Of a stretch of DNA of 64,000 bases, positions 1 to 64,000 are shown piece after piece. Position 1 is the stretch's first letter; each line of letters starts with the position of its first letter. A model generated the notes under the pieces. That model was given only the letters and a program-made list of their open reading frames with translations. It was not told the origin of the DNA and searched no databases. This DNA comes from Spongiibacter taiwanensis. GTDB taxonomy: Bacteria > Pseudomonadota > Gammaproteobacteria > Pseudomonadales > Spongiibacteraceae. The stretch is taken from contig NZ_CP098455.1 in NCBI RefSeq assembly GCF_023702635.1, positions 3,410,001 to 3,474,000 of the forward strand, given 5' to 3'. Made by a program: the position numbers and the translations under genes.

Positions 1-950
1 GTGAAATCAACAAAGGTCTCGCAAATAATCTGACTGCTGGGGGCGCCCGCCAAAAAACAGCAGCGCTTCATTGCCGACACAAACTCCTCGCTGCCGCAGA
101 CATAGATATTGTGTCCCCGCAGGGACGCAAAGCGCTGACGTATGCCCTGAGTGATTTCCTCGTAAGGGGCTTCATCATTGCCACTGCGATAACTTTCATA
201 CTGCCAATGGCTAAAGCGTTCGCGGGCCTGGGCCAACACCGGTTGACCGTAGTAGTTGTGTGACCGGCTGGTACACAAGAAATCCACCTGACTGCCGGGG
301 AGCCCCCCTTCAATTTCCCTGGCAATCGCAAGGAGAGGGGCAAGCCCCGTTCCCTCGGCGAGCATCAGGAATTTATCGTCCAGGAGTTCACTGCGATGGC
401 CGAACTCGCCCAAAGGTCCCTGGATTTGCAGGCTGTCGCCAAGGTTAATCTCTTGGGTCAGGGCTTCGCTGAGATAGCCGCCGGGGTGACGCCGTACATG
501 AAGCTCGGCATACAGATCCTCACTGGCGAGATTCGCAATGGAGTAGCTGCGGGTTTGCTCTTTTCCCGGCAGCCAGAGATTAATGTACTGACCAGCTTTC
601 CAGGTGATACGACTGCTGAGTTTCAAAACATAGACGGATTCACTCAGCTGCTCTCGGCTGATGAGGGTGGCGTTGGTGCGCAGTGCTGACGCCGCAATGG
701 GGCTGACCTCGAGTGTCTCGGTGGGATAACACTGGCAGGCCAATAGCAGGCCCCGGTTGCGATCGGGGATACTCAGACCCGTTTGCGCAGATTTATCGAT
801 GTTTCCTGATTTCAACTGCAATAGACAGGATTGGCAGGCGCCCGCCCGGCAACCATGGGGAAGGGCGTATCCGCTGTCGAGCAGGCAGTCGAGCAAGTTC
901 TGGTCTGCACCACAGTCTAGGCTGGCCCCCTTAAAAAGTATCTTTGTCAT
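1..950 (-). CDS. 2Fe-2S ferredoxin / FAD-NAD(P)H oxidoreductase, 3' end cut by window edge
   Basis: The reading frame is open from an ATG at 948-950 to the left edge, giving 316 residues with no stop, so the C-terminus lies outside. Residues 1-85 form a plant-type ferredoxin domain with cluster ligands C34, C39, C42 and C72 (C-x4-C-x2-C-x29-C). Residues about 90-190 form an FAD-binding barrel with RSYS at 134-137, and the NAD(P)-binding half starts at the EGTGLAPLLAI loop (199-209). This is the architecture of electron-transfer reductases that serve oxygenases or radical/dehydrase enzymes (phenol hydroxylase reductase, CDP-6-deoxyglucoseen reductase and relatives). Its partner is not visible. 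It is divergent from the methyltransferase gene. Family assignment is firm; physiological role is unknown. Confidence 0.9.
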   Translation of the reverse strand, partial: MTKILFKGASLDCGADQNLLDCLLDSGYALPHGCRAGACQSCLLQLKSGNIDKSAQTGLSIPDRNRGLLLACQCYPTETLEVSPIAASALRTNATLISREQLSESVYVLKLSSRITWKAGQYINLWLPGKEQTRSYSIANLASEDLYAELHVRRHPGGYLSEALTQEINLGDSLQIQGPLGEFGHRSELLDDKFLMLAEGTGLAPLLAIAREIEGGLPGSQVDFLCTSRSHNYYGQPVLAQARERFSHWQYESYRSGNDEAPYEEITQGIRQRFASLRGHNIYVCGSEEFVSAMKRCCFLAGAPSSQIICETFVDF

Positions 951-1089
951 CCCGCTGCACTTTCATTTCTACGACTAGTCCTAGATGATCCGGTTTTGCG
1001 CCTCTATTAGCAATGCGGCGGTACAGTTCCCTTGTGCAGTCGAGACGAATTCGGCGCGTGTCGACGGTTTTGAAGGAGGGTGGCGGAAA

Positions 1090-1764
1090 GTGGATGACCA
1101 GATATTGCGCTCGTGGCAGAAAAACGTAGATCCTTGGTGTACCGCCGTGCGAGAGGAGCAAATCGCCAGCCGCCGCGAGGTCACCAATCGGGCGATTGTC
1201 GATGCAGTTCGGGCACTCAGCCCGGCCACTGTCCTTGATGTGGGATGTGGCGAGGGGTGGTTGTTGCGCGCCCTCGCCGCTGACGGTATTCGAGGCTTTG
1301 GGATCGATGGCGTTCCCGCCTTGGTCGAGCGCGCTGCAGCGCTTGGCGGCGGCGAGTTTTCCACTATGACCTATGCCGAGTTTGGCGCTGGTGGCTGGCG
1401 CCAACCGGTGGACCTGGCGGTGTTTAATTTTTCGCTGTTAGGTGAAGGCGAGTGTGAAGCCGCGCTGGCGGCGGTTGCCAAGGTGTTAACGGCGCAAGGT
1501 CGCTGTCTGATTCAGACACTTCATCCGGCCTTCTGCGGGTATGGCGAGGATTATCAGTCCGGTTGGCGAGAAGGATCTTGGGCGGGCTTTGATCTGGCAT
1601 TTACCGATCCGCATCCCTGGTATTACCGCACGTTAAGTGACTGGTTCGCGTTGTTCTTGCGGGTGGGCCTCCGCCTCGGAGGGGTGCGCGAGCCTGCCAG
1701 ATCAGCCGGGAGCCGGCCGGCATCCATTATTTTTGAATTGGAAAGGGCATGGACTAATGGGTAA
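1090..1764 (+). CDS. class I SAM-dependent methyltransferase
   Basis: The 224-residue product carries the glycine-rich SAM motif I VLDVGCGEG followed by an acidic loop (GFGIDG), typical of class I methyltransferases. I chose the GTG at 1090 because an excellent GGAGGG (1075-1080) sits 9 bases upstream; a longer in-frame start at 985 has no such site and its extension looks non-protein-like. The substrate cannot be told. The stop codon overlaps the start of the TM2 gene (ATG at 1757), so the two are translationally coupled. Confidence 0.85.
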   Translation: MDDQILRSWQKNVDPWCTAVREEQIASRREVTNRAIVDAVRALSPATVLDVGCGEGWLLRALAADGIRGFGIDGVPALVERAAALGGGEFSTMTYAEFGAGGWRQPVDLAVFNFSLLGEGECEAALAAVAKVLTAQGRCLIQTLHPAFCGYGEDYQSGWREGSWAGFDLAFTDPHPWYYRTLSDWFALFLRVGLRLGGVREPARSAGSRPASIIFELERAWTNG

Positions 1765-2155
1765 CACACACAACAAGGTCGTGGGCTATTTACTGTGGGT
1801 ATTTGGCTTTATGGGCGCCCATCGCTTTTACTTCGGGCGCCCCATTAGCGGGACGATTTACTTTTTTACGCTGGGTCTGTTTTTGATCGGCTGGCTGGTT
1901 GACCTGTTTCTGATACCCGGGATGGATGCTGAGGCCGACAAGCGCTGGACCTCGGGTAGCACCAGTTACACGGTGGCCTGGGTGTTACTCACCTTTCTCG
2001 GCATCTTCGGCCTGCACCGTTTCTATCTGGGTAAATGGCTCACAGGCATTCTCTACCTGCTCACAGGCGGGGTCTTTCTGCTGGGAATCATCTACGACTA
2101 CTGGACCCTTAACCGTCAGGTGAGCGATATCAACACTAGTCTTTTCCGTGGTTAG
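1757..2155 (+). CDS. TM2-domain membrane protein (two TM2 repeats)
   Basis: The product is 132 residues with two TM2 units. Each has a helix, a short turn with G-x-H-R-F-Y (GAHRFYFG near 19-26 and GLHRFYLG near 84-91), and a second helix ending in a D-containing segment (LVDLF, IIYDYW). TM2 proteins are inner-membrane proteins of mostly unknown function. The duplication inside one short protein is notable. The start ATG lies inside the end of the preceding methyltransferase frame. It converges on the bcsG2 stop with a 5-bp gap. Confidence 0.85.
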   Translation: MGNTHNKVVGYLLWVFGFMGAHRFYFGRPISGTIYFFTLGLFLIGWLVDLFLIPGMDAEADKRWTSGSTSYTVAWVLLTFLGIFGLHRFYLGKWLTGILYLLTGGVFLLGIIYDYWTLNRQVSDINTSLFRG

Positions 2156-2160
2156 CGCGC

Positions 2161-3699
2161 TCAGCGGCTTCCCGGGTAGGGAGACCAGCGCCGACCGCCA
2201 TCGAGGGATACATGGTAAATGCCCTTGAAGCGCATCACTGTGCTGCCCTCATTTTGCGCTACGGGCTGGGTAGTGGGCAGGCCATCAATTAACTGGGCTG
2301 GCGAATAGCCGCTGCTGTTAAACGCGTCACGCTCAGTAATCCGCTGAATGAGAGACGACAGGGCAAAATAGCTGCTGTCGGCCGTCACGCGCGCCTCGTT
2401 ACCCTGGCGATTGGCGCCGATAAGTTTCACCGCCACCGGAATGTGGGTGATGGAGGGGGAGGGGATTTCGCGCATCCCGGAGAGCTGCATTTTATCGCCC
2501 TGGAGCCCCGCGCCGTGTTCGGGAATCAATACCAACAGCGTCTTGCGTTGGCTTGCCTCGAGCTTGGCGATAAACACTTGCAGTTGATCGAGCAGATGAC
2601 GGGCGCGGAACTCATAACCTTCTAAACCGACGACGTTCTTCTGATTTAACAAGCGGTTGCCGTCGTGGAGGGTAACGGTGTTGTAGAGCACCAATTGGGG
2701 CGTGTCGGGCGCGCGACTGCGTTGAGACAGCCAGTGGTCCAGCGCGGCGCCATCGTCATAGATTGGCGTGCCGTCAAAGGACTTTTGCGCCACCTTCAAA
2801 TTTTGCTGGGCAGTCAACGGGGCATCAATGCCGCCATTTTCTCGCAGCTGGCGCAGAAAGCCGCCGAACTCACCGTCGTGATTCATGACCAGCTTCTCGT
2901 CAAAGCCCAGACTGCTCAGATTGCGAAACATCTCGCAGCGGGCCAGACCGCTTCCCGCGCCGGCGGTATTGAACAGCGACTCGTGGGGCTGCTGCCCGCA
3001 GTCGGCACGCAGCAGGCGGATAAGCGCCGGGCCGCTGTAAGAGGTAGCTGAATTGAAATGATCAAAATAAATGTCGAAGCGTTCGAGCAGCGGGTGGCGG
3101 TCTAGGCCGGTCACTTCCAGGTCGCGCCAGGCCATTGAGCAGATACTGAGAAATACAATATCAAAGTCTGGCTTGGCGGGCGGATTGTATCCATGGTGGC
3201 GGCTGGCGGCGGTTTTAAAAAACTGGTCCAGGGTGGTTTGCAATGTTTCGTCGAGACTTTTCCCAGCATCGACGGCCACTTGCTGTTTTGCCAGCTGGGT
3301 GTTCATGCCTGGCCATAATGGGACCCCGGCTTGTTTAAGGCCGACCAACAAAAAGCCACACAACACGAAGATGCTGGTCTCGATAAAACGGCGGCTGTAG
3401 TAGTACACAAAACTGATCAGGGCAGTGGTCAGGCTGGCCGAGTAAAGGAGCTCGCCGTTGAGCAGGCTGTCGCCATGGACGGCCTGGGCGTCAAGATACA
3501 GCAGACCTGCTGCGAGCAGCACCGCACTGGCATGGCGAAGCCGATGGAAGGTATTGGATTCCAGGCGCAGCAGTAGGATCAGCACCAGACCAAGATTGGC
3601 GAGCAGGTGAAAGCCGAGCAGGCCCTGGACGAACAGCAGCAGCTTTACAATGAAGTAAATGCTCCAGCTCTTGATATCTCGCAGTTGCTTAAATTCCAT
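2161..3699 (-). CDS. BcsG-like cellulose phosphoethanolamine transferase, second copy
   Basis: The 512-residue protein has an N-terminal multi-helix membrane part (to about residue 125) and a periplasmic alkaline-phosphatase-fold domain. Positions equivalent to the zinc/nucleophile residues of E. coli BcsG are kept: C187 (SICS), S222 (SYSGPA), H345 (TLHDGN), E394 and H395 (IPEHGAG). BcsG moves phosphoethanolamine from lipid to nascent cellulose. It follows the first copy directly and is clearly related to it over its whole length. I chose ATG 3699, because its protein begins at the same point as the first helix of the other copy; an upstream start at 3756 would overlap the preceding gene by 31 bases and has no obvious ribosome site. 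Both copies look intact. Confidence 0.88.
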   Translation of the reverse strand: MEFKQLRDIKSWSIYFIVKLLLFVQGLLGFHLLANLGLVLILLLRLESNTFHRLRHASAVLLAAGLLYLDAQAVHGDSLLNGELLYSASLTTALISFVYYYSRRFIETSIFVLCGFLLVGLKQAGVPLWPGMNTQLAKQQVAVDAGKSLDETLQTTLDQFFKTAASRHHGYNPPAKPDFDIVFLSICSMAWRDLEVTGLDRHPLLERFDIYFDHFNSATSYSGPALIRLLRADCGQQPHESLFNTAGAGSGLARCEMFRNLSSLGFDEKLVMNHDGEFGGFLRQLRENGGIDAPLTAQQNLKVAQKSFDGTPIYDDGAALDHWLSQRSRAPDTPQLVLYNTVTLHDGNRLLNQKNVVGLEGYEFRARHLLDQLQVFIAKLEASQRKTLLVLIPEHGAGLQGDKMQLSGMREIPSPSITHIPVAVKLIGANRQGNEARVTADSSYFALSSLIQRITERDAFNSSGYSPAQLIDGLPTTQPVAQNEGSTVMRFKGIYHVSLDGGRRWSPYPGSR

Positions 3700-3725
3700 G
3701 TCCCGCCGCCGGTGTCGCCCTTCGG

Positions 3726-5348
3726 TTACTGATTCTGGGTGGGGTACTGGGTCCATTCGCCGCCATCGAGGCGAATGAAGTAATCCCCCTTGGAGGCCAT
3801 CACGGTGCTGCCCTCATTCTGGGACACCATCCGCGTGTCGGGGATATTTGCCGCCAGACTGGCGGCAGAAAATTGGCCTTTGCCCCCATAGATGTCTGCG
3901 ACAACAATGTTGCGCAGCACTTGGGTCAGTGCTAAATGACTGGTCGGTGTGGCCACCCGGGCGGTGTTGCCGGTGCGTTGCACCTCCTTGCCGAGCAGCT
4001 TGACCGCCATGGGCACGTGGGTAATTGCAGGTGAAGGGATTTCACGCATGCCAGCGATCTGCATTTTGTCACCGCGAAGCCCGGCGCCGTGCTCGGGTAT
4101 CAGCACCATGACCACGGGTCTACCCGAGTCGCGCAGTGTTTGTTTGAATGCCTGTAGGTCGTCGAGCAATTCCCGCGCCCGCGTTTTGTAACTGGTCAGG
4201 CCCTTCAACCCCGGATTATCGATCAGGCGGTTGCCGTCGTGAAGGGTGGCAGAGTTGTACAGGGCGATCACCGGTTTGCTGTTGTCCAGGCGCTGGCTCC
4301 ACCAGCGTTGTAACATGGCCAGATCACCGAAAACTGGCGAGCCGGCAAAGGCTTTTTGGCGGGGTTCAAGCCCGCCCTGGGACACCAAATCGACATCTAC
4401 GCCGCCAAAACGGCGGGTTCGCTCCAGCATATTGTCGAACTTGCCGTCGTGGTTCATCACCAGGGCTTCGTCGTAGCCCCGTGCCTTGAGTTGCTCAAAC
4501 AGCAGGCAGCGGCTGTCGACCTGCTGGTACAGGGCGTTGTGGGCGGGTTGGCCGCAATTTGCCCGGGTTAACCTCAGCAGGGCGGGCCCGCTGTAGGAGG
4601 TGGCCGAGTTGAATTGCTCAAAAACCAGATCGAAATCCTGGAAGAATGGGTGATCAGCCAGGTCGGCTACCTGCATGTCATCCCAGGACAAGGAGCAAAT
4701 GCTTAGCAGGAGAATGTCGAACTGCTGGCGACTGCCCAGCTCCGATGGCAACTCAACGTGGCGGGCCGTTTCTGCGGCAAAGAACTGATCGAGTTGATCT
4801 GTCAGGCTCTCGGGGCCGGCGTTGTCGCGACTCACTCGCGCGGTATTTTGGGGCGCATCGGTGATGCCGGTCCGGGGCGCTGACTCCGGCGGTAGCTTGC
4901 TGATACCGGTGATCAGTATCAACACCAGCACAATGCTGGTGATGCGGAAAATACGTGACAAAAAGTAGTAGCCAACAATAAGCACGGCCAATGGCAATAA
5001 GGCATTGGTAGGAATAAAGCGCAGCAGCAGCTCGAAGATATAGCCGATCTCGAAGGTCAGTAGTTGGTCCAGCTGCGAGGTCAGGCGGCTGAGTGGCGGC
5101 AGGTAGGAATCAAAATGCAGTAGCCAAAGCGCGATCGGCACCGCGACGATGCCCCTGATGATGCGAAATGCGCTTTTTTCGAGGGGGATGAGCAGTAGGC
5201 ACAGAAAACACAGATTCTCCAGCAAGTGAAAATCGATAGTGCCTTGATAATAGAGTCCGAGTTTGATCAGAAAATACAGGTTCCACCAGCCTAAGGTCAT
5301 CTGGCGGGTCTGAACCGGTGGGGGCGTGGGGGTGGACTCAGTGACCAA
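3726..5348 (-). CDS. bcsG: cellulose phosphoethanolamine transferase BcsG, first copy
   Basis: The 540-residue product matches BcsG end to end: about five membrane helices (20-150), a linker, and a periplasmic transferase domain with C218 (SICSLSW), nucleophile S253 (SYSGPA), H370 (TLHDGN) and E419-H420 (IPEHGAG). It decorates cellulose with phosphoethanolamine in the periplasm. Start is TTG at 5348, with GGAG at 5356-5359; the site overlaps the bcsF stop, so coupling is likely. The C-terminal end keeps the SQNEGSTVMASKGDYFIRLDGGEWTQYP-type tail, where E. coli has a comparable RLNGGDW motif. It is followed by a full second copy. Confidence 0.93.
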   Translation of the reverse strand: MVTESTPTPPPVQTRQMTLGWWNLYFLIKLGLYYQGTIDFHLLENLCFLCLLLIPLEKSAFRIIRGIVAVPIALWLLHFDSYLPPLSRLTSQLDQLLTFEIGYIFELLLRFIPTNALLPLAVLIVGYYFLSRIFRITSIVLVLILITGISKLPPESAPRTGITDAPQNTARVSRDNAGPESLTDQLDQFFAAETARHVELPSELGSRQQFDILLLSICSLSWDDMQVADLADHPFFQDFDLVFEQFNSATSYSGPALLRLTRANCGQPAHNALYQQVDSRCLLFEQLKARGYDEALVMNHDGKFDNMLERTRRFGGVDVDLVSQGGLEPRQKAFAGSPVFGDLAMLQRWWSQRLDNSKPVIALYNSATLHDGNRLIDNPGLKGLTSYKTRARELLDDLQAFKQTLRDSGRPVVMVLIPEHGAGLRGDKMQIAGMREIPSPAITHVPMAVKLLGKEVQRTGNTARVATPTSHLALTQVLRNIVVADIYGGKGQFSAASLAANIPDTRMVSQNEGSTVMASKGDYFIRLDGGEWTQYPTQNQ

Positions 5349-5352
5349 GTTA

Positions 5353-5547
5353 CTACTCCGCGGCAGAGGAATCAGTGGCAGTGGTAGTGATCTTCGATGG
5401 CTCGAAGGGGCGGAGGTGTTTTGGCGTTGCGTAAACCCGGAACAATAGCTCCCGGACTTTGCGATACGCCAGCCGGCTGTATAGCCCGAGTAAAAACCCG
5501 ATCAGTAGGCCAGCGCTTAGTGTGGTGGCAAAACTTTCTATATCCAT
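5353..5547 (-). CDS. bcsF: cellulose biosynthesis membrane peptide BcsF
   Basis: A 64-residue protein with one membrane helix (about residues 8-25) followed by a basic segment with a K-V-R-E-L-L-F-R-V-Y pattern and a KHLRPFEP stretch, which lines up with R-R-I-R-D-T-L-R and K-P-R-Y-V-K-P in E. coli BcsF. BcsF sits in the inner membrane and recruits BcsE to BcsG and the synthase. Position between bcsE and bcsG is the canonical one. ATG at 5547 lies just past the bcsE stop. Confidence 0.85.
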   Translation of the reverse strand: MDIESFATTLSAGLLIGFLLGLYSRLAYRKVRELLFRVYATPKHLRPFEPSKITTTATDSSAAE

Positions 5548-5550
5548 GAT

Positions 5551-7212
5551 TCACACCCTAATCTGCAGGGGAGCGGGCTTGGCCAGAGACAGGGAATCTT
5601 CGAATAGATTGCTAGCATCCTCTGGCTGTGTGTTGGGCGCCTCTCGTAACATCCGGCGGCCCCAATCAGCCGGTACAAAATGCTGCGCTGCCATCAAACT
5701 GACAAACTGTGCCTCGATGTCGTTACGCGTGTGGTACACCTGTTGCGAGGCAAAAATTTCTTCCGCCGGCAAGGCAAAGCAGCTGTGCAGCGCTGCCTTT
5801 ACATCATTGAGACGACAGGCAGGGAGCAGCATAAACAAATCGTCATCGGCAGTGGTAATCAGGTCGCCGTCGCGACGAATGGTGCACAAACTGAGGCAAT
5901 GTTCGGCGGGAATGCCCTTGGCCGGCCGCAACTGGACCAGAAGATCATCAATATCATTCTGCGAGCTGTCATCGATGATCTCCATGCCGTGACGAGCAAA
6001 ATCGGCGGGCTCGAAGTATCCCTGCAGTCCTCGGTAGGGCCAGTTATCCATGAGCGCTTCGAGGGTGGCGGGTAACTGGCGGCCGAAATACTGCCCCTGC
6101 AGGGCCTCCAGTTGATTCATGAAGACCGAAAAAACCAGGTTATAGGGGATAACCAGGTTGGCACCGGCCCGGCATAAAAACTGCTCATCAGAGTAGCGCA
6201 GGCAATCTCGCGTTTCCCGAACCAGCAGTTTTACACCGCCACCGAAGCGTTTGCGTAACACATAGATGGCGCCGGCCAGGTCGCGCACTTCGTCGGTCGT
6301 GCCACAGGAAAACACGAAAGTCGCCGCATCGGCGATCTCGATTTGCTCAATCAGTGCCGCATTGCTGGGCACAATTCGGGCAAAGTCTTTCTCAATGGAG
6401 TCGACGGAGCCCGCGTCATAGAGCGCCTCGCGGCAGGCATATATGCATTGCTCGTCGCCATAATTTTTGGGCTGGGTCAGTTCAGGGGCGCCAGTTTTGG
6501 TCTCGACGTGGTTGTTGACACCGAGTCGCCCATCCTCGCCGATAATCAGGCTGTACTCCTCGCTGGCAACCACCGACTGCGGACCGCGCCAATACTGGAT
6601 GGTGTAGTGGTAGTGACATTCGCTGAGGCGTTGGAGGCTGCTGACTCCGGCAAACAGGTCGTTATGTTGCATTACTGCTGGCCGCAACAGCGCAGCATCA
6701 CCGTGGATCAGTACCTGTAGGCGCAGCGCTTCCTCGCTGGCCCAGCGCTGCCAGGCGCTGAGTTTTCGGCGTAAGTTCTGGCTTGAGGCACGTCCAATAG
6801 TGTTGTCCTGCAACGACACGGTGACGCGAGTGCCCCTGGGGAGATGGAGTCGCTTGGCATCGACCAGGATGCGGTTCAAGTTGGCTCGCATCGGGCGACT
6901 TTTCTTGGGTCGCCAGAAGTGGACGTGGTGGGGCGCCTTGCTCAGCTGTCCGTGTAAACGGTTATGGAGGCCTGGGGACAATGATTGAAACAGAAACTCC
7001 TGCGTGTACGAGCAGATCAACACACCCGGGTTGTCATCGTGCCAGATATTCTGAAGCAGCAGGGCGATGTCGCTGGTGGATTGGGCAAAACAGAGATACA
7101 TTTCGCCCTGACGCAGTTTCGCAGACTCTTTCGGCAGTGCTAGTATTCCTGACATTGCGCGGCTGATCTTCCCTGGAAGGCTGTTTAGGGTGCTGCCGAG
7201 AACCTTACCCAA
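5551..7212 (-). CDS. bcsE: cellulose biosynthesis regulator BcsE (GIL-domain c-di-GMP sensor)
   Basis: The 553-residue product resembles E. coli BcsE, most clearly in the REC-like block around 298-357 (KLLVRETRDCLRYSDEQFLCRAGANLVIPYN) and in the C-terminal GIL domain. The c-di-GMP-binding R-x-G-D is present as RDGD at 447-450. BcsE is a cytosolic subunit that binds c-di-GMP and boosts cellulose output. It heads the minus arm bcsE-F-G-G2. The start is uncertain: TTG at 7212 gives full length without a clear ribosome site; ATG at 7155 would remove 19 residues. Confidence 0.88.
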   Translation of the reverse strand: MGKVLGSTLNSLPGKISRAMSGILALPKESAKLRQGEMYLCFAQSTSDIALLLQNIWHDDNPGVLICSYTQEFLFQSLSPGLHNRLHGQLSKAPHHVHFWRPKKSRPMRANLNRILVDAKRLHLPRGTRVTVSLQDNTIGRASSQNLRRKLSAWQRWASEEALRLQVLIHGDAALLRPAVMQHNDLFAGVSSLQRLSECHYHYTIQYWRGPQSVVASEEYSLIIGEDGRLGVNNHVETKTGAPELTQPKNYGDEQCIYACREALYDAGSVDSIEKDFARIVPSNAALIEQIEIADAATFVFSCGTTDEVRDLAGAIYVLRKRFGGGVKLLVRETRDCLRYSDEQFLCRAGANLVIPYNLVFSVFMNQLEALQGQYFGRQLPATLEALMDNWPYRGLQGYFEPADFARHGMEIIDDSSQNDIDDLLVQLRPAKGIPAEHCLSLCTIRRDGDLITTADDDLFMLLPACRLNDVKAALHSCFALPAEEIFASQQVYHTRNDIEAQFVSLMAAQHFVPADWGRRMLREAPNTQPEDASNLFEDSLSLAKPAPLQIRV

Positions 7213-7313
7213 TAGTGTCTGAATACGCCTGATGGTACTTGGGGCTGGCCTACAACAGCAGCGATGTTACGATGATACGGCGTTGCGCGGATCATTTGAG
7301 CTCAGCAGCATAG

Positions 7314-7338
7314 TAGTCGATTCGGCTTCAGTCGACTA
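7314..7338. promoter_or_regulatory. interrupted palindrome between the two bcs arms
   Basis: TAGTCGA (7314-7320) and its exact complement TCGACTA (7332-7338) are separated by 11 bases in the only gap between bcsE and bcsR. Two half-sites about one and a half to two turns apart are typical of a dimeric regulator's operator. No regulator gene lies nearby, so the protein that would bind is unknown. Confidence 0.4.
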
Positions 7339-7382
7339 GGTGCAACCTATTCTTCGTGTTTCAAAGAGCAGCAGGACGACAG

Positions 7383-7592
7383 ATGAGTGACATCAGTGAA
7401 GATGTGCGGGCAGTGTATCGCTCCTTTGGGCACAGCGATTTGCCTTACCACGAGGTTGTTGAGCAGGTGCGCTATCGCCAGGCTCAGCAGCATTGGCCGT
7501 TCCTGCGACTGATGACAACGCGGGAGACGACAGCAATGTCGACTGCCGGTGAGCAACCTGCCACTGACGCTGAAAAGGAATCCAAGGCTTGA
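7383..7592 (+). CDS. bcsR: small cellulose regulator BcsR-like
   Basis: A 69-residue protein whose N-terminal half (DISEDVRAVYRSFGHSDLPYHEV followed by a Q-x-x-W-P-F-L segment) resembles BcsR/YhjR, where a short helical segment ends in R-W-P-L-L. BcsR partners BcsQ and stabilises the secretion complex. ATG at 7383 is preceded by AGGAC. The stop overlaps the TTG start of bcsQ (TTGA). Sequence is short, so the call rests heavily on position. Confidence 0.7.
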   Translation: MSDISEDVRAVYRSFGHSDLPYHEVVEQVRYRQAQQHWPFLRLMTTRETTAMSTAGEQPATDAEKESKA

Positions 7593-8332
7593 AGTGTGTT
7601 TTGGTCAGCGGGTTGTCTGGGGGCGCTGGGGCGACAACGGTAGCGGCCAATCTGGCAGCGGCTTTGCAGTCGATGGGGCAGCCCTCTTTCTCGGTGGATC
7701 TTGATCCGGCCAATATTCTCGGTCTGCACTATGGCCTGGAGCCCCTGGCAGAGGATGGCTGGGCAGCCCGAATGGCAGCGGGTGAGGCTGTTGGGGAAGG
7801 GGTGTTCCGTTCCGCTGATGGCCGTTTGGTATTGCCCTACGGATATGCTGAAAAGCCCTTCGACTCCAGCGCGGTTCTTACCCTGGCCAAGAACCTGGTG
7901 CGTTCGGAAGCCGTTACCTCCCAGTGCGATTGGCTGATTATCGACTTGCCCTTTCGCAATGCGTCGAATAACCCGACCCTGTTGGAAGGCTTACGGGCCC
8001 TCGCCGATTTCGAATTGCGAGTTGCGGATACTAACCCTGCAACCTATATCCGCCTGCGTCGGCGAGAAAGCAGTCCTTTCCTGGCCGAGCCAGCTGCGTT
8101 ATTGATCAATAATTTTGCGCCGGAGCGCAAGCTGTGTAACGACATGCTGCTCACCTACAAGCATGAGTACGGGGAGCAGCTTGCCCCCCTGCATATTCAT
8201 CGTGACCCGGCATTACCCGAGAGCTTGGCATGTTTGAAAGCGGTCATGGCGTATTCACCCTTCACTCAGGCAGCAGCCGATTTTCGCAGCCTGGCAATCT
8301 GGGTGAGCGCTGAGTTGGCGGAGGCGGAGTAG
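7589..8332 (+). CDS. bcsQ: MinD/ParA-like cellulose assembly ATPase BcsQ
   Basis: 247 residues with a deviant Walker A near the N-terminus (LSGGAGATTV), a DLDPAN motif and an IIDLPFRN Walker B-like strand. As in E. coli BcsQ (GGVGTTT), the usual lysine before the Thr pair is absent. BcsQ helps place and assemble the synthase. The TTG start at 7589 overlaps the bcsR stop and has AAGGAA upstream (7574-7579). Its own stop TAG shares a base with the bcsA GTG. Confidence 0.88.
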   Translation: MKCVLVSGLSGGAGATTVAANLAAALQSMGQPSFSVDLDPANILGLHYGLEPLAEDGWAARMAAGEAVGEGVFRSADGRLVLPYGYAEKPFDSSAVLTLAKNLVRSEAVTSQCDWLIIDLPFRNASNNPTLLEGLRALADFELRVADTNPATYIRLRRRESSPFLAEPAALLINNFAPERKLCNDMLLTYKHEYGEQLAPLHIHRDPALPESLACLKAVMAYSPFTQAAADFRSLAIWVSAELAEAE

Positions 8333-10962
8333 TGGAGCGGCGGCAACGTCTGATTGGTTGGCGGCTGGTGTTAAAGCCGGAACAATTGGGCCGGTATGAG
8401 CGCCGTTTTCGCTATTTCGAGAAAGAGGGGGTGGTGCCTAATCTGTTTGGCCGATTGTTGGTCGGTTATTGGCTGGTGCTGGCGGATATATTTCTGCAGC
8501 CGACCATTAAGAGTGTTGAGTCCTGGCAATGGTTGCCGCGGCTGTTCCCACAGATCAATTTCAGTCGTCCGGTACCGGGCGACCTGCTGCGCTTTGCCAT
8601 CCAGACCCTGTGGCTGCTGTTTGTCCAAGACCGGGCAGATCGGGCGCACCGGGTAAAGCAGGTGTATCGGATTGCCGATCTGCGGTCCAAAAAAGTGTTA
8701 TTCAAATTTATCGCGCTGCTGCGCCTGCAGGTAATACGTCTGGAGCGCAGGGCGCGTAAAATTCAGGATGGCCCGCCTGAGGCGGCAGGGCCTCGTATTC
8801 TTGGCCTGCTTCGTTGGCGAGATGTGTTGTTAGTGATTCTGGTTGCCGCCTTGGCCGGCCTGTGTATCACCGTTCCCTTTAGTCTGGAGGCGCAGGCAGC
8901 CTTTGTTGCGGCGCTGGCGATCACCACATTGGTGCTGCGCCAAATCCCGGGTCGCTTTCCGTCAATGCTGATGATCATTCTGTCTCTTGTGGTTTCCTGT
9001 CGGTATATCTGGTGGCGAACTACCTCGACGTTGAACTGGGATGATGGCCTTGGCCTGTTTCTTGGGTTGATCCTGCTAATGGCTGAGGCCTTTGCCTGGC
9101 TGGTGCTGGTGCTCGGTTATTTTCAGAATATCTGGCCGCTTAATCGCCGGCCCACCGCGCTGCCGGACAATCGCGACGCCTGGCCGAGTGTTGATCTATT
9201 TGTGCCGTCTTACAACGAAGACCTGAGCGTGGTGCAAGCGACGGTGTATGCCTGTCTGGGGCTGGACTGGCCAGCGGATAAGCTCAATATCTACATTCTG
9301 GATGACGGCAAGCGCGACAGTTTTAAGGATTTTGCCGCCTCAGTGGGGGTGCATTACATCCGCCGGCCCACCAATGAACATGCCAAGGCGGGCAATATCA
9401 ACTATGCCTTGAAACACACCCACGGCGAATATGTTGCTATTTTTGACTGCGACCATATCCCAGTGCGGGCCTTCCTGCAGGTGTGTATGGGGTCCTTCCT
9501 GACCGACCCGAAGTTAGCCCTGGTGCAGACGCCCCACCATTTTTATTCCCCTGACCCCTTCGAGCGAAACCTGTCGAACTTCCGCAAAATTCCCAATGAA
9601 GGCAACCTGTTTTACGGCTTGATTCAGGACGGCAATGACCTGTGGAACGCGACCTTCTTCTGTGGTTCCTGCGCGGTCATTCGGCGGACAGCACTGTTGG
9701 AGGTGGGCGGTATTGCTGTGGAAACCGTCACCGAGGACGCCCACACCTCCCTGCGTCTCCACCGGCTGGGGTATCGCTCAGCCTATCTGCGGGCGCCGAT
9801 CTCTGCCGGTCTGGCAACAGAAACCCTGTCGGCCCACGTTGGTCAGCGCATACGTTGGGCTCGGGGGATGGCGCAGATATTGCGACTGGATAACCCGCTC
9901 ACGGGCTCGGGTCTGAAGTGGCAGCAGCGGTTGTGCTACTTCAATGCCATGCTGCACTTTCTTTCGGGCATTCCGAGGATGGTATTTCTCACCGCGCCCT
10001 TGGTCTTTTTATTGCTGCATACGTACATTATTTATGCGCCGGCCGCGATGTTATTGCTGTATGTCATACCGCACATGTTTCATGCCTCGGTGGTGAACTC
10101 GATTTTGCAGGGCAAGTATCGCTACTCATTCTGGGGCGAGGTTTATGAGTCGGTGCTGTCCTGGTATGTGGCGCGCCCGACCACCGTTGCCTTGTTTGCA
10201 CCACACAAGGGCAAATTTAATGTCACCGCCAAAGGTGGCAAGGTGGACAGTTTCTATTTTGACTGGGTGATCTCAAAGCCCTATGTGCTGCTGGTGAGCC
10301 TCAACGTACTGGGTATCATCTGGGGGTGTGCACGGCTGGTTTCCGGGCCCCAGGAAGAATTTTGGGCGGTCGTGATCAACATGGCCTGGACAGGATACAA
10401 CCTGCTGATTCTCGGCGCGGCGGTGGCGGTTGCCGGTGAAATGAAGCAACAGCGGTCTGCGCCCCGGGTGGAGGTGGACATCCCGGTGAGCCTGCGTCTG
10501 TCGTCGGGGCGGATTTACCAGGCCAGCCTGCGCGATTTCTCTCTGGGAGGGATGCGCATCGAGCTGCCTGAAGCCGGTATGATTGGTGATGAAACGTCCC
10601 TGCAGGTAATGCTGCAGCGGGCGAACCACTCCTTCCTCTTCAAGACCTCGGTGGTGTTTAGAAGCGGAAAAATTGTGGGCCTGCGTCTGCAGGAGCAATC
10701 CAAACAAGCCCTGGTGGACTATGTACAGTGTACCTTCGCCAGAGCAGACAACTGGGTGACCTGGCAGCGCGGCTACGAAGAAGATCGGCCCGGTGTGAGT
10801 TTTGGCCAGGTGTCTGAAGCGGGGATCAATGGTTTCAAGCGGCTGCTGAACTTGGGGCCTTGGCCGCTTCCCCAGTTGACGAATCTAATAGTGAAGACTT
10901 TGGCATGGTTTGGCAGCCTGCGCCCACACAAGGTGGCGCAGGGTGTCCTGGTTCAACGATAA
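8332..10962 (+). CDS. bcsA: cellulose synthase catalytic subunit BcsA
   Basis: The 876-residue inner-membrane glycosyltransferase family 2 enzyme polymerises UDP-glucose and extrudes the chain. It has the long N-terminal extension of the enterobacterial type, helices before and after the catalytic domain, and all signature residues: D325 (ILDDG), D372-C-D374, FFCGS 442-446, T467-E-D469 and Q505-R-I-R-W509. A PilZ domain follows with RSAPR (708-712) and DFSLGG (735-740), so c-di-GMP activation is expected. The GTG start at 8332 overlaps the bcsQ stop (TAGTG). Confidence 0.97.
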   Translation: MERRQRLIGWRLVLKPEQLGRYERRFRYFEKEGVVPNLFGRLLVGYWLVLADIFLQPTIKSVESWQWLPRLFPQINFSRPVPGDLLRFAIQTLWLLFVQDRADRAHRVKQVYRIADLRSKKVLFKFIALLRLQVIRLERRARKIQDGPPEAAGPRILGLLRWRDVLLVILVAALAGLCITVPFSLEAQAAFVAALAITTLVLRQIPGRFPSMLMIILSLVVSCRYIWWRTTSTLNWDDGLGLFLGLILLMAEAFAWLVLVLGYFQNIWPLNRRPTALPDNRDAWPSVDLFVPSYNEDLSVVQATVYACLGLDWPADKLNIYILDDGKRDSFKDFAASVGVHYIRRPTNEHAKAGNINYALKHTHGEYVAIFDCDHIPVRAFLQVCMGSFLTDPKLALVQTPHHFYSPDPFERNLSNFRKIPNEGNLFYGLIQDGNDLWNATFFCGSCAVIRRTALLEVGGIAVETVTEDAHTSLRLHRLGYRSAYLRAPISAGLATETLSAHVGQRIRWARGMAQILRLDNPLTGSGLKWQQRLCYFNAMLHFLSGIPRMVFLTAPLVFLLLHTYIIYAPAAMLLLYVIPHMFHASVVNSILQGKYRYSFWGEVYESVLSWYVARPTTVALFAPHKGKFNVTAKGGKVDSFYFDWVISKPYVLLVSLNVLGIIWGCARLVSGPQEEFWAVVINMAWTGYNLLILGAAVAVAGEMKQQRSAPRVEVDIPVSLRLSSGRIYQASLRDFSLGGMRIELPEAGMIGDETSLQVMLQRANHSFLFKTSVVFRSGKIVGLRLQEQSKQALVDYVQCTFARADNWVTWQRGYEEDRPGVSFGQVSEAGINGFKRLLNLGPWPLPQLTNLIVKTLAWFGSLRPHKVAQGVLVQR

Positions 10963-10972
10963 GGAGTTGGTT

Positions 10973-13252
10973 TTGCACAACGGATTAAAGCTAACGATAG
11001 CATCCTGTCTGACGGCAGCCCTTTGGTGCTTCGCCGCGCCGCTGGTGGCCGCTCCTTCCCAGGACAATGCCATACCGGGCAGCAAACTCCTGCCGGAACC
11101 TGAGTTTGAGACCCGGGACAGCCTCGCCGACCTGGGCTTCAATCGCTCACTGGAGTTGCAGGGTAGCGAAAGTAGTATCTTCCTTGGGTTTGGCTCCCGG
11201 CTGGACGAAGAAGTCGTCGGCGCAACCCTGATCTTGCGCTACACCGCTTCGCCGGCGCTGGTGGAGAAATTGTCGCAGCTGAAAATCTCGCTGAACAACG
11301 AGCTGCAGCGTGTGATTGCCGTCAGGGACGATGAAGTGGGCGAGTTGCGTGAGGTGAGGGTTAACCTCGACCCCCGTTATCTCAGCGACTATAACCAGCT
11401 TCGGGTCGAGCTGATTGGCTATCTGGATCGGGAGTGCTGGAATCCCGACGAGCCCAGTATCTGGGCGGAGATCAGTCAGAACAGCGAACTGGTGTTGCGC
11501 AAGCGCTCGCTTCGCCTGAGTAACGACCTGAGTTTGCTGCCCGCGCCGTTCTATGATGAGCGGGATTTTTCTACGCTAACCCTGCCTGTGGTCTTTGGTC
11601 CTCAATATGCGCTGGGTACCGCCAAGGCGGCAGCCCTTGCCGCGTCTTACTTTGGCTCCCTGGCAGACTGGCGCTCGGCGTCCTTTCCGCTGCTGGTCAA
11701 TCGCCTGCCAGAGCGCCACGCATTGGTGATGGTGACCAACGATAACCGCCCAAACTTTTTGGAAGATTTTCCCCTGGTGGAAAAGCCCACCCTGCAGATT
11801 ATCAGTCATCCAGAAAAGCCAGCGGTTAAACTGCTGTTGATTCAGGGTAAAGACGAGGCACAGTTGTTCACCGCCGTTGAAGGTCTCGCCCTGGGCAATG
11901 CGCTATTGAGCGGACAGATCGCGGTCATTAACGAGGTCAGTCAGCGGCGGCCGCGCAAGCCCTACGACGCCCCAAACTGGGTGCGTACCGATCGGCCCAT
12001 GCGCCTGGGAGAAATGGTCGACGATCTGAACCAGCTGGAAGTGCGCGGTCGTCTTGCCGCGCCGATCAATGTGTCCATGCAGTTACCGCCGGATTTGTTC
12101 ACCTGGCAGAGTCGAGGTATCCCCCTGGACCTGCGCTATCGCTATACCCCGCCCACTGACGATAATTCCGGTTCCAAGATGAGCTTTGCCATCAACGATC
12201 AGTTCGTTGAGGCCTTTAGCCTGACTACCAGCGGGGAGAATGGCGAACTCAAAAGAGTGAGGGTGCCGCTGCTTGATGGTGGCTTGCTCGACTCCAGCAA
12301 CCGGGTGCGTATTCCCGCCTTCCGGGTGGGTGCGAAGAACCAGATGTCCTTCCAGTTTGCCTTTGCGGCGACCAGCGAGGGCGCTTGCCGGACCATTCCT
12401 GCCAATGACTATCGGGCGGTGGTGGAGGCCGACTCCACCGTCGATTTCACCGGTTTCCCCCATTACCTGGAAATGCCCAACCTGCATGCCTTTGTTACGG
12501 CCGGGTATCCCTTTACCCGCATGGCCGACCTGTCGGAAACCACCTTTGTTCTGTCGCCCTCTCCAGGAACAGCCGAAGTCGAGACCTTGCTGAATCTGGC
12601 TGGGTTTATGGGGGCGAGCAGCGGTTACCCCGGCTTTGCCCTGAGCGTGACTGACCAGTGGGACAAGGCGAAACTGCGCGATCGCGATGTGGTGGTGATT
12701 GCAGTGGATGATGCCCTGTCCAAATCCATGCCGGACGGCGACAAACTCGCGCTGATCCTCGATCGCTCCGAACGAATTCTGGATCGGCCAGTGCGCTCGC
12801 CGAAGCGGGCGGGTAATTTTGGTGACTGGAGTGCCGCAAAATCCCGGGCGGTGGCGGAAACCGTCAATATCAGTGCTGGCGGCGGGTTTGCTGCTCTGCT
12901 GGGGGCAGAGTCACCGCTGACCAAGGACCGCAGCGTTGTCGCGTTGCTGGGGGCGAGTACCAAAGACCTGTCATTGATTACCGCGAGCCTTCGCGACTCT
13001 GGCAAGCTTCCCTTTATGCACGGCTCGGTAATCACTTTCCGGGGCGATAAGGTGGCCAGTTATCAAGTGGGCGATTCCTATTTCGTCGGGCGCCTGCCGC
13101 TGACCCAATTGATCTGGTACCACTTTTCCCAGCATCCCTTCTTCCTTGCGTTTTGCGCCCTATTGCTGATTGTGTTGATCAGTATTGCCATCTGGCGGTT
13201 GCTCACTCGCTTTGCCGCTAAGCGGGTTCGTGTAGGAGACGAGGATAAGTGA
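10973..13252 (+). CDS. bcsB: cellulose synthase periplasmic subunit BcsB
   Basis: 759 residues: an N-terminal signal peptide (ending near APLVAA), a large periplasmic part with two carbohydrate-binding/flavodoxin-like repeats, and one C-terminal membrane anchor (about 721-745) that docks on BcsA. It guides cellulose through the periplasm. I chose TTG at 10973 because AAGGAG lies at 10961-10966 and the signal peptide begins there; an upstream ATG at 10910 would read through the bcsA end. The stop overlaps the bcsZ GTG (GTGA). Confidence 0.92.
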   Translation: MHNGLKLTIASCLTAALWCFAAPLVAAPSQDNAIPGSKLLPEPEFETRDSLADLGFNRSLELQGSESSIFLGFGSRLDEEVVGATLILRYTASPALVEKLSQLKISLNNELQRVIAVRDDEVGELREVRVNLDPRYLSDYNQLRVELIGYLDRECWNPDEPSIWAEISQNSELVLRKRSLRLSNDLSLLPAPFYDERDFSTLTLPVVFGPQYALGTAKAAALAASYFGSLADWRSASFPLLVNRLPERHALVMVTNDNRPNFLEDFPLVEKPTLQIISHPEKPAVKLLLIQGKDEAQLFTAVEGLALGNALLSGQIAVINEVSQRRPRKPYDAPNWVRTDRPMRLGEMVDDLNQLEVRGRLAAPINVSMQLPPDLFTWQSRGIPLDLRYRYTPPTDDNSGSKMSFAINDQFVEAFSLTTSGENGELKRVRVPLLDGGLLDSSNRVRIPAFRVGAKNQMSFQFAFAATSEGACRTIPANDYRAVVEADSTVDFTGFPHYLEMPNLHAFVTAGYPFTRMADLSETTFVLSPSPGTAEVETLLNLAGFMGASSGYPGFALSVTDQWDKAKLRDRDVVVIAVDDALSKSMPDGDKLALILDRSERILDRPVRSPKRAGNFGDWSAAKSRAVAETVNISAGGGFAALLGAESPLTKDRSVVALLGASTKDLSLITASLRDSGKLPFMHGSVITFRGDKVASYQVGDSYFVGRLPLTQLIWYHFSQHPFFLAFCALLLIVLISIAIWRLLTRFAAKRVRVGDEDK

Positions 13253-14361
13253 GGCTTGCCCTGGCATTAGTGCTGTGGCTGCCACTGGCCGGTCTCGCAA
13301 ATACCTGCGACTGGCCCCTGTGGCAGCACTTCAAGCGCGATTACCTGGTTGATGGTCGGGTCATCGATGACAGTGACGCTCGCCTTATTACGACATCGGA
13401 GGGGCAATCCTACGGGATGTTTTTTGCCCTCGTTGCCAATGACAAGGCCGCCTTTGCCGACATGCTCGACTGGACCGAGCAACATCTGGCTGAGGGCGAC
13501 TTAACCGGCCAGTTGCCCGCCTGGCTGTGGGGGCGCGATGGCCAGGGGCAATGGCGCATTCTTGATGCCAATTCCGCCTCTGATGCCGATGTGTGGATTG
13601 CCTATTCGTTAGCTGAAGCAGGGCGCCTATGGGGCAATCATCGCTACGCGAGCCTGGGTTACCTGCTCGCCCGACGCATCATTGCTGAGGAAACCGTCAT
13701 CGATAGCAAAGGGCGGCGCCATTTGCTGCCGGGTGTCACCGGTTTTCGTCAGGGTGACGACCGGTTTCGTTTGAATCCCAGTTATCTGGCTCTCCAGCTG
13801 TTCGACGCGCTGGCCAGCCATTATCCGGTGCAGCCCTGGAGTGAGTTGGGTGCCGGTGGTCTGCACGTCCTGCGCGGAGCGGCTCGCGGCGGCCTGTTGC
13901 CCGATTGGCTCGTGCTCGAAAAGGGCGCCGTTGTGGCTGGCGCGGGCGACAACACCGGCAGTTACGATGCCATCCGCACCTATTTGTGGACCGGTATGTT
14001 GGATTCACAACACCCCGCCAGGGCCGAATTGCTGGCATCACAGGGCGGTATGGTTGCTGCGCTGAAGTCTGGCCGCTCGGCTCCCCCTGAGCATGTCAAT
14101 GTCGCTACCGGCGCAGTCAAAGGCAATGGCCCCTTTGGCTTTTCCGCCGCGTTATTGCCGATGCTGGCAGTGTTGGAGCAGCCTGCCTTGCTAAACAGCC
14201 AACATCAGCGGGCGCTACAGGGCGCCGCAGCGGCTGGCGGTGGCGGCGCCTACTACAATCAAATGCTGAGTTTGTTTGGTCTTGGCTGGTTGGATAAGCA
14301 GTATCGCTTTGACCGGCAGGGTCGCCTGTTACCCGCTTGGGAGGCAAGCGAGTGCGGCTAA
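13249..14361 (+). CDS. bcsZ: periplasmic endo-1,4-beta-glucanase BcsZ (GH8)
   Basis: 370 residues with a short signal peptide (to about residue 17) and a family 8 glycoside hydrolase domain. Probable catalytic and substrate residues are E51 (TSEGQSYG), D112 (NSASDAD) and D240 (NTGSYDAIR), in the positions of the E. coli enzyme. BcsZ trims or edits nascent cellulose and is needed for efficient export. GTG start at 13249 overlaps the bcsB stop by 4 bases. Confidence 0.94.
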   Translation: MRLALALVLWLPLAGLANTCDWPLWQHFKRDYLVDGRVIDDSDARLITTSEGQSYGMFFALVANDKAAFADMLDWTEQHLAEGDLTGQLPAWLWGRDGQGQWRILDANSASDADVWIAYSLAEAGRLWGNHRYASLGYLLARRIIAEETVIDSKGRRHLLPGVTGFRQGDDRFRLNPSYLALQLFDALASHYPVQPWSELGAGGLHVLRGAARGGLLPDWLVLEKGAVVAGAGDNTGSYDAIRTYLWTGMLDSQHPARAELLASQGGMVAALKSGRSAPPEHVNVATGAVKGNGPFGFSAALLPMLAVLEQPALLNSQHQRALQGAAAAGGGGAYYNQMLSLFGLGWLDKQYRFDRQGRLLPAWEASECG

Positions 14362-17300
14362 GTTTTATGTCGCTCGTTCGGGTGCTGCCGCTCGTGCTGA
14401 TTGGCGCTCTGGTCTGGTATTTTTTCCCCTCGTCGGCTCCCGAGCAATCCGAGACCGCACAGTCTATTTCCTTGCTTGAGCCCATTGAGGATACGCCGCA
14501 GGCCAGTGAGCCGTCGCCGGGCCTTGAAGAGATCATGCCCTTTCTGCGGCGCGCCCAATTGGCCGATGCCGCCTCGCGACCAGATTTAATGACGGCTAGT
14601 GTTGCGCGCTTGCGGGCGCTGGCACCCCAGGGCATTTACACCCTGTTCTATCAAACTTATCTGCATTTAATGAATGATGAGGTGGGTGCCGCTGAGGCGA
14701 GCCTGAGCACGATGCAATCGCGCTACCCCGGTGCCGCTCGAACCGTCGCCATGCAGCGTTATTTCGATGCCACTACCGCCCGGCGTAGCGAATTGCAACA
14801 AGCTCGCCTGTTTGCCACAGCCGGGCGATACGACGATGCGCTGGCGATATTCGCCGAGCTGTTCCCGGAGGGCATGCCCACTTTGCGCATGCAGCTGGAT
14901 TATCTTGCCATTGCCGGCCAGCGCAATGATGGCTGGCTGCCCACTCGGCGGGCGCTGGAGACCCTGAACGAGCGCTACCCCGAGATGCCGCCAGTGCAGT
15001 TGGCATTGGCAAATCACATTGCCAGCCGCTATCCAGCCGATCCAGATGTGTTGGCGCTGTACCGACAGATGGCCAATGGCCCCGACCTGGGGCGCCAGGC
15101 AGCCGATGCCTGGCTGAGGTCGTTGGCCCGGCGTCCTTACAATGCCGCTACCCTGGCAGAATATGCGGAGCTGGCCCGGCGCTACCCCTCGGACTCGGAT
15201 ATTCAGGATCGCTATCGCCAGGCCCAGCGGATGATCGCTGAAGAGCGTGAGCGCATGCGCGACCCTTATTACCGGGCGATGCGCGAGGGCTTGGCCCTAT
15301 TGGAGCAGGAATCAAACACCCGGGCTGAGCAGCGCCTGCGCTATGCGCTGATCGGTCGGCCAAATGACGAGGAAGTGCTTGGCGGGTTGGGGGTAATCCA
15401 CCTGCGTCGCGGACAGCAGAGCCGGGCACTGCCGTATTTTCGCAAAGCATTGGCCAATAACAGCAACCCCGATCTGCGCGGCAAATGGCAGGCTTTGATC
15501 GACACCAGCAGTTACTGGGCGTGGGTAAAGGAGGCTGATGCCCTCATCGCCAAGGGCCGGTTTAACGAGGCGGAAGAGCGCCTGAACCTGGCCACCCAAC
15601 TGCGGGTAGATCTGCCCCGGGCCTATGTCAGCTATGGCGATCTGGAATTGGCCCAGCGCCGCTACGCTCGGGCCGATTATTACTATCAGCAGGCGCTCAA
15701 TCGTGACCCGCTGGATGCGGCAGCGCTGTGGGCACGGGTTGCCCTGCGCGAGCAGCGCTATGGCCGCCAGCAAGCACTGGCGTTTGTTGACGGTCTCAGT
15801 CCTGCCCAACAACGGCAAATTGCCAGTCGCAGCCGAGGGCTGCGGGCCGATCACAATGCCGCGTTGTTGGCCGACGCCCAGCGCAGCGGCAATCGCAACC
15901 AGCTGCGTGCAGCCCTGGAACAGGCGCTGAATCCGGAGCCCACCTCGCCCTGGCTGCGGGCTGATATTGCCGATGGTTATGTCAGTCTGGGCGAGAGCGA
16001 AAAGGCCCACTCGCTGATGGCCAGCTGGACCCGGCGCAATCCCGACCCGGAAATGCGATTCGCTTATTCGCTGTTTCTGTCTCGTCAAGGCCAAACCGAT
16101 GCGGCGCAAGCGCAGTTATTGCAGGTGCCCCCATCCCAGCGTTCGGCGGCGATGGAAAGCAGCCTGTTGCGTTGGCGAATCGCCAGTGACCTGCAAGACC
16201 TTGATGCTGCAGGTGAGGGCGGTGTCGGGGCGGATACCGACGCCTTCGTTCAGCGCCTCGATCAACTGGCCAACGAATATCGGGACGATCCGGACGCAAT
16301 GCTACGAGTGGCGGACCTTTACACCGAAGTCGGTGAGGAGGCTGCGGCCAAAGACGTGATCGATGCAATGTCACCCCAGCGAGACTGGCCAACCAGCCGT
16401 CGGCTCGCCTATGGCGACATTCTGATCAAGCTGGGGGAGTTTGATCGCTACGCCGAGCTGGAGGCAGGGGTGGTTCGCGAAGCGCTGAGCGAAGACGAGC
16501 AACGCCAGTTCAACCAGCAGCGGGCCCGGTATCAGCTCGCCCGGGCGGAGTCCTTTGAGGCCGACGAAAAATATGTCGTGGCCTATTCGCTCTTCCATCA
16601 GTCCGCCCAGATAGAGGGCAGCCACCAGATCACTGCCCGCCTGGGCGCCATGCGCAACAGCCGCCGAATCGGCGAGGAACAGAGTTATCAGGAGCAGGCA
16701 ACGGCGTTGCTGGCCCAGGGCGATAGCCTGTGGCCATCGGCGTTGATGGACTTAGCCCAGGCCTTGCACGACAGCGGCGATGAGCCGGGTCGCGACCGGG
16801 CATTAGCCCAGTTGAAGGGCCGCGAAGACGCCTCGTCGTTGGATCTGCGTAATGCCATGGTGCTGGCCGAATCCGCCGAGCGCTGGGAAAGTGCGGAGGA
16901 GTTTGCCTATCTGGCCCTGGCCCGGGATGCCGCCGCGCCGGTGGATGGCGCCGGCACTTCAGGGCAGTCTGCAGGCGGCGGCCAGTCGGTGCTTGACCGA
17001 GTTGCCGAGCAGCCTGGATCAGAAGACGAGGCTGAACAGCAGCGACTGTACCGCCAGGCCGGAGACAACTGGCTGACTCGCAGCGTTAAAGCCAGCATTG
17101 ATCGATATCGGGACCGGCGCGATGGCCACATTATTATTGGCTTTGATCACAGTGTTCGGGAAGGTCGCGAGAAAACCGGCCAGGTACCCATTGAGGCGCG
17201 GATTCCGGTGCCCGATCTGGAGGGCCACCTGCTGCTGCGGGCTGACTACGTGAGCCTGAGTTCTGGTCGGGTTGATTACCTTGACCCCGACCCGGTTGAC

Positions 17301-18185
17301 CCCACGATTCGCAGCCGGATTCCCTTCTCGGAAAAGGCCTCTGGCTTTGCCCTTGGGATTGGCTGGCAGGCAGATACCTGGGAGGCTGATATTGGCACCA
17401 CGCCCATTGGCTTGCGCGAGAGTAGTTGGGTGGGGGGCTTTAGCACCACGGGTGATGTGGGGGATGTCGGTTGGCGGTTGACCCTGTCGCGCAGACCGGA
17501 GCTTGGCACGACCCTCTCCTATGGCGGCATGGAAGTGCCGGACAGTGCGGTGACCGGTGCTGGCACTGAGTGGGGCGGTGTGCTGCGCAGCGGCGCAAAG
17601 TTGGGCCTCAGTTACGACCAGGGCGGCGCGCTGGGGTATTGGGGCAGCCTCCAGGCCCACCTGTTGCAGGGTAATCGCGTGGAGGACAATCAGCGCCTGG
17701 GGTTATTGGGCGGGGTGTATTGGCGGGTAATTGCCGAGGAGGACCGCAACCTCCGTCTCGGCGTGAACGTTACCCACCTGCAATACGATAAAAACCTGGA
17801 GGAGTTTACCCTCGGGCACGGCGGCTATTTCAGTCCCCAGAGTTATTTCTCCGTGTCTTTGCCCGTTCGCTACTACGGACGCTGGGGGCCAAACTGGTCT
17901 TATTTGCTGGGGGCGTCGGTGTCCCAGTCGGTGAGTCAGGAGGATGCGCCCTACAAGCTGGGCGGTGATGGCAGCAATGGCGGTGGCTTTGGCTATACCT
18001 TGGAAGCGGCCATTGAGCGCAGGGTTGGCCGCCACTGGTACATCGGCCTGGCGGCGGATATCCAGCGCGCCGATTTCTATGAGCCCAATCATTTTGTGCT
18101 GTATCTGCGCTATACCTTCCAGGATCGCTGGCAGCGGGTACCGTCGCCCCCAGAGCCGCCCATTCCCTACAACACCTTTGATTGA
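14352..18185 (+). CDS. bcsC: cellulose export outer-membrane protein BcsC
   Basis: 1277 residues: a signal/anchor segment, a long TPR superhelix (roughly 60-880, with many A-x-x-x-Y-P and R-x-A-L-P-Y-F-R-K-A-type repeats), and a C-terminal 16-strand-type barrel (about 940 to end) closing in the typical aromatic YLRYTFQDRW tail. BcsC forms the peptidoglycan-spanning scaffold and outer-membrane exit. I prefer the GTG at 14352, which has GGGAGG 7 bases upstream; it overlaps the bcsZ end by 10 bases. Confidence 0.93.
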   Translation: MRLSFMSLVRVLPLVLIGALVWYFFPSSAPEQSETAQSISLLEPIEDTPQASEPSPGLEEIMPFLRRAQLADAASRPDLMTASVARLRALAPQGIYTLFYQTYLHLMNDEVGAAEASLSTMQSRYPGAARTVAMQRYFDATTARRSELQQARLFATAGRYDDALAIFAELFPEGMPTLRMQLDYLAIAGQRNDGWLPTRRALETLNERYPEMPPVQLALANHIASRYPADPDVLALYRQMANGPDLGRQAADAWLRSLARRPYNAATLAEYAELARRYPSDSDIQDRYRQAQRMIAEERERMRDPYYRAMREGLALLEQESNTRAEQRLRYALIGRPNDEEVLGGLGVIHLRRGQQSRALPYFRKALANNSNPDLRGKWQALIDTSSYWAWVKEADALIAKGRFNEAEERLNLATQLRVDLPRAYVSYGDLELAQRRYARADYYYQQALNRDPLDAAALWARVALREQRYGRQQALAFVDGLSPAQQRQIASRSRGLRADHNAALLADAQRSGNRNQLRAALEQALNPEPTSPWLRADIADGYVSLGESEKAHSLMASWTRRNPDPEMRFAYSLFLSRQGQTDAAQAQLLQVPPSQRSAAMESSLLRWRIASDLQDLDAAGEGGVGADTDAFVQRLDQLANEYRDDPDAMLRVADLYTEVGEEAAAKDVIDAMSPQRDWPTSRRLAYGDILIKLGEFDRYAELEAGVVREALSEDEQRQFNQQRARYQLARAESFEADEKYVVAYSLFHQSAQIEGSHQITARLGAMRNSRRIGEEQSYQEQATALLAQGDSLWPSALMDLAQALHDSGDEPGRDRALAQLKGREDASSLDLRNAMVLAESAERWESAEEFAYLALARDAAAPVDGAGTSGQSAGGGQSVLDRVAEQPGSEDEAEQQRLYRQAGDNWLTRSVKASIDRYRDRRDGHIIIGFDHSVREGREKTGQVPIEARIPVPDLEGHLLLRADYVSLSSGRVDYLDPDPVDPTIRSRIPFSEKASGFALGIGWQADTWEADIGTTPIGLRESSWVGGFSTTGDVGDVGWRLTLSRRPELGTTLSYGGMEVPDSAVTGAGTEWGGVLRSGAKLGLSYDQGGALGYWGSLQAHLLQGNRVEDNQRLGLLGGVYWRVIAEEDRNLRLGVNVTHLQYDKNLEEFTLGHGGYFSPQSYFSVSLPVRYYGRWGPNWSYLLGASVSQSVSQEDAPYKLGGDGSNGGGFGYTLEAAIERRVGRHWYIGLAADIQRADFYEPNHFVLYLRYTFQDRWQRVPSPPEPPIPYNTFD

Positions 18186-18237
18186 CGACCGCGGGCGGGG
18201 ATAATGCCGGTTTAACCAGCTGCGGGTAGGCACTCTG

Positions 18238-19527
18238 TTGAACACCGTTTTGTTTGTGGGCTATGTCTGGCCCGAGCCCCGTTCGTCGGCTGCCGGCCGC
18301 CGAATCCTGGATTTGATTTCTCTGTTTCAGCACATGGGTGCGCGCGTCACTTTTGCTTGCGCGGCTGAGCCCGGACAAAACCCCGCTGATCTCGCTGCGC
18401 TCGGGGTGACTTCGCTGCCGATCAAGCTCAATTGCAGCAGCTTTGATGAGCAGGTGCGCCAGCTTCAGCCCGACGCGGTGGTGTTTGATCGCTTTCTGTG
18501 CGAGGAGCAATTTGGCTGGCGAGTCGAGCGCAGTTGGCCCGCGGCCGCGCGGATTATCGATACCGAGGACCTGCACTGCCTGCGTGCGGCTCGGCAGCAA
18601 AAAATCAAATCCCTGCCAGCCGATAGGGCAGCGGATCTGGCGGCAGCGTTGCCCACCCATGCCCTTAACTTCAACAGCGATATTGCCCTGCGGGAAATCG
18701 CCGCCATCTGGCGCAGCGATCTGAGCATTATGATTTCGCCAGCGGAAATTGCTCTGCTGGTCGAGCACTTTGCGGTAGACCGGCGTTTATTGACCTACTT
18801 GCCGCTATTGAGTCAGGCCGGTCCCGTGTCTGTTAATCGCCGCAGCTATTGCCAGCGGGAGCACTGCATCATGTTGGGCAATTTTCGCCACGAACCCAAC
18901 TGGGATGCCCTGACGCTGTTGCGAAATCAAATATGGCCGGCCCTGCGGCAACGCCTGGGTGGTCAGGTGCAGTGTCATATTTATGGCGCCTATCAGCCGC
19001 CAAAGGCCCAGCAATTGCACAGTGACAAGCTTGGCTTTTTGTTGAAAGGGTGGGCGGAGAATGCCGCCGAAGTGGTGGCAAAGGCGCGCCTTTGCCTCGC
19101 GCCATTACGGTTTGGCGCCGGGCAAAAAGGGAAGCTGCTGGAAGCCATGGAATGCGCTACGCCCTCGGTAACGACCTCCATCGGGGCGGAGGGCATGGCA
19201 TCGGCAGCGCACTGGCCGGGGCGGGTCGCTGATACCTTGCCGGACTTTATTGACAGCGCCGTTGAGTTGTACATGAATGAGACCGCCTGGCGAGACAGCG
19301 CTGCCAAAGGGATGATACTGCTGAAATCGGCTTTTGCGATGGATGGGTTCGCAGAGGAGCTTGCTAATAAAATCAAGGCAATAAGCCAAGACGTGGAAGC
19401 CCATAGGCAACAATTTTTTTATGGCTTGATGATTCGTCAACAGCGCCTGCGCAGTGAAAAGTTTATGTCCCAATGGATTGAAGCGAAAAACTCTGCGCTA
19501 CGACACACTAACGACGCCCAGCCGTAA
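18238..19527 (+). CDS. GT-B fold glycosyltransferase (GT4-like)
   Basis: 429 residues. The N-terminal half opens with a Rossmann strand and the WPEPRSSAAGRRILDL loop, and the C-terminal half has HEPNWDALTLL and FGAGQKGKLLEAMECATPSVTT, the nucleotide-sugar-binding signature of GT4-like enzymes. Start is TTG at 18238 with GGTAGG upstream. It lies 52 bases after bcsC on the same strand and could be cotranscribed, but it is not a known Bcs component. Acceptor and donor are unknown; a role in another surface glycan is possible. Confidence 0.78.
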   Translation: MNTVLFVGYVWPEPRSSAAGRRILDLISLFQHMGARVTFACAAEPGQNPADLAALGVTSLPIKLNCSSFDEQVRQLQPDAVVFDRFLCEEQFGWRVERSWPAAARIIDTEDLHCLRAARQQKIKSLPADRAADLAAALPTHALNFNSDIALREIAAIWRSDLSIMISPAEIALLVEHFAVDRRLLTYLPLLSQAGPVSVNRRSYCQREHCIMLGNFRHEPNWDALTLLRNQIWPALRQRLGGQVQCHIYGAYQPPKAQQLHSDKLGFLLKGWAENAAEVVAKARLCLAPLRFGAGQKGKLLEAMECATPSVTTSIGAEGMASAAHWPGRVADTLPDFIDSAVELYMNETAWRDSAAKGMILLKSAFAMDGFAEELANKIKAISQDVEAHRQQFFYGLMIRQQRLRSEKFMSQWIEAKNSALRHTNDAQP

Positions 19528-19690
19528 TTTAGCGTTTGCATTCATATAGCAAATCTGCGATTTTTGGTGTTCAGGTTTCAGCAAGAAAACAATAAGAAGT
19601 CTGGACTGGCCTCCTATTTCGCCCCGTTCTTGGGCGGTTGTTGTAAAGCGGGTTAGTCCACCACCCAGCACACTCGGGAGGTGGTTGTTC

Positions 19691-20446
19691 ATGAAACACA
19701 TGATTTTTGATGCCCATCTGCATATCGTGGATCCCGGTTTTCCGGTCGAGCCCAATGATGGCTATGCGCCTGATCCTTTCACCGTTGACGACTATGTGGG
19801 CCGCACCGCGGATCTGGGCATTGCCGGTGGCGCGGTGGTTGCTGGCTCCTTTCAAAGTTATGACCAGCAATATTTGCTCACGGCGCTGCGCCAGCTGGGC
19901 CCCGGTTTTGTGGGGGTTACTCAGGTTAAGCCGACCATTTCCGACAAAGAGTTATTTGAACTCGCCGATGGCGGCGTGCGTGCGGTGCGCTTCAACCTGC
20001 GTCGTGGTGGTTTCGACTGCGTGGAGTACATGGCCGATTTCGCCTGGCGGATTTTCGAGCTGCTTGGTTGGCATATCGAGATTTATGCCGACAGCAAGAG
20101 TCTGGCCGAAATTGAGGCAATGCTGCGGACCTTGCCCGCGGTCAGTATTGACCATTTGGGCCTGTCCAAAGAAGGGCTGCCCATGCTTTACCGTCTGGCC
20201 GAGAGCGGCATTCGAGTGAAGGCCACCGGCTTTGGCCGGGTGGATTTCGCTGTGAGTCAGGCCATCAAGCGCCTGTACGACATCAACCCCGACGCGCTGA
20301 TGTTCGGCACCGATCTTCCTTCCACCCGGGCCCCCCGGCCGTTCCACTCGGTTGATATTGAGATTATCGGCAGTGCCCTTGGCGACAGTAGTGCCAAGCG
20401 GGTTTTGTGGGATAATGCGGCCTCGTTTTACAAGCTGGCTGTCTGA
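19691..20446 (+). CDS. amidohydrolase-family metal-dependent hydrolase
   Basis: 251 residues with the TIM-barrel metal motif H9-x-H11 (DAHLHI), an internal His (SIDHLG) and a late Asp (MFGTDLPS), as in the PF04909 group that includes 2-pyrone-4,6-dicarboxylate lactonase. ATG 19691 follows GGGAGGTGG (19677-19684). The 163 bases upstream hold no gene. A lactonase or decarboxylase acting on a small organic acid is plausible; the substrate is not readable. Confidence 0.8.
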   Translation: MKHMIFDAHLHIVDPGFPVEPNDGYAPDPFTVDDYVGRTADLGIAGGAVVAGSFQSYDQQYLLTALRQLGPGFVGVTQVKPTISDKELFELADGGVRAVRFNLRRGGFDCVEYMADFAWRIFELLGWHIEIYADSKSLAEIEAMLRTLPAVSIDHLGLSKEGLPMLYRLAESGIRVKATGFGRVDFAVSQAIKRLYDINPDALMFGTDLPSTRAPRPFHSVDIEIIGSALGDSSAKRVLWDNAASFYKLAV

Positions 20447-20455
20447 TTGCAGATT

Positions 20456-20474
20456 GCCCGGCGCATCGCCGGGC
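20456..20474. terminator. perfect 8-bp stem-loop without U-tract
   Basis: GCCCGGCG and CGCCGGGC flank a 3-base loop (CAT), 9 bases after the amidohydrolase stop. There is no run of T after it, so it may be a weak or Rho-assisted terminator. It is not a cobalamin riboswitch element. Confidence 0.4.
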
Positions 20475-20556
20475 TACCTTCCGCGAGTCAAACCATCTGT
20501 ACCGGTCTGTATGCAGCGCGGTGGCCGCCTGATCTGCCCCTAGGAATGATTTCCGC

Positions 20557-21531
20557 ATGTCTGATTTTTACCCCTTCGGTTTGCTTGCCGGTCTTTGGCT
20601 CGTGGCCTTTTGCCTGGACCAATTGCTGGGTGAGACGCCATGCTTTCACCCCCTTGCCGGATTTGGTCGGTTGGCAGGCTGGTTGGAAAAACGACTAAAT
20701 TCAGGTCCGTCTAAACGGTATGTGACATTGGCTGGGATGGTGGCTGGGATAGTGGCCTGGTGCGTGATGGTACTGCCGCCGGTGTTACTCACCCACTGGA
20801 TCGGCAGCTTCCTGGCAGCGCAGTCGCTGTGGCTGTTCTGGGGATTTTCGGTGTTGGTTCTCTATCTGGCGATTGCCTGGCGCAGCATGGCCGAACATGT
20901 GATTCCTATTGTGGTGGCGCTGTCAGGCCAAGACCTTGAGGAGGCTCGGCGGCGATTGGGCTACATTGTCAGCCGGGATACCCAAGAGCTGACCGCAGCC
21001 CAGATTTTGACCGCCACCCTGGAAACTACCCTGGAGAATTGCAGCGATGCGTTTTTTGCCTCCTTGTTTTGGTGCGCTGTGGCGGGGCCGGCTGGGGTGG
21101 TGCTGCATCGACTGAGCAATACACTGGATGCCATGTGGGGCTATCGCAGCGCCCGCTTCCTGCACTTTGGGCACTGGTCTGCCCGGGTCGATGATGTGTT
21201 GAATTTTATTCCCGCCCAGCTAACCGCCGGCAGCTTTGCGCTGCTGTCGGCCAAGCGGGTAGTTTGGCAATGCTGGTGGCGCCAGGGCTGGCATTGGAAG
21301 AGTATCAACGCGGGCTCGGTGATGGCCGCTGGCGCGGCTGCCCTCGGCATAGAGTTGGGTGGGGCGGCGCGCTATCATGACCAGCAGGTTATTCGTCCGG
21401 CGCTCGGCGCGGGGCGCAGCCCCGAGCCGGCCGATGTCGGGCGGGCGATGAAGTTGGTGTTTGGTGTCTTTACCCTGTGGCTTGCGGTGCTATTGGTGTT
21501 GGGCGGTTTGTATTCAGCGATAAATGGGTAA
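20557..21531 (+). CDS. cbiB: adenosylcobinamide-phosphate synthase CbiB/CobD
   Basis: 324-residue polytopic membrane protein matching the CbiB family: the opening LCLDQLLGE-P-type block (here FCLDQLLGETPCFHPLAGFG) and the late DDVLNFIPAQLTAGS and NAGSVMAAGAAALGIELGG segments. It joins the aminopropanol arm to adenosylcobyric acid in B12 synthesis. It is followed after 8 bases by the cobC/cobD-type aminotransferase, whose product makes the arm. No cobalamin riboswitch is visible in the 110-base upstream gap. Confidence 0.92.
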   Translation: MSDFYPFGLLAGLWLVAFCLDQLLGETPCFHPLAGFGRLAGWLEKRLNSGPSKRYVTLAGMVAGIVAWCVMVLPPVLLTHWIGSFLAAQSLWLFWGFSVLVLYLAIAWRSMAEHVIPIVVALSGQDLEEARRRLGYIVSRDTQELTAAQILTATLETTLENCSDAFFASLFWCAVAGPAGVVLHRLSNTLDAMWGYRSARFLHFGHWSARVDDVLNFIPAQLTAGSFALLSAKRVVWQCWWRQGWHWKSINAGSVMAAGAAALGIELGGAARYHDQQVIRPALGAGRSPEPADVGRAMKLVFGVFTLWLAVLLVLGGLYSAING

Positions 21532-21539
21532 CAGGACAA

Positions 21540-22622
21540 ATGAGTGAGTCGCTTCCCCGCCCCGAGCATGGGGGCAATCCCCAGCAGGTGCCCGCCGAAT
21601 CCGCATGGGGGCCCATGCTGGATCTGGCCACAGGGATAAACCCCTGGCCGTGGCCGGTGCCCGCTGATTGTCTGGGCAGCCTCGACAAGCTCCCCTATTT
21701 TGATCGTAAGCTCCAGCAGGCGGCGGCAGCGTATTACCGGGTATTGCCAACCCAGCTGTTAGCGACGTCGGGCAGTCAGACGCCGATTCAGCTGCTGCCC
21801 CAATGGGTTTCGCCGGGGAGGGTTGCGCTCCCGGGGCCAGCCTACGAAGAACATGCCTATCGCTGGCAGGGGGCCGGGCACCACTGCCGCTTTTTTGACC
21901 ACGACCAGGTTGCCCAGGTAGATGACCTGATTGGCCGCGGCGAGTTGGACCACCTTGTGCTGGTTAGCCCTAACAACCCCACCGGATGTCGTTATTCCAC
22001 CCGCGATATATTGCGCTGGCGTCAGCAGCTGCCGGCAAACAATATGCTGTTGGTCGACCAGGCTTACGCTGATGTGCTGGACGACAATGGCGACTGTGCC
22101 ACCCTGGTGAATGCCGGAGTGACAGTGCTGCGTTCCACGGGTAAATTTTTTGGCCTGCCGGGACTGCGGTTGGGCTTTGTGCTCGGCGCGCCAACCCTGC
22201 TTGCGCAGCTCGAGGAGGCGCAGGGCCCCTGGGCAGTGAACAGTCTTGCCCAGGCGGCGGGTGCGCGGATGTTGGCCGATCAGCAGTGGCACGGCCATAT
22301 GCGTACCCACCTGCAACAGGCGGCTCAGCGACAGGGGGCGCGCATCGGTCAGGTGTTTGGCGAGGTGGCCGGCACAGTGATTACGCCTTTGTTTATTTCC
22401 CAGGTGTTTTCGCTAGGTTTTGCCTTGGCGCTTCAGCAGCGCTGCTATTCCTTTGGCTTGTCGGTGAGGGTGTATCACTGGGGCGAGCAGGGGGTTGTGC
22501 GCTGGGGGCTGGCCGCCGACGAAGACGCCCTGTTTATCCGTCTGGCCGCGCTGGCCGACTCACTGGTGGTGTCCCCTCTGGCGTGGGAATCCGTTACTGA
22601 CCGCCATGCCGTCAACGCCTGA
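21540..22622 (+). CDS. threonine-phosphate decarboxylase-like PLP enzyme of cobalamin synthesis
   Basis: 360 residues of aminotransferase class I/II type, with SPNNPTG, an LLVDQAYAD strand and the PLP-lysine loop STGKFFGLPGLRLGF. Fused-to-cbiB context and the N-terminal HGGN...DLATGINPWPWP block identify the CobC/CobD group that makes aminopropanol phosphate from threonine phosphate. ATG 21540 has ACAGGA upstream. Its last 17 bases overlap the tfoX-like gene. Confidence 0.88.
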   Translation: MSESLPRPEHGGNPQQVPAESAWGPMLDLATGINPWPWPVPADCLGSLDKLPYFDRKLQQAAAAYYRVLPTQLLATSGSQTPIQLLPQWVSPGRVALPGPAYEEHAYRWQGAGHHCRFFDHDQVAQVDDLIGRGELDHLVLVSPNNPTGCRYSTRDILRWRQQLPANNMLLVDQAYADVLDDNGDCATLVNAGVTVLRSTGKFFGLPGLRLGFVLGAPTLLAQLEEAQGPWAVNSLAQAAGARMLADQQWHGHMRTHLQQAAQRQGARIGQVFGEVAGTVITPLFISQVFSLGFALALQQRCYSFGLSVRVYHWGEQGVVRWGLAADEDALFIRLAALADSLVVSPLAWESVTDRHAVNA

Positions 22623-22944
22623 TTTTGTTGAATTTCTGCTCGATCAGCTCCAACTGGTGGGGCCGGTGGAGCGGCGGCGGATGTTTGGCGGTCATGGCTA
22701 TTTTCTGGAGGGCTTGATGTTCGCCATCGTCTTCGACAACGTGCTGTACCTGAAAGTCGACGCGCCGCTGCAGGCAGAATTTGAAGCCATGGGGCTGGTG
22801 CCGTTTAGCTACAGTCGCGGCGAGCGTCAAATCAATCTCAGCTATTACCAGGCGCCGGAGGAGGCCATGGACGACCCCGAGGCGCTGCGCTACTGGGCCA
22901 ATCGCGCCTTTGGTGCGGCCCTGTATGGCCGGGCCAAATCCTGA
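22606..22944 (+). CDS. TfoX N-terminal-domain protein
   Basis: 112 residues. The RRRMFGGHGYFLEGLMFAIV block is the signature of the TfoX N-terminal domain (MFGG-x-G-x-F). Only this domain is present; the C-terminal TfoX domain of Sxy/TfoX competence regulators is absent, so a competence role should not be assumed. ATG 22606 lies inside the end of the preceding cobalamin gene. Confidence 0.82.
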   Translation: MPSTPDFVEFLLDQLQLVGPVERRRMFGGHGYFLEGLMFAIVFDNVLYLKVDAPLQAEFEAMGLVPFSYSRGERQINLSYYQAPEEAMDDPEALRYWANRAFGAALYGRAKS

Positions 22945-22954
22945 GTCCTTGGGG

Positions 22955-22960
22955 TATAAT
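22955..22960 (+). promoter_or_regulatory. TATAAT -10 element ahead of bolA
   Basis: A perfect TATAAT lies 42 bases before the bolA ATG, in the sequence GGGGTATAATGCC. No convincing -35 hexamer is placed 16-18 bases upstream. Confidence 0.4.
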
Positions 22961-23001
22961 GCCGCCCCTGATTTTTGTCTTCCGGTAATTTGGTGATCTT
23001 C

Positions 23002-23331
23002 ATGTCAGTTCAGGACACGATTCAACGCAAGCTGGAGGCGGCCCTGTCGCCACGGTATCTGGAGGTGGTAAATGAGAGCCATATGCACAATGTGCCGGCC
23101 AACTCGGAGACCCACTTCAAGGTTGCCATCGTCGCCGATGCCTTTGATGGCCAGCGCAAGGTTGCCCGGCATCAGCGGATGTATCAAATATTGGCAGACG
23201 AGCTGAAAGGCCCGGTTCATGCCCTTGCGCTGCACACCTACACCCCGGGCGAGTGGCAGGAAAAAAACGGCAGCGTGCCGGACTCCCCCAATTGCCTGGG
23301 TGGCAGCAAACACGACAAGGCCGGTCCCTGA
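23002..23331 (+). CDS. bolA: BolA family protein
   Basis: 109 residues with the BolA fold: helix, the [24 protein letters not shown] block with the FKV motif, and the R-H-Q-x-M-Y/V-x-I-L-A-x-E-L segment ending in ALHTYTP-x-EW. BolA works with monothiol glutaredoxin in iron-sulfur homeostasis and affects morphology. A TATAAT lies just upstream. ATG 23002 is preferred over the in-frame ATG at 22975, which lies too close to the -10 element. Confidence 0.92.
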
Positions 23332-23348
23332 GAGGAGTAAACACTGAG

Positions 23349-24281
23349 ATGAGCGAGTTTGTTGTCGCTGCGCTGTACAAGTTTGTCTCCTTGCCGGACT
23401 ACAAAGACCTGCGTGAAGACCTGCTGCAGACCTGCCTGGATGCCGGTGTGAAGGGTACCCTGCTCCTGGCGGCCGAAGGGATAAACGGCACCATTGCGGG
23501 TTCCCGAGAGGGGATCGACCGGGTGTTGACCTACCTGCGGCAGGACCCGCGATTGGCCGACTTGAGTCACAAAGAATCCTTCGACACTGCCCAGCCGTTT
23601 TACCGCATGAAGGTCAAGTTGAAGAAGGAAATCGTCACCATGGGGGTGGCCGGTATCGACCCCAATGAGGTGGTGGGCCAGTATGTGAAACCCGCCGACT
23701 GGAACGCCTTGATCTCTGACCCGGACGTGTTGGTGATAGACACCCGCAACGACTACGAAGTGAAAATTGGCAGCTTTAAAGGCGCGGTGAACCCGGATAC
23801 CCAAAGCTTCCGCGAGTTTCCCGAGTATGTGCGCAGCCACTATAACCCGCAGCAGCACAAGAAAGTCGCCATGTTTTGTACCGGCGGTATTCGCTGCGAG
23901 AAGGCCTCCTCGTTTATGCGCCAGGAGGGTTTTGCCGAGGTGTACCACCTCGAGGGCGGTATTCTCAAATATCTGGAAGAGGTGCCCGCCGACGATAGCC
24001 TCTGGCAGGGTGAATGTTTTGTCTTCGATAACCGCGTCTCGGTCGGACACGGCTTGAACCCCGGCAGTTATGAGTTGTGTCACGGTTGCCGGGAGCCGAT
24101 TGGCGAAGAAGAAAAGCGCAGCCCGCTGTATGAGGAGGGGGTAAGCTGTCCGGCCTGCCACGACAATCTTACCGACAGCCAGCGGCAGCGCTTTCGCGAC
24201 CGGCAAAAACAAGTCGAGTTGGCCCGGCAGCGCAATGTTGCCCACGTGGGTGCCGAGCCCCCGGCCCGCCAGCGCAGCTAG
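23349..24281 (+). CDS. trhO: tRNA uridine-34 hydroxylase TrhO (rhodanese-like)
   Basis: 310 residues matching the YceA/TrhO family: N-terminal UPF0176 domain ([13 protein letters not shown]), central rhodanese domain with active Cys loop [13 protein letters not shown], and a C-terminal pair of CxxC motifs (CHGC, CPAC). TrhO makes 5-hydroxyuridine at tRNA position 34 using oxygen. ATG 23349 follows AGGAG. It lies 17 bases after bolA on the same strand. Confidence 0.94.
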
Positions 24282-24313
24282 AGCACAAATTAGAAAATTC
24301 TGAGTAATATCAA

Positions 24314-24345
24314 GGCCCGGTGCGAAATCGCAGCGGGCCCTCTGT
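24314..24345 (+). terminator. stem-loop terminator after trhO
   Basis: GGCCCG (24314-24319) pairs with CGGGCC (24334-24339), then a G-G mismatch, then TGCG/CGCA around an AAAT loop. A moderately T-rich tract follows (TCTGTTCTGT). The rest of the 320-base gap to 24601 holds no gene; a TTGACA-like hexamer at 24519-24524 has no clear -10 partner. Confidence 0.6.
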
Positions 24346-24601
24346 TCTGTATTGCCTTCCCCTGCTTGAATAGCGTTATGCCCTGCGGTCGTCTGACAAC
24401 CGGCTTAAAACCTGGAATCTGCGTAGGCGATAACATAATTTGCCACGGCGGCCGGGTATTTTTCGTCTTTGGCAAGGTTTTACTGGCGTCGTGGTGGGAT
24501 TCGGCTACTATCTGGTGATTGACACTTTTATGAAAAATGTCTTTTTCCAGTTGGACCCTAATAGTCGGCGAAACGCGGGTGATAAAAAGAGGACGGGGCT
24601 A

Positions 24602-26146
24602 ATGAAGCAGTTGGGAATTTTCGACAGTGCCTATATCAACATGGAGCACCCGGATACGCCACAGCATGTCGGCGGGTTGGGTATCTATGACCCCGCCTCT
24701 GCGCCGGGTGCAAAAGTGCGCTTTACTGGCATCATCAGTAACTTTGAGAAGCGGCTACAAAAGCACACGATTTTTCGCTCCCGTCTGCTGCGTGTGCCAG
24801 GCGACCTGGATCATCCCTACTGGTCCCTCGATCCCAATTTCGATATCGAGTTTCACCTCCGCCATGTGGCCCTGCCCAAACCGGGTGATTGGCGTCAGCT
24901 GTGTATTCTGATCGCGCGGCTTCATGCCCAGCCCTTGGATATGGCCAAACCCCTGTGGGTCAGTTACATCATTGAAGGCTTGGATAATATTCCGGGGCTG
25001 CCCAAAGGCGCCTTTGCGGTCTACACCAAGATGCACCACGCGCTGGTAGAAGGCGCTGGCAGTAATTCTATTATGGCGGTTATTCACGATCTCGAACCCA
25101 ACCCCGAGTCGGTAACCCCCGCGCCGCGTCGGGCCAGACAGGTGCCGCCGTCATCGTCGAGCCTGGTAATGCGCGCGCTGACCAACTCGTTGAGCAACTC
25201 GGCCAAATTGTGGAAGGGGAGCTTTGATTTGCTTAAGGGCTTGGGCAAAACCGCCCTTGAACTTCAACAGAAAGAACTCAATCTGCCGCCGCTGTCCGCG
25301 CCGCGCACCCGCTTTAACTCCCGCGTGGGGCCTAATCGTTCGATGGTTACCGCGGACATTCCCCTGGATGAAGTCAACAAGCTGGCGCGGATCTACAGTG
25401 TGGAAGCCGATGATGTCTTACTGGCACTGGTCTCTGGCGCATTGCGGCATTATTTAACCGTGCACGAGGAGCTGCCGGATGAAAGCCTGACAACCCTGGT
25501 GCCTGCTTCATCGGCCGGGCGCCGCTTTCGCTCCCAGGGTGGCCGGGGGGGCATGGCCTTGATGGCCCTGCACACCGAAATTGGCGATCCCGCCGAGCGC
25601 CTGGCGGAAATTCATGAAAGCCACCTGGAGGCGCGTCATTTTGCGACCTCGTCGCCCTTGTCGGAAGCGCGCTATCTCCCCGGGTTATTGCCGCCGGTAT
25701 TTGGCCGGCCGATCAGCCAGGGTTATGTTCGTCGCCTGAGCAATCGCTTTTCGATGGGGGTGGCTACCTATGTGTCCCATGTAACGGGACCGCAATTTCC
25801 CTTGTTCTGCGCCGGAGCCAGTCTGACGCGCTTCTATGGCCTTGGTTCATTAACACCAGGTATCGGCCTGAACCACCTGATTTACACTGCCCAGGGCAAA
25901 GCCTCGGTTACCGTGTTGGCCAACCGGGATGCCATGCCCGATCCCGAGCTGTATCAAGCCTGCCTGGATAAATCCTTCAAAGAGTTGATGAGCCTGCTGA
26001 CCAAGCCGGTGCTGACCGGGGAGTCTGCCCGTCGGCGTAAAGCGGCCGCAGCGTCGGTAGTTCGCAGCAATAGCGGTGATGCCGCGGTGGATCAGGCCAG
26101 TACGGCCGACGCGAGTGTCGCCAATGTTGTGGCGATGCACAAATAG
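24602..26146 (+). CDS. wax ester synthase / diacylglycerol acyltransferase (WS/DGAT)
   Basis: 514 residues of the bacterial WS/DGAT family: N-terminal AYINMEHPDTPQHVG block, the HHxxxDG-type acyl-transfer motif, and a C-terminal NVxGP-like VTGPQFPLFCAGA block with the PLD/ND-type segment. It esterifies acyl-CoA with alcohols or diacylglycerol to form storage lipids. The catalytic motif reads H145-H146-A-L-V-E150-G, with Glu instead of the usual Asp (codon GAA). ATG 24602 follows AGAGGA; a longer frame from 24440 adds a non-homologous leader. Confidence 0.9.
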   Translation: MKQLGIFDSAYINMEHPDTPQHVGGLGIYDPASAPGAKVRFTGIISNFEKRLQKHTIFRSRLLRVPGDLDHPYWSLDPNFDIEFHLRHVALPKPGDWRQLCILIARLHAQPLDMAKPLWVSYIIEGLDNIPGLPKGAFAVYTKMHHALVEGAGSNSIMAVIHDLEPNPESVTPAPRRARQVPPSSSSLVMRALTNSLSNSAKLWKGSFDLLKGLGKTALELQQKELNLPPLSAPRTRFNSRVGPNRSMVTADIPLDEVNKLARIYSVEADDVLLALVSGALRHYLTVHEELPDESLTTLVPASSAGRRFRSQGGRGGMALMALHTEIGDPAERLAEIHESHLEARHFATSSPLSEARYLPGLLPPVFGRPISQGYVRRLSNRFSMGVATYVSHVTGPQFPLFCAGASLTRFYGLGSLTPGIGLNHLIYTAQGKASVTVLANRDAMPDPELYQACLDKSFKELMSLLTKPVLTGESARRRKAAAASVVRSNSGDAAVDQASTADASVANVVAMHK

Positions 26147-26226
26147 CAGGGCGAGCGGCAGTACCGGGGAAAAGGGTTAAGCGATGATGTATCCTGCACG
26201 GATAGCGCCCAGTGCTACGGGCCCCG

Positions 26227-27618
26227 TCAGCTGATTTCGATATAGCCCATAAACCCGGTTTTCATATGCTCAATCACATGGCAGTGAAACATCCATTTCC
26301 CCGGGTTATCCGCCACAAAAGCGATCTGCGCACGCTCATTTTTTTCCATCAATATCGTGTCGGTCTCATAGGGCGTTATGTGTCGCTTGTCTGATTGCAA
26401 CACGGTAAAAATCAGCCCATGCAGGTGGATGGGGTGATGATGAGGAGTGGCGTTGTGCAGGTTGACCACATAACTCTTGCCCAGTGTCAGCCGCGCCAGC
26501 GGCTCGGGCAACGGTCCCGCGCCGTGCTCGCCTTCCCAGGCTCGGCGGTTTATCAGCCAAAAGCTGTGATCGACATCGCCATGTCGGTTGCTCGGCGACA
26601 AGGCGCCCTGCCATTCAAAAACAAAGTTTAGTGTCTCGGCGTCAGCCAGGTCGGGCTTGGCGATGGGGTTGGTGGGCAGCGCCTGTATCGAGTGGTTAGG
26701 TGTGGGCGCTGTGGCGCCGTCCACGGTGCGCAGGCGGGCGATCTCGCGGCCAAAGCGCCCCTTCATATCGAACACTGGAATCTCTTTGCCAATCTCGTTG
26801 GGGCTGTGCACCGCCAGATCCAGACGCATGCCGGCGCCGGCGGCAAACTGGTCGAAGGTTCGCGGCGCAGCCACGGGACTGCCGTCAATGGCGATGATCT
26901 GGGCGGGCTGCTTGCCGAGGCTCAAATTAAAGACCCGAGTGTTATCCATATTCAAAAAGCGCAGTCGCAGCACCTTTCCTGCAGGCACATCGATTGTCGG
27001 CTGTTGTTGGCCGTTCACCGTCGCCACGGTGCCCAGTGTGCCGGCCCGAAATGCCTCCCGGGGCAGTGAAAGGGGCAGGTAACTACCGTCTGGGTTCAGC
27101 CGCCAGTCTTTAAGACCAATGATGACATCGTGATAGGGTTGGGGCTGTTGCTCCTCGACGATCAGCGCGCCGACCAGGCCTTTGCCGAGCTGTTCAATGC
27201 TGTGAATGTGGGGGTGGTACCAAAACGTGCCGGCATCAGGCGGCGTAAACTCGTAGACAAAGCGCTCGCCGGGTTCAATGGGGGCCTGGGTCAAGCCGGG
27301 GACGCCATCCATGGCATTGGGCAAGCGGATGCCATGCCAGTGGATGGTGGTGGCCTGGGTGAGCTTGTTGTGAAACTCCACCCGCAGGACTTCGCCTTGT
27401 CGCGCGCGAATCACTGGCGCGGGAAACTGGCCGTTGTAGCCAAATATGGTGGTCTGCTGTCCCGGGACGATCTCGCCCGTGGCGAGCTCGGCGGTCAGTT
27501 TATAGTGGGTTTTGTTGCGCCCGGCCTGATCGGCAGAGCTCATGGCCAGGGTAAAGCGTGGCAGGCCGCTGCCCAGGGCTCCCACAAGGGCGGAAGTGAC
27601 AAAGTCGCGACGTCGCAT
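26227..27618 (-). CDS. Tat-exported multicopper oxidase
   Basis: 463 residues with a twin-arginine signal (MRRRDFVTSALVGALGSG) and three cupredoxin domains. Copper ligands are complete: HWH at 93-95, HPHIH at 135-139, HPIHLHG near 398 and the HCHVIEHMKTGFM cluster near 446. The last ligand lacks a Met-rich insert like CueO, so metallo-oxidase specificity is unclear. ATG follows AGGAG. It lies 8 bases after the DUF1513 gene at the end of the iron-type operon, where ferroxidase activity would make sense (inference). Confidence 0.9.
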   Translation of the reverse strand: MRRRDFVTSALVGALGSGLPRFTLAMSSADQAGRNKTHYKLTAELATGEIVPGQQTTIFGYNGQFPAPVIRARQGEVLRVEFHNKLTQATTIHWHGIRLPNAMDGVPGLTQAPIEPGERFVYEFTPPDAGTFWYHPHIHSIEQLGKGLVGALIVEEQQPQPYHDVIIGLKDWRLNPDGSYLPLSLPREAFRAGTLGTVATVNGQQQPTIDVPAGKVLRLRFLNMDNTRVFNLSLGKQPAQIIAIDGSPVAAPRTFDQFAAGAGMRLDLAVHSPNEIGKEIPVFDMKGRFGREIARLRTVDGATAPTPNHSIQALPTNPIAKPDLADAETLNFVFEWQGALSPSNRHGDVDHSFWLINRRAWEGEHGAGPLPEPLARLTLGKSYVVNLHNATPHHHPIHLHGLIFTVLQSDKRHITPYETDTILMEKNERAQIAFVADNPGKWMFHCHVIEHMKTGFMGYIEIS

Positions 27619-27626
27619 GATGGCTC

Positions 27627-28724
27627 CTAGGCTAGCCGCAGATGGTTGTCCCAGTGAACGCCGCTGGCGTAATCCAGGGCGAACAAACGGGGCGAACCGG
27701 GGCGCAGGCCCATCAGTTGGCCGCCGCCATTGCTGAGAATGAATTGTTGGTGGCGGGCATCATAAACGGTCCCGGCCACGTCGGGCAGGCGATAGCTGCT
27801 CGCCAGATGACCCTCTGCCAAATTCCACAGGCACACCACATCATCCCGGGGGCAGGTGGTGACAGCAAATTTTCCCTGGTCATCAATACTCACGCTGGCA
27901 ACGTAGCTGCTGTCCAAGACCAGGGGAACGTCACCCAGCGCCAGGGCCTGGAGCTCACCGCCGCGGCGGTGTTGATACACCAACGGCAGCGGCGTCGGCA
28001 GTTCGGCCTGGAATTGGCCGCCCACTACCACGGTGCCTGTGGGGCTGACATCCAGGTGGCGCAGGCTCAGGTGTTGGTGAGGAGAGGGGACCGCCTCGAG
28101 CAGAATACCGCTGTGCCGGTCGATGTAGTGCAGCGCCGGTGCCATGGCGTCAAAATTCAGAGTGACCCGGCCGCTGTCGGGCAAGGTCTTGATGCTGCCC
28201 ATTGCGACAACCAGGGTCTGCTGATCTGGCATCAGCGCAATCTGGTGAGGGCCGATGCCGGCGCAGTCCAGGTGTCTGACTAACGCGTAATCATTGACGC
28301 AGTCGTAAACGCCAATCGCACCCTGGCCGTCACCGGCGACGTGATTTTCGGTGGTATAGAGATAACGGCCATCGGCGCTCAGGCAGCCGTGACCGTAATA
28401 GTGGTAACCCTCGCTAGCCTCGACCTGCCGTTTCAACTGACCGCTGGCGCCATCAATAATGAAAATCTCCCGGCCGGGGCGGCGGGAGAAAAACAGCAGC
28501 TCATTGCGCTGGCGATGGAACTGGCTGTCGTGCCCCCGATGGCCAATATCGGCGGCAGCCGTCCAGTGATTCTGATCCCATCGGCCGATCCGGTACTCGC
28601 CTTTGCCCAGTCGGGCGGCGCTGATCACCGGCGAATAGCGCTCGCTGTTGCGGCCCCATAGGGGGGTAGGCAGGGCGAGCAGCATACCGCTGGCAAACAG
28701 AAAATCCCGGCGTTTCATCTTCAT
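27627..28724 (-). CDS. DUF1513 beta-propeller protein with Tat-like signal
   Basis: 365 residues: a KRRDFLFASGMLLALPTPLWG signal with twin arginine, then a seven-blade-like repeat structure (GHGCLSADGRYLYTTEN, GPHQIALMPDQQTLVVA, RHLDVSPTGTVVVGG). This is the DUF1513 family, found beside imelysins and DUF1111 proteins in iron-regulated operons; its biochemical role is not established. Start ATG 28724 is preferred over the GTG at 28751, which would overlap the upstream gene. Confidence 0.82.
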   Translation of the reverse strand: MKMKRRDFLFASGMLLALPTPLWGRNSERYSPVISAARLGKGEYRIGRWDQNHWTAAADIGHRGHDSQFHRQRNELLFFSRRPGREIFIIDGASGQLKRQVEASEGYHYYGHGCLSADGRYLYTTENHVAGDGQGAIGVYDCVNDYALVRHLDCAGIGPHQIALMPDQQTLVVAMGSIKTLPDSGRVTLNFDAMAPALHYIDRHSGILLEAVPSPHQHLSLRHLDVSPTGTVVVGGQFQAELPTPLPLVYQHRRGGELQALALGDVPLVLDSSYVASVSIDDQGKFAVTTCPRDDVVCLWNLAEGHLASSYRLPDVAGTVYDARHQQFILSNGGGQLMGLRPGSPRLFALDYASGVHWDNHLRLA

Positions 28725-28737
28725 CTGTCCCACGGGG

Positions 28738-29844
28738 TTAGTCGCCGTCACTGGAGTTAAAGCTGAGGGTGATGCCCAGCAAGGGCGGAATCTCCTTTTT
28801 GATGCGCACTTCCAGTTCGGTAATCGTGTCGCTCAGTGCTTTTGCCTGGGCCAGCGTTTCTGGCGAGTTGGGGGCGTCAAAAAGCGGCGTCTCAATCTCG
28901 CTGGCCTGGCTGATGACGTGTCTGAAACCCTGGTCAATGGCCTTCGCCAGGTCGGTGCCATCGACAACCTGTTGTAGATAATCATCCAGGCCAAAGCCTT
29001 CGCCGGCGCTAAACAGCTGATGCAGGGCGCTGAGGTTGGCGACAATGGCGGCCCGGCTGTAACGCGCGCGCCACCATTCGAGCAGATATATTTGCGTTCC
29101 GGTCTCGGCGAGCCCCAAGGGGCGCTCCAGCTTGTCTCGTTTGATCAACTCTAAACCGTATACCAGGCTGTCGAGCAAGGTGCCGATCGCTACCTTGGCT
29201 TCGGGGTATTCCTGATTGTTGCTGCCGGGTTGGCTGAAGGTAGCCGCGTAGTTGCCGCCGTCACTTTGCCAGGCGGTGTGCAGAAAAATAGCGACCCCCT
29301 CGAGATGGGCGCTGGCGGCAATGAGCAGGTCACAGCGGCGCTGGCTGTCGGCTTGCTGATAGCGGCTTAGCTGTCCGGCGATATCGTCAAACAGTAAGTA
29401 CTCCAGCGCTGACAGTCCCTGAACCACTACACTGGCTTTTTCAACCCGGGCGACATCGATGGGTTCGTCTTCCTTGATCAGGGCTTCCACTTTTCTGGCA
29501 ATCAAATTTTTGCGGTCCGGCCAGAACTGGACTTTCCAGGCCTGGTTGTCGACCAGCAGCGGACCAAACTGGAGACTTTGTATGCCCGCCCAGGTGGTGG
29601 CGGTATTGCGCCATGCACTGCGCACCACGGTATAGGTATCGGTGGACTGTTCAGTTGCGCTGCAAAAGGTGGTGGTGGCTTCGCGCAGCTGGCGGCTGGC
29701 GGCCAGGAAATCCCGATAGGCTGGCAGGATGCTCAGCCGGGTGGTGTCTGCCAGCAATTGTTCCTCGGGCGGCGGCGAACAGGCGCTGAGCGCCAGCGTT
29801 AAAAACACGAGGAAGGTGACAAAACGGATATTAATTTGGGTCAT
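28738..29844 (-). CDS. imelysin-family lipoprotein with degenerate GxHxxE motif
   Basis: 368 residues with a lipobox (LSAC, Cys22) and an all-helical imelysin-like (EfeO/IrpA-related) fold. The GxHxxE metal motif reads GLSALE (143-148), so the His is replaced by Ser. Imelysins are periplasmic iron-linked proteins. It differs from the copy at 31172-32455, which keeps the full motif. It overlaps the DUF1111 gene by one base at 29844. Confidence 0.85.
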   Translation of the reverse strand: MTQINIRFVTFLVFLTLALSACSPPPEEQLLADTTRLSILPAYRDFLAASRQLREATTTFCSATEQSTDTYTVVRSAWRNTATTWAGIQSLQFGPLLVDNQAWKVQFWPDRKNLIARKVEALIKEDEPIDVARVEKASVVVQGLSALEYLLFDDIAGQLSRYQQADSQRRCDLLIAASAHLEGVAIFLHTAWQSDGGNYAATFSQPGSNNQEYPEAKVAIGTLLDSLVYGLELIKRDKLERPLGLAETGTQIYLLEWWRARYSRAAIVANLSALHQLFSAGEGFGLDDYLQQVVDGTDLAKAIDQGFRHVISQASEIETPLFDAPNSPETLAQAKALSDTITELEVRIKKEIPPLLGITLSFNSSDGD

Positions 29845-31142
29845 TAAAGCGCCTGCAGAAATTGCTGGAGGATGTGTTGTTGGGCGTCGGTGAGCGCTTG
29901 GTAGCGCTGTCGACTGCGCTGGGCCTCACCGTCGTGCCAAAGAATGGCCTCGTGGATGGACCCGGCCCGGCCATCGTGAAGCAGGCGGGTATTGTCTGCT
30001 TCTCTGGTGCGTAGGCCAAGCCCCCACAGGGGCGCGGTACGCCACTCGGCGCCTTCGGCGGCGAAGGCGGCTATGGTGTCGGCCAGGCCCGGGCCCATGT
30101 CATGGAGTAACAGGTCGGTGAAGGCTTGAAATTCCACGCTTCCCCGACCCGGCAGGTCGGCACTGAGGTAGGGGCGATGACACTGGCCGCAACCGAGATC
30201 ATCAAACTGGGCGCGACCGGCGGCCAGCGCCGGATCACCTTGGTGATCGCCGGGGGTGGGAATGGCCAGGTTGGCAATATAGTCAGACACCGCTCCCAGG
30301 AGTTTGTCGTTGATCTCCACGCCGACCTCGGCGGCGCAGTTGCCATTGTCGGGGCAGAGCGGGTGCGGGTAGAGGGAGGAGCGCACGCCGATATCTTGGG
30401 CAAAAGCCAGGGCCGACTGCTGGCGCAGGCTGGGCTGGCTGGCCTTCCAGCCAAAGCGGCCGGGCCGAAATCGCTTTTGCTGAACATCCCAGACGGTGTT
30501 GACCCGGCCGGAGATGCCGTCTTCGTCGGTGTCATCGGGGTCGCTCATTGCGATTAGCGTGTCGTCACTGACATGGTCCAGTAAGCCCATTCCCACCAGC
30601 GCCGGTGCCAGTCTGGCCGACACCGGGCGCTGAGGGTGTTGGGTAATAAAATAGTGTTTGGCCTCGAGGGATTGCTCACCCACAGTAACGCCTTGTACCC
30701 GCCAGTGGATTTCACCCTCGGTTGGCCAGCCCGGCAGTGCCCGGTCCTGCAACTGATCGCCTAGGTTGAGATTGGTGTCGGGGGTGGCGGCAGGGCTGCG
30801 CAAGACCAGGATCATCCCCGGCCCCTGCTCGGGAAGCTGACCCTGGCCATTGTGGCGATGGCAGGCGGCGCAGCTGTTGGCATTAAACAGCGGGCCCAGA
30901 CCGTCGCGGGCGGTGGTGGTGCTCGGCGGAGCAACCCAGGGCTGTACAGCAAAGCTGCGGCCAACACTCCACTCCAGGCGCTGCTCCGGCGTTAAGCCGG
31001 GGCGGGGGCGACTGAGCACATTGCTATCCCGGCTGGCGATGCCATAGCCCTCGGGCAAGGGCGGGGGGGGCTTGCCACTGCAGCCGACCAACCCCACCGC
31101 CAGCGCGCTGACGAGGAGAATGTGTTTGGCGCTGGCGGGCAT
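29844..31142 (-). CDS. di-heme thiol-oxidoreductase-like lipoprotein (DUF1111)
   Basis: 432 residues with a lipobox (LVGC, Cys21) and two CxxCH haem sites, CAACH at 91-95 and CGQCH near residue 314, as in DUF1111 di-haem proteins. It probably passes electrons in the periplasm in partnership with the imelysins. ATG 31142 is chosen because the signal peptide begins there; a TTG at 31160 would add six residues. Its start is 30 bases after the first imelysin gene. Confidence 0.87.
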   Translation of the reverse strand: MPASAKHILLVSALAVGLVGCSGKPPPPLPEGYGIASRDSNVLSRPRPGLTPEQRLEWSVGRSFAVQPWVAPPSTTTARDGLGPLFNANSCAACHRHNGQGQLPEQGPGMILVLRSPAATPDTNLNLGDQLQDRALPGWPTEGEIHWRVQGVTVGEQSLEAKHYFITQHPQRPVSARLAPALVGMGLLDHVSDDTLIAMSDPDDTDEDGISGRVNTVWDVQQKRFRPGRFGWKASQPSLRQQSALAFAQDIGVRSSLYPHPLCPDNGNCAAEVGVEINDKLLGAVSDYIANLAIPTPGDHQGDPALAAGRAQFDDLGCGQCHRPYLSADLPGRGSVEFQAFTDLLLHDMGPGLADTIAAFAAEGAEWRTAPLWGLGLRTREADNTRLLHDGRAGSIHEAILWHDGEAQRSRQRYQALTDAQQHILQQFLQAL

Positions 31143-31171
31143 ACGGTGGCGCAAGGGCAAAATCGCGAGCT

Positions 31172-32455
31172 CTAGTAACCGAGCTGATTGGGATCGATGT
31201 CGATGGCTGCGGCGGCCTGTTCCAGGCTGCGGGTCTGGGTCACCAGCGCGGCCAGAATATCCGCCAGCAGCTGATGGCCTTCTTCATTGCCCTCGGCAAC
31301 CAGCATGTCGAATTTCTGGGGTTGCTGTTGTGCTTCAGCCACGTCGGTCAGTTTCTTTAGCGCCGCCATTGAGTCGGCCAATGCGGCAATGGTGGCCTTA
31401 CTGGCCGCCGCATTTTTGGCAGCAACGAGGCCCTGCAGGGAGGGGCCACTGAGCACGCTGTTGTCGGCGCGCAGGTATCGGCCGAGGAAAATATTCTCAA
31501 TGCCCAGGCCGTTGTAGTAGTGAGACCAGTGGGTGTTGTCGCTAAAGCAGTCGTGCTCGTCTTCAGTGGAGTTGGCCTCCAGCGCGACTTTGATCCGCTC
31601 GCCGCCCAGCTCGCCCAATGACAGGGAGCCCATGCCGTAAAAAATGCGGGCCAGGGCCTGGCTGGGGGCCAGCGACAGGAAGGTTTCCCGATAGTTGTCA
31701 TTGTCGCCGGGCTGCCACTGACCGGCCATGTATTGCAAATCATCGACCAGCAACTGGGTGGCGGCGGCGAGGTATTGGCGGCGCCGGTCGCAGTTGCCGT
31801 GGGTGCAGCCGTCGCCTTCGACATAATCGGTGTAGGGTCGCTCACCCGCGCCGAGGGCGTGGCCGTGCAGGTCCTGGCCCCACAGCAAAAACTCAATGGC
31901 GTGATAGCCGGTGGCGACGTTGGCTTCCGAGCCGCCCAGCTCGTTGAGGTCGGCGATCACCGCGGGCGAAAGGGTCGTGGTATCCAGGCGGGCACCGCCG
32001 AGCTCAATCACCGGGTTGGCAATAATATTCAGCGTGGCGCCGATATTACCGAGGGCGAAGGTATAGTCGTTGCTGACGTAGTCAATCAGGCCCTCGTCCA
32101 GTGGCCACGCGTTCAGCTGGCCCTCCCAGTCGTCCACCACCGGATTACCAAAGCGAAACACCTCGGTTTGCATGTAGGGCACCCGGGCCCGGCGCCAGGC
32201 GGCCTTTGCGGTGGTCAGGGTCTCGGCGGAGGGGGTCTTCAAAAAGGCCAGCACCGCCTGTTGCAGGGAAAGTGCCTCCTGGTGGGCATCACCAAAAATG
32301 GCTGCCGCAAGATCGGCATAGTGCTCGATGACGGCGGTCTCGCTGGGCACCGCTTTGGCGGGTGAAGCGGCAAGCACCGGTCCGCCCCAGAGGATGGCCG
32401 CACAGGCGATCCCGATATAGCGAAGGTGGCGGAACAGGGATGAAGCTGACGGCAT
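31172..32455 (-). CDS. imelysin-family periplasmic protein (EfeO/IrpA-like), intact GxHxxE
   Basis: 427 residues with a signal peptide (cleavage near GPVLAA) and the imelysin fold, including GYHAIEFLLWGQD (183-195), the full metal motif. It heads a five-gene minus-strand operon with a Fur-like box over its promoter. ATG 32455 has CGGAG 6-7 bases upstream; the longer frame from 32533 begins inside the Fur box and is rejected. Likely iron acquisition or sensing; the mechanism is not settled for the family. Confidence 0.9.
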   Translation of the reverse strand: MPSASSLFRHLRYIGIACAAILWGGPVLAASPAKAVPSETAVIEHYADLAAAIFGDAHQEALSLQQAVLAFLKTPSAETLTTAKAAWRRARVPYMQTEVFRFGNPVVDDWEGQLNAWPLDEGLIDYVSNDYTFALGNIGATLNIIANPVIELGGARLDTTTLSPAVIADLNELGGSEANVATGYHAIEFLLWGQDLHGHALGAGERPYTDYVEGDGCTHGNCDRRRQYLAAATQLLVDDLQYMAGQWQPGDNDNYRETFLSLAPSQALARIFYGMGSLSLGELGGERIKVALEANSTEDEHDCFSDNTHWSHYYNGLGIENIFLGRYLRADNSVLSGPSLQGLVAAKNAAASKATIAALADSMAALKKLTDVAEAQQQPQKFDMLVAEGNEEGHQLLADILAALVTQTRSLEQAAAAIDIDPNQLGY

Positions 32456-32504
32456 AGTGTTCTCCGAAGTGGCCGTGGCCGAGACTGGCAAAAGCGTTAG
32501 CCGC

Positions 32505-32533
32505 ATTCTAGTTTTATTGAGAATTGTTCGCAA
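32505..32533 (-). promoter_or_regulatory. sigma70 promoter overlapped by Fur-like box for the imelysin operon
   Basis: On the minus strand TTGCGA (-35) and TAGAAT (-10, complement of 32505-32510) are separated by exactly 17 bases. The same region, 32517-32533, is an inverted repeat TTGAGAA-TTG-TTCGCAA (6 of 7 paired), close to the GAGAATTGTTC core of Fur boxes. Fur bound there would block the polymerase. Confidence 0.65.
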
Positions 32534-32612
32534 TTAATGGGCGCATCTTTTTCCGCCGCCTCGCCAGTGATCAGCGCCGTGTTAGTATTCCGCTTTTGTC
32601 AGGAAAGCCATC

Positions 32613-33476
32613 ATGCCCTATACACCACGTCGCTCCGTTTTGTATATGCCCGGTTCCAATGCGCGGGCGCTGGAAAAAGCCCGCTCGCTGGATGCCGACG
32701 TGTTGATTCTTGACCTGGAAGACGCCGTTGCGCCGGACCAGAAAGAGGCTGCCCGGGAGCAGGTGAAAGCCGCAGTGCTGGAGGGTGGCTATGGCAAGCG
32801 CCAATTGGTGGTGCGGGTGAATGGCTTTGATACCCCCTGGGGCCGGGCGGATATTCAGGCCTTTGCAACCCTGCCAGTGAGTGCCTTGTGTCTCCCCAAG
32901 GTGGAGAGCGCGGCGGAAGTGCATGCGGTGGTGCAGGTGCTGCAGAGCGCTGGCGCGCCCAGTGAGCTGAAATTGTGGGCCATGGCGGAAACCCCTCGGG
33001 GCATACTGCGGGTGGAAGAGGTGGCCGCCGCCCATCCGCGAATGGCCGCGTTGGTGCTCGGCACTTCTGACCTCGCCAAAGACCTGCGGGTGCCGCATAC
33101 CCCAAGCCGTGAGGGACTGCTGTTTTCCCTCAGCCGCTGCGTTGCTGCGGCCCGGGCCGAAGGTCTGGATGTGTTTGATGGTGTCCATTTGGACCTGGAT
33201 GACGAAGCCGGTTTTGCGCGCTCCTGCCAACAAGGCGTCGAACTGGGTTTTGACGGCAAGACCCTGATTCACCCCAAGCAGATCGCCCCGGCCAACCAGT
33301 ATTTCTCACCTTCTGCTGAGCAGCTTGCCCGGGCAGAAAAAATTGTTGCCGCCTGGGATCAGGCTCGCCAAGCGGGCAAAGGGGTGGTGCTGGTGGACGG
33401 TAAACTGGTCGAGTCCCTTCACGTGGAAGAGGCCCAGCGGGTGATGGATATTGGTCGGGCCATCGGCCTGATCTGA
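32613..33476 (+). CDS. CitE-like HpcH/HpaI aldolase/lyase
   Basis: 287 residues of TIM-barrel citrate lyase beta / malyl-CoA lyase type: RSVLYMPGSN, ILDLEDAVAP, a late DGVHLDLDDEAGF and GFDGKTLIHPKQI. Members cleave or hydrolyse citramalyl-CoA, malyl-CoA or related esters with Mg2+. It is alone on its strand between the Fur-box operon and yheT-like, so substrate is unclear. Confidence 0.88.
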   Translation: MPYTPRRSVLYMPGSNARALEKARSLDADVLILDLEDAVAPDQKEAAREQVKAAVLEGGYGKRQLVVRVNGFDTPWGRADIQAFATLPVSALCLPKVESAAEVHAVVQVLQSAGAPSELKLWAMAETPRGILRVEEVAAAHPRMAALVLGTSDLAKDLRVPHTPSREGLLFSLSRCVAAARAEGLDVFDGVHLDLDDEAGFARSCQQGVELGFDGKTLIHPKQIAPANQYFSPSAEQLARAEKIVAAWDQARQAGKGVVLVDGKLVESLHVEEAQRVMDIGRAIGLI

Positions 33477-33497
33477 TTGCCCTGTTGCCAGTGGGTG

Positions 33498-34493
33498 TCA
33501 GGCCGATTGCTGATGGGGGTAACGGCAGGCGTTGGTCAGATTGACCAGGTGGTGGTCCAGCCAGCTGTCCAGCCGGTAGTTGCTCAAATAGCCGCAGTGC
33601 CCGCCAAAATCGGTGAGTTCGACAGTGAGGTGAGGGTTGCTGGCCAGACGGTTGAGATCTTCTGCCAGAATCATCGGGTCATCTTTGCTGGTGATGATAT
33701 GGGCGGGGGTGTCCAGTGGCGCCAGCACCTCGCCAGTAAGGGCATAGGCGCGGAAGTAGTCTTCCTCATTGGCATAGGGGGTAAAGGCGGGCACAAAGTA
33801 GCGGTTCATTGCCTGCAATGAGTTCATTCCCAGAAGCTGTTCCCGGTAGTTGAGCTCGGGGTACAGGTCGAGTTTTTTCTGCAAAGACGCCTTCCACTTG
33901 CGCACAAAGTAGCGCTCGTAAACCCACCACCCATTCTCCAGCGCAGCCATGGTTTTGGCTGGGTCCAGCACCGGGCACACGGCCAGGGTCTGATTCAAGT
34001 GCAGGCCCGCTTCGCTGGCTTTGGCGGCAACCCGCAGGCAGAAGTTTCCCCCGAGTGAAAAGCCGGCAAGAAACTGCCAGTCGTGGGGGTAGGTGGATTG
34101 AATCGCCCTGATCGCGCCAATCACTTCCTCAAGCCGGGCTGAGTGAAACAGCTCCCGGTTAAGGTGGTGGCTGGGGCCGTGGTCACGCAGGTTTAACCGA
34201 AAAACATCGTAGCCCGCCCGGAAAAAACTCGCGCCCGCCGAGAGCATATAGCTGGACTGGGAGCTGCCCTCCCAACCGTGAATCAGGGTAATCAGGCCTT
34301 TGCTACGGCCCGCTTGCTGGGCGTACTCACCGAGCAATTGGTGGCCGTCGCCACAGTCGAGTACCACCTGCCGGCTGGCCCGGCGCAGGGCGGGCAGCAT
34401 GGGCGCAATACGCAGACGGCGGGGCAGGGTAGAGGCCAGTACCGATTGGACATGGGGATTGCGAAGCCAGCCCTTGGGGGCGTATGCACTCAT
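33498..34493 (-). CDS. YheT-family alpha/beta hydrolase
   Basis: 331 residues with the YheT pattern: N-terminal WLRNPHVQSVLAS, LIHGWEGSSQSSYM oxyanion-type strand, the nucleophile elbow GFSLGGN and late GGHCG histidine loop. YheT-like proteins are predicted esterases/lipases of unknown substrate. ATG 34493 is preferred; a longer frame from 34655 adds a low-complexity leader. It converges with the lyase gene. Confidence 0.86.
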   Translation of the reverse strand: MSAYAPKGWLRNPHVQSVLASTLPRRLRIAPMLPALRRASRQVVLDCGDGHQLLGEYAQQAGRSKGLITLIHGWEGSSQSSYMLSAGASFFRAGYDVFRLNLRDHGPSHHLNRELFHSARLEEVIGAIRAIQSTYPHDWQFLAGFSLGGNFCLRVAAKASEAGLHLNQTLAVCPVLDPAKTMAALENGWWVYERYFVRKWKASLQKKLDLYPELNYREQLLGMNSLQAMNRYFVPAFTPYANEEDYFRAYALTGEVLAPLDTPAHIITSKDDPMILAEDLNRLASNPHLTVELTDFGGHCGYLSNYRLDSWLDHHLVNLTNACRYPHQQSA

Positions 34494-34675
34494 GTATTGC
34501 GGGGACTCCTGAGACAGCAAAGAACCTGTTTGTGTTGCAGTATGCCATGCCCACCGGACGCGCCCAACTGCCGTTCGTTGGAAGGATTGGTAGGCGGCTG
34601 TGAGATGTGGCCTAATCCTCTGAGTGTTTGGGGCGCGCCCGAATACAGCCAACAATAATCGTATAAGGAGGTGTC

Positions 34676-35464
34676 ATGGGTTATCACAGTTTCGAGTTGA
34701 CGGTAACAGCGGGAGTCGCTCGGCTTGTCTGGAACCAGCCGGATACTGGCAACACCATGGATGAGAGTTTTTGCCGTGAATTTGGTCTTGTCGCCAATGA
34801 GTTGACGACCATCAAAGACCTGCGCCTGGTGGTGATCACTGCTAGGGGAAAATATTTCAGTCTTGGCGGTGATATCAAGACCTTCAGCAAGAATCTGGCG
34901 AATCTCCCCAACAATATTCTCAGCTCGGTGACGGGGTTGCACATTGGCATTTCCCGTTTAATGCGCCTTGATGTACCCGTTATTGCTAGTGTTCACGGTG
35001 TGGCAATGGGCGGTGCGGTGGCCGTGCTGGCCAACTGTGACTTGGTGTTGAGCGGGCGCTCGGTGAAATATGGCGCCGCCTATCACCACGTGGCGTTTCC
35101 CTGTGATCTCGGCGCGACAACCGGCCTTGCCAGTCGGATGGGGGTATCGCGCGCCAAACGCTTTTTGATGTTGGGCGAGGTACTTGATGCGGATCAGGCC
35201 TTCGCCGCAGGTCTGGTGGACGAAGTGGTGGAGGACGATCAGCTGGCGACGGTGACGGAAGACTACATCAATAAACTGGCCAACGGTCCGACGGTGGCTT
35301 TCGGCATGGTGCGCAAGTTAATGGCAAGCGCCTTTTGCCAACCCTTTGATGCTCAGCTTGAAGACGAGGCCCAGGCTTTAGTACGGGCTGCCGCCAGCGA
35401 AGACGCCCGGGAGGGTGTGGAGGCATTTATCCAGCGCCGCGCGCCGGTATTTAAAGGGCGCTAG
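34676..35464 (+). CDS. enoyl-CoA hydratase/isomerase family protein
   Basis: 262 residues of the crotonase fold: SLGGDIKTF for CoA/oxyanion binding and AMGGAVAVLANCDLVL. AAGGAGGTG lies just before ATG. The motif at the second catalytic position (LGATTGLASRMG) lacks the Glu found in classical hydratases, so isomerase or thioesterase activity is possible. Stands alone, opposite an acyl-CoA dehydrogenase across a terminator-like hairpin. Confidence 0.86.
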   Translation: MGYHSFELTVTAGVARLVWNQPDTGNTMDESFCREFGLVANELTTIKDLRLVVITARGKYFSLGGDIKTFSKNLANLPNNILSSVTGLHIGISRLMRLDVPVIASVHGVAMGGAVAVLANCDLVLSGRSVKYGAAYHHVAFPCDLGATTGLASRMGVSRAKRFLMLGEVLDADQAFAAGLVDEVVEDDQLATVTEDYINKLANGPTVAFGMVRKLMASAFCQPFDAQLEDEAQALVRAAASEDAREGVEAFIQRRAPVFKGR

Positions 35465-35478
35465 CGGCAGATGCTCAG

Positions 35479-35506
35479 CCAGGGCAGGTCAACTGACCAG
35501 CCCTGG
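35479..35506. terminator. stem-loop between convergent ECH and ACAD genes
   Basis: CCAGGGC and GCCCTGG, then GGTC/GACC, close on an AACT loop with one A-A mismatch. Lies in the 53-base gap where two genes converge; no long U-tract. Confidence 0.5.
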
Positions 35507-35517
35507 TCGCGACAACC

Positions 35518-36666
35518 CTATTTGAGCAGCTCCCGGCCCACAATCAGCTTCATGATTTCGTTGGTGCCGGCATAAATCCGCTGCACCCGCGCGTCAGCAA
35601 AGGCCCGGGCGACCGGGTACTCCCACATATAGCCGTAGCCGCCGTGAAGCTGCAGGCACTCGTCAATCACTTTGCACTGCATGTCGGTGCACAACATTTT
35701 GGCCTGGGCGGCCATCACCGAATCGAATTTGTGCTCGATATGCAGCTCCAGACAGCGGTCCAGATAGACTCGGGCAACCTGTACCTCGGTAGCCAGCTCT
35801 GCCAGTTTGAACTGGGTATTTTGAAAGGCGGCGATGGGCGAGCCGAAGGCCTTCCGCTCTTTTACGTAGGCAATGGTCTGCTCAAGTATGGATTCGGCCG
35901 TGGCCACCCCGGTCATCGCGACGCTGAGGCGCTCCTGGGGCAGGTCTTGCATCAGGTAGATAAAGCCCTTGCCCTCTTCCCCCAACAGCTGGGACTTGGG
36001 CAGGCGCACATCCTGAAAGAACAGCTCAGAGGTGTCCTGGGCCTTCATACCCACTTTTTCGAGATTGGTGCCCTTGCTGAACCCCGGGGTGCCCGCTTCC
36101 ACCAGAAAAAGGCTGGTGCCTTTGGCGCCACCCTTGGGGTCGGTCTTGGCTACTACAATCACCAGGTCGGCGTGCTGGCCATTGGTGATAAAGGTTTTGG
36201 AGCCGTTGAGAATATAGTCGTCGCCGTCTTTGGTGGCGGTGGTTTTGATGCCTTGCAGGTCTGAGCCGGCGGCGGGCTCGGTCATGGCAATGGCCATCAC
36301 AATTTCGCCACTGACGCATTTTGGCAGGTACTTGTGTTTCTGCTCTTCGCTGCCGTAGCGCTGAATGTAGGGTACGGCAATATCCGAGTGCAGTCCCCAG
36401 CCAATGCCGGTGAAACCACTGCGGGCGATCTCTTCATTCACAATGCCGTGATGGCGGAAGTCGCCGCCGAAGCCGCCGTATTCTTCCTCTATGCTGGGGC
36501 ACAAAAAGCCCTGCTCACCGGCCTTGTTCCACAACTGGCGATCAACCTGGCCGTCTTTCTCCCACTGTGCGTGGTAGGGGGCGGCCTCGGTCTCCAGGAA
36601 TTTGCGTACCGAAGCCCGGAGCAGTTCGTGCTCCTCCTGATAAACCGTGCGGGGCATGCTGATCAT
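35518..36666 (-). CDS. acyl-CoA dehydrogenase (LCAD/IVD-like)
   Basis: 382 residues with MTEPAAGSDLQG and the FAD/substrate segments of ACADs. The loop YAGTNEIMK has no Glu at the MCAD-376 position, but E245 in DLPQERLS matches the catalytic Glu of the long-chain/isovaleryl branch. Flavin enzyme of beta-oxidation or branched-chain acid breakdown. AAGGAG stands before ATG 36666. Confidence 0.9.
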   Translation of the reverse strand: MISMPRTVYQEEHELLRASVRKFLETEAAPYHAQWEKDGQVDRQLWNKAGEQGFLCPSIEEEYGGFGGDFRHHGIVNEEIARSGFTGIGWGLHSDIAVPYIQRYGSEEQKHKYLPKCVSGEIVMAIAMTEPAAGSDLQGIKTTATKDGDDYILNGSKTFITNGQHADLVIVVAKTDPKGGAKGTSLFLVEAGTPGFSKGTNLEKVGMKAQDTSELFFQDVRLPKSQLLGEEGKGFIYLMQDLPQERLSVAMTGVATAESILEQTIAYVKERKAFGSPIAAFQNTQFKLAELATEVQVARVYLDRCLELHIEHKFDSVMAAQAKMLCTDMQCKVIDECLQLHGGYGYMWEYPVARAFADARVQRIYAGTNEIMKLIVGRELLK

Positions 36667-36725
36667 AAGTGACTCCTTCGGGTTATACTTGCCGTCGTTT
36701 GGCTTATGTTAGCAGAGTAAACTTA

Positions 36726-36760
36726 TTTTGCCAGTATCGGCAAAAATGCGAAAAACGCAT
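36726..36760. promoter_or_regulatory. two abutting inverted repeats upstream of thioesterase
   Basis: TTTTGCC-N6-GGCAAAA (36726-36745) is followed directly by ATGCG-AAAAA-CGCAT (36746-36760). They lie in the 123-base divergent gap between the acyl-CoA dehydrogenase and the thioesterase-trmH pair. Either operator sites or RNA hairpins; not assignable. Confidence 0.4.
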
Positions 36761-36789
36761 TGAATAACAGTGAGTTGGAGGAAGTGTTT

Positions 36790-37212
36790 ATGGCTATTTG
36801 GAGGCGGGAGTGCAGCGCGGAAGAGTTGAATGTGCAGATGCGCAATACCCTGGCAGAAACCCTGGATATCCGCATTGAGGAGGTCGGCGACGATTTTATC
36901 GCTGGCTCCATGGTGGTGGACAAACGCACGCATCAGCCTTACGGCATTCTCCATGGCGGTGCCTCAGTGGCGCTGGCGGAAACCTTGGGTAGTGTGGCGG
37001 CGTCGATGTGCTGTGCGCCGGGCTTTGGTTGTGTGGGCTTGGACATTAATGCCAACCATATCCGCGCGGTGACGACGGGGCGGGTTTATGGCAAAGCCAC
37101 CGCGGCCCATGTTGGCCGTACCACCCAGGTGTGGGAAATCACCCTGGAGAATGAAGAAGGCAAGAAAGTGTGTGTATCGCGTCTGACCATGGCAGTGATT
37201 CCCCGCCCATGA
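36790..37212 (+). CDS. PaaI-like hotdog thioesterase
   Basis: 140 residues of the hotdog fold with YGILHGGASVALAETLGS, where the HGG turn and Glu are the catalytic elements of the PaaI/EntH group. Cleaves acyl- or aryl-CoA. ATG 36790 follows GGAGGAA. Its stop overlaps the trmH start (ATGA). Confidence 0.88.
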   Translation: MAIWRRECSAEELNVQMRNTLAETLDIRIEEVGDDFIAGSMVVDKRTHQPYGILHGGASVALAETLGSVAASMCCAPGFGCVGLDINANHIRAVTTGRVYGKATAAHVGRTTQVWEITLENEEGKKVCVSRLTMAVIPRP

Positions 37213-37910
37213 CCCCCGAACGATGCCAGCGATTGCGGGCAGTGCTCGACCGGCGCCAGCCCGATTTAAGTCTGATCACCGACAACGTCCATAAGGGGCG
37301 TAACTTGTCCGCCGTAATCCGCAATGCCGATGCGGCGGGGGTCAGTACCTTGCACTGCGTGCTGGAAGAACGGGAGTACCGCGCTTTTCGCGGCACCGCG
37401 ATGGGTAGCCAGCAATGGGTGGAGGTGCGGCGGCACCCGGATATTAGCGGGGCGATAGCCCGTCTGCAGGCCGAGGGTGTGCAGGTGCTGGCGGCCCACC
37501 TGAGTGAGGTATCGGTGGATTATCGTGAAGTGGATTACACCCGGCCGACCGCCATCTTGCTGGGCGCGGAAAAGCGCGGGGTAAGCAGCGAGGCGCTGGC
37601 ATTGGCCGATGCCCATATCACCATTCCCATGGTGGGCATGGTGCAGTCGTACAATGTGTCGGTGGCGTCGGGAATATTGTTGGCCGAGGCGCAGTATCAG
37701 CGGCAGAAGGCGGGCATGTATGACCAGCGACGATTGCCCGACGATGTCTATGAGCGTCTGTTCTTTGAGTGGGCTCACCCCGAACTGACCCGCTTTTGTC
37801 AGCAGCGGGGGTTGGCCTATCCCCCCTTGGGTGAGGATGGCGAGCTGCAAGACCCGCCCGGCTGGTACGCTGAGGTGAGAGCGGGCCGCGCTGCCATGGT
37901 GGCGGGCTAA
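37209..37910 (+). CDS. trmH: tRNA (guanosine-18-2'-O)-methyltransferase TrmH
   Basis: 233 residues matching TrmH along its length: RQPDLSLITDNVHKGRNLSAVIRNADAAGV, DYREVDYTRPTAILLGAEKRGVS and the knot segment IPMVGMVQSYNVSVASGILLAEAQ. Methylates G18 in the tRNA D-loop. ATG 37209 overlaps the thioesterase stop. Confidence 0.95.
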   Translation: MTPERCQRLRAVLDRRQPDLSLITDNVHKGRNLSAVIRNADAAGVSTLHCVLEEREYRAFRGTAMGSQQWVEVRRHPDISGAIARLQAEGVQVLAAHLSEVSVDYREVDYTRPTAILLGAEKRGVSSEALALADAHITIPMVGMVQSYNVSVASGILLAEAQYQRQKAGMYDQRRLPDDVYERLFFEWAHPELTRFCQQRGLAYPPLGEDGELQDPPGWYAEVRAGRAAMVAG

Positions 37911-37920
37911 GCCGGACCGG

Positions 37921-38829
37921 TCAGCTTTTCTCTTTCAATAGCTGTTCCGCCTCGGCCTTGCGGCACAGCTCAATCCAGAATTCGACGGCGGCTTTGGGGT
38001 GGCGCTTTTTGGGCAGGGCAATGTAAAAGCGGCGGCGCATATCCCGGCGGGCGAGTTTGAGGGGCACCAGCTCGCCATTGCGAAAATCATTCTGCAGCAC
38101 CACCCGCGACAGGCAGCCGATGCCCAGGCCCGAAGTGACCGCACTTTTGATCGCCTCATTGTGTTTGAACTCCCGGTAGATATTGATCTCCGGCAGCAGG
38201 CCCGCCAGGGCCCGGTCAAAGGTGTGGCGGGCACCGGAGTCGGGCTCGCGCAATATCCATTTGGCCTCTTTGATATCCCGGTTACTTAAGGTCTGCTTTT
38301 CGGCCAGGGGGTGGTCGGCGCTGCAAAACACAATCAGCTCGTCCTCCATCCAGGGAATCATCTCCAGCTCCCGGTGCTGTACTTCCCGCTCGATCAGGCC
38401 CACATCAACCTCGTAGTTCAACACCTTGGCGACAATCTCGGGTGTGTTGGCGGTGTGCAGCTGCACATCGGCCTCGGGGTAGCGGGCCAGATAGTCGGCC
38501 AGGTAGCGCACCACCAGGTGATTGCCGATGGTAAAACTGGCGCCCACCCGCAGGTGGCCGATCTCGCCGTGGCGTTGCATGGCATCATCAAACTGCTGGC
38601 AGTGCTCCAGCAGGGTTTCCGCCTGTTTGCGCAGGGTGTGGCCAACCGGATTTAAGCTAAGCTTGTTGCCCTGACGGTGAAACAAATCCACCCCGTAGTT
38701 GCGCTCCAGGTTTTGCAGGGCGGCGCTGGCAGCCGACTGGGACATGGCGAGTTGATCCGCTGCCCGGGTCACATTTTGGTGGCGGGCCACCGCCAGAAAA
38801 ACCTCAAGTTGGCGCAGGGTAAATCTCAC
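37921..38829 (-). CDS. LysR-family transcription regulator
   Basis: 302 residues, with a winged helix at 1-60 (FLAVARHQNVTRAADQLAMSQSAASAALQNLE) and a C-terminal effector domain. It is divergent from cysC-sat, and a T-N11-A palindrome stands in between, which suggests it controls sulfate activation or itself. It is not clearly CysB. Confidence 0.88.
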   Translation of the reverse strand: MRFTLRQLEVFLAVARHQNVTRAADQLAMSQSAASAALQNLERNYGVDLFHRQGNKLSLNPVGHTLRKQAETLLEHCQQFDDAMQRHGEIGHLRVGASFTIGNHLVVRYLADYLARYPEADVQLHTANTPEIVAKVLNYEVDVGLIEREVQHRELEMIPWMEDELIVFCSADHPLAEKQTLSNRDIKEAKWILREPDSGARHTFDRALAGLLPEINIYREFKHNEAIKSAVTSGLGIGCLSRVVLQNDFRNGELVPLKLARRDMRRRFYIALPKKRHPKAAVEFWIELCRKAEAEQLLKEKS

Positions 38830-38870
38830 AGCGATTCTCTTTTATTGGGGGTGAGGGGGGAGATCAAGGC

Positions 38871-38885
38871 ATCGATAAAATCGAT
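38871..38885. promoter_or_regulatory. LysR-type box (T-N11-A palindrome)
   Basis: ATCGATAAAATCGAT is a perfect 6-bp inverted repeat with a 3-base centre and fits the T-N11-A rule for LysR regulators. It lies 41 bases before the lysR ATG and about 130 before cysC. Confidence 0.5.
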
Positions 38886-39016
38886 ACTGAGTATAGTAAT
38901 ATCCCATTTTACTTGTAGCAAGGCGGTCGCTAAGATCACCTCCGTTTAGTGCTCCGCCTGGCTGAAACGGCCCGCCGGAGACGGATTTGCGGCAACCAGA
39001 GAATGGGGACGAAGTA

Positions 39017-39628
39017 ATGACAGAAGTGAAAGCGACCAACGTGCATTGGCACGATGGCGAAGTGAGCCGGGAAGATCGCAACGCGCTGCTCAAGCAAAAG
39101 GGGGCCACCCTGTGGTTCACCGGTTTGTCTGGCAGCGGCAAAAGCACCGTTGCTGTTGCCCTGGAAAAGGCGCTGACTGAAAAAGGTCACCTGTGCTACC
39201 GCCTGGACGGCGACAATATTCGTCTGGGTATTAACAAAAACCTGGGCTTCAGTGCTGAGGACCGTGCAGAGAACATTCGCCGCATCGGTGAGATCGCCAA
39301 GCTGTTTGTCGACACCGGTGTGATCGTGCTGTCCAGCTTCGTTAGCCCCTATCGGGAAGACCGCGACAACGTGCGCAAACTGCACGACGAGGGTGACATG
39401 GACTTTATCGAAGTCTATGTTGACGTGCCCCTGAGTGTGGCCGAAGAGCGCGACCCCAAAGGTCTGTACAAGAAGGCCCGCGCGGGTGAGATCAAAAACT
39501 TCACCGGTATCGACGACCCCTATGAGGCGCCCACCAAGCCGGAGCTGGTTTTGAACAGCCACGAGCTGAGCCTGGAAGAAGAAGTCGATGTGCTGCTCAA
39601 AATGCTGAGTGAGCGCGGCATTATCTAA
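39017..39628 (+). CDS. cysC: adenylylsulfate (APS) kinase CysC
   Basis: 203 residues: P-loop GLSGSGKST (36-44), the APS-binding DGDNIR and [14 protein letters not shown] blocks and the [12 protein letters not shown] loop. It phosphorylates adenylylsulfate to PAPS. ATG 39017, preceded by GGGGAC, is preferred over 38987. Precedes sat in an operon. Confidence 0.95.
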
Positions 39629-39705
39629 AGGTTTTTTGGCCCGCCATCATTTGCTTGGGTGGGCAGAGCGTTTCTCAAATGCAGTCGCACGCTACGGTGC
39701 GCCTC

Positions 39706-39726
39706 GATGCAAACATAGATGCAAAC
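39706..39726 (+). repeat. short direct repeat in sat leader
   Basis: GATGCAAAC occurs twice, 12 bases apart, just before the sat ribosome site (ACGGAG, 39725-39730). Could be a slippage duplication or a binding site; small signal. Confidence 0.35.
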
Positions 39727-39737
39727 GGAGTTATCTG

Positions 39738-40928
39738 ATGATTAAGCCCCACGGCGCCGACGAACTGAAACCGTTGTTCGTTTATGACACTGAAAAACAC
39801 CACGCCCTGATCAGCGAAGCGGAAAGCCTGCCTTCTATCATGATCAGCTCTGCCGCCGCCGCCAACGCGGTAATGCTGGGCGCCGGTTACTTCACCCCCC
39901 TGAGCGGTTACATGAACCTGGCCGACGCCCTGAGCGTTGCCGAGAACCTGCACACCACCGACGGCCTGTTCTGGCCTGTACCCATACTCAACCTGTTGAG
40001 CGACCTGCAAGGCGTGAGCGCTGGCCAGCGTGTTGCCCTGCGTGACCCCAACGTTGAAGGTAACCCGGTATTGGCGATCATGGATATTGAAGCCATCGAT
40101 ACCGCCACTGCCGAGCAGATCGACTTTATGGCCGAGAACATCTTCGGCACCCTGGATGGAGATCACCCCGGTGTGAAAACCTTCAAGGCTCAGGGCAACT
40201 ACGTGCTGTCTGGCCCCATTGAAGTGTTGAGCTTTTCCTACTTCCAGAGTGACTTTCCCGACACCTTCCGCACCGCCGTTGAAATTCGCAACGAAATGGC
40301 CGAGCGCGGCTGGGAAAAGGTTGTTGCCTTCCAAACCCGTAACCCCATGCACCGCGCCCACGAAGAGCTGTGCCGTATGGCCATGGAAGATCTGGGCACC
40401 GACGGCATTCTGATCCACATGCTGCTGGGCAAACTGAAAGCCGGTGATATTCCTGCCCACGTTCGCGATGCTGCCATCCGTAAAATGGTAGATGTGTACT
40501 TCCCCAAAAACACGGTGATGATCACCGGTTACGGCTTTGACATGCTCTACGCTGGCCCCCGTGAAGCGGTACTGCACGCGGTATTCCGTCAAAACTGTGG
40601 CTGTACTCACCTGATTGTGGGTCGCGACCATGCCGGTGTAGGTGACTACTACGGCGGCTTTGACGCGCAAACCATCTTCGACGAGAAAGTGCCCGAAGGC
40701 GCACTGGATATCGAAATCTACCGTGCCGACCACACTGCCTACTCCAAGAAACTGGACCGGGTCGTGATGATGCGCGACGCGCCCGATCATGCCAAAGAAG
40801 ACTTCGTGTTGCTGTCGGGCACCAAGGTGCGCGAGATGCTGGGCCAGGGCATTGCGCCACCGCCCGAGTTCTCCCGCCCCGAAGTGGCCAAGATTCTGAT
40901 GGATTACTATCAGTCTCTGGATAGCTAA
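39738..40928 (+). CDS. sat: sulfate adenylyltransferase Sat (homomeric ATP sulfurylase)
   Basis: 396 residues of the single-subunit ATP-sulfurylase type, not CysDN: QTRNPMHRAH (199-208) and GRDHAG are the ATP/sulfate motifs. Together with CysC it makes PAPS from sulfate. ATG 39738 follows ACGGAG. A strong terminator lies downstream. Confidence 0.95.
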   Translation: MIKPHGADELKPLFVYDTEKHHALISEAESLPSIMISSAAAANAVMLGAGYFTPLSGYMNLADALSVAENLHTTDGLFWPVPILNLLSDLQGVSAGQRVALRDPNVEGNPVLAIMDIEAIDTATAEQIDFMAENIFGTLDGDHPGVKTFKAQGNYVLSGPIEVLSFSYFQSDFPDTFRTAVEIRNEMAERGWEKVVAFQTRNPMHRAHEELCRMAMEDLGTDGILIHMLLGKLKAGDIPAHVRDAAIRKMVDVYFPKNTVMITGYGFDMLYAGPREAVLHAVFRQNCGCTHLIVGRDHAGVGDYYGGFDAQTIFDEKVPEGALDIEIYRADHTAYSKKLDRVVMMRDAPDHAKEDFVLLSGTKVREMLGQGIAPPPEFSRPEVAKILMDYYQSLDS

Positions 40929-41012
40929 GGCGAGTTGCTGCGCTGTGCTGAATAGTCCAGCGAGCGCGGCGATGCTGTCTACGTGAACAGTTGATGTGAG
41001 CGAAAGACCTGG

Positions 41013-41047
41013 AAAATCCGAAGTCGGTGCTGGCTTCGGATTTTTTT
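41013..41047 (+). terminator. rho-independent terminator after cysC-sat
   Basis: AATCCGAAG pairs perfectly with CTTCGGATT around a 10-base loop, followed by a run of T. It closes the sulfate operon. The remaining gap (41048-41220) holds no gene. Confidence 0.9.
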
Positions 41048-41220
41048 ATGCTTCTGCAACAGCCGAGACCTCTTTAGCGTCTCAGGCTTCAGTTTCTACA
41101 ACCACTCTGTCCTTCCAGCAGAGCGAGTTGTGCCAGCGCTTAAGCCGCTGTGCTCAGAGGCGCAGTGTGAGGGCGAAAGTGGGTGCCCGGTTTGGGGTGG
41201 GTAGCGATTGTCGACGAGGG

Positions 41221-41874
41221 TTAGCGCTGAAATTCCTTCCCCGCCAATGCGGACCAGGTGATGTGTGCCCAGGCATCGCAAGTTTCGTCGAGCTTTTCGT
41301 CGGTTAGTAATTCAGGTTGTAAAGTGCTGACACTGTCGATTGCCAGCGTCAGTAAGCTCGCGACCATGGGTCCCGCGAGGGGATTACCTCTCCCTGCCGC
41401 CTTGAGTTGTTCCGCTGCTTTCACACTACTGTGACTGAGGGATTCCCGCATGTCTCGGGAAAGTTTCGCAACCTCTGAATTGGTTTGGGCTGTTTGATGC
41501 AACGCTGAAAGCACCACATAGTGATTCCGGTACGTGCTCAGTATGCCTTTCAGCGTGTTGCGGATGTCGTGATAGGTTGTATTGGCGGCATTGATAAACC
41601 AGTCGCCGGCAGACTCGATTATTTCGATCCTCACCTGTTCAAACAGGTGGGTCACCAGATCGGCTTTGTCCTTATAGTTGAGATAAAACGTCGCTCGCGA
41701 AATTCCGGCCGTTTCAGATAGTCGGTCGATTGTGGTAGTCGAAAACTCTTCCCCGTTTTCTAGAAGCTCCTCCATCGCAAGAAGTAACTTCTTGTCTATG
41801 CTCACTTTATTCCGCCGCTTCTCCCGTTCCTTGGCTATGTTTGTTTTCGCTTTTCGGCTGGCGGCGTTAGCCAT
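41221..41874 (-). CDS. TetR-family repressor, probable regulator of the P450 operon
   Basis: 217 residues with an N-terminal HTH (FSTTTIDRLSETAGISRATFYLNYKDKADLVTHLFEQV, about 44-81) and a helical ligand domain. Basic N-terminal leader (KAKTNIAKEREKRRNK). Divergent from the catabolic cluster, with a TTAGAC-N5-GTCTAA operator in the shared gap. Confidence 0.88.
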   Translation of the reverse strand: MANAASRKAKTNIAKEREKRRNKVSIDKKLLLAMEELLENGEEFSTTTIDRLSETAGISRATFYLNYKDKADLVTHLFEQVRIEIIESAGDWFINAANTTYHDIRNTLKGILSTYRNHYVVLSALHQTAQTNSEVAKLSRDMRESLSHSSVKAAEQLKAAGRGNPLAGPMVASLLTLAIDSVSTLQPELLTDEKLDETCDAWAHITWSALAGKEFQR

Positions 41875-41963
41875 AATGGTCCCCAGAGTGGCGTGATCAA
41901 AGCGTGGGAAGTATAGCGGATTGCGGGGGTGGGGTCTAAGATCCGTATAGGTTTTAAAACAGT

Positions 41964-41993
41964 TTGATACAAAAATTAGACATGTCGTCTAAA
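41964..41993 (+). promoter_or_regulatory. promoter with embedded TetR-type operator
   Basis: TTAGAC (41976-41981) and GTCTAA (41987-41992) are exact inverted repeats with a 5-base spacer. TTGATA (41964-41969) and TCTAAA (41988-41993), 18 bases apart, would be a plus-strand -35/-10 that the repressor would cover. The 640-base gap that contains this also has a 61-residue frame (see next entry) and a CCGAGCTCGG palindrome at 42421-42430. Confidence 0.5.
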
Positions 41994-42057
41994 GTGGTTT
42001 ACAGTTTGCTTAAGTTGAGGTCGAGAGCCTCAAAGTCAAAATAACAAGGTGGGAATA

Positions 42058-42243
42058 ATGAGCATAAACGCTGCCTTAACGACCCGTTTGTTGGAATCCG
42101 TTATCTCGACATCTATTGGATTTCTTGCCTTTTCTGACAGTCGTCGTAAGTCACGTATACCGGAAGAGGTAGTGGTTGCCGCGCAGAAAAGATCTGGGCG
42201 CGTCAACGATGCGTCTATGGCGACTGGTATTAACAGATCCTGA
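42058..42243 (+). CDS. possible small protein in P450 operon leader
   Basis: A 61-codon frame with an AAGGTGGG ribosome-like site just before ATG 42058. The product (SVISTSIGFLAFSDSRRKSRIPEEVVV core) matches no family I know and has no clear domain. It may be a real first gene of the operon, a leader peptide, or a decayed fragment. Confidence 0.3.
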   Translation: MSINAALTTRLLESVISTSIGFLAFSDSRRKSRIPEEVVVAAQKRSGRVNDASMATGINRS

Positions 42244-42514
42244 TAATGATTACTAAAAATGTAGCTTTTACTACAAAGCGCAAAATGCTTCGTCGTTAAA
42301 CAGGGGGTCTATGAGTTAACCGATACTCGGATAAGCTACATGTATACCCCTGGCAGCTTAGCGTAACCATTTTCGGTAATAACCTCGGTTTGAAAAATAT
42401 ATCAATTGGTAGGTTGTACGCCGAGCTCGGTGCCAATGTATCGCTTAATTCATCGGTAATCTGTGCATGAAACTAAAGTGGGATGTTTGATAGTTTGGGT
42501 AGGTGGGAAACGAC

Positions 42515-43768
42515 ATGACAACAAAGGTTAATCAGCAGTCTACGCCTCTAATGCTGGCGGAGCCGGATAATTTCAACGCGGGATTTCCCCATGCGCTGTT
42601 TCGTGAGTTGCGGGAAGCTAGCCCGGTGTGCTGGAGTGAATGGTCGGGCGGTAAGGGCTTCTGGGCTATTACAAAGTACGAAGACGTTGGCTTTGTTGGC
42701 AGCACGCCGGGCATTTTCTCGTCTGCCAGTGAGAACGGTGGCCATCGTATTTTTGAGGAGCAACTCTCAGGGCTAGCGAATACCGGTGCAAGTGGCAGTA
42801 CGCCTGTGGGTGCGCCGTTTATCTCGAGAGATGCGCCTTTGCAGGCAGAGCAACGGGTTCCAGTAATGCGCTCGGTGTCGAGTAATCGGTTGCTTGATAT
42901 GACAAACCGTATTCGCGAGCGGATCTCACTGCTTTTAGATAAAGCGATTGATTCTGACGAGTTAGAGCTTGTTGAGAGTGTCTCTGCGCCAATCCCCATT
43001 AAAACGCTGGTGGAGCTGCTTGATCTACCCGTTAGTATGGAAGGCAAGCTTTACGAGTGGACCAATGCGCTGATCGGTGAAGACGATCCTGAGTTTCGAC
43101 AGTCGCCTGAGTATATGGGGCAAGTCATGGCGGAGCTGGCGGAATATTTCCTCGCGTTGCGGGTAGAACGCCAGGGCACTGATCGCAGTGATGTGGTGAC
43201 CATGCTGGCGACGGACCGTAGTGGCAATGAGGTTCCCGTTGAGGATTTTCTGGCCAATATCATTCTTGTGTTGGTGGGTGGAAATGAAACGACCCGCAAT
43301 TCTATATCGGGTGGCATGCTGGGCTTTGCGCAAAATCCTGAGCAGTGGTCGCTTCTGAAATCCAAGCCGGAACTGATCCCCAACGCGGTCAATGAAATTG
43401 TTCGCTGGGTTACACCGGTGATGCATATGCGCCGTACGCTCATGGAAGATTGCACTCTGCGCGGAGTCACCATGAAGAAAGGTGAAAAAGTCCTTATGTG
43501 GTATCCCTCTGCAAATAGGGATGAGGAAATTTGGACTGATCCGGATCGTTTTGATATTAGCCGTGACATTGTAAAACACCGTGGTTTTGGTGCGGGCGCA
43601 CATATCTGTGTAGGCAGTCGTCTTGCCGAACTGCAAATTAGTATTTTCCTCGAAGAGTTGCTCAAGCGTTGCGAACATTTCGAGTTAAATGGGGATGTTG
43701 CGCGCATTCGCTCTAATTTTATTTGCGGTATTAAATCCTTGCCGCTTCGCTTCGATTGGAAAAAGTGA
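42515..43768 (+). CDS. cytochrome P450
   Basis: 417 residues of soluble bacterial class. I-helix GGNETT (255-260), ExxR at E294-R297, haem loop FGAGAHICVG with proximal Cys365. Hydroxylates an organic substrate using electrons from a ferredoxin. No ferredoxin or reductase gene is in the operon, so it must borrow a partner from elsewhere. ATG 42515 has AGGTGGGA 6 bases before. First large gene of the TetR-controlled cluster. Substrate cannot be read; a terpenoid, steroid-like or alkyl compound is possible. Confidence 0.93.
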   Translation: MTTKVNQQSTPLMLAEPDNFNAGFPHALFRELREASPVCWSEWSGGKGFWAITKYEDVGFVGSTPGIFSSASENGGHRIFEEQLSGLANTGASGSTPVGAPFISRDAPLQAEQRVPVMRSVSSNRLLDMTNRIRERISLLLDKAIDSDELELVESVSAPIPIKTLVELLDLPVSMEGKLYEWTNALIGEDDPEFRQSPEYMGQVMAELAEYFLALRVERQGTDRSDVVTMLATDRSGNEVPVEDFLANIILVLVGGNETTRNSISGGMLGFAQNPEQWSLLKSKPELIPNAVNEIVRWVTPVMHMRRTLMEDCTLRGVTMKKGEKVLMWYPSANRDEEIWTDPDRFDISRDIVKHRGFGAGAHICVGSRLAELQISIFLEELLKRCEHFELNGDVARIRSNFICGIKSLPLRFDWKK

Positions 43769-43773
43769 GAAAT

Positions 43774-44997
43774 ATGATGAATGCAACTACGCCAGTAGTT
43801 AGTGACGCGCGGGTCGAAGAAGTCCATGACGCGCTGCGGCAGTTTATGGAAGAGCATATTTATCCGAACGAAGATCGCTATCGCCTGGAACTTAAGGCGC
43901 TGAGTGATAGAAGAGGTTTTCTCCCGATTCTTTCTGAGCTTCGTGAGCTCGCTAAATCTCGGGGTTTGTGGAATCTGTTTTTCTCGAATCAAACTCTGGG
44001 CAGCGGCTTCAGCAACTATCAGTACGCACCACTCGCTGAAACGATGGGGCGGGTTATGTGGGCGTCAGAGGTATTCAATTGCCACCCGCCGGAAAGCGGC
44101 AATATGGAGCTGCTTCACCACTACGCCAGTGAACAGCAGAAGCAGCAGTGGCTGATCCCTTTGGCAGAAGGGCGTATTCGCAGCGCCGTGGCAATGACCG
44201 AACCACAAGTGGCGTCGAGTGATGCAACTAATGTTGAAACAGAAATACTCCGCGACGGCGATGACTACGTTATCAACGGCCGAAAATGGTTTATCAGTGG
44301 CGCGATGCATTATGACTGCCAGTTGCTGATCGTGATGGGCAAGACCGATCCGAATCATGTCAACGTTCATCAACAGCAGTCACAGATTCTGGTGCCCATG
44401 AATACACCGGGGGTGGAAATTGTTCGTCCACTCACAGTAATGGGTTACGACGACGCGCCTTTAGGGCGCGCCGAGTTGCGCTTCACCAATGTCAGAGTGC
44501 CGGTCAGCAACATGATTCTCGGTGAAGGTCGGGGGTTTGAAATCGCCCAGGGACGCCTCGGCCCGGGGCGACTTCACCACTGCATGCGGCTCATCGGTTG
44601 TGCCCAGCGCGCACTCGAGGAGATGGTAAAGCGCGCTGAATCGCGAGTGGCCTTTGGTAAGCCATTGTCGCAACAGGGTAGCGTGCGTGAGGATATCGCC
44701 CGTTCCGTGTGTGAGATTGAGCAGGCCCGGCAATTGACCTTGATGGCAGCGCGTCGCCTGGATGACGTTGGTGCCAAGGAGGCTCGCGATATGATTGCGA
44801 TGATCAAGATCGTTGCACCCAATATGGCGCAGCAGGTTTTGGATCGCGCGATCCAGCTGCATGGTGCAGGCGGTTTAACGGAAGATTTTTTCCTCGCAGA
44901 GGCGTTTACTTATGCGCGCTGGTGTCGAATCGCCGACGGTCCGGACCAGGTGCACCTGACCTCTCTGGCGAAGCAAACGATCAAAAAATACGCATAG
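43774..44997 (+). CDS. acyl-CoA dehydrogenase, ACAD10/11-like
   Basis: 407 residues with the ACAD fold (MTEPQVASSDA, HGAGGLTEDFFLAEAF). The C-terminal loop reads RIADGPDQVH, so Asp388 sits where medium-chain enzymes have the catalytic Glu; this ADGPD-V-H loop is characteristic of the ACAD10/11 group. In that group the dehydrogenase domain acts with a kinase domain on hydroxyacyl-CoAs. A matching kinase is the next gene. ATG 43774 lies 5 bases past the P450 stop; 43777 is an alternative. Confidence 0.88.
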   Translation: MMNATTPVVSDARVEEVHDALRQFMEEHIYPNEDRYRLELKALSDRRGFLPILSELRELAKSRGLWNLFFSNQTLGSGFSNYQYAPLAETMGRVMWASEVFNCHPPESGNMELLHHYASEQQKQQWLIPLAEGRIRSAVAMTEPQVASSDATNVETEILRDGDDYVINGRKWFISGAMHYDCQLLIVMGKTDPNHVNVHQQQSQILVPMNTPGVEIVRPLTVMGYDDAPLGRAELRFTNVRVPVSNMILGEGRGFEIAQGRLGPGRLHHCMRLIGCAQRALEEMVKRAESRVAFGKPLSQQGSVREDIARSVCEIEQARQLTLMAARRLDDVGAKEARDMIAMIKIVAPNMAQQVLDRAIQLHGAGGLTEDFFLAEAFTYARWCRIADGPDQVHLTSLAKQTIKKYA

Positions 44998-45007
44998 GTC
45001 GATTGCG

Positions 45008-46030
45008 ATGACGGCGATTAATTTTATTAACACCAACGCTTTGGCAACCTATCTGCGCGAGCGGGATATTCTGCCGGTTAAACATCTCTCGGCAGAAAAA
45101 TTTCCGGGCGGCCAATCCAATCCTACTTTTTCGGTGGCGATTGACGGCAAGCGCTATGTATTGCGGCGTAAACCACCGGGCCAGTTATTAAAGTCCGCCC
45201 ATGCGATCGACCGGGAATTTCGGGTCATGGACGCATTGGGCAAAGCGGGCTTCCCGGTGCCGGCAATGCTGCATTACTGTGATGATGAATCCGTGATCGG
45301 CAGCGAGTTTTATTTGATGGAATACGTTGATGGACGCATTTTATGGGCGCCATCCCTGCCGGATTACCGACCAGCAGAGCGTGCTGAAATTTTCGATGCC
45401 ATGAACAGCACGCTCGCTGCGCTGCACCGTCTTGATGTGAATAAGATTGGTCTCGGTGATTACAGCCGTCGTGGTGATGCCTATTTCGAACGGCAGCTGT
45501 CGCTTTGGATAAAGCAGTACCGTGCGGCGGAGACCAGCACACTGGGTGAGCTGGAAACGGTTATTACCTATCTACAGCAAAATCTGCCGCCCTGCGATGG
45601 TCGTGTGGTGCTCAGTCACGGTGATTATCGCCTCGATAATATGATCTTTCATCCTTCACAAGCGAAAGTGATTGCCGTCATTGACTGGGAGCTGTCGGCG
45701 TTGGGGCATCCCCTTGCTGATCTGGCTTATCAGTGTATGCAGTGGCGCTTGCCTGAGAATAGCGAGTTGGCGGGTCTGGGTTCCCTGAGTCGGCGCGAGC
45801 TGGGCATTCCGGATGAAGAGGAGTACACCAGCCGTTACTTTGAACGTACCGGTCTGAGTCGTCCGGCAAACTGGAATTATTACCTCGTGTTTTCCTACTT
45901 TCGGTTGGCGGCAATTTTTCAAGGTGTGGTGAAGCGAAGTCGAGATGGAAATTCGTCAAATAAGCGCGCTGCTGCATTGAACGACATGATTCAACCCATT
46001 GCGCACTGCGCTTTGGCACTTTGCGAATAA
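45008..46030 (+). CDS. APH-fold kinase, ACAD10/11 / LvaA-type
   Basis: 340 residues of the aminoglycoside-phosphotransferase fold: GGQSNPTFSV nucleotide loop, catalytic LSHGDYRLDNMIFH and metal-binding VIDWELSALGHPLADLAY. This variant, as in the kinase half of ACAD10/11 and in LvaA of Pseudomonas levulinate metabolism, phosphorylates the hydroxyl of a hydroxyacyl-CoA. It lies 10 bases after the partner ACAD. It is not expected to be a resistance enzyme. Confidence 0.88.
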   Translation: MTAINFINTNALATYLRERDILPVKHLSAEKFPGGQSNPTFSVAIDGKRYVLRRKPPGQLLKSAHAIDREFRVMDALGKAGFPVPAMLHYCDDESVIGSEFYLMEYVDGRILWAPSLPDYRPAERAEIFDAMNSTLAALHRLDVNKIGLGDYSRRGDAYFERQLSLWIKQYRAAETSTLGELETVITYLQQNLPPCDGRVVLSHGDYRLDNMIFHPSQAKVIAVIDWELSALGHPLADLAYQCMQWRLPENSELAGLGSLSRRELGIPDEEEYTSRYFERTGLSRPANWNYYLVFSYFRLAAIFQGVVKRSRDGNSSNKRAAALNDMIQPIAHCALALCE

Positions 46031-46055
46031 GAATGACAATAACAGGAGTATTGGT

Positions 46056-47522
46056 ATGACCTGGGAATCACTGGAACTACCTCTGCTGACGCATCGCATT
46101 GGCGGTAGCGCGGTACCTTCGCCCTCGGAAGCGCGACTGGATTTGATCGATCCTTGCACCGGGAACTCCTACGGCGCAGCGCCAATTGCTTCGGCCAACA
46201 CAGTGGATAATGCGGTGAATGCCGCGAGAAAGGCACTTGCCGATCCCGCCTGGGCGGATATTCCCCCTCTGGCGCGTGAAGCCCTGATGCACAAGCTTGC
46301 CGATGCCCTTGAGGCCGATATGGATTATCTGGCTTCCCTGGAAGCAATGGATACCGGTCGGCCCATTGGAATTACCAAAGCGGTTGATGTGCCGGGAGCT
46401 GTTGCCTGGCTGCGAACCTACGCCGGTTGGCCGAGCAAAATTTTCGGCTCTGAACGTAAGCTTGCTTCAACACCGGGTGAGTTCCACGCCTTTGTGCGTA
46501 AAGAGCCGGTTGGCGTGGTGGCGGCGGTGACGCCTTGGAACTTTCCGCTTATTTTGAGCATGTGGAAAATTGCACCTGCTTTAGCGGCTGGGTGTAGTGT
46601 CGTTCTCAAGCCCGCGCCAGAAACGCCGATGAGCATACTCCGCTTGGCCGATCTCGCCGCTGAAGTAGGCTTTCCTCCCGGCGTTATCAATGTGGTGCTG
46701 GGTGATGGCGCGGTTACGGGTAAGTTGCTGGTCGAGCATCCCGGTGTGGCCAAGGTTGCCTTCACGGGTTCGACCGCTACCGGTCAGCGCATTCTTGCCG
46801 CTAGCGTACCGAGTCTTAAGAAAGTCACCCTGGAACTTGGTGGTAAGTCCCCTAATATTATTTTCCCTGATGCAGACCTCCCGGCGGCGATTGCCCAGTC
46901 GGCCGCATCCTGCTTTTTCAATAGCGGACAAGTCTGTTATGCCGGCACGCGACTCTACGTGCACAAAGACCTTTATGAAGCAGTGATAATGGGCTTGCAG
47001 GAGCACGCTGAGCAGGCGGCTATCGGGCCAAGCTGGAATGCCGAGTGCAGTATGGGCCCGCTCATCAGTCAGGCGCAGTACGACAAGGTAACGGCGATGG
47101 TCGAGCGAGCGGAAGCGGTGGGTATAAAGTCGGTACCGTTAACGCATAAGCTGCCGGAGCAGGGCTTTTACTTTCCGCCTACGGTGCTTCGCGACGTGGA
47201 CGGCAGTTCCGAAATCGCCAGAGAAGAAATCTTCGGTCCGGTTCTCTCGGTCATTCCCTTTGAGTCTGAGCAGGAGGTTGTCGCCATGGCAAATGATAGC
47301 GAGTACGGCCTTGCCGCCCATGTGTGGACGAAAGATCTTGGCATAGCACATCGCATGAGTAAGGCGCTGGAGGCTGGAACGGTCTTTGTGAATTGTGTGC
47401 TGCTCGCTGATCCGGCGATGCCATTCGGTGGCTATAAAAAATCGGGGCTGGGTCGGGAGAATGGCCCTGAAGCACTAGAGGCCTACCTGCAAACCAAGTC
47501 TGTGGTGATGGCCTTGCCTTAA
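46056..47522 (+). CDS. aldehyde dehydrogenase
   Basis: 488 residues with all marks of the NAD(P) aldehyde dehydrogenase superfamily: TPWNFPL, general base E260 (LELGGKSP), nucleophile C294 (SGQVCYAG), and EEIFGPVLSV. Oxidises an aldehyde to the acid for later CoA activation. ATG 46056 follows AGGAG. A MITE-like element begins at the base after its stop. Confidence 0.93.
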   Translation: MTWESLELPLLTHRIGGSAVPSPSEARLDLIDPCTGNSYGAAPIASANTVDNAVNAARKALADPAWADIPPLAREALMHKLADALEADMDYLASLEAMDTGRPIGITKAVDVPGAVAWLRTYAGWPSKIFGSERKLASTPGEFHAFVRKEPVGVVAAVTPWNFPLILSMWKIAPALAAGCSVVLKPAPETPMSILRLADLAAEVGFPPGVINVVLGDGAVTGKLLVEHPGVAKVAFTGSTATGQRILAASVPSLKKVTLELGGKSPNIIFPDADLPAAIAQSAASCFFNSGQVCYAGTRLYVHKDLYEAVIMGLQEHAEQAAIGPSWNAECSMGPLISQAQYDKVTAMVERAEAVGIKSVPLTHKLPEQGFYFPPTVLRDVDGSSEIAREEIFGPVLSVIPFESEQEVVAMANDSEYGLAAHVWTKDLGIAHRMSKALEAGTVFVNCVLLADPAMPFGGYKKSGLGRENGPEALEAYLQTKSVVMALP

Positions 47523-47699
47523 GGAACCTCTGATTAATTACTGCGCTTGCAATCTTAACCGTCGGCGGTGCTCAAAATGCTCAATTATTTGCATATAAAC
47601 TCCGTTTTTTGCGCTCCGGCGACGGCTAACCTTGCGGCGCTTAGTACGCCCCGTGAGCGCAGTGAGTGCTTTGGGTGCGCTACATTAATCAGAGTTTCC
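47523..47699. mobile_element. 177-bp MITE-like element
   Basis: Terminal inverted repeats GGAACCTCTGATTAAT (47523-47538) and ATTAATCAGAGTTTCC (47684-47699) match at 15 of 16 positions. Inside, 47555-47574 and 47610-47629 are a second imperfect inverted repeat (16 of 20), so the whole can fold. No transposase. A target-site duplication is not evident. Inserted exactly between the aldehyde dehydrogenase stop and the alcohol dehydrogenase leader. Confidence 0.75.
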
Positions 47700-47751
47700 T
47701 GAATTGCAAAACGGTTTACCCGATACCAAAACAATAATGGAGAAAGACAAA

Positions 47752-48849
47752 ATGAAAATTACCGCGGCAGTTGCCCGGCAGGCAAAAGCCCCTTTTGCGA
47801 TTGAAGAACTCGACATTGATGAGCCGAGAGGCAAAGAAATCCGGGTACGCGTTTTGGGTGTGGGAGTGTGCCACACCGATATTATTTCCCGCGACCAACA
47901 GATTCCAGTGCAACTTCCGGCTGTTCTTGGACATGAGGGTGCGGGCATTGTTGAGTCTGTTGGCAGCGAGGTGTCCAAAGTTGCGCCCGGTGACAAGGTG
48001 GTAATGAGCTTTCTTTCATGTGGACATTGCCCTAGCTGCGCATCGTCCTCACCGAGTTATTGCCATGAGTTTGCCCCACTGAATTTCCTCGGGCGTCGTC
48101 CCGATGGAAGCCCAGGACTGCGGTCTGGTGCCGAGGAGGTATCGGGCCGATTTTTTGGGCAGTCCTCCTTTGCGAGCCATGCCATTGTGGAAGAAAGCAA
48201 TGTCGTCAAAGTCGACGTGGATGAGGTCAGTTTGCCGCTCTTAGGTGCTTTGGGCTGCGGCTTTCAGACCGGTGCGGGCAGCATTATGAATTCACTGGCC
48301 TGCCAGCCGGGTGAAAACCTGGTCATCGTTGGCGGCGGCGCCGTGGGGATGTCAGCGGTGCTTGCTGGAGCGATCTGCGAGACCAATACCGTGTTGATTG
48401 AACTGAACGAGAGCCGTCGTGCGCTGGCGATAGAGCTGGGCGCGAAAGCGGCCTTGGATGGCAATGATCCCGACTTCCTTGAGCAGTTAGCAGCGGCTCT
48501 GCCTGGGGGCGTCAATAAGGTCTTTGATACCACCGGTATCGGCAGTGTTATCGAGAAATTCATCGGGCTGCTGGCGCCGCGTGGAATGGTAGGCCTTGTC
48601 GCTGCTGCGGCAGCTGATACCAAAGTTGCATTGGATGTCACGCAACTGGTCATTCGCGGAATTACTGTAAAAGGTATTCTGGAAGGTGATAGCCATCCCG
48701 ATGTCTTTATTCCCAAACTGGTTGAGCACTTCAAAGCGGGTCGCTTCCCGGTGGAGAAAATCAGCAAAACTTTTCCGCTGGATAACATTAATCAGGCGAT
48801 AGATGAGCAGAAAACATCCGCTTTTGTGAAAGCTGTTCTGCTTCCCTGA
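47752..48849 (+). CDS. zinc-dependent alcohol dehydrogenase (MDR, aryl-/allyl-alcohol type)
   Basis: 365 residues: catalytic zinc CHTD and GHEGAG, structural zinc CGHCPSC...YC, Rossmann loop GGGAVGMSA. Resembles benzyl-alcohol/geraniol dehydrogenases in its layout. Feeds an aldehyde to the neighbouring aldehyde dehydrogenase. Start ATG 47752 follows GGAGA; upstream in-frame starts lie within the MITE edge and are unlikely. Confidence 0.9.
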   Translation: MKITAAVARQAKAPFAIEELDIDEPRGKEIRVRVLGVGVCHTDIISRDQQIPVQLPAVLGHEGAGIVESVGSEVSKVAPGDKVVMSFLSCGHCPSCASSSPSYCHEFAPLNFLGRRPDGSPGLRSGAEEVSGRFFGQSSFASHAIVEESNVVKVDVDEVSLPLLGALGCGFQTGAGSIMNSLACQPGENLVIVGGGAVGMSAVLAGAICETNTVLIELNESRRALAIELGAKAALDGNDPDFLEQLAAALPGGVNKVFDTTGIGSVIEKFIGLLAPRGMVGLVAAAAADTKVALDVTQLVIRGITVKGILEGDSHPDVFIPKLVEHFKAGRFPVEKISKTFPLDNINQAIDEQKTSAFVKAVLLP

Positions 48850-48891
48850 AATCGTATTCAAAAAGAATGATAAAACCGGAGATTTTCTGCC

Positions 48892-50397
48892 GTGCCTCAT
48901 ATTCACGATCATGCCCACAGTATGCCTGACAAGATAGCGATGGTTGCCCCAGATGGGCAGGCGCTGAGCTGGAAGATGCTAAACAATGCCTCTATCGCAT
49001 TTGCCAATGCGCTTAATTCTCGCGGAATTCAGCCTGGTCGGGTGGTTTCCTTGATGATGGAGAACCGCGCAGAATACATGGTGGTGATGTGGGCTGCGCT
49101 GCGCTTGGGGCTTTACGTTACGCCGATCAATTGGCACCTCAAGTTTGATGAAGTGGCTCATATCGTTGAAGACTCAGACTCAGTATTACTGATCAGCTCG
49201 GCCATGCACAGGCAACTCAGTGCGAAAATGGCCTTACCTTTTGTAGATATTGATGAACCCGCGATGCGGGATTTATTTGACAGTGCACTGGCAAGTGAAG
49301 CCCACATTGTCCCGGAGTTTGAACAAAAAGAGGGGCAGGTCATGTACTACTCTTCAGGCACAACTGGAAAGCCCAAGGGCATACGTCGGCCCATGGTTGA
49401 GCGCCAGTTTGGCACGCCACCAGCGGTCGATACTTTTATCTCAGCGTCCTATGGAATTGATGACAACACAGTTTACCTGTCGCCTGCGCCGATGTATCAC
49501 GCGGCACCACTCAACTGGTGTTTAGCAATATTACGTTTGGGCGGCTCACTCATTACGTTGAAGAAGTTCGAGCCGGAAAGCTTTCTGGCCAATATCGAGC
49601 GCTATGGTGTCACCCACACCCAGTTAGTGCCTACGATGTTCGTGCGGCTTTTGTCTTTGCCAGACGATATTCGGCTGAAGTATGACTTGTCCTCCCTGAA
49701 AATAGCTGTGCATGCTGCCGCCCCTTGTGCACCTGAGATCAAGCATCAGATGTTGAACTGGTGGGGCATGATCATCCACGAATACTACGGTGGCAGCGAG
49801 AGCAATGGAGTGACCGCGCTAGGACCACAGGAATGGATTGACCATCCCGGGTCAGTAGGCAAGGTCGTGTTGGGTAATTTGCATATCTGTGACGAACAGG
49901 GCAATGAGCTTGGGCCTAATAAAACCGGCACCGTCTATTTCTCAGGTCTTCCCGATTTTGAATACTATAAAGACCCCGTGAAAACCCGCGAAGCTTATAA
50001 TGAAAGGGGTTACTCCACCTTGGGAGATATTGGTTATATCGATGACGATGGCTTCTTATATCTCACCGATCGCCGTGCCTTTATGATCGTTTCCGGTGGG
50101 GTAAATATCTATCCTCAAGAGATCGAAAATCTACTAATCTCCCACCCTGGAATAGCAGATGTTGCCGTGTTGGGATTGCCCAATCCCGAGTTTGGAGAAG
50201 AGGTGGTTGCCGTGATTGAACCACTCGGCGCCGTCGATTCAGAGCTTCAGTTTGTCGAAGAAGTCTCCGCATTTTGTCGCTCGAAACTGGCAGGCTTTAA
50301 ATGCCCCCGTCGTATTTTTTTACAGGATGCATTACCGAGAATGCCAAATGGAAAGCTGTTGAAGAGAACGATCAAGGAGCAATTACTCGCATCATGA
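48892..50397 (+). CDS. AMP-forming acyl-CoA synthetase
   Basis: 501 residues of the ANL family: P-loop YYSSGTTGKPKGI, YYGGSESNG, YLTDRRAFMIVSGGVNIYP and the terminal PRMPNGKLLKR lysine. Activates the acid made by the dehydrogenases to acyl-CoA. GTG 48892 is preceded by CGGAG. The stop overlaps the next gene (ATGA). Confidence 0.92.
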   Translation: MPHIHDHAHSMPDKIAMVAPDGQALSWKMLNNASIAFANALNSRGIQPGRVVSLMMENRAEYMVVMWAALRLGLYVTPINWHLKFDEVAHIVEDSDSVLLISSAMHRQLSAKMALPFVDIDEPAMRDLFDSALASEAHIVPEFEQKEGQVMYYSSGTTGKPKGIRRPMVERQFGTPPAVDTFISASYGIDDNTVYLSPAPMYHAAPLNWCLAILRLGGSLITLKKFEPESFLANIERYGVTHTQLVPTMFVRLLSLPDDIRLKYDLSSLKIAVHAAAPCAPEIKHQMLNWWGMIIHEYYGGSESNGVTALGPQEWIDHPGSVGKVVLGNLHICDEQGNELGPNKTGTVYFSGLPDFEYYKDPVKTREAYNERGYSTLGDIGYIDDDGFLYLTDRRAFMIVSGGVNIYPQEIENLLISHPGIADVAVLGLPNPEFGEEVVAVIEPLGAVDSELQFVEEVSAFCRSKLAGFKCPRRIFLQDALPRMPNGKLLKRTIKEQLLAS

Positions 50398-51182
50398 CCA
50401 CAATAATACGCCATTTTGATCCGCAAACCGGTGTGGGAGAGCTACGATTTAATCGCCCTGAGGTGTTAAATGCGATCAATGTAGTGTTGGCAAAAGATCT
50501 TGAACGAGAGTTGAATGATTTAATCTGTGTGCCGGGTTTACGCTGCCTCGTTTTGAAGGGACAGGGGCGGGCCTTTATGGCGGGTGGGGATGTCGGTGAC
50601 TTTCTGGCCGCCGGAGATAATGTGGCCGAGGTTATTCGTGAACTGTTAGCTTCCCTGAACCCCGTTGTGATGACACTTCGTTCGCTGTCGTTGCCGGTGC
50701 TGGCCGTTGCCCACGGTGCGGTTGCTGGCGCTGGACTGAGTCTGCTCGCGGCTTGCGATATAGTGCTTGCCAGCGAAGACGCAAAATTTATGATGGCATA
50801 CGACAAAATTGGTGCCCAACCTGATTGTGGAGGAAGTGCCTTGTTGCCATTGCTGGTCGGTGAGCGTCGCGCCACCGAGCTGATGTTTTGTGGCGCAATC
50901 TGGAATGCGGCGCAGGCGCTGGATTATGGATTGATTAACCAGGTTTGCGCTGCTTCAGCGCTTGATTTGCGTGCGAATGAGCTGGCTAGAGCGTTGGCTG
51001 TCGGACCAACAAAAGCGTTTGGACATTATAAAGATCTGCGAAATTCACGCTTAAATCATAGTTTCAAAGAGCATCTGGCGCTTGAAGGAAAACTATTTGA
51101 ACAGGTATCTGAAAGCGTCGATTTTCGAGAAGGAATATTGGCTTTCACGGAACGTAGAGCACCTGAATTCCAAGGGGATTAA
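50394..51182 (+). CDS. enoyl-CoA hydratase/isomerase family protein
   Basis: 262 residues of the crotonase fold: FMAGGDVGDF, GAVAGAGLSLLAACDIVLA and IGAQPDCGGSALLPLLVG. Likely hydrates the enoyl-CoA formed by the ACAD, giving a 3-hydroxyacyl-CoA for beta-oxidation. ATG 50394 overlaps the synthetase stop; AAGGAG lies 14 bases upstream. Last gene of the cluster. The 226-base AT-rich stretch after it (51183-51408) holds only imperfect hairpins and no gene. Confidence 0.9.
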   Translation: MTTIIRHFDPQTGVGELRFNRPEVLNAINVVLAKDLERELNDLICVPGLRCLVLKGQGRAFMAGGDVGDFLAAGDNVAEVIRELLASLNPVVMTLRSLSLPVLAVAHGAVAGAGLSLLAACDIVLASEDAKFMMAYDKIGAQPDCGGSALLPLLVGERRATELMFCGAIWNAAQALDYGLINQVCAASALDLRANELARALAVGPTKAFGHYKDLRNSRLNHSFKEHLALEGKLFEQVSESVDFREGILAFTERRAPEFQGD

Positions 51183-51408
51183 TTCTAGCCTGGTATTTCA
51201 ACGATTGATCGAGCATAAGACTATTTTGAAAAATAGTATTTTCGTTAGAAAATGTATATAAATCGACTTTCATCATTTTCTGAAGTCGATACAGATGTCT
51301 ACGTTGAAGTATTTCAATTTTTGCTTTTCGTGGGTTAGCTCAATAACCTCAGTGCTTTGCTAGATAATTTTTCAAGGGATGAGTCGCCAGTCCTCGTAGT
51401 GCCGACGC

Positions 51409-51816
51409 TCACTTTTCAGCTGGCCCTTTCAATTCCACCCGATTCCCCTGCGGATCAGCGATATAAATCGACGGGCCAAAGCCCTCCGCGCCGTAGCGCC
51501 GCTGAATCCCTTCATGGGCGACGCCGTGCTCCTCCAGAAACCGCAAAATCCCTTCACCATCAAAGGGCGATAGCCGCAGGCAGAGGTGATCCATATTGTG
51601 GGCCTGCTCACCTGGCGGCGGGCCGCCGTCCTGTCCCAGCGGGCTGTCGATGGGCACGATATCGATGAGCGAGGTGCCGCAGCGGAGCTGGTACAAACCG
51701 ATTTCCTCCTCGCTGCGCTCGGGTGTACAGCCGATGACGCGCGTATAAAAGTCGAGCATGGCTTGCAGTCTGTCGGTGCGCAGTACCACATGGTCCAGGG
51801 CTTGGGGATAAATCAT
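51409..51816 (-). CDS. VOC/glyoxalase-fold protein
   Basis: 135 residues with LDHVVLRTDRLQAMLDFYTRVIG and a late YIADPQGNRVELKG, the paired beta-alpha-beta metal-binding fold of glyoxalase/dioxygenase relatives. Function unknown. ATG 51816 follows GGGAGG; a longer frame from 51936 runs into yaeQ. Convergent with the catabolic cluster. Confidence 0.85.
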   Translation of the reverse strand: MIYPQALDHVVLRTDRLQAMLDFYTRVIGCTPERSEEEIGLYQLRCGTSLIDIVPIDSPLGQDGGPPPGEQAHNMDHLCLRLSPFDGEGILRFLEEHGVAHEGIQRRYGAEGFGPSIYIADPQGNRVELKGPAEK

Positions 51817-51869
51817 GGCAAGGTTCGCCTCCCGGTAATTGACGTTGGAGATACGGCCCGAGCGGGTCC

Positions 51870-52418
51870 TCAGCCTTGGGCTTGGAGTAACACGCTGGGC
51901 TGAATTTCCAGGTTGGTTGTCTCGTTGGACAGCCACAGGCTGTCATCATCAAGGGTGCATTGCAGATTCATGGTGCGCTGGGCGAGTTCGGCCAGCGCTT
52001 TGGACGCCGCCGTGGCAATCTCAATAACGGTGAGTGTCGGCAGCTCGGCAAGTTCGCGTTGATTGTCCTTCCACCATTGATCTGCCGTGCGGCCGCCGTA
52101 GCTCAGTACCACGGTTTGCCGGGCCAGGCCCCGGGCTTTGCGCAGGCGCTTGACGGTGGGCTGGCCGAGCTCGATCCACAATGCAATTTCGCCGCTCGGC
52201 GATTTTTGCCACAGATCGGGCTCATCGGTGCTGCTCAGGCCCCGGGTAAATTCCAGGTCTTCATGGGCATACAGGGCAAAGGCCAGCAGCCGCAGCATCA
52301 TCCGCTCGTCGGTTTCGGAAGGGTGGCGGGCGAGGGTCAGTGAGTAGCTGTGATAGTGGTGGCGGCGCAGGTCGCTGATATCGAGAGCGGCTTTGAATAC
52401 AGTGGCGGTCAGGGCCAT
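51870..52418 (-). CDS. yaeQ: YaeQ family protein
   Basis: 182 residues with the YaeQ core: SLTLARHPSETDERMMLRLLAFALYAHEDLEFTRGLSSTDEPDLW and IELGQPTVKRLRKA. PD-(D/E)XK-like fold; cellular role is not established. Confidence 0.93.
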   Translation of the reverse strand: MALTATVFKAALDISDLRRHHYHSYSLTLARHPSETDERMMLRLLAFALYAHEDLEFTRGLSSTDEPDLWQKSPSGEIALWIELGQPTVKRLRKARGLARQTVVLSYGGRTADQWWKDNQRELAELPTLTVIEIATAASKALAELAQRTMNLQCTLDDDSLWLSNETTNLEIQPSVLLQAQG

Positions 52419-52498
52419 GGTGGTGAAGTTCCAAGTTTGGCAGAGTTGATGTTTTACCGCCGCATGGTACCCGGTATTGGTGCTGGCGTCAGAGCGTT

Positions 52499-52924
52499 TT
52501 ACAGGGCCTGGTAGCCTGCAATCAGCAAGGCATAGCGCACGCTTTTGCCGAGGCCAACCAGAAAGAAGAAGGACAGTGCCGGTACCCGCATCATGCCGCC
52601 GATAACCGTGAGGGCATCGCCGCCTACCGGCAGCCAGGTCATCAGCAGGGTCCAGCGACCATAGCGATTAAACCAGCGTTGGGCGCGCTCGAGATCTGAT
52701 TTGCGGGCGGGAAACCAGCGGCGGTCGGCATACTGCACCAGCCGTTCGCCCAGCCACCAGTTCACCCCGGCGCCGAGGGTGTTGCCGAGGCTGGCAAAAA
52801 ACCACAGGGCGTAGGGATTGAGGCCATCGCGCAATTGGGCGATCAGCAGAATCTCTGAGTAGAAGGGCAGGATGGTGGCCGCGCCGAAGGACGCCAGAAA
52901 GAGCAGGCCGTACTGCAACAACAT
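52499..52924 (-). CDS. YqaA-like VTT/DedA-domain membrane protein
   Basis: 141 residues, close to E. coli YqaA in length, with SLGNTLGAGVNWWLGERL and FNRYGRWTLLMTWLPVGGDALTVIGG, the re-entrant VTT region of DedA-related proteins that flip lipids. ATG 52924 overlaps the stop of the C26 peptidase gene (TAATG), so it belongs to that operon. Confidence 0.87.
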   Translation of the reverse strand: MLLQYGLLFLASFGAATILPFYSEILLIAQLRDGLNPYALWFFASLGNTLGAGVNWWLGERLVQYADRRWFPARKSDLERAQRWFNRYGRWTLLMTWLPVGGDALTVIGGMMRVPALSFFFLVGLGKSVRYALLIAGYQAL

Positions 52925-53586
52925 TACTGCACCGACTCCACCAGTTGTTTGAACAGGCGCAACTGAATCGACTTTTGCGGCAGGTATTCCGGATGCCACT
53001 GCACGCCAATGCGAAAGGGGTGCTCGGTGGATTCGATGGCCTGCACAATGTTGTCCAGATCGCGGCCGCTGACCTTCATGCCCTCGCCCAAATTCTTCAC
53101 TGCCTGGTGATGCAGGCTGTTGATCCGGCAGGTGTCACTGCCAAGAATGCGGCGCAGGTGGCTGTCTGGCTCGGTGATCATCTGTTTGCGTGGCAACAGG
53201 CTGCGGCGGTTGGAGGTTTTTACCCGGACCTCGCGCAGGTCGGAAAACAGCGACCCGCCCAGCACCACGTTAAGCAATTGCGCCCCACGGCAAATGCCGA
53301 GGATGGGCATGTTGGTGCCCAGCAGGCGTTCCAGTACCGCGATTTCAAATTTGTCCCGGCGCGGGTTAATCGGCGCCACCTCGGGGGTGTCGGGCAGATA
53401 GAGCTGAGGATCAATGTCGTCGCCGCCACTGATCACAATGCCGTCCAGGTGGTCGGGCAGTTCGCTGTGATTGGGGGTGAGACGCCAGGCTTTGGCGCCG
53501 CAGCGCCACAGGGCCCAGCGAATAAACCACCAGGAAAAACGCAGGGTTTGATCGTCGCCAGTGACACCGATCAGCGGTTTGTTCAT
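52924..53586 (-). CDS. class I glutamine amidotransferase-like hydrolase (peptidase C26)
   Basis: 220 residues with the nucleophile loop GICRGAQ, ISGGDDIDP and WHPEY, as in gamma-glutamyl-GABA hydrolases (PuuD). It overlaps by 4 bases with the amidoligase gene, so likely removes or edits gamma-amide links made by that enzyme. ATG 53586 follows GGAG. Confidence 0.9.
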   Translation of the reverse strand: MNKPLIGVTGDDQTLRFSWWFIRWALWRCGAKAWRLTPNHSELPDHLDGIVISGGDDIDPQLYLPDTPEVAPINPRRDKFEIAVLERLLGTNMPILGICRGAQLLNVVLGGSLFSDLREVRVKTSNRRSLLPRKQMITEPDSHLRRILGSDTCRINSLHHQAVKNLGEGMKVSGRDLDNIVQAIESTEHPFRIGVQWHPEYLPQKSIQLRLFKQLVESVQ

Positions 53587-54602
53587 AACAGCTCCGGCAC
53601 CAACCATTGGTAGCTTTGCTGGGGCCAATCGCCAAACAGGCTGTCGGTAAAGCTGTCCAGGTGTTTGCGGTAGGCCTTGCAAACCTCAAGCAGGCGCTCG
53701 GGCTGGCTGGCCAGGTTGTCTACTTGCAGCCAGTCGCGCCAGGGAGTGATCAGCCCCCAATCGGGATCGTCTATCAGACTATTGGGCAGCCGGTAGTGCA
53801 GGGTGGGGCGCGGTTTGACCCGGTCGTCGTCCACCTTCGCTCGCACTCGTGGCTCGTCGATGTGGGTGAACAGCGGCAGCATATCCAGCGCCCGATTGCG
53901 GGTTGGGTTGTAGTGCAGATAGTCGTCGATCAAGGTGTCGATATCGGGCTGGTAATCCGGGTCGAGGACCTTGAGCACATATTCCTTGGCAAAGGGGTCC
54001 ACATAGGAGGTCAGCCGGCGGGTTAAGTCCACCTTGCTGCGGGCCTTGAGCCAATCAAACAGGCAAAAAAAGGCGCGCAGATAATTGAGAATGGTGGCCG
54101 CCTCGCAGTCGGGCATCTCCGGGTTGAGTTGCAGGCCAAAGGCATTGGTGGCCGCGCTGCCAGTGCCCTCGGCGCCCGCTTCCCGCAGGGCTTTGAACAG
54201 GCTCTCCATGCGCCACAGGTCGGGCATATCCACCGGTGGTCCCACCACTTCAAAGGGCACCAGTTGCTTGGCAATGGCGCCGACGACGGTTTCGGTCAGC
54301 TCGTCAAAATCGTTGCTGGTGCCGCTTTCTTTGCGCTCACGACTGAGCTTTTTGATGTAGGCAAAATCCAGCTCAACACCAAACTTGCCCAGCGCGGTGT
54401 CGACCACATCCACCTCGTAGTCTGAGATTTCCTTCGCCTTGCCGCCGAGCAGATCGGTGATGATGTCGACAATCTCGTCAATCTGCAGGCCGGTAAATTC
54501 AATCTCGACCCCCACCCGACGAAACTTGCCCTCGTGGGTTTTTGGTTGCAGTGGCAATGGCCAGAGTTGCTGGCGATAACTGTCAATGTCGGTCATGGTC
54601 AT
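53583..54602 (-). CDS. amidoligase-family enzyme (COOH-NH2 ligase)
   Basis: 339 residues of the putative amidoligase family (glutamine-synthetase-like fold, PF12224): RRVGVEIEFTGL, the KFGVELDFAYIKK and NAFGLQLNPEMPD strands carry the acidic metal ligands. Predicted to join a carboxyl to an amine with ATP; product unknown. It overlaps both neighbours (perM-like upstream, C26 downstream), a pairing seen in other genomes. Confidence 0.85.
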   Translation of the reverse strand: MTMTDIDSYRQQLWPLPLQPKTHEGKFRRVGVEIEFTGLQIDEIVDIITDLLGGKAKEISDYEVDVVDTALGKFGVELDFAYIKKLSRERKESGTSNDFDELTETVVGAIAKQLVPFEVVGPPVDMPDLWRMESLFKALREAGAEGTGSAATNAFGLQLNPEMPDCEAATILNYLRAFFCLFDWLKARSKVDLTRRLTSYVDPFAKEYVLKVLDPDYQPDIDTLIDDYLHYNPTRNRALDMLPLFTHIDEPRVRAKVDDDRVKPRPTLHYRLPNSLIDDPDWGLITPWRDWLQVDNLASQPERLLEVCKAYRKHLDSFTDSLFGDWPQQSYQWLVPELL

Positions 54603-55732
54603 TCACTTCCTATGATATGCGCGAGGGGAGTCAGGCGTTGACTGTGCTGGCAAACCACCTGAACCAGGGTAAGTAAGGGAACCGCCAGCAATACACCTGG
54701 GGCGCCCCACAACCAGCCCCAGAAGAAAATCCATAAAAACACCACAATGGGGTTAAGACTGAAACGCAGGCCATGGACTAACGGATCAACAAATTGGCCC
54801 ACAATAGCGGTAAACAGGGCAAAGCCCAGCGGCGCAGCCAGAATCATTGCGATGGTGTCGTAAGTGACGCTGCTGATGATGGCCAGCAAGCCGATCATGA
54901 TGCTTACCCCGAGGTAGGGGATGTAGCGCAGTAGTGCCGCCATGGCGCCCCACAGCGCGGGGTCGGGAAAATCCGCCACCCACAATGCACAGCCGGTGAC
55001 CAGGCCTACCGCAAAATTGACCGCGGTAACCGTGGTTAGGTAGCGCGACATTTGTTCCTGGGCCGCGGTGGCAACACCAATGACGGTCGCCTTGTCGCGC
55101 TGGCTCGGCAGGGTGTGAATAAATCGCTTGAGTAGCGCATCACCGGCGGTCAGCAAGAAGAACAGCATGATTACGCTAAGGGTGCCGTACACACCAAAAT
55201 TTTTGGCGGTTTCCCACACTTCGCTGCGCCATCCCGGCTCGGTGAGAACCACCTGGGTGATTTGCGGGTTGCTGGGCTGACTGCTGAGGGCCTTTTCCAG
55301 GCTGTCAAAGCTGCGGCTGGCAGCGTCGACTTCGGCGCTGTTGGAGTCTACCGCATGAAACTCTTCGCGCAGGTTGGCGACGGCCTCGGGGGTTTTGCCC
55401 AGCCATTCAAGGGCGGGTTCGGACAGCATATAAACACCACCGCCGAAGGCGCCCAGGCTTAAGGCAAGGATGACCAGTGCGGCCAAACTGCGGGGAAGGC
55501 GCCAGCTCTGCAGCCGATTAACAGCGGGGCCGAGCAGCAGGGCGAAAATGACCGCTAGGGTGATGGGCAGTAATACGTCCCGGGCCACCTTCATGGTGTA
55601 GAGCACCGCCAGAATCGCGATGATGTGTACCGCCCAGGCGGTGGATTTGCCTAGCGGCAATGGCCTGTTTGATGCCTGCGGCGCGATGCCGGTTGAGGTT
55701 CCCTGTTCGTCAGCTTCTCCGCCGTGTGCCAC
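54599..55732 (-). CDS. AI-2E/PerM family permease
   Basis: 377 residues with about eight helices and the family blocks LRYIPYLGVSIM and FFWGWLWGAPGVLLAVPLL. Role may be small-molecule or ion export. GTG 55732 has GGGGAG 7 bases before. First gene of a four-gene overlapping operon with amidoligase, C26 hydrolase and yqaA. Confidence 0.9.
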   Translation of the reverse strand: MAHGGEADEQGTSTGIAPQASNRPLPLGKSTAWAVHIIAILAVLYTMKVARDVLLPITLAVIFALLLGPAVNRLQSWRLPRSLAALVILALSLGAFGGGVYMLSEPALEWLGKTPEAVANLREEFHAVDSNSAEVDAASRSFDSLEKALSSQPSNPQITQVVLTEPGWRSEVWETAKNFGVYGTLSVIMLFFLLTAGDALLKRFIHTLPSQRDKATVIGVATAAQEQMSRYLTTVTAVNFAVGLVTGCALWVADFPDPALWGAMAALLRYIPYLGVSIMIGLLAIISSVTYDTIAMILAAPLGFALFTAIVGQFVDPLVHGLRFSLNPIVVFLWIFFWGWLWGAPGVLLAVPLLTLVQVVCQHSQRLTPLAHIIGSE

Positions 55733-55843
55733 TGGTGGTTCTCCCCTGAACTGGTGTGTTGATAGCTTGTGTTTGCTGTGCCCGGTGCCGGACGAGTTAA
55801 GGCGGGTTTGATTGCCCCGCCGCCAGCAACGCGGTTGCCCTCG

Positions 55844-56026
55844 TCAGCGCTCACGGGGGCCGGCAAACCACCAGATAATCAGTCCCAGTAAGGGAAGTAG
55901 CAGGATCAATACGATCCAGAGCAATTTTGCGCCTGAGCTTTCCCGGCTCTGCACAATATTAAGAATCGCCCAGATGTCGGCGATAAAGATGAGAAATCCC
56001 AGAAGTCCTGTTACCTGCAGTTCCAT
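55844..56026 (-). CDS. PLDc_N-type small membrane protein
   Basis: 60 residues: two hydrophobic helices with a conserved WIVLILLLPLLGLIIWWFAGPR end, the phospholipase-D-nuclease N-terminal domain found as a lone unit in many bacteria. ATG 56026 follows GGGAGA. The 111-base gap to the permease gene is empty. Confidence 0.8.
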   Translation of the reverse strand: MELQVTGLLGFLIFIADIWAILNIVQSRESSGAKLLWIVLILLLPLLGLIIWWFAGPRER

Positions 56027-56132
56027 CGCAATCTCCCTGTCGTTAACCATACCGTTACGGTTGGGTTTAGCCAAGTGGCTGTTTTATAGAGCGGTTTTCA
56101 GGTGATGAGTTCAATCAGGTGCGGTTTGGGTT

Positions 56133-56162
56133 CTCCCCCTGGGCCGAAGCGGCCAGGGGGAG
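56133..56162. terminator. strong GC stem-loop after dapD
   Basis: CTCCCCCTGG-x-GCCG pairs with CGGCCAGGGGGAG around an AAG loop, with a single bulge. No U-tract on either strand. Lies 28 bases past the dapD stop. Confidence 0.45.
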
Positions 56163-56190
56163 ACAAGGCGGAGAGTGGCTTGGCAGCCGC

Positions 56191-57228
56191 TTAGTTGTGG
56201 GCGTGCAGCATCTCGTTTAGCGCAATGGCCGACTTGTTAGTCAGGGCCTCAATGGCGCCGTTTTTGGAGTTGCGGCGGAACAGCAGGTCAGACTTGCCTG
56301 CCAGGTCCCGGGCCTTGGCGGTACCGGCTACCGCGCCGGTGTCGTCGATCATGGCAACCACCGAGCCCGCCGTGATGTAGAGCCCGGCTTCCACGGTGCA
56401 GCGGTCGCCTAGGGGAATACCAATACCGGCATTGGCGCCGATCAGGCACTCTTTGCCCACGGAGATAATCACATTGTTGCCGCCAGACAGGGTGCCCATG
56501 GTAGAGCAGCCTCCGCCCAGGTCCGATCCGGAACCGATCATGACGCCGGCAGAGATGCGGCCTTCAATCATGCCGGGGCCTTCGGTGCCGGCATTAAAGT
56601 TCACAAAACCCTCGTGCATGATGGTGGTGCCTTCACCGAGGTAAGCGCCCAGGCGCACCCGCGCGGTGTGAGCAATGCGCACGCCAGTGGGTACCACGTA
56701 GTTGGTCATTTTGGGGAATTTGTCCACCGACATGACTTCGAGCAGCTCACCTTTCATGCGCGCTTGCAGCTGGCGCTGGGGCAGCTCGGCCAGATCGACG
56801 GCGCCCTGGTTGGTCCAGGCCACATTGGGCAAGGCGCCGAACATGCCGGTCAGGTTTTGCTGGTGGGGTTTGACCAGGCGGTGAGACAGCAGGTGCAGCT
56901 TCAGGTAAACCTCGGGCACGCTGGTGGGCGCGTCGTCAGTGGCCAGGACGGTGACCACCAGCGGTTGATCGCTGCTGGCGAGCTGGACCGCAACGTCGGC
57001 CAGGGTGTCTTCACCGCAGCCTTTGAGTGCTTCGGCCAGGGCGGCCATGGTGTCTTTGTTGGTGGCAAGGGCTTCGTTGCCGCCGGTGTAATTCACCACC
57101 GGCGCAATGGCGGCAATCAATTCGGCACTGGGTGCAACTTGTGGCTGAGGGTAGAACGTGTCGAGCCACTGGCCTTTGCTGTTTTGGGTGCCGAGGCCGA
57201 GGCCCAGGCTGAATACGCTGTCAGTCAT
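56191..57228 (-). CDS. dapD: tetrahydrodipicolinate N-succinyltransferase DapD (long form)
   Basis: 345 residues, the longer Pseudomonas-type form. A left-handed beta-helix of hexapeptide repeats spans the middle (VRLGAYLGEGTTIMHEGFVNF...GNNVIISVGKECLIGANAGIGIPLGD). Succinylates tetrahydrodipicolinate in lysine and meso-DAP synthesis. dapC in the same strand run supplies the next step. Confidence 0.94.
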   Translation of the reverse strand: MTDSVFSLGLGLGTQNSKGQWLDTFYPQPQVAPSAELIAAIAPVVNYTGGNEALATNKDTMAALAEALKGCGEDTLADVAVQLASSDQPLVVTVLATDDAPTSVPEVYLKLHLLSHRLVKPHQQNLTGMFGALPNVAWTNQGAVDLAELPQRQLQARMKGELLEVMSVDKFPKMTNYVVPTGVRIAHTARVRLGAYLGEGTTIMHEGFVNFNAGTEGPGMIEGRISAGVMIGSGSDLGGGCSTMGTLSGGNNVIISVGKECLIGANAGIGIPLGDRCTVEAGLYITAGSVVAMIDDTGAVAGTAKARDLAGKSDLLFRRNSKNGAIEALTNKSAIALNEMLHAHN

Positions 57229-57269
57229 GCGAAGATGGCGTCCTTTTGAAAGGGGTTAATGTTGCGTCA

Positions 57270-57623
57270 CTAGAGAGTGTGATGAGTAAAAATCTGTTGG
57301 TAGTCCGCATCCTTGAAGCCCAGATGCAAGCTGTTGCCGGTGTCGAGCAGGGGGCGTTTCATCAGGGTGGGATGCCCCTGCAGCAGGGTCGCCCCACGGT
57401 CTTCTGCCATTGCTTTGTCGGCGTCGCCGAGCTGCTTCCAGGTGGTGCTGCGTTTGTTGATCAGGGCGTCGCCGAGTTCGGTCAGCCACTGGGCGAACTG
57501 GCCCTCTGGCAGGGGCTCGTCGCGAATATCGTGAAACTGGTGGTCAATGCCGTGACCCTCAAGCCACTTGCGGGCGGCGCGCACGGTGTCGCAATTTTTA
57601 ATGCCGTATAGGGTAACCGTCAT
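57270..57623 (-). CDS. ArsC/Spx-family reductase-like protein (YffB type)
   Basis: 117 residues: YGIKNCDTVRAARKWLEGHGIDHQFHDIRDEP and late HPTLMKRPLLD, the thioredoxin-fold ArsC family. Only one N-terminal Cys is seen, as in YffB; the arsenate role is doubtful. ATG 57623 follows AGGACC. Confidence 0.9.
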   Translation of the reverse strand: MTVTLYGIKNCDTVRAARKWLEGHGIDHQFHDIRDEPLPEGQFAQWLTELGDALINKRSTTWKQLGDADKAMAEDRGATLLQGHPTLMKRPLLDTGNSLHLGFKDADYQQIFTHHTL

Positions 57624-57686
57624 GGTCCTGCGGGGCTCCATTTTTCGGGTGGCTAAGCTTATCAAAAAGCCCGGCGTGGATCACCG

Positions 57687-58340
57687 TCAGGCTTTTTTGG
57701 TTTTCTTCGGAGATTTTCGTTCGGGATAGCAGGTGGTACAGATTTCACAGACGGTGCCGTCGCAGCCCCGGGCGCTGCAGAACTCGCGACCGTAGTAAAT
57801 AATCTGCAAATGCAGGCTATTCCATTTATCCCGGGCAAACAGGCGCTTCAGGTCTTTTTCGGTTTGCGCCACATTTTTGCCACTGCTCAGGCCCCAGCGC
57901 TGGGCCAGGCGGTGAATGTGGGTGTCTACCGGAAACGCCGGCACACCAAAGGCCTGGGACATCACCACGCTGGCAGTTTTGTGGCCCACCCCGGGGAGAG
58001 CTTCCAGTGCGTCCCAGTCCTGGGGCACCACGCCGTTGTGTTGCTCCACCAGAATTTCTGACAGCCGTTTGATGGCCTTGGATTTTTGCGGTGACAGGCC
58101 GCAGGGGCGGATGATCTCGCGGATTTTATCCACGTCCTGCTGGGCCATATCGAAGGGGTTGTCGGCCAGAGCGAACAGGGCAGGGGTCACCTGATTCACC
58201 CGCTCGTCGGTGCACTGGGCCGACAGCAACACCGCCACCAAAAGGGTGTAGGGGTCTTTGTGGTCCAGCGGGATGGGCTGTTCGGGATAGAGTTCGTCGA
58301 GGCGCCGCTGAATAAAGGCGACGCGATCTGCCTTCAGCAC
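57687..58340 (-). CDS. nth: endonuclease III (DNA glycosylase/AP lyase)
   Basis: 217 residues with the helix-hairpin-helix LPGVGHKTASVV (K121) and catalytic D139 (FPVDTHIHRLAQRWG). Excises oxidised pyrimidines. The C-terminal cluster has Cys at 188, 193, 198, 201 and 204 instead of the usual C-x6-C-x2-C-x5-C. GTG 58340 has GGAG at 8-base spacing and overlaps the dapC stop. Confidence 0.92.
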   Translation of the reverse strand: MLKADRVAFIQRRLDELYPEQPIPLDHKDPYTLLVAVLLSAQCTDERVNQVTPALFALADNPFDMAQQDVDKIREIIRPCGLSPQKSKAIKRLSEILVEQHNGVVPQDWDALEALPGVGHKTASVVMSQAFGVPAFPVDTHIHRLAQRWGLSSGKNVAQTEKDLKRLFARDKWNSLHLQIIYYGREFCSARGCDGTVCEICTTCYPERKSPKKTKKA

Positions 58341-59536
58341 TGAGCGGACTCCAGTGAGGCGCAATAGGCCTTAATGCGGCGGGCTGCCTCAACGCAATCG
58401 TCCAGCTCGGCCACCAACGCCATGCGCACATAGTTGGCGCCGGGATTGACGCCATCCACCGTGCGCGACAAATAGCTGCCGGCCAGCACGGTGACGTGCT
58501 GCTGGTCAAACAGCCCACGGGCAAACTCGGTGTCGGCGATGGGAGTTTTGGCCCACAGATAAAACGAGGCGTCAGGCTGGCTGACATCCAGGCAGCCGTC
58601 CAGCTCTGCCAGTACCCGGCTGAACTTCTCCCGGTATCGATCGCGGTTGGCCAGTACATGCGCTTCGTCACTCCAGGCGGCGGCGCTGGCAAGCTGATGC
58701 TGAACCGGCATGGCGCAGCCGTGGTAGGTGCGGTAGAGCAGGAAGTCGGCGAGGACGGTGGCATCACCGGCGACAAAACCCGAGCGCATGCCGGGCAGGT
58801 TGGAGCGTTTTGACAGGCTGTGGAAGACCACGCAGCGGCGGTAATCGTCCCGACCCATGGCCGCGCACGCCTGTAGCAGGCCTGGGGGTGGCGCGGCTTC
58901 GTCAAAGTAGAGTTCGGAGTAGCATTCGTCGCTGGCAATAATGAAGTCGTGTTCGTCGGCAAGCCGGATCAACTGCTGCAGTGCGTCCTGGCTCATCACG
59001 GCGCCGCTGGGGTTGCCCGGGGTGCACAGGTAGAGCAACTGACAGCGTTGCCACACCTCGGCGGGCACGGCGGAGTAGTCTGGAATAAACCCGGTTTGGG
59101 CGTGGCAGGCCAGAAAGTGGGGCTGGGCACCGGCCAGCAGCGCCGCACCTTCATAGATCTGGTAGAACGGGTTGGGGCAGACCACCAGGGCGTCATCACT
59201 GGGGCTGACCACCGCCTGGGCAAAGGCAAACAGGGCCTCCCGGGTGCCGTTTACCGGCAATACCTGGGTCTCGGCACACAGCCCTTGCAAGCTAAAGCGG
59301 CGGCTGGCCCAGTCGGCGATGGCGGTGCGTAACTCGGCGATACCCTTGGTAGTGGGGTAGTTGCTCAGCTTGTCCAGGTTGGCGCTGATGTCGGCCACCA
59401 CAAATTCCGGCGCCGGATGGCGAGGCTCGCCGATGGACAGGGGAATGTGGCGAACGGCGGGCGGCTGGCAGTCTGCCAGCAGGGCCCGCAATTTTTCAAA
59501 TGGATAGGCCTGAAGGGCCTGGAGCCGTGGATTCAT
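58334..59536 (-). CDS. dapC: succinyldiaminopimelate transaminase DapC
   Basis: 400 residues, aminotransferase class I/II: PNPFYQIYEGAALLAGA, LCTPGNPSGAVMS, SDECYSELYF and PLP lysine in SLSKRSNLPGMRSGF. Third step of succinylase lysine synthesis, next to dapD in the same run. Starts inside the end of glnD (41-base overlap). Confidence 0.92.
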   Translation of the reverse strand: MNPRLQALQAYPFEKLRALLADCQPPAVRHIPLSIGEPRHPAPEFVVADISANLDKLSNYPTTKGIAELRTAIADWASRRFSLQGLCAETQVLPVNGTREALFAFAQAVVSPSDDALVVCPNPFYQIYEGAALLAGAQPHFLACHAQTGFIPDYSAVPAEVWQRCQLLYLCTPGNPSGAVMSQDALQQLIRLADEHDFIIASDECYSELYFDEAAPPPGLLQACAAMGRDDYRRCVVFHSLSKRSNLPGMRSGFVAGDATVLADFLLYRTYHGCAMPVQHQLASAAAWSDEAHVLANRDRYREKFSRVLAELDGCLDVSQPDASFYLWAKTPIADTEFARGLFDQQHVTVLAGSYLSRTVDGVNPGANYVRMALVAELDDCVEAARRIKAYCASLESAQC

Positions 59537-62180
59537 TCTGTTTGCTCACTTGCTGGTCCAGTTCCCTGCAGATGGCGTCTTGGATTTCCCGGCACAGGGC
59601 GGGGTCTTCCACCGGCTTCTGCTCACTGTTGGTAATAAAAAATACGTCTTCCACCCGCTCGCCGAGGGTGGCGATTTTGGCGTTTTGCAGACGTAGATCG
59701 TATTGGTTAAAAATCTGGGCGACTCTGGCCAGCAGGCCGGGGCGGTCCGGGGTAATCACCTCTAAAATGGTGTGTCCCTTGTTCAAATCCGTCGACATGC
59801 TGGTGCGGGTTGGGGTGGTAAACAGGCGCATCTGCCGCGGGGTGCGGCGGTTGGTAAAGCCCGGAAATTTGTCGGGGCTCTCAAGGTGCTGGCGCAGGAA
59901 TTTCATGATGTGATCGATTCGCGCCGGGTTGTCTCCGAGGGGTTCACCGTTCGCATCAAGCACATAGAACGTGTCGAGGGTGTAGCCCGAGCCGCTGTTG
60001 TAAATGCGGGCGTCCTGAATGCTTAGATCGAGCTGCTCCATGGCCGACGCCAGCAGGGCGAACAGACCGGGTCGCCCCTTGGTGTGGACGAAAATCTGGG
60101 TGGCGCCCTCAATGCCCTGGCGGGCGTCGGGCTTGATCAACACCAGCGGTGCATCGGGGTTGGTGCGCTGGGCGATGGCCCGGGTGTGCCAGACGATGTC
60201 GTCGATCTGTTCGCGAATAAAGTAATCTTCACCGGTTTTGGACCAGAGCTTGCGCACTTCGGTATCGGTAAAGCCGTAATCTTCCAGTCGCTCGATGGCG
60301 CCCAGTTGGGTTTCGGCAATCCACTCCTGCTTGTCGATGGGGTTTTCCAGGCCCCGGCGCAGGGCCCGGCGGGTTTCCGCATAGAGCTGACGCATCAGGG
60401 AGGCCCGCCAGGAGGTCCACAGATTGGGGTTGGTGGCGTTGATATCGGCCACGGTCAGGCAAAACAGGTAGTCCAGACGGGTCTGTTCACCCACCAGTAG
60501 GGCGAAGTCGCGGATGACTTCCGGGTCCTGAATATCCCGGCGCTGGGAAACCGAGGACATCTCCAGGTGCTTTTCCACCAGCCAGGCCACTAAATTGGTG
60601 TCGCGCTTATTCAGCCCCAGGTTTTCGCAGAAGTTGCGGGCGTCAACCGCGCCGAGCGTGGAATGATCGCCACCCCGGCCCTTGGCGATGTCGTGGAACA
60701 GACCGGCCAAAAACAGCAGTTCCGGCTTGGGCAGGCGCTGCATGATCCGGCAGGCCATGGGGTAGGTGTCGACCATGCTGGGATAGCGGAAGCGGCTGAT
60801 ATTTTTGATCAGCGCCATGGTGTGGGCATCGACCGAGTAAATATGGAACAGGTCGTGCTGCATCTGGCCCATGATCTGGCCGAACTCGGGAATGAAGCCG
60901 CCGAGCACGCCCCAGCGGCGCATACGGCGCAGTTGCAAGGCCACCCGCTGCGGGCATTTCAGCAGCTCCATAAAGAAGCGCTTGTTGCGCGGGTCGGCCC
61001 GAAAGCGGTCGTTGAGGAGGTGCAGGGATTTCAGGATCAGGCGAATGGTGCTGGCCCGGGCGCCATCGATGGCCGGGTTGCTGGCCATCAGGAAAAAGAT
61101 CTCCATCAATGCGGTGGGGTTTTTCTCGAAGACCTTGTCGTTGGCGACTTCGATATGGCCGTTGCGTATCCGGAAGCGGGAGTTCAGCTCGATCAGGGTT
61201 TCGGCTTCACAGGCGCGCAGAATGGTCTCGTCAAAGTGCTGCATCAGCACATCGTTGAGCACCCCGAGGTTCATTGCCCAGCGATAGTACTCCTGCATAA
61301 AGCTCTCGACGGCGAGCTTGCCGTCGCCATCTTTATAGCCAAACATTTTGGCCAGGGTGCGCTGGTGGTCGAACAACAGACGATCTTCCTCCCGGCCAGC
61401 GATCAGGTGCAGGGCAAAGCGCAGTTTCCACAAAAAGGCCTGGCCGTCGCGCAGCACGGACAGTTCCTCCAGGCTCAGAAACTGACGGTCGTACAGGTCG
61501 TCGATGGACTGGGCGCCGAAGTGGCGCTTGATCACCCAGCCGATCATTTGAATGTCGCGCAGGCCACCGGGGGAGCTCTTGATGTTGGGTTCGAGGTTGT
61601 ACTCGGTGTTGGCGTATTTGCGGTGGCGGCTGATTTGCTCGTCCCATTTGGCGCGGAAGAATTCGGCGCTGGGCCAGATTTCTTCGGGGCCGACCAGTTT
61701 CATCAATTCCCGGTGGAGTGCGGGGTTACCGGCAATGGTGCGGGACTCCATCAGGTTGGTGGCAATGGTGATGTCTTCGATGGCGGCCTGTTGGCATTGC
61801 AGGATGCTGCGGGCGCTGTGGCCCACGTTTAAGTTCAAATCCCACAGGCGTGTGATGAGTTGTTCGATGCTGTCCCGGTAGTGGTCGGTGTCGTCCCGGG
61901 TCAGGATCAGAATATCAATGTCAGAGTAGGGGTGAAGCTCGCCCCGGCCGTAGCCGCCCACGGCCACCAGGGCAACGTCGTCGCCCCAGTCGAGGCGCTG
62001 CCAGATGTCCTGCAGCAGCTCGTCGATTTTCTTGGAGCGCAGCTGCACCAGCTCCCAGGCTGGCGTGCCATTGTAAAAACCCTCTTCCAATTCCTTGGCC
62101 AGGGTTTTGAGGTAGTTCTTGTAATGCGCGAGCGCCTTGCCGTTGCCTTGCTCCAGCACGGCGTTATCGAGATTTGGCAT
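59496..62180 (-). CDS. glnD: PII uridylyltransferase/uridylyl-removing enzyme GlnD
   Basis: 894 residues, domains in order: nucleotidyltransferase GGYGRGELHPYSDID (75-89), linker, HD hydrolase LFHDIAKGRGGDHS (near 495-508), and two ACT domains (near 703 and 812). Senses glutamine and modifies PII. Standard place beside map and rpsB. Confidence 0.96.
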   Translation of the reverse strand: MPNLDNAVLEQGNGKALAHYKNYLKTLAKELEEGFYNGTPAWELVQLRSKKIDELLQDIWQRLDWGDDVALVAVGGYGRGELHPYSDIDILILTRDDTDHYRDSIEQLITRLWDLNLNVGHSARSILQCQQAAIEDITIATNLMESRTIAGNPALHRELMKLVGPEEIWPSAEFFRAKWDEQISRHRKYANTEYNLEPNIKSSPGGLRDIQMIGWVIKRHFGAQSIDDLYDRQFLSLEELSVLRDGQAFLWKLRFALHLIAGREEDRLLFDHQRTLAKMFGYKDGDGKLAVESFMQEYYRWAMNLGVLNDVLMQHFDETILRACEAETLIELNSRFRIRNGHIEVANDKVFEKNPTALMEIFFLMASNPAIDGARASTIRLILKSLHLLNDRFRADPRNKRFFMELLKCPQRVALQLRRMRRWGVLGGFIPEFGQIMGQMQHDLFHIYSVDAHTMALIKNISRFRYPSMVDTYPMACRIMQRLPKPELLFLAGLFHDIAKGRGGDHSTLGAVDARNFCENLGLNKRDTNLVAWLVEKHLEMSSVSQRRDIQDPEVIRDFALLVGEQTRLDYLFCLTVADINATNPNLWTSWRASLMRQLYAETRRALRRGLENPIDKQEWIAETQLGAIERLEDYGFTDTEVRKLWSKTGEDYFIREQIDDIVWHTRAIAQRTNPDAPLVLIKPDARQGIEGATQIFVHTKGRPGLFALLASAMEQLDLSIQDARIYNSGSGYTLDTFYVLDANGEPLGDNPARIDHIMKFLRQHLESPDKFPGFTNRRTPRQMRLFTTPTRTSMSTDLNKGHTILEVITPDRPGLLARVAQIFNQYDLRLQNAKIATLGERVEDVFFITNSEQKPVEDPALCREIQDAICRELDQQVSKQNESTAPGPSGLSI

Positions 62181-62183
62181 GAA

Positions 62184-62975
62184 TCAGCCCCGGTAGAAGG
62201 GTTCGTCAGGTCGTGCGGTCAGCACCTCAACACCGTCGGCGGTAACCGCCATGGTGTGCTCCCATTGGGCCGACAGGCGGCGATCCTTGGTGGTCACCGT
62301 CCAGCCATCTTTGATGTTGAGCTTGGTCTGTTTCTTACCCGCATTGATCATTGGCTCGATGGTGAAGGTCATCCCTTCCTCTAATTTCAGGTCGTTACGG
62401 CGGTTGTAGCCTTCGCCGTAGTGCAGCACTTGCGGGTCTTCGTGGAAGCCCAGGCCAATGCCATGGCCACAGTATTCCTCGACCACCGAGTAGTGGTTGC
62501 TGCGGGCATGTTTGGCGATGACGGTGCCGATGTCGCTGAGCATGCAGCCGGGGCGAACCAGCTCAATGGCCTGGTACAGACACTCTTGGGTGACGCGGCA
62601 CAGGCGTTTGGCATGGTCGGCCACCTCGCCAACATAAAACATGCGGTTGGTGTCGCCGTGCCAGCCATCCTTTATTACGGTCACATCAATGTTGAGGATG
62701 TCGCCATCCTTCAGAATTTTCTTATCGGAGGGGATGCCGTGACAGATAACTTCGTTGACTGACGTACAGATCGATTTGGGGAAGCCGTTGTAATTCAGCG
62801 GGGCGGGAATGGCCTTCTGCACATTGACGATGTAGTCGTGGCAGATGCGGTCCAGCTCTTCGGTGCTCACACCTGGCTGAACGTGGGGGGCGATCATTTC
62901 CAGCACCTCGGCGGCGAGGCGGCCTGCCACCCGCATGGCGGCGATCTGTTCTGGGGTCTTTTTTACAACATTCAT
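62184..62975 (-). CDS. map: methionine aminopeptidase, type I
   Basis: 263 residues with metal ligands D97, D108, H171, E207, E239 and H79. Removes N-terminal Met from new proteins. Divergent from rpsB, as in many gammaproteobacteria. Confidence 0.97.
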   Translation of the reverse strand: MNVVKKTPEQIAAMRVAGRLAAEVLEMIAPHVQPGVSTEELDRICHDYIVNVQKAIPAPLNYNGFPKSICTSVNEVICHGIPSDKKILKDGDILNIDVTVIKDGWHGDTNRMFYVGEVADHAKRLCRVTQECLYQAIELVRPGCMLSDIGTVIAKHARSNHYSVVEEYCGHGIGLGFHEDPQVLHYGEGYNRRNDLKLEEGMTFTIEPMINAGKKQTKLNIKDGWTVTTKDRRLSAQWEHTMAVTADGVEVLTARPDEPFYRG

Positions 62976-63063
62976 TCGGGAATCGAGTACCTGTCAGCCG
63001 CGGGGCAGGGCGCGGCGGGCCAAAAACGCGCATTGTAAACCATCCCGGCAGGGCTCGCGAAGG

Positions 63064-63085
63064 GCGCGGGCTGCCGTGCCCGCGC
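63064..63085. other. GC hairpin in the map-rpsB gap
   Basis: GCGCGGGC-TGCCGT-GCCCGCGC, perfect 8-bp stem, in the 309-base gap between map and rpsB. No U-tract. Confidence 0.35.
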
Positions 63086-63111
63086 TGGCGGTGAAATATC
63101 GCCATTTCTGC

Positions 63112-63140
63112 TTTCCGATAGGGGGGCGCTGTGGTATAAA
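63112..63140 (+). promoter_or_regulatory. rpsB promoter candidate with GC-rich discriminator
   Basis: TATAAA at 63135-63140 is followed by TACGCGCCC, a GC-rich discriminator of the kind that responds to ppGpp. The -35 candidate TTTCCG (63112-63117) with 17-base spacing is weak. Confidence 0.5.
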
Positions 63141-63213
63141 TACGCGCCCTTTTACCGGTCCAGGCTGGAAAAGGCATAAGCGACGCGTGATCACCGACAC
63201 GTAATCCCGGGTG

Positions 63214-63263
63214 CCTCGACTTGAGCGAGGTTGGGTTGCGGGGTGTTCACAAGTTAATAACCC
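63214..63263 (+). promoter_or_regulatory. structured rpsB 5' leader
   Basis: CCTCG/CGAGG (63214-63230) and GGGTT/AACCC (63233-63263) can form two consecutive stems before the ribosome site AAGGA (63274-63278). Gammaproteobacterial rpsB leaders are known to bind S2 for autocontrol; this leader is in the right place. Confidence 0.45.
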
Positions 63264-63284
63264 GATGTTTTCGAAGGAAAAATC

Positions 63285-64000
63285 ATGTCACAAGTAAGCA
63301 TGCGCGAAATGTTGCAGGCTGGCGTTCACTTTGGACACCAGACCCGCTACTGGAACCCCAAGATGGCACCCTTTATTTTTGGTGCCCGCAACAAGATTCA
63401 CATTATCAACCTCGAGCACAGCGTCCCCGCGATGAACCGTGCTCTGGACGCCATCGCTAAAATGGCGGCCAACAAAAACAAGATTCTGTTTGTTGGTACC
63501 AAGCGTGCCGCTGGCAAAATTGTTGCCGAGCAAGCGACTCGCGCGGGTATGCCCTACGTCAGCCACCGTTGGCTGGGCGGCATGCTGACCAACTACAAAA
63601 CCATTCGTCAGTCTGTTCGTCGTCTGCGTGAGCTCGAGACCCAGAGCCAGGACGGTACTTTCGACAAGCTGACCAAGAAAGAAGCCCTGATGCGTCGCCG
63701 GGATATGGACAAGCTCGAGCGTTCCATTGGTGGTATCAAGGATATGGCTGGTCTGCCTGACGCGCTGTTTGTTATTGACGTTGATCACGAGCGCATCGCA
63801 ATCCAGGAAGCCAACAAGCTGGGTATCCCGGTCTTTGGTGTAGTTGACACCAACAGCGATCCCCAGGGTGTTGACTACGTTATCCCCGGTAACGACGACG
63901 CCATTCGCGCGATCAAACTGTACGTTAGCGCCGTTGCTGACACTGTACTGGCTGCTGCTTCTAACGAAGTGCCGGTGAAGGACGAGTTTGTCGAAGTCAG
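63285..64000 (+). CDS. rpsB: 30S ribosomal protein S2, 3' end cut by window edge
   Basis: 238 residues visible of a protein of about 250, starting [27 protein letters not shown]-type and including [16 protein letters not shown] and [12 protein letters not shown] 63285 follows AAGGA. tsf would be expected next. Confidence 0.97.

What the first reader, a model, noticed from the sequence alone, without database searches (positions are those of the whole stretch)
41221..51182. TetR-controlled catabolic cluster joining a P450 to an ACAD10/11-type kinase and dehydrogenase pair
Seen: P450 (Cys365), ACAD with ADGPDQVH loop, APH-fold kinase with HGDYRLDN and IDWE, ALDH, zinc ADH, acyl-CoA synthetase and ECH, all one strand, mostly a few bases apart. 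Known: in ACAD10/11 and Pseudomonas LvaA/LvaC the kinase phosphorylates a 4-hydroxyacyl-CoA and the ACAD-fold enzyme converts it to enoyl-CoA. Inference: P450/ADH/ALDH make a hydroxy acid from an alkyl or terpenoid compound, the synthetase loads CoA, kinase and ACAD remove the hydroxyl, ECH enters beta-oxidation. I know no description of a P450 coupled to this step.
Basis: partly seen in the sequence, partly recalled or inferred. Interest (0 to 1): 0.75.

Follow-up and report, generated by a model that had tools for sequence, protein, structure and literature searches.

The report
P450-linked gene cluster removing blocking hydroxyl
A mobile-looking bacterial gene set joins an oxygen-inserting P450 and its follow-up enzymes to a kinase and dehydrogenase pair of the kind that removes a blocking hydroxyl group from fatty-acid-like molecules, probably so that a terpene-like compound can be eaten, but its substrate is unproven.

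Summary
The cluster is real: P450, ACAD, APH-fold kinase, ALDH, zinc ADH, acyl-CoA synthetase and ECH on one strand behind a divergent TetR gene. Kinase and ACAD fall with mammalian ACAD11 in quick trees and keep the two aspartates whose mutation kills ACAD11. LvaA and LvaC were not obtained. TetR to synthetase recurs at 68-83% in 1 of 17 other same-genus genomes, in another context. Otherwise a P450 near ACAD11-type genes is no commoner than rough chance: 7 of 108 loci, that relative included. The same P450 family lies within 12 kb of a non-orthologous kinase/ACAD pair on an Acinetobacter and a Novosphingobium plasmid. New here: a broken TonB-receptor relic, an operator candidate, a MITE-like insert, GC 52% against 59.5% outside. 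Best reading: P450, ADH, ALDH and synthetase oxidise one end of a hydrophobic, probably isoprenoid compound; kinase and ACAD remove a 4-hydroxyl that would block beta-oxidation. The chemistry suits linalool-type tertiary alcohols; this is inference. New variant of a known kind.

The parts
41221..41874 (-). TetR-family regulator, divergent
   Evidence: PF00440; 78% identical orthologue at the same place in G014
41976..41992 (.). Operator candidate TTAGAC-N5-GTCTAA between TetR and the receptor relic
   Evidence: Only exact match in the 3.71-Mb genome, control pattern 0; the aligned G014 position has 1 mismatch. Relaxed matching is at or near chance: 2 mismatches allowed, 2 found in the window against 0.6 expected and 1 in L077 against 0.33
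42058..42243 (+). Relic of the 5' end of a TonB-dependent receptor gene (signal-peptide and TonB-box region, then a stop)
   Evidence: tblastn of the intact G014 receptor, residues 8-55, E 5e-8 in this 640-nt stretch; conserved AAAATAACAAGGT before the start; open frame read to its stop
42298..42452 (+). Relic of the 3' part of the same receptor gene, in two pieces of different frame; about 650 codons between the two ends are missing
   Evidence: tblastn residues 710-761, joint E 9e-10 in this 640-nt stretch
42515..43768 (+). Cytochrome P450, Cys365
   Evidence: PF00067; orthologue 77% in G014; 44-48% to four plasmid P450s
43774..44997 (+). ACAD10/11-type acyl-CoA dehydrogenase-fold enzyme
45008..46030 (+). 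APH-fold kinase of the ACAD10/11 type
   Evidence: PF01636
46056..47522 (+). Aldehyde dehydrogenase
   Evidence: PF00171; 60% to N. resinovorum pSA1, 54% to A. soli pGFJ1
47519..47703 (.). 185-bp MITE-like element with 20-nt inverted ends between ALDH and ADH
   Evidence: 90% complementary ends; fold z -7.1; one partial second copy, 82% over 104 bp, at C1:3711350-3711453; G014 has 14 bp at this place
47752..48849 (+). Zinc alcohol dehydrogenase, benzyl-alcohol-dehydrogenase-like
   Evidence: PF08240/PF00107; 5tnx and 1f8f (benzyl alcohol dehydrogenase) best in PDB
48892..50397 (+). Acyl-CoA synthetase
   Evidence: PF00501
50394..51182 (+). Enoyl-CoA hydratase/isomerase family; not found in the G014 locus
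   Evidence: PF00378; no hit in L077 at E 1e-15

Best explanation
A TetR-controlled, horizontally acquired catabolic islet for a hydrophobic, probably isoprenoid compound that already carries a hydroxyl. Shown: gene content, conservation, clade membership and catalytic residues. Inferred: (1) a TonB receptor once brought the compound in; it is broken here and intact in G014. (2) The P450, fed by a ferredoxin and reductase encoded elsewhere, hydroxylates a terminal methyl; ADH and ALDH oxidise it to an acid; the synthetase makes the CoA ester. (3) Beta-oxidation (ECH plus genome-encoded enzymes) shortens the chain until the old hydroxyl sits on C4. (4) The kinase phosphorylates that 4-hydroxyl, and the ACAD-fold enzyme expels phosphate to give an enoyl-CoA, as in ACAD10/11. 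For linalool my own carbon count gives 8-carboxylinaloyl-CoA, loss of propionyl-CoA, then 4-hydroxy-4-methylhex-5-enoyl-CoA, which is a 4-hydroxyacyl-CoA. More generally, the tertiary hydroxyl carbon of a linalool-type head bears a methyl branch, and tail-end beta-oxidation brings such carbons to C2 or C4. Likelihoods: step 4 about 0.75; steps 2 and 4 on one substrate about 0.6; a linalool-type substrate about 0.3.
For: ACAD: 51-65% identity to the other listed ACAD11-type enzymes of the order, G014 (84%) apart; about 400 bits to ACAD11 and 4hr3 against about 150 to the next ACAD. It lies in the ACAD11 clade apart from ordinary ACADs, and the Asp of ADGPD aligns with the residue that is Asn in 8v3v. 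Kinase: the Asp of HGD aligns with the residue that is Ala in 8v3u. PMC12440821 passages say that replacing these aspartates by Ala (kinase) and Asn (ACAD) abolishes the two activities. PMC11342911 passages say that bacterial orthologues can replace the ACAD10 domains and that in cells the phospho-acyl-CoA formed from 4-hydroxy but not 5- or 6-hydroxyhexanoate. Unit: TetR-P450-ACAD-KIN-ALDH-ADH-ACS collinear in G014 with different flanks as far as seen; GC 52.0% against 59.5-59.6% outside; dN 0.13-0.25 in 7 of 7 shared genes (dS could not be estimated, which I read as saturation). P450 link: of 6 loci with this P450 family at 44% identity or more (window, G014, four plasmids), 4 have a kinase/ACAD pair within 12 kb; window and G014 are one lineage, so this is three lineages. 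In A. soli and N. resinovorum that ACAD is only 31-36% identical to ours yet carries Asp (IYDGPTEVH), while the unlinked second A. soli ACAD has Glu (IYEGT). Those two loci share SDR-ACAD-KIN-ECH-thiolase-NMO-ECH in one order; A. soli also has a second thiolase, ferredoxin and reductase, which could serve two beta-oxidation rounds. Own-genome redox partners: Fer2 and ferredoxin-reductase-type genes at C1:3341294-3342862. Precedent: linalool is oxidised at C8 by P450s (PMC4097962 and PMC8197338, passages).
Against: The P450 family is unassigned: no CYP111 sequence was available, and the best PDB scores are a reconstructed CYP125 ancestor (296 bits) and CYP153A7 (251), with P450terp at 213, so steroid or alkane substrates are not excluded. 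N. capsulatum and ES2-1 carry the P450 without a kinase within 15 kb (2 of 6). The plasmid kinases form another subclade than ours, so the link may be separate events. Only 51 of 108 ACAD11-type loci have a kinase within 1.6 kb, so the ACAD alone does not prove the phosphate step. No passage read here shows these enzymes acting on a tertiary alcohol; 'branched' and 'tertiary' do not occur in PMC11342911. ECH is missing from the G014 locus. In G014 the cluster's GC (55.8%) is not below its 19.5-kb locus (54.2%), so the low GC is seen on one side only. The receptor is broken here, so the pathway may be decaying in this strain.
Confidence: 0.55

Rival explanations
1. The P450 itself makes the hydroxyl: it hydroxylates an alkyl or fatty chain inside the chain, ADH/ALDH/ACS activate the other end, and kinase/ACAD then remove the P450-made 4-hydroxyl.
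For: Same genes and conservation. CYP153 and CYP125 are among the best PDB matches of the P450.
Against: Putting on and then removing a hydroxyl spends oxygen, NADH and ATP without gain unless the chain is otherwise stuck; by common knowledge CYP153 and CYP125 hydroxylate chain ends, which needs no kinase. No call tests regiochemistry.
Confidence: 0.15
2. Sterol or other large side-chain degradation: a CYP125-like P450 oxidises the side chain and the kinase/ACAD pair handles an oxygenated side-chain carbon.
For: The best PDB score is CYP125MRCA; a TonB receptor belongs to the cluster in G014, which suits a large, poorly diffusing substrate.
Against: Ancestral reconstructions tend to score high against many relatives; extant CYP125 scores 216 bits, below CYP153A7 at 251. 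No ring-cleavage gene is in the operon, though a small glyoxalase/dioxygenase-superfamily (PF00903) gene lies just beyond it on the other strand (51409-51936). Steroid genes elsewhere in the genome were not searched.
Confidence: 0.15
3. The kinase/ACAD pair is only a neighbour: a general 4-hydroxyacyl-CoA salvage pair that happened to be carried in the same operon and acts on other substrates.
For: ACAD11-type genes are common (165 of 293 order genomes), and the genome has a second pair at C1:3332456-3334675. P450 proximity elsewhere is near rough chance (7 of 108, against about 5% expected from 9 P450s in the own 3.71-Mb genome).
Against: Here the pair sits inside the P450-to-synthetase operon in both genomes; the second pair makes a mere salvage copy redundant; and the same P450 family is linked to a different kinase/ACAD pair on plasmids.
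Confidence: 0.12
4. A decaying remnant: after loss of the receptor the islet is no longer used in this strain.
For: Receptor reduced to its two ends and an insertion element in the operon.
Against: 8 of 8 genes are open with no internal stop; dN to G014 is 0.13-0.25 in 7 of 7 shared genes while dS could not be estimated; the operator candidate is kept. How recent the receptor loss is was not tested.
Confidence: 0.15

Closest known systems
ACAD10/ACAD11 (animals), a fused kinase and ACAD
   Same: Kinase and ACAD clades and both catalytic aspartates (ACAD11 compared)
   Different: Two separate genes here, ACAD before kinase, inside a P450 operon
lva operon of Pseudomonas putida (levulinate; LvaA/LvaC)
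   Same: A kinase, an ACAD-fold enzyme and an acyl-CoA synthetase in one operon (lva content from passages of PMC12440821 and PMC11342911)
   Different: TetR instead of LvaR, no LvaB or LvaD, added P450/ADH/ALDH/ECH (LvaB, LvaD and LvaR are recalled). LvaA and LvaC sequences were not compared.
P450 linalool 8-monooxygenase (CYP111) and P450terp (CYP108) monoterpene systems
   Same: A P450 with alcohol and aldehyde oxidation (P450terp operon content recalled); linalool attacked at C8
   Different: No kinase/ACAD step in the passages read; identity to CYP111 could not be tested; P450terp is not the closest PDB entry
Pseudomonas sp. M1 beta-myrcene island (Myr proteins)
   Same: Hydroxylase, ALDH, ADH and beta-oxidation genes for an acyclic monoterpene (PMC13111069 passages)
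   Different: The representative list seen names no kinase; myrcene has no hydroxyl to remove
Acinetobacter soli pGFJ1 and Novosphingobium resinovorum pSA1 clusters (no description of them was looked for)
   Same: P450 48%, ALDH, ADH and ACS homologues plus a kinase/Asp-type ACAD pair
   Different: Another kinase/ACAD subclade, a fuller beta-oxidation set, an AraC-type regulator in pGFJ1; pGFJ1 also encodes ferredoxin and reductase

Membership tests
ACAD10/11-type ACAD | Groups with ACAD11 apart from ordinary ACADs | tested here: met
   111-row clade, SH-aLRT 99; the ordinary ACADs included lie outside (quick tree, no bootstrap, long branches flagged)
ACAD10/11-type ACAD | Catalytic Asp in place of Glu (DGP motif) | tested here: met
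   ADGPDQVH aligned to the mutated Asp of 8v3v
ACAD10/11-type ACAD | Converts 4-phosphoacyl-CoA to enoyl-CoA | not testable with these tools
   Needs enzyme assay
ACAD10/11 / LvaA kinase | Groups with the ACAD11 kinase | tested here: met
   66-row clade holding ACAD11 and 3dxp, SH-aLRT 97; the ACAD11 row has a long branch, so its place is unsure
ACAD10/11 / LvaA kinase | Groups with LvaA (and the ACAD with LvaC) | not tested
   No LvaA or LvaC obtained: five ACAD11-type loci of family f3 had no kinase hit and no lva-like order was recognised by eye in L284
ACAD10/11 / LvaA kinase | Catalytic HxD and second DxE motifs | tested here: met
   HGDYRLDN and IDWE aligned
lva operon | lvaABCDE gene content and LvaR-type regulator (partly recalled) | tested here: not met
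   TetR; ACAD precedes kinase; no gene between them; no SDR in the operon
CYP111 linalool hydroxylase | More than 40% identity to CYP111 | not testable with these tools
   No CYP111 entry among the 60 of 328 PDB rows shown or the NCBIfam hits; the P450lin paper is not held
CYP108 (P450terp) | Closest to P450terp among solved P450s | tested here: not met
   213 bits against 296 for CYP125MRCA and 251 for CYP153A7
CYP125 / CYP153 | More than 40% identity | tested here: inconclusive
   Best PDB bit scores, but per-cent identity was not printed

The most novel reading that the evidence does not exclude
Bacteria mineralise linalool-type tertiary terpenoid alcohols by tail oxidation (P450) and then remove the tertiary hydroxyl at the 4-hydroxyacyl-CoA stage by phosphorylation and flavin-assisted phosphate elimination. 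This would be a terpenoid branch of the ACAD10/11 chemistry, put together at least twice with non-orthologous kinase/ACAD pairs.
Probability: 0.3. Interest if true: 0.75.

Novelty: new variant of a known kind. Interest (0 to 1): 0.5.

Why it matters
In the passages read, aerobic linalool breakdown is documented only for its first step (C8 hydroxylation); how the tertiary hydroxyl is dealt with is not described there. This cluster offers a concrete, testable enzyme pair for it and would extend the recently described ACAD10/11 4-hydroxyacyl chemistry from fatty acids and levulinate to a P450-initiated pathway. It also suggests that such pathways travel as islets and on plasmids.

Tried and rejected
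Viral contigs: no relative. Class (369 genomes) and phylum (398 genomes) samples for the P450: only the window's own copy at E 1e-85 and 1e-80. CYP111 reference: not found by papers, PDB or family models. LvaA/LvaC: 26 ACAD11-type matches in 25 genomes of one genus, which I guess from genome size to be Pseudomonas. Kinase neighbours were looked for only in five loci of that family (L162-L166: none) and by eye in one further locus (L284); the other matches were not examined. Kinase in the Pseudomonas sp. M1 island: no mention in passages read. Rfam and tRNA searches of the window: nothing. Consensus promoter and terminator counts are at or below shuffle level.

A broad statistical P450-kinase link was considered and rejected: 7 of 108 loci is about what P450 density alone gives. 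For that survey 99 regions (L161-L259) were taken from the listed rows, mostly its top, plus 9 earlier ones. Left out: L085 and L088 (ACADs not of the ACAD11 type) and the filler L260. Some regions are cut by contig ends, so counts are lower bounds, and the sample is not random. Trees: kinase rows under 250 aa or 60 bits were dropped (80 rows kept); ACAD rows outside 350-450 aa were dropped and ordinary ACADs taken from a few named loci only (121 rows kept). dS: NG86 gave no value and YN00 an error in 7 of 7 genes.
Full report
OBSERVATION. The window is G000:C1:3410001-3474000 of a 3.71-Mb single-contig genome. The enzyme genes form a tight + strand run from 42515 to 51182 behind a divergent TetR gene. 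Intergenic steps are 5 to 42 bp or overlapping, with one 229-bp exception (coordinates).

(a) In the relative G014 a 773-aa TonB-dependent receptor gene lies between TetR and the P450. In the window the same gap matches only its residues 8-55 and 710-761, the latter in two pieces of different frame, with the middle gone (E-values are for this 640-nt stretch alone). The stretch before the start codon is still recognisable. (b) TTAGAC-N5-GTCTAA at 41976-41992 is the only exact match in the genome; G014 has no exact match, but the aligned position there has one mismatch. With two mismatches allowed the pattern is at or near chance in either sequence, so position and alignment, not count, carry the argument. 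(c) The 229-bp ALDH-ADH gap carries a 185-bp element with 20-nt inverted ends that folds strongly and has one partial copy elsewhere. (d) The cluster's GC is 52.0% against 59.6% (20 kb left) and 59.5% (12.6 kb right). In G014 the cluster (55.8%) does not stand out in its 19.5-kb locus (54.2%).

DISTRIBUTION. Among 21 genomes of the family (17 others of the genus, 3 of a sister genus) only the window genome and G014 have the P450 orthologue (77%; the next best is 38% or less). In an order sample of 293 genomes the same two stand out (others listed are 42% or less). G014 has TetR-receptor-P450-ACAD-KIN-ALDH-ADH-ACS in the same order at 68-83% identity for the shared genes. Of 12 window flanking genes queried, only the flanking ACAD hit L077, and it hit the cluster's own ACAD. 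The G014 flanks (6.8 and 1.6 kb) do not match the window by blastn. ECH is not at the G014 locus. dN is 0.13-0.25 in the seven shared genes and dS could not be estimated, which I read as saturation and hence purifying selection.

IS A P450 BESIDE SUCH GENES USUAL? No. ACAD11-type genes occur in 165 of 293 order genomes at E 1e-110. Of 108 such loci examined, 51 have a kinase within 1.6 kb, 72 within 10 kb, and 7 have a P450 (38-protein panel) within 10 kb, G014 included; 5 of these 7 also have a kinase hit. From 9 P450s in the 3.71-Mb own genome I expect about 5% by position alone. Only G014, besides the window, has the whole set.

RELATED P450 CLUSTERS. In 72,556 plasmid records this P450 has four relatives at 44-48%; the next is 38% (one search finds the same four). 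Acinetobacter soli pGFJ1 and Novosphingobium resinovorum pSA1 (unannotated, read by tblastn) carry, with P450, ALDH, ADH and a synthetase, a collinear SDR-ACAD-kinase-ECH-thiolase-NMO-ECH block (51-78% between the two). N. capsulatum and N. sp. ES2-1 have the P450 with ADH, and N. capsulatum also ALDH, but no kinase hit within 15 kb. Three of the four, pGFJ1 excepted, have a TonB receptor next to the P450. The plasmid kinases fall in another subclade than ours and their ACADs are only 31-36% identical to ours. Yet these ACADs carry the Asp motif IYDGPTEVH, whereas the second, unlinked A. soli ACAD has the ordinary Glu motif IYEGT. So a P450 of one family is linked to two non-orthologous kinase/ACAD pairs. 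I read this as functional linkage, from few loci (4 of 6, three lineages).

MEMBERSHIP. The ACAD scores about 400 bits to ACAD11 and 4hr3 and about 150 to the next ACAD. In the tree (121 rows) it lies in the ACAD11 clade, apart from ordinary ACADs. The kinase's best PDB match is 3dxp, then ACAD11; in the tree (80 rows) it lies in a clade with both. The aspartates whose replacement abolishes ACAD11 kinase or ACAD activity (PMC12440821, passages) are both present: 8v3u reads HGA and 8v3v reads ANG at the aligned places. LvaA and LvaC were not obtained. The stated relation of ACAD10/11 to them (29% for the kinase domain; 62% and 56% for the ACAD domains) is from PMC11342911 (passages).

MECHANISM. 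Known: 4-hydroxyacyl-CoA is phosphorylated, then phosphate is lost; an internal redox cycle on FAD is proposed (PMC11342911, section 13). In cells ACAD10-dependent phosphorylation was seen with 4- but not 5- or 6-hydroxyhexanoate. Inferred: P450, ADH, ALDH and synthetase turn a methyl end into an acyl-CoA; beta-oxidation brings a pre-existing hydroxyl to C4; kinase and ACAD remove it. For linalool, oxidised at C8 by known P450s (PMC4097962 and PMC8197338, passages), one round from the C8 end gives 4-hydroxy-4-methylhex-5-enoyl-CoA by my own carbon count. I recall an old report of the matching free acids in Pseudomonas incognita; no call confirmed it. Elimination at this tertiary carbon would probably take a proton from the 4-methyl group, which is untested. 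Ferredoxin and reductase genes exist elsewhere in the genome (C1:3341294-3342862), in a locus with the second kinase/ACAD pair and a receptor 41% identical to that of G014.

LIMITS. The P450 family is not assigned; the best PDB scores are a reconstructed CYP125 ancestor and CYP153A7, so steroid or alkane substrates remain open. Trees are quick ones without bootstrap, and several long branches were flagged. In five literature searches of an open-access library, some with capped lists, no listed row described a P450 joined to this kinase/ACAD step.

VERDICT. A real, conserved, mobile-looking catabolic islet; a new variant of a known kind (the 4-hydroxyacyl-CoA kinase/ACAD module), coupled to a P450. 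The substrate is inferred only.

Noticed in passing
window 42058-42452: Two ends of a TonB-dependent receptor gene left after an internal deletion; an intact copy exists in G014 (L077:14633-16954).
   Followed up: yes
window 47519-47703: MITE-like 185-bp element with 20-nt inverted ends, strong hairpin, one partial copy (82%) elsewhere in the genome.
   Followed up: partly
window 41976-41992: 17-bp inverted repeat, the only exact match in the genome, possibly the TetR operator.
   Followed up: partly
L078 6385-8691 and 9708-16863: Second kinase/ACAD pair of the genome, with two TetR genes, a 41%-identical TonB receptor, SDRs, ferredoxin and ferredoxin reductase downstream; possibly a second pathway for a related compound.
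   Followed up: partly
L078 33-4661: A condensation-adenylation-carrier-thioesterase (NRPS-like) protein of 1117 aa next to a family-28-type glycosyltransferase, just upstream of the second kinase/ACAD pair.
   Followed up: no
L085 9517-11735 (G015): The plasmid-type kinase/ACAD pair (62% and 73% to A. soli) also occurs in a same-genus genome; no match to this P450 in the 20-kb locus.
   Followed up: no
L162-L166: ACAD11-type ACADs with the Asp motif but no kinase hit nearby in 5 of 5 loci of family f3; 25 of 25 genomes of one f3 genus have such an ACAD, the rest of their neighbourhoods not examined. What they act on is unclear.
   Followed up: partly
L161 (G391:C2:640000-659900): Another P450 (37%) about 3.7 kb from an ACAD11-type ACAD, with an ALDH (35%), but without a kinase hit.
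   Followed up: no
L077 4622-5839: Epoxide hydrolase (EHN domain) downstream of the G014 cluster, beside a possible NAD-dependent epimerase judged by eye.
   Followed up: no
window 51409-51936: Small glyoxalase/dioxygenase-superfamily (PF00903) gene on the - strand just beyond the cluster; not present in the G014 locus at E 1e-15.
   Followed up: no
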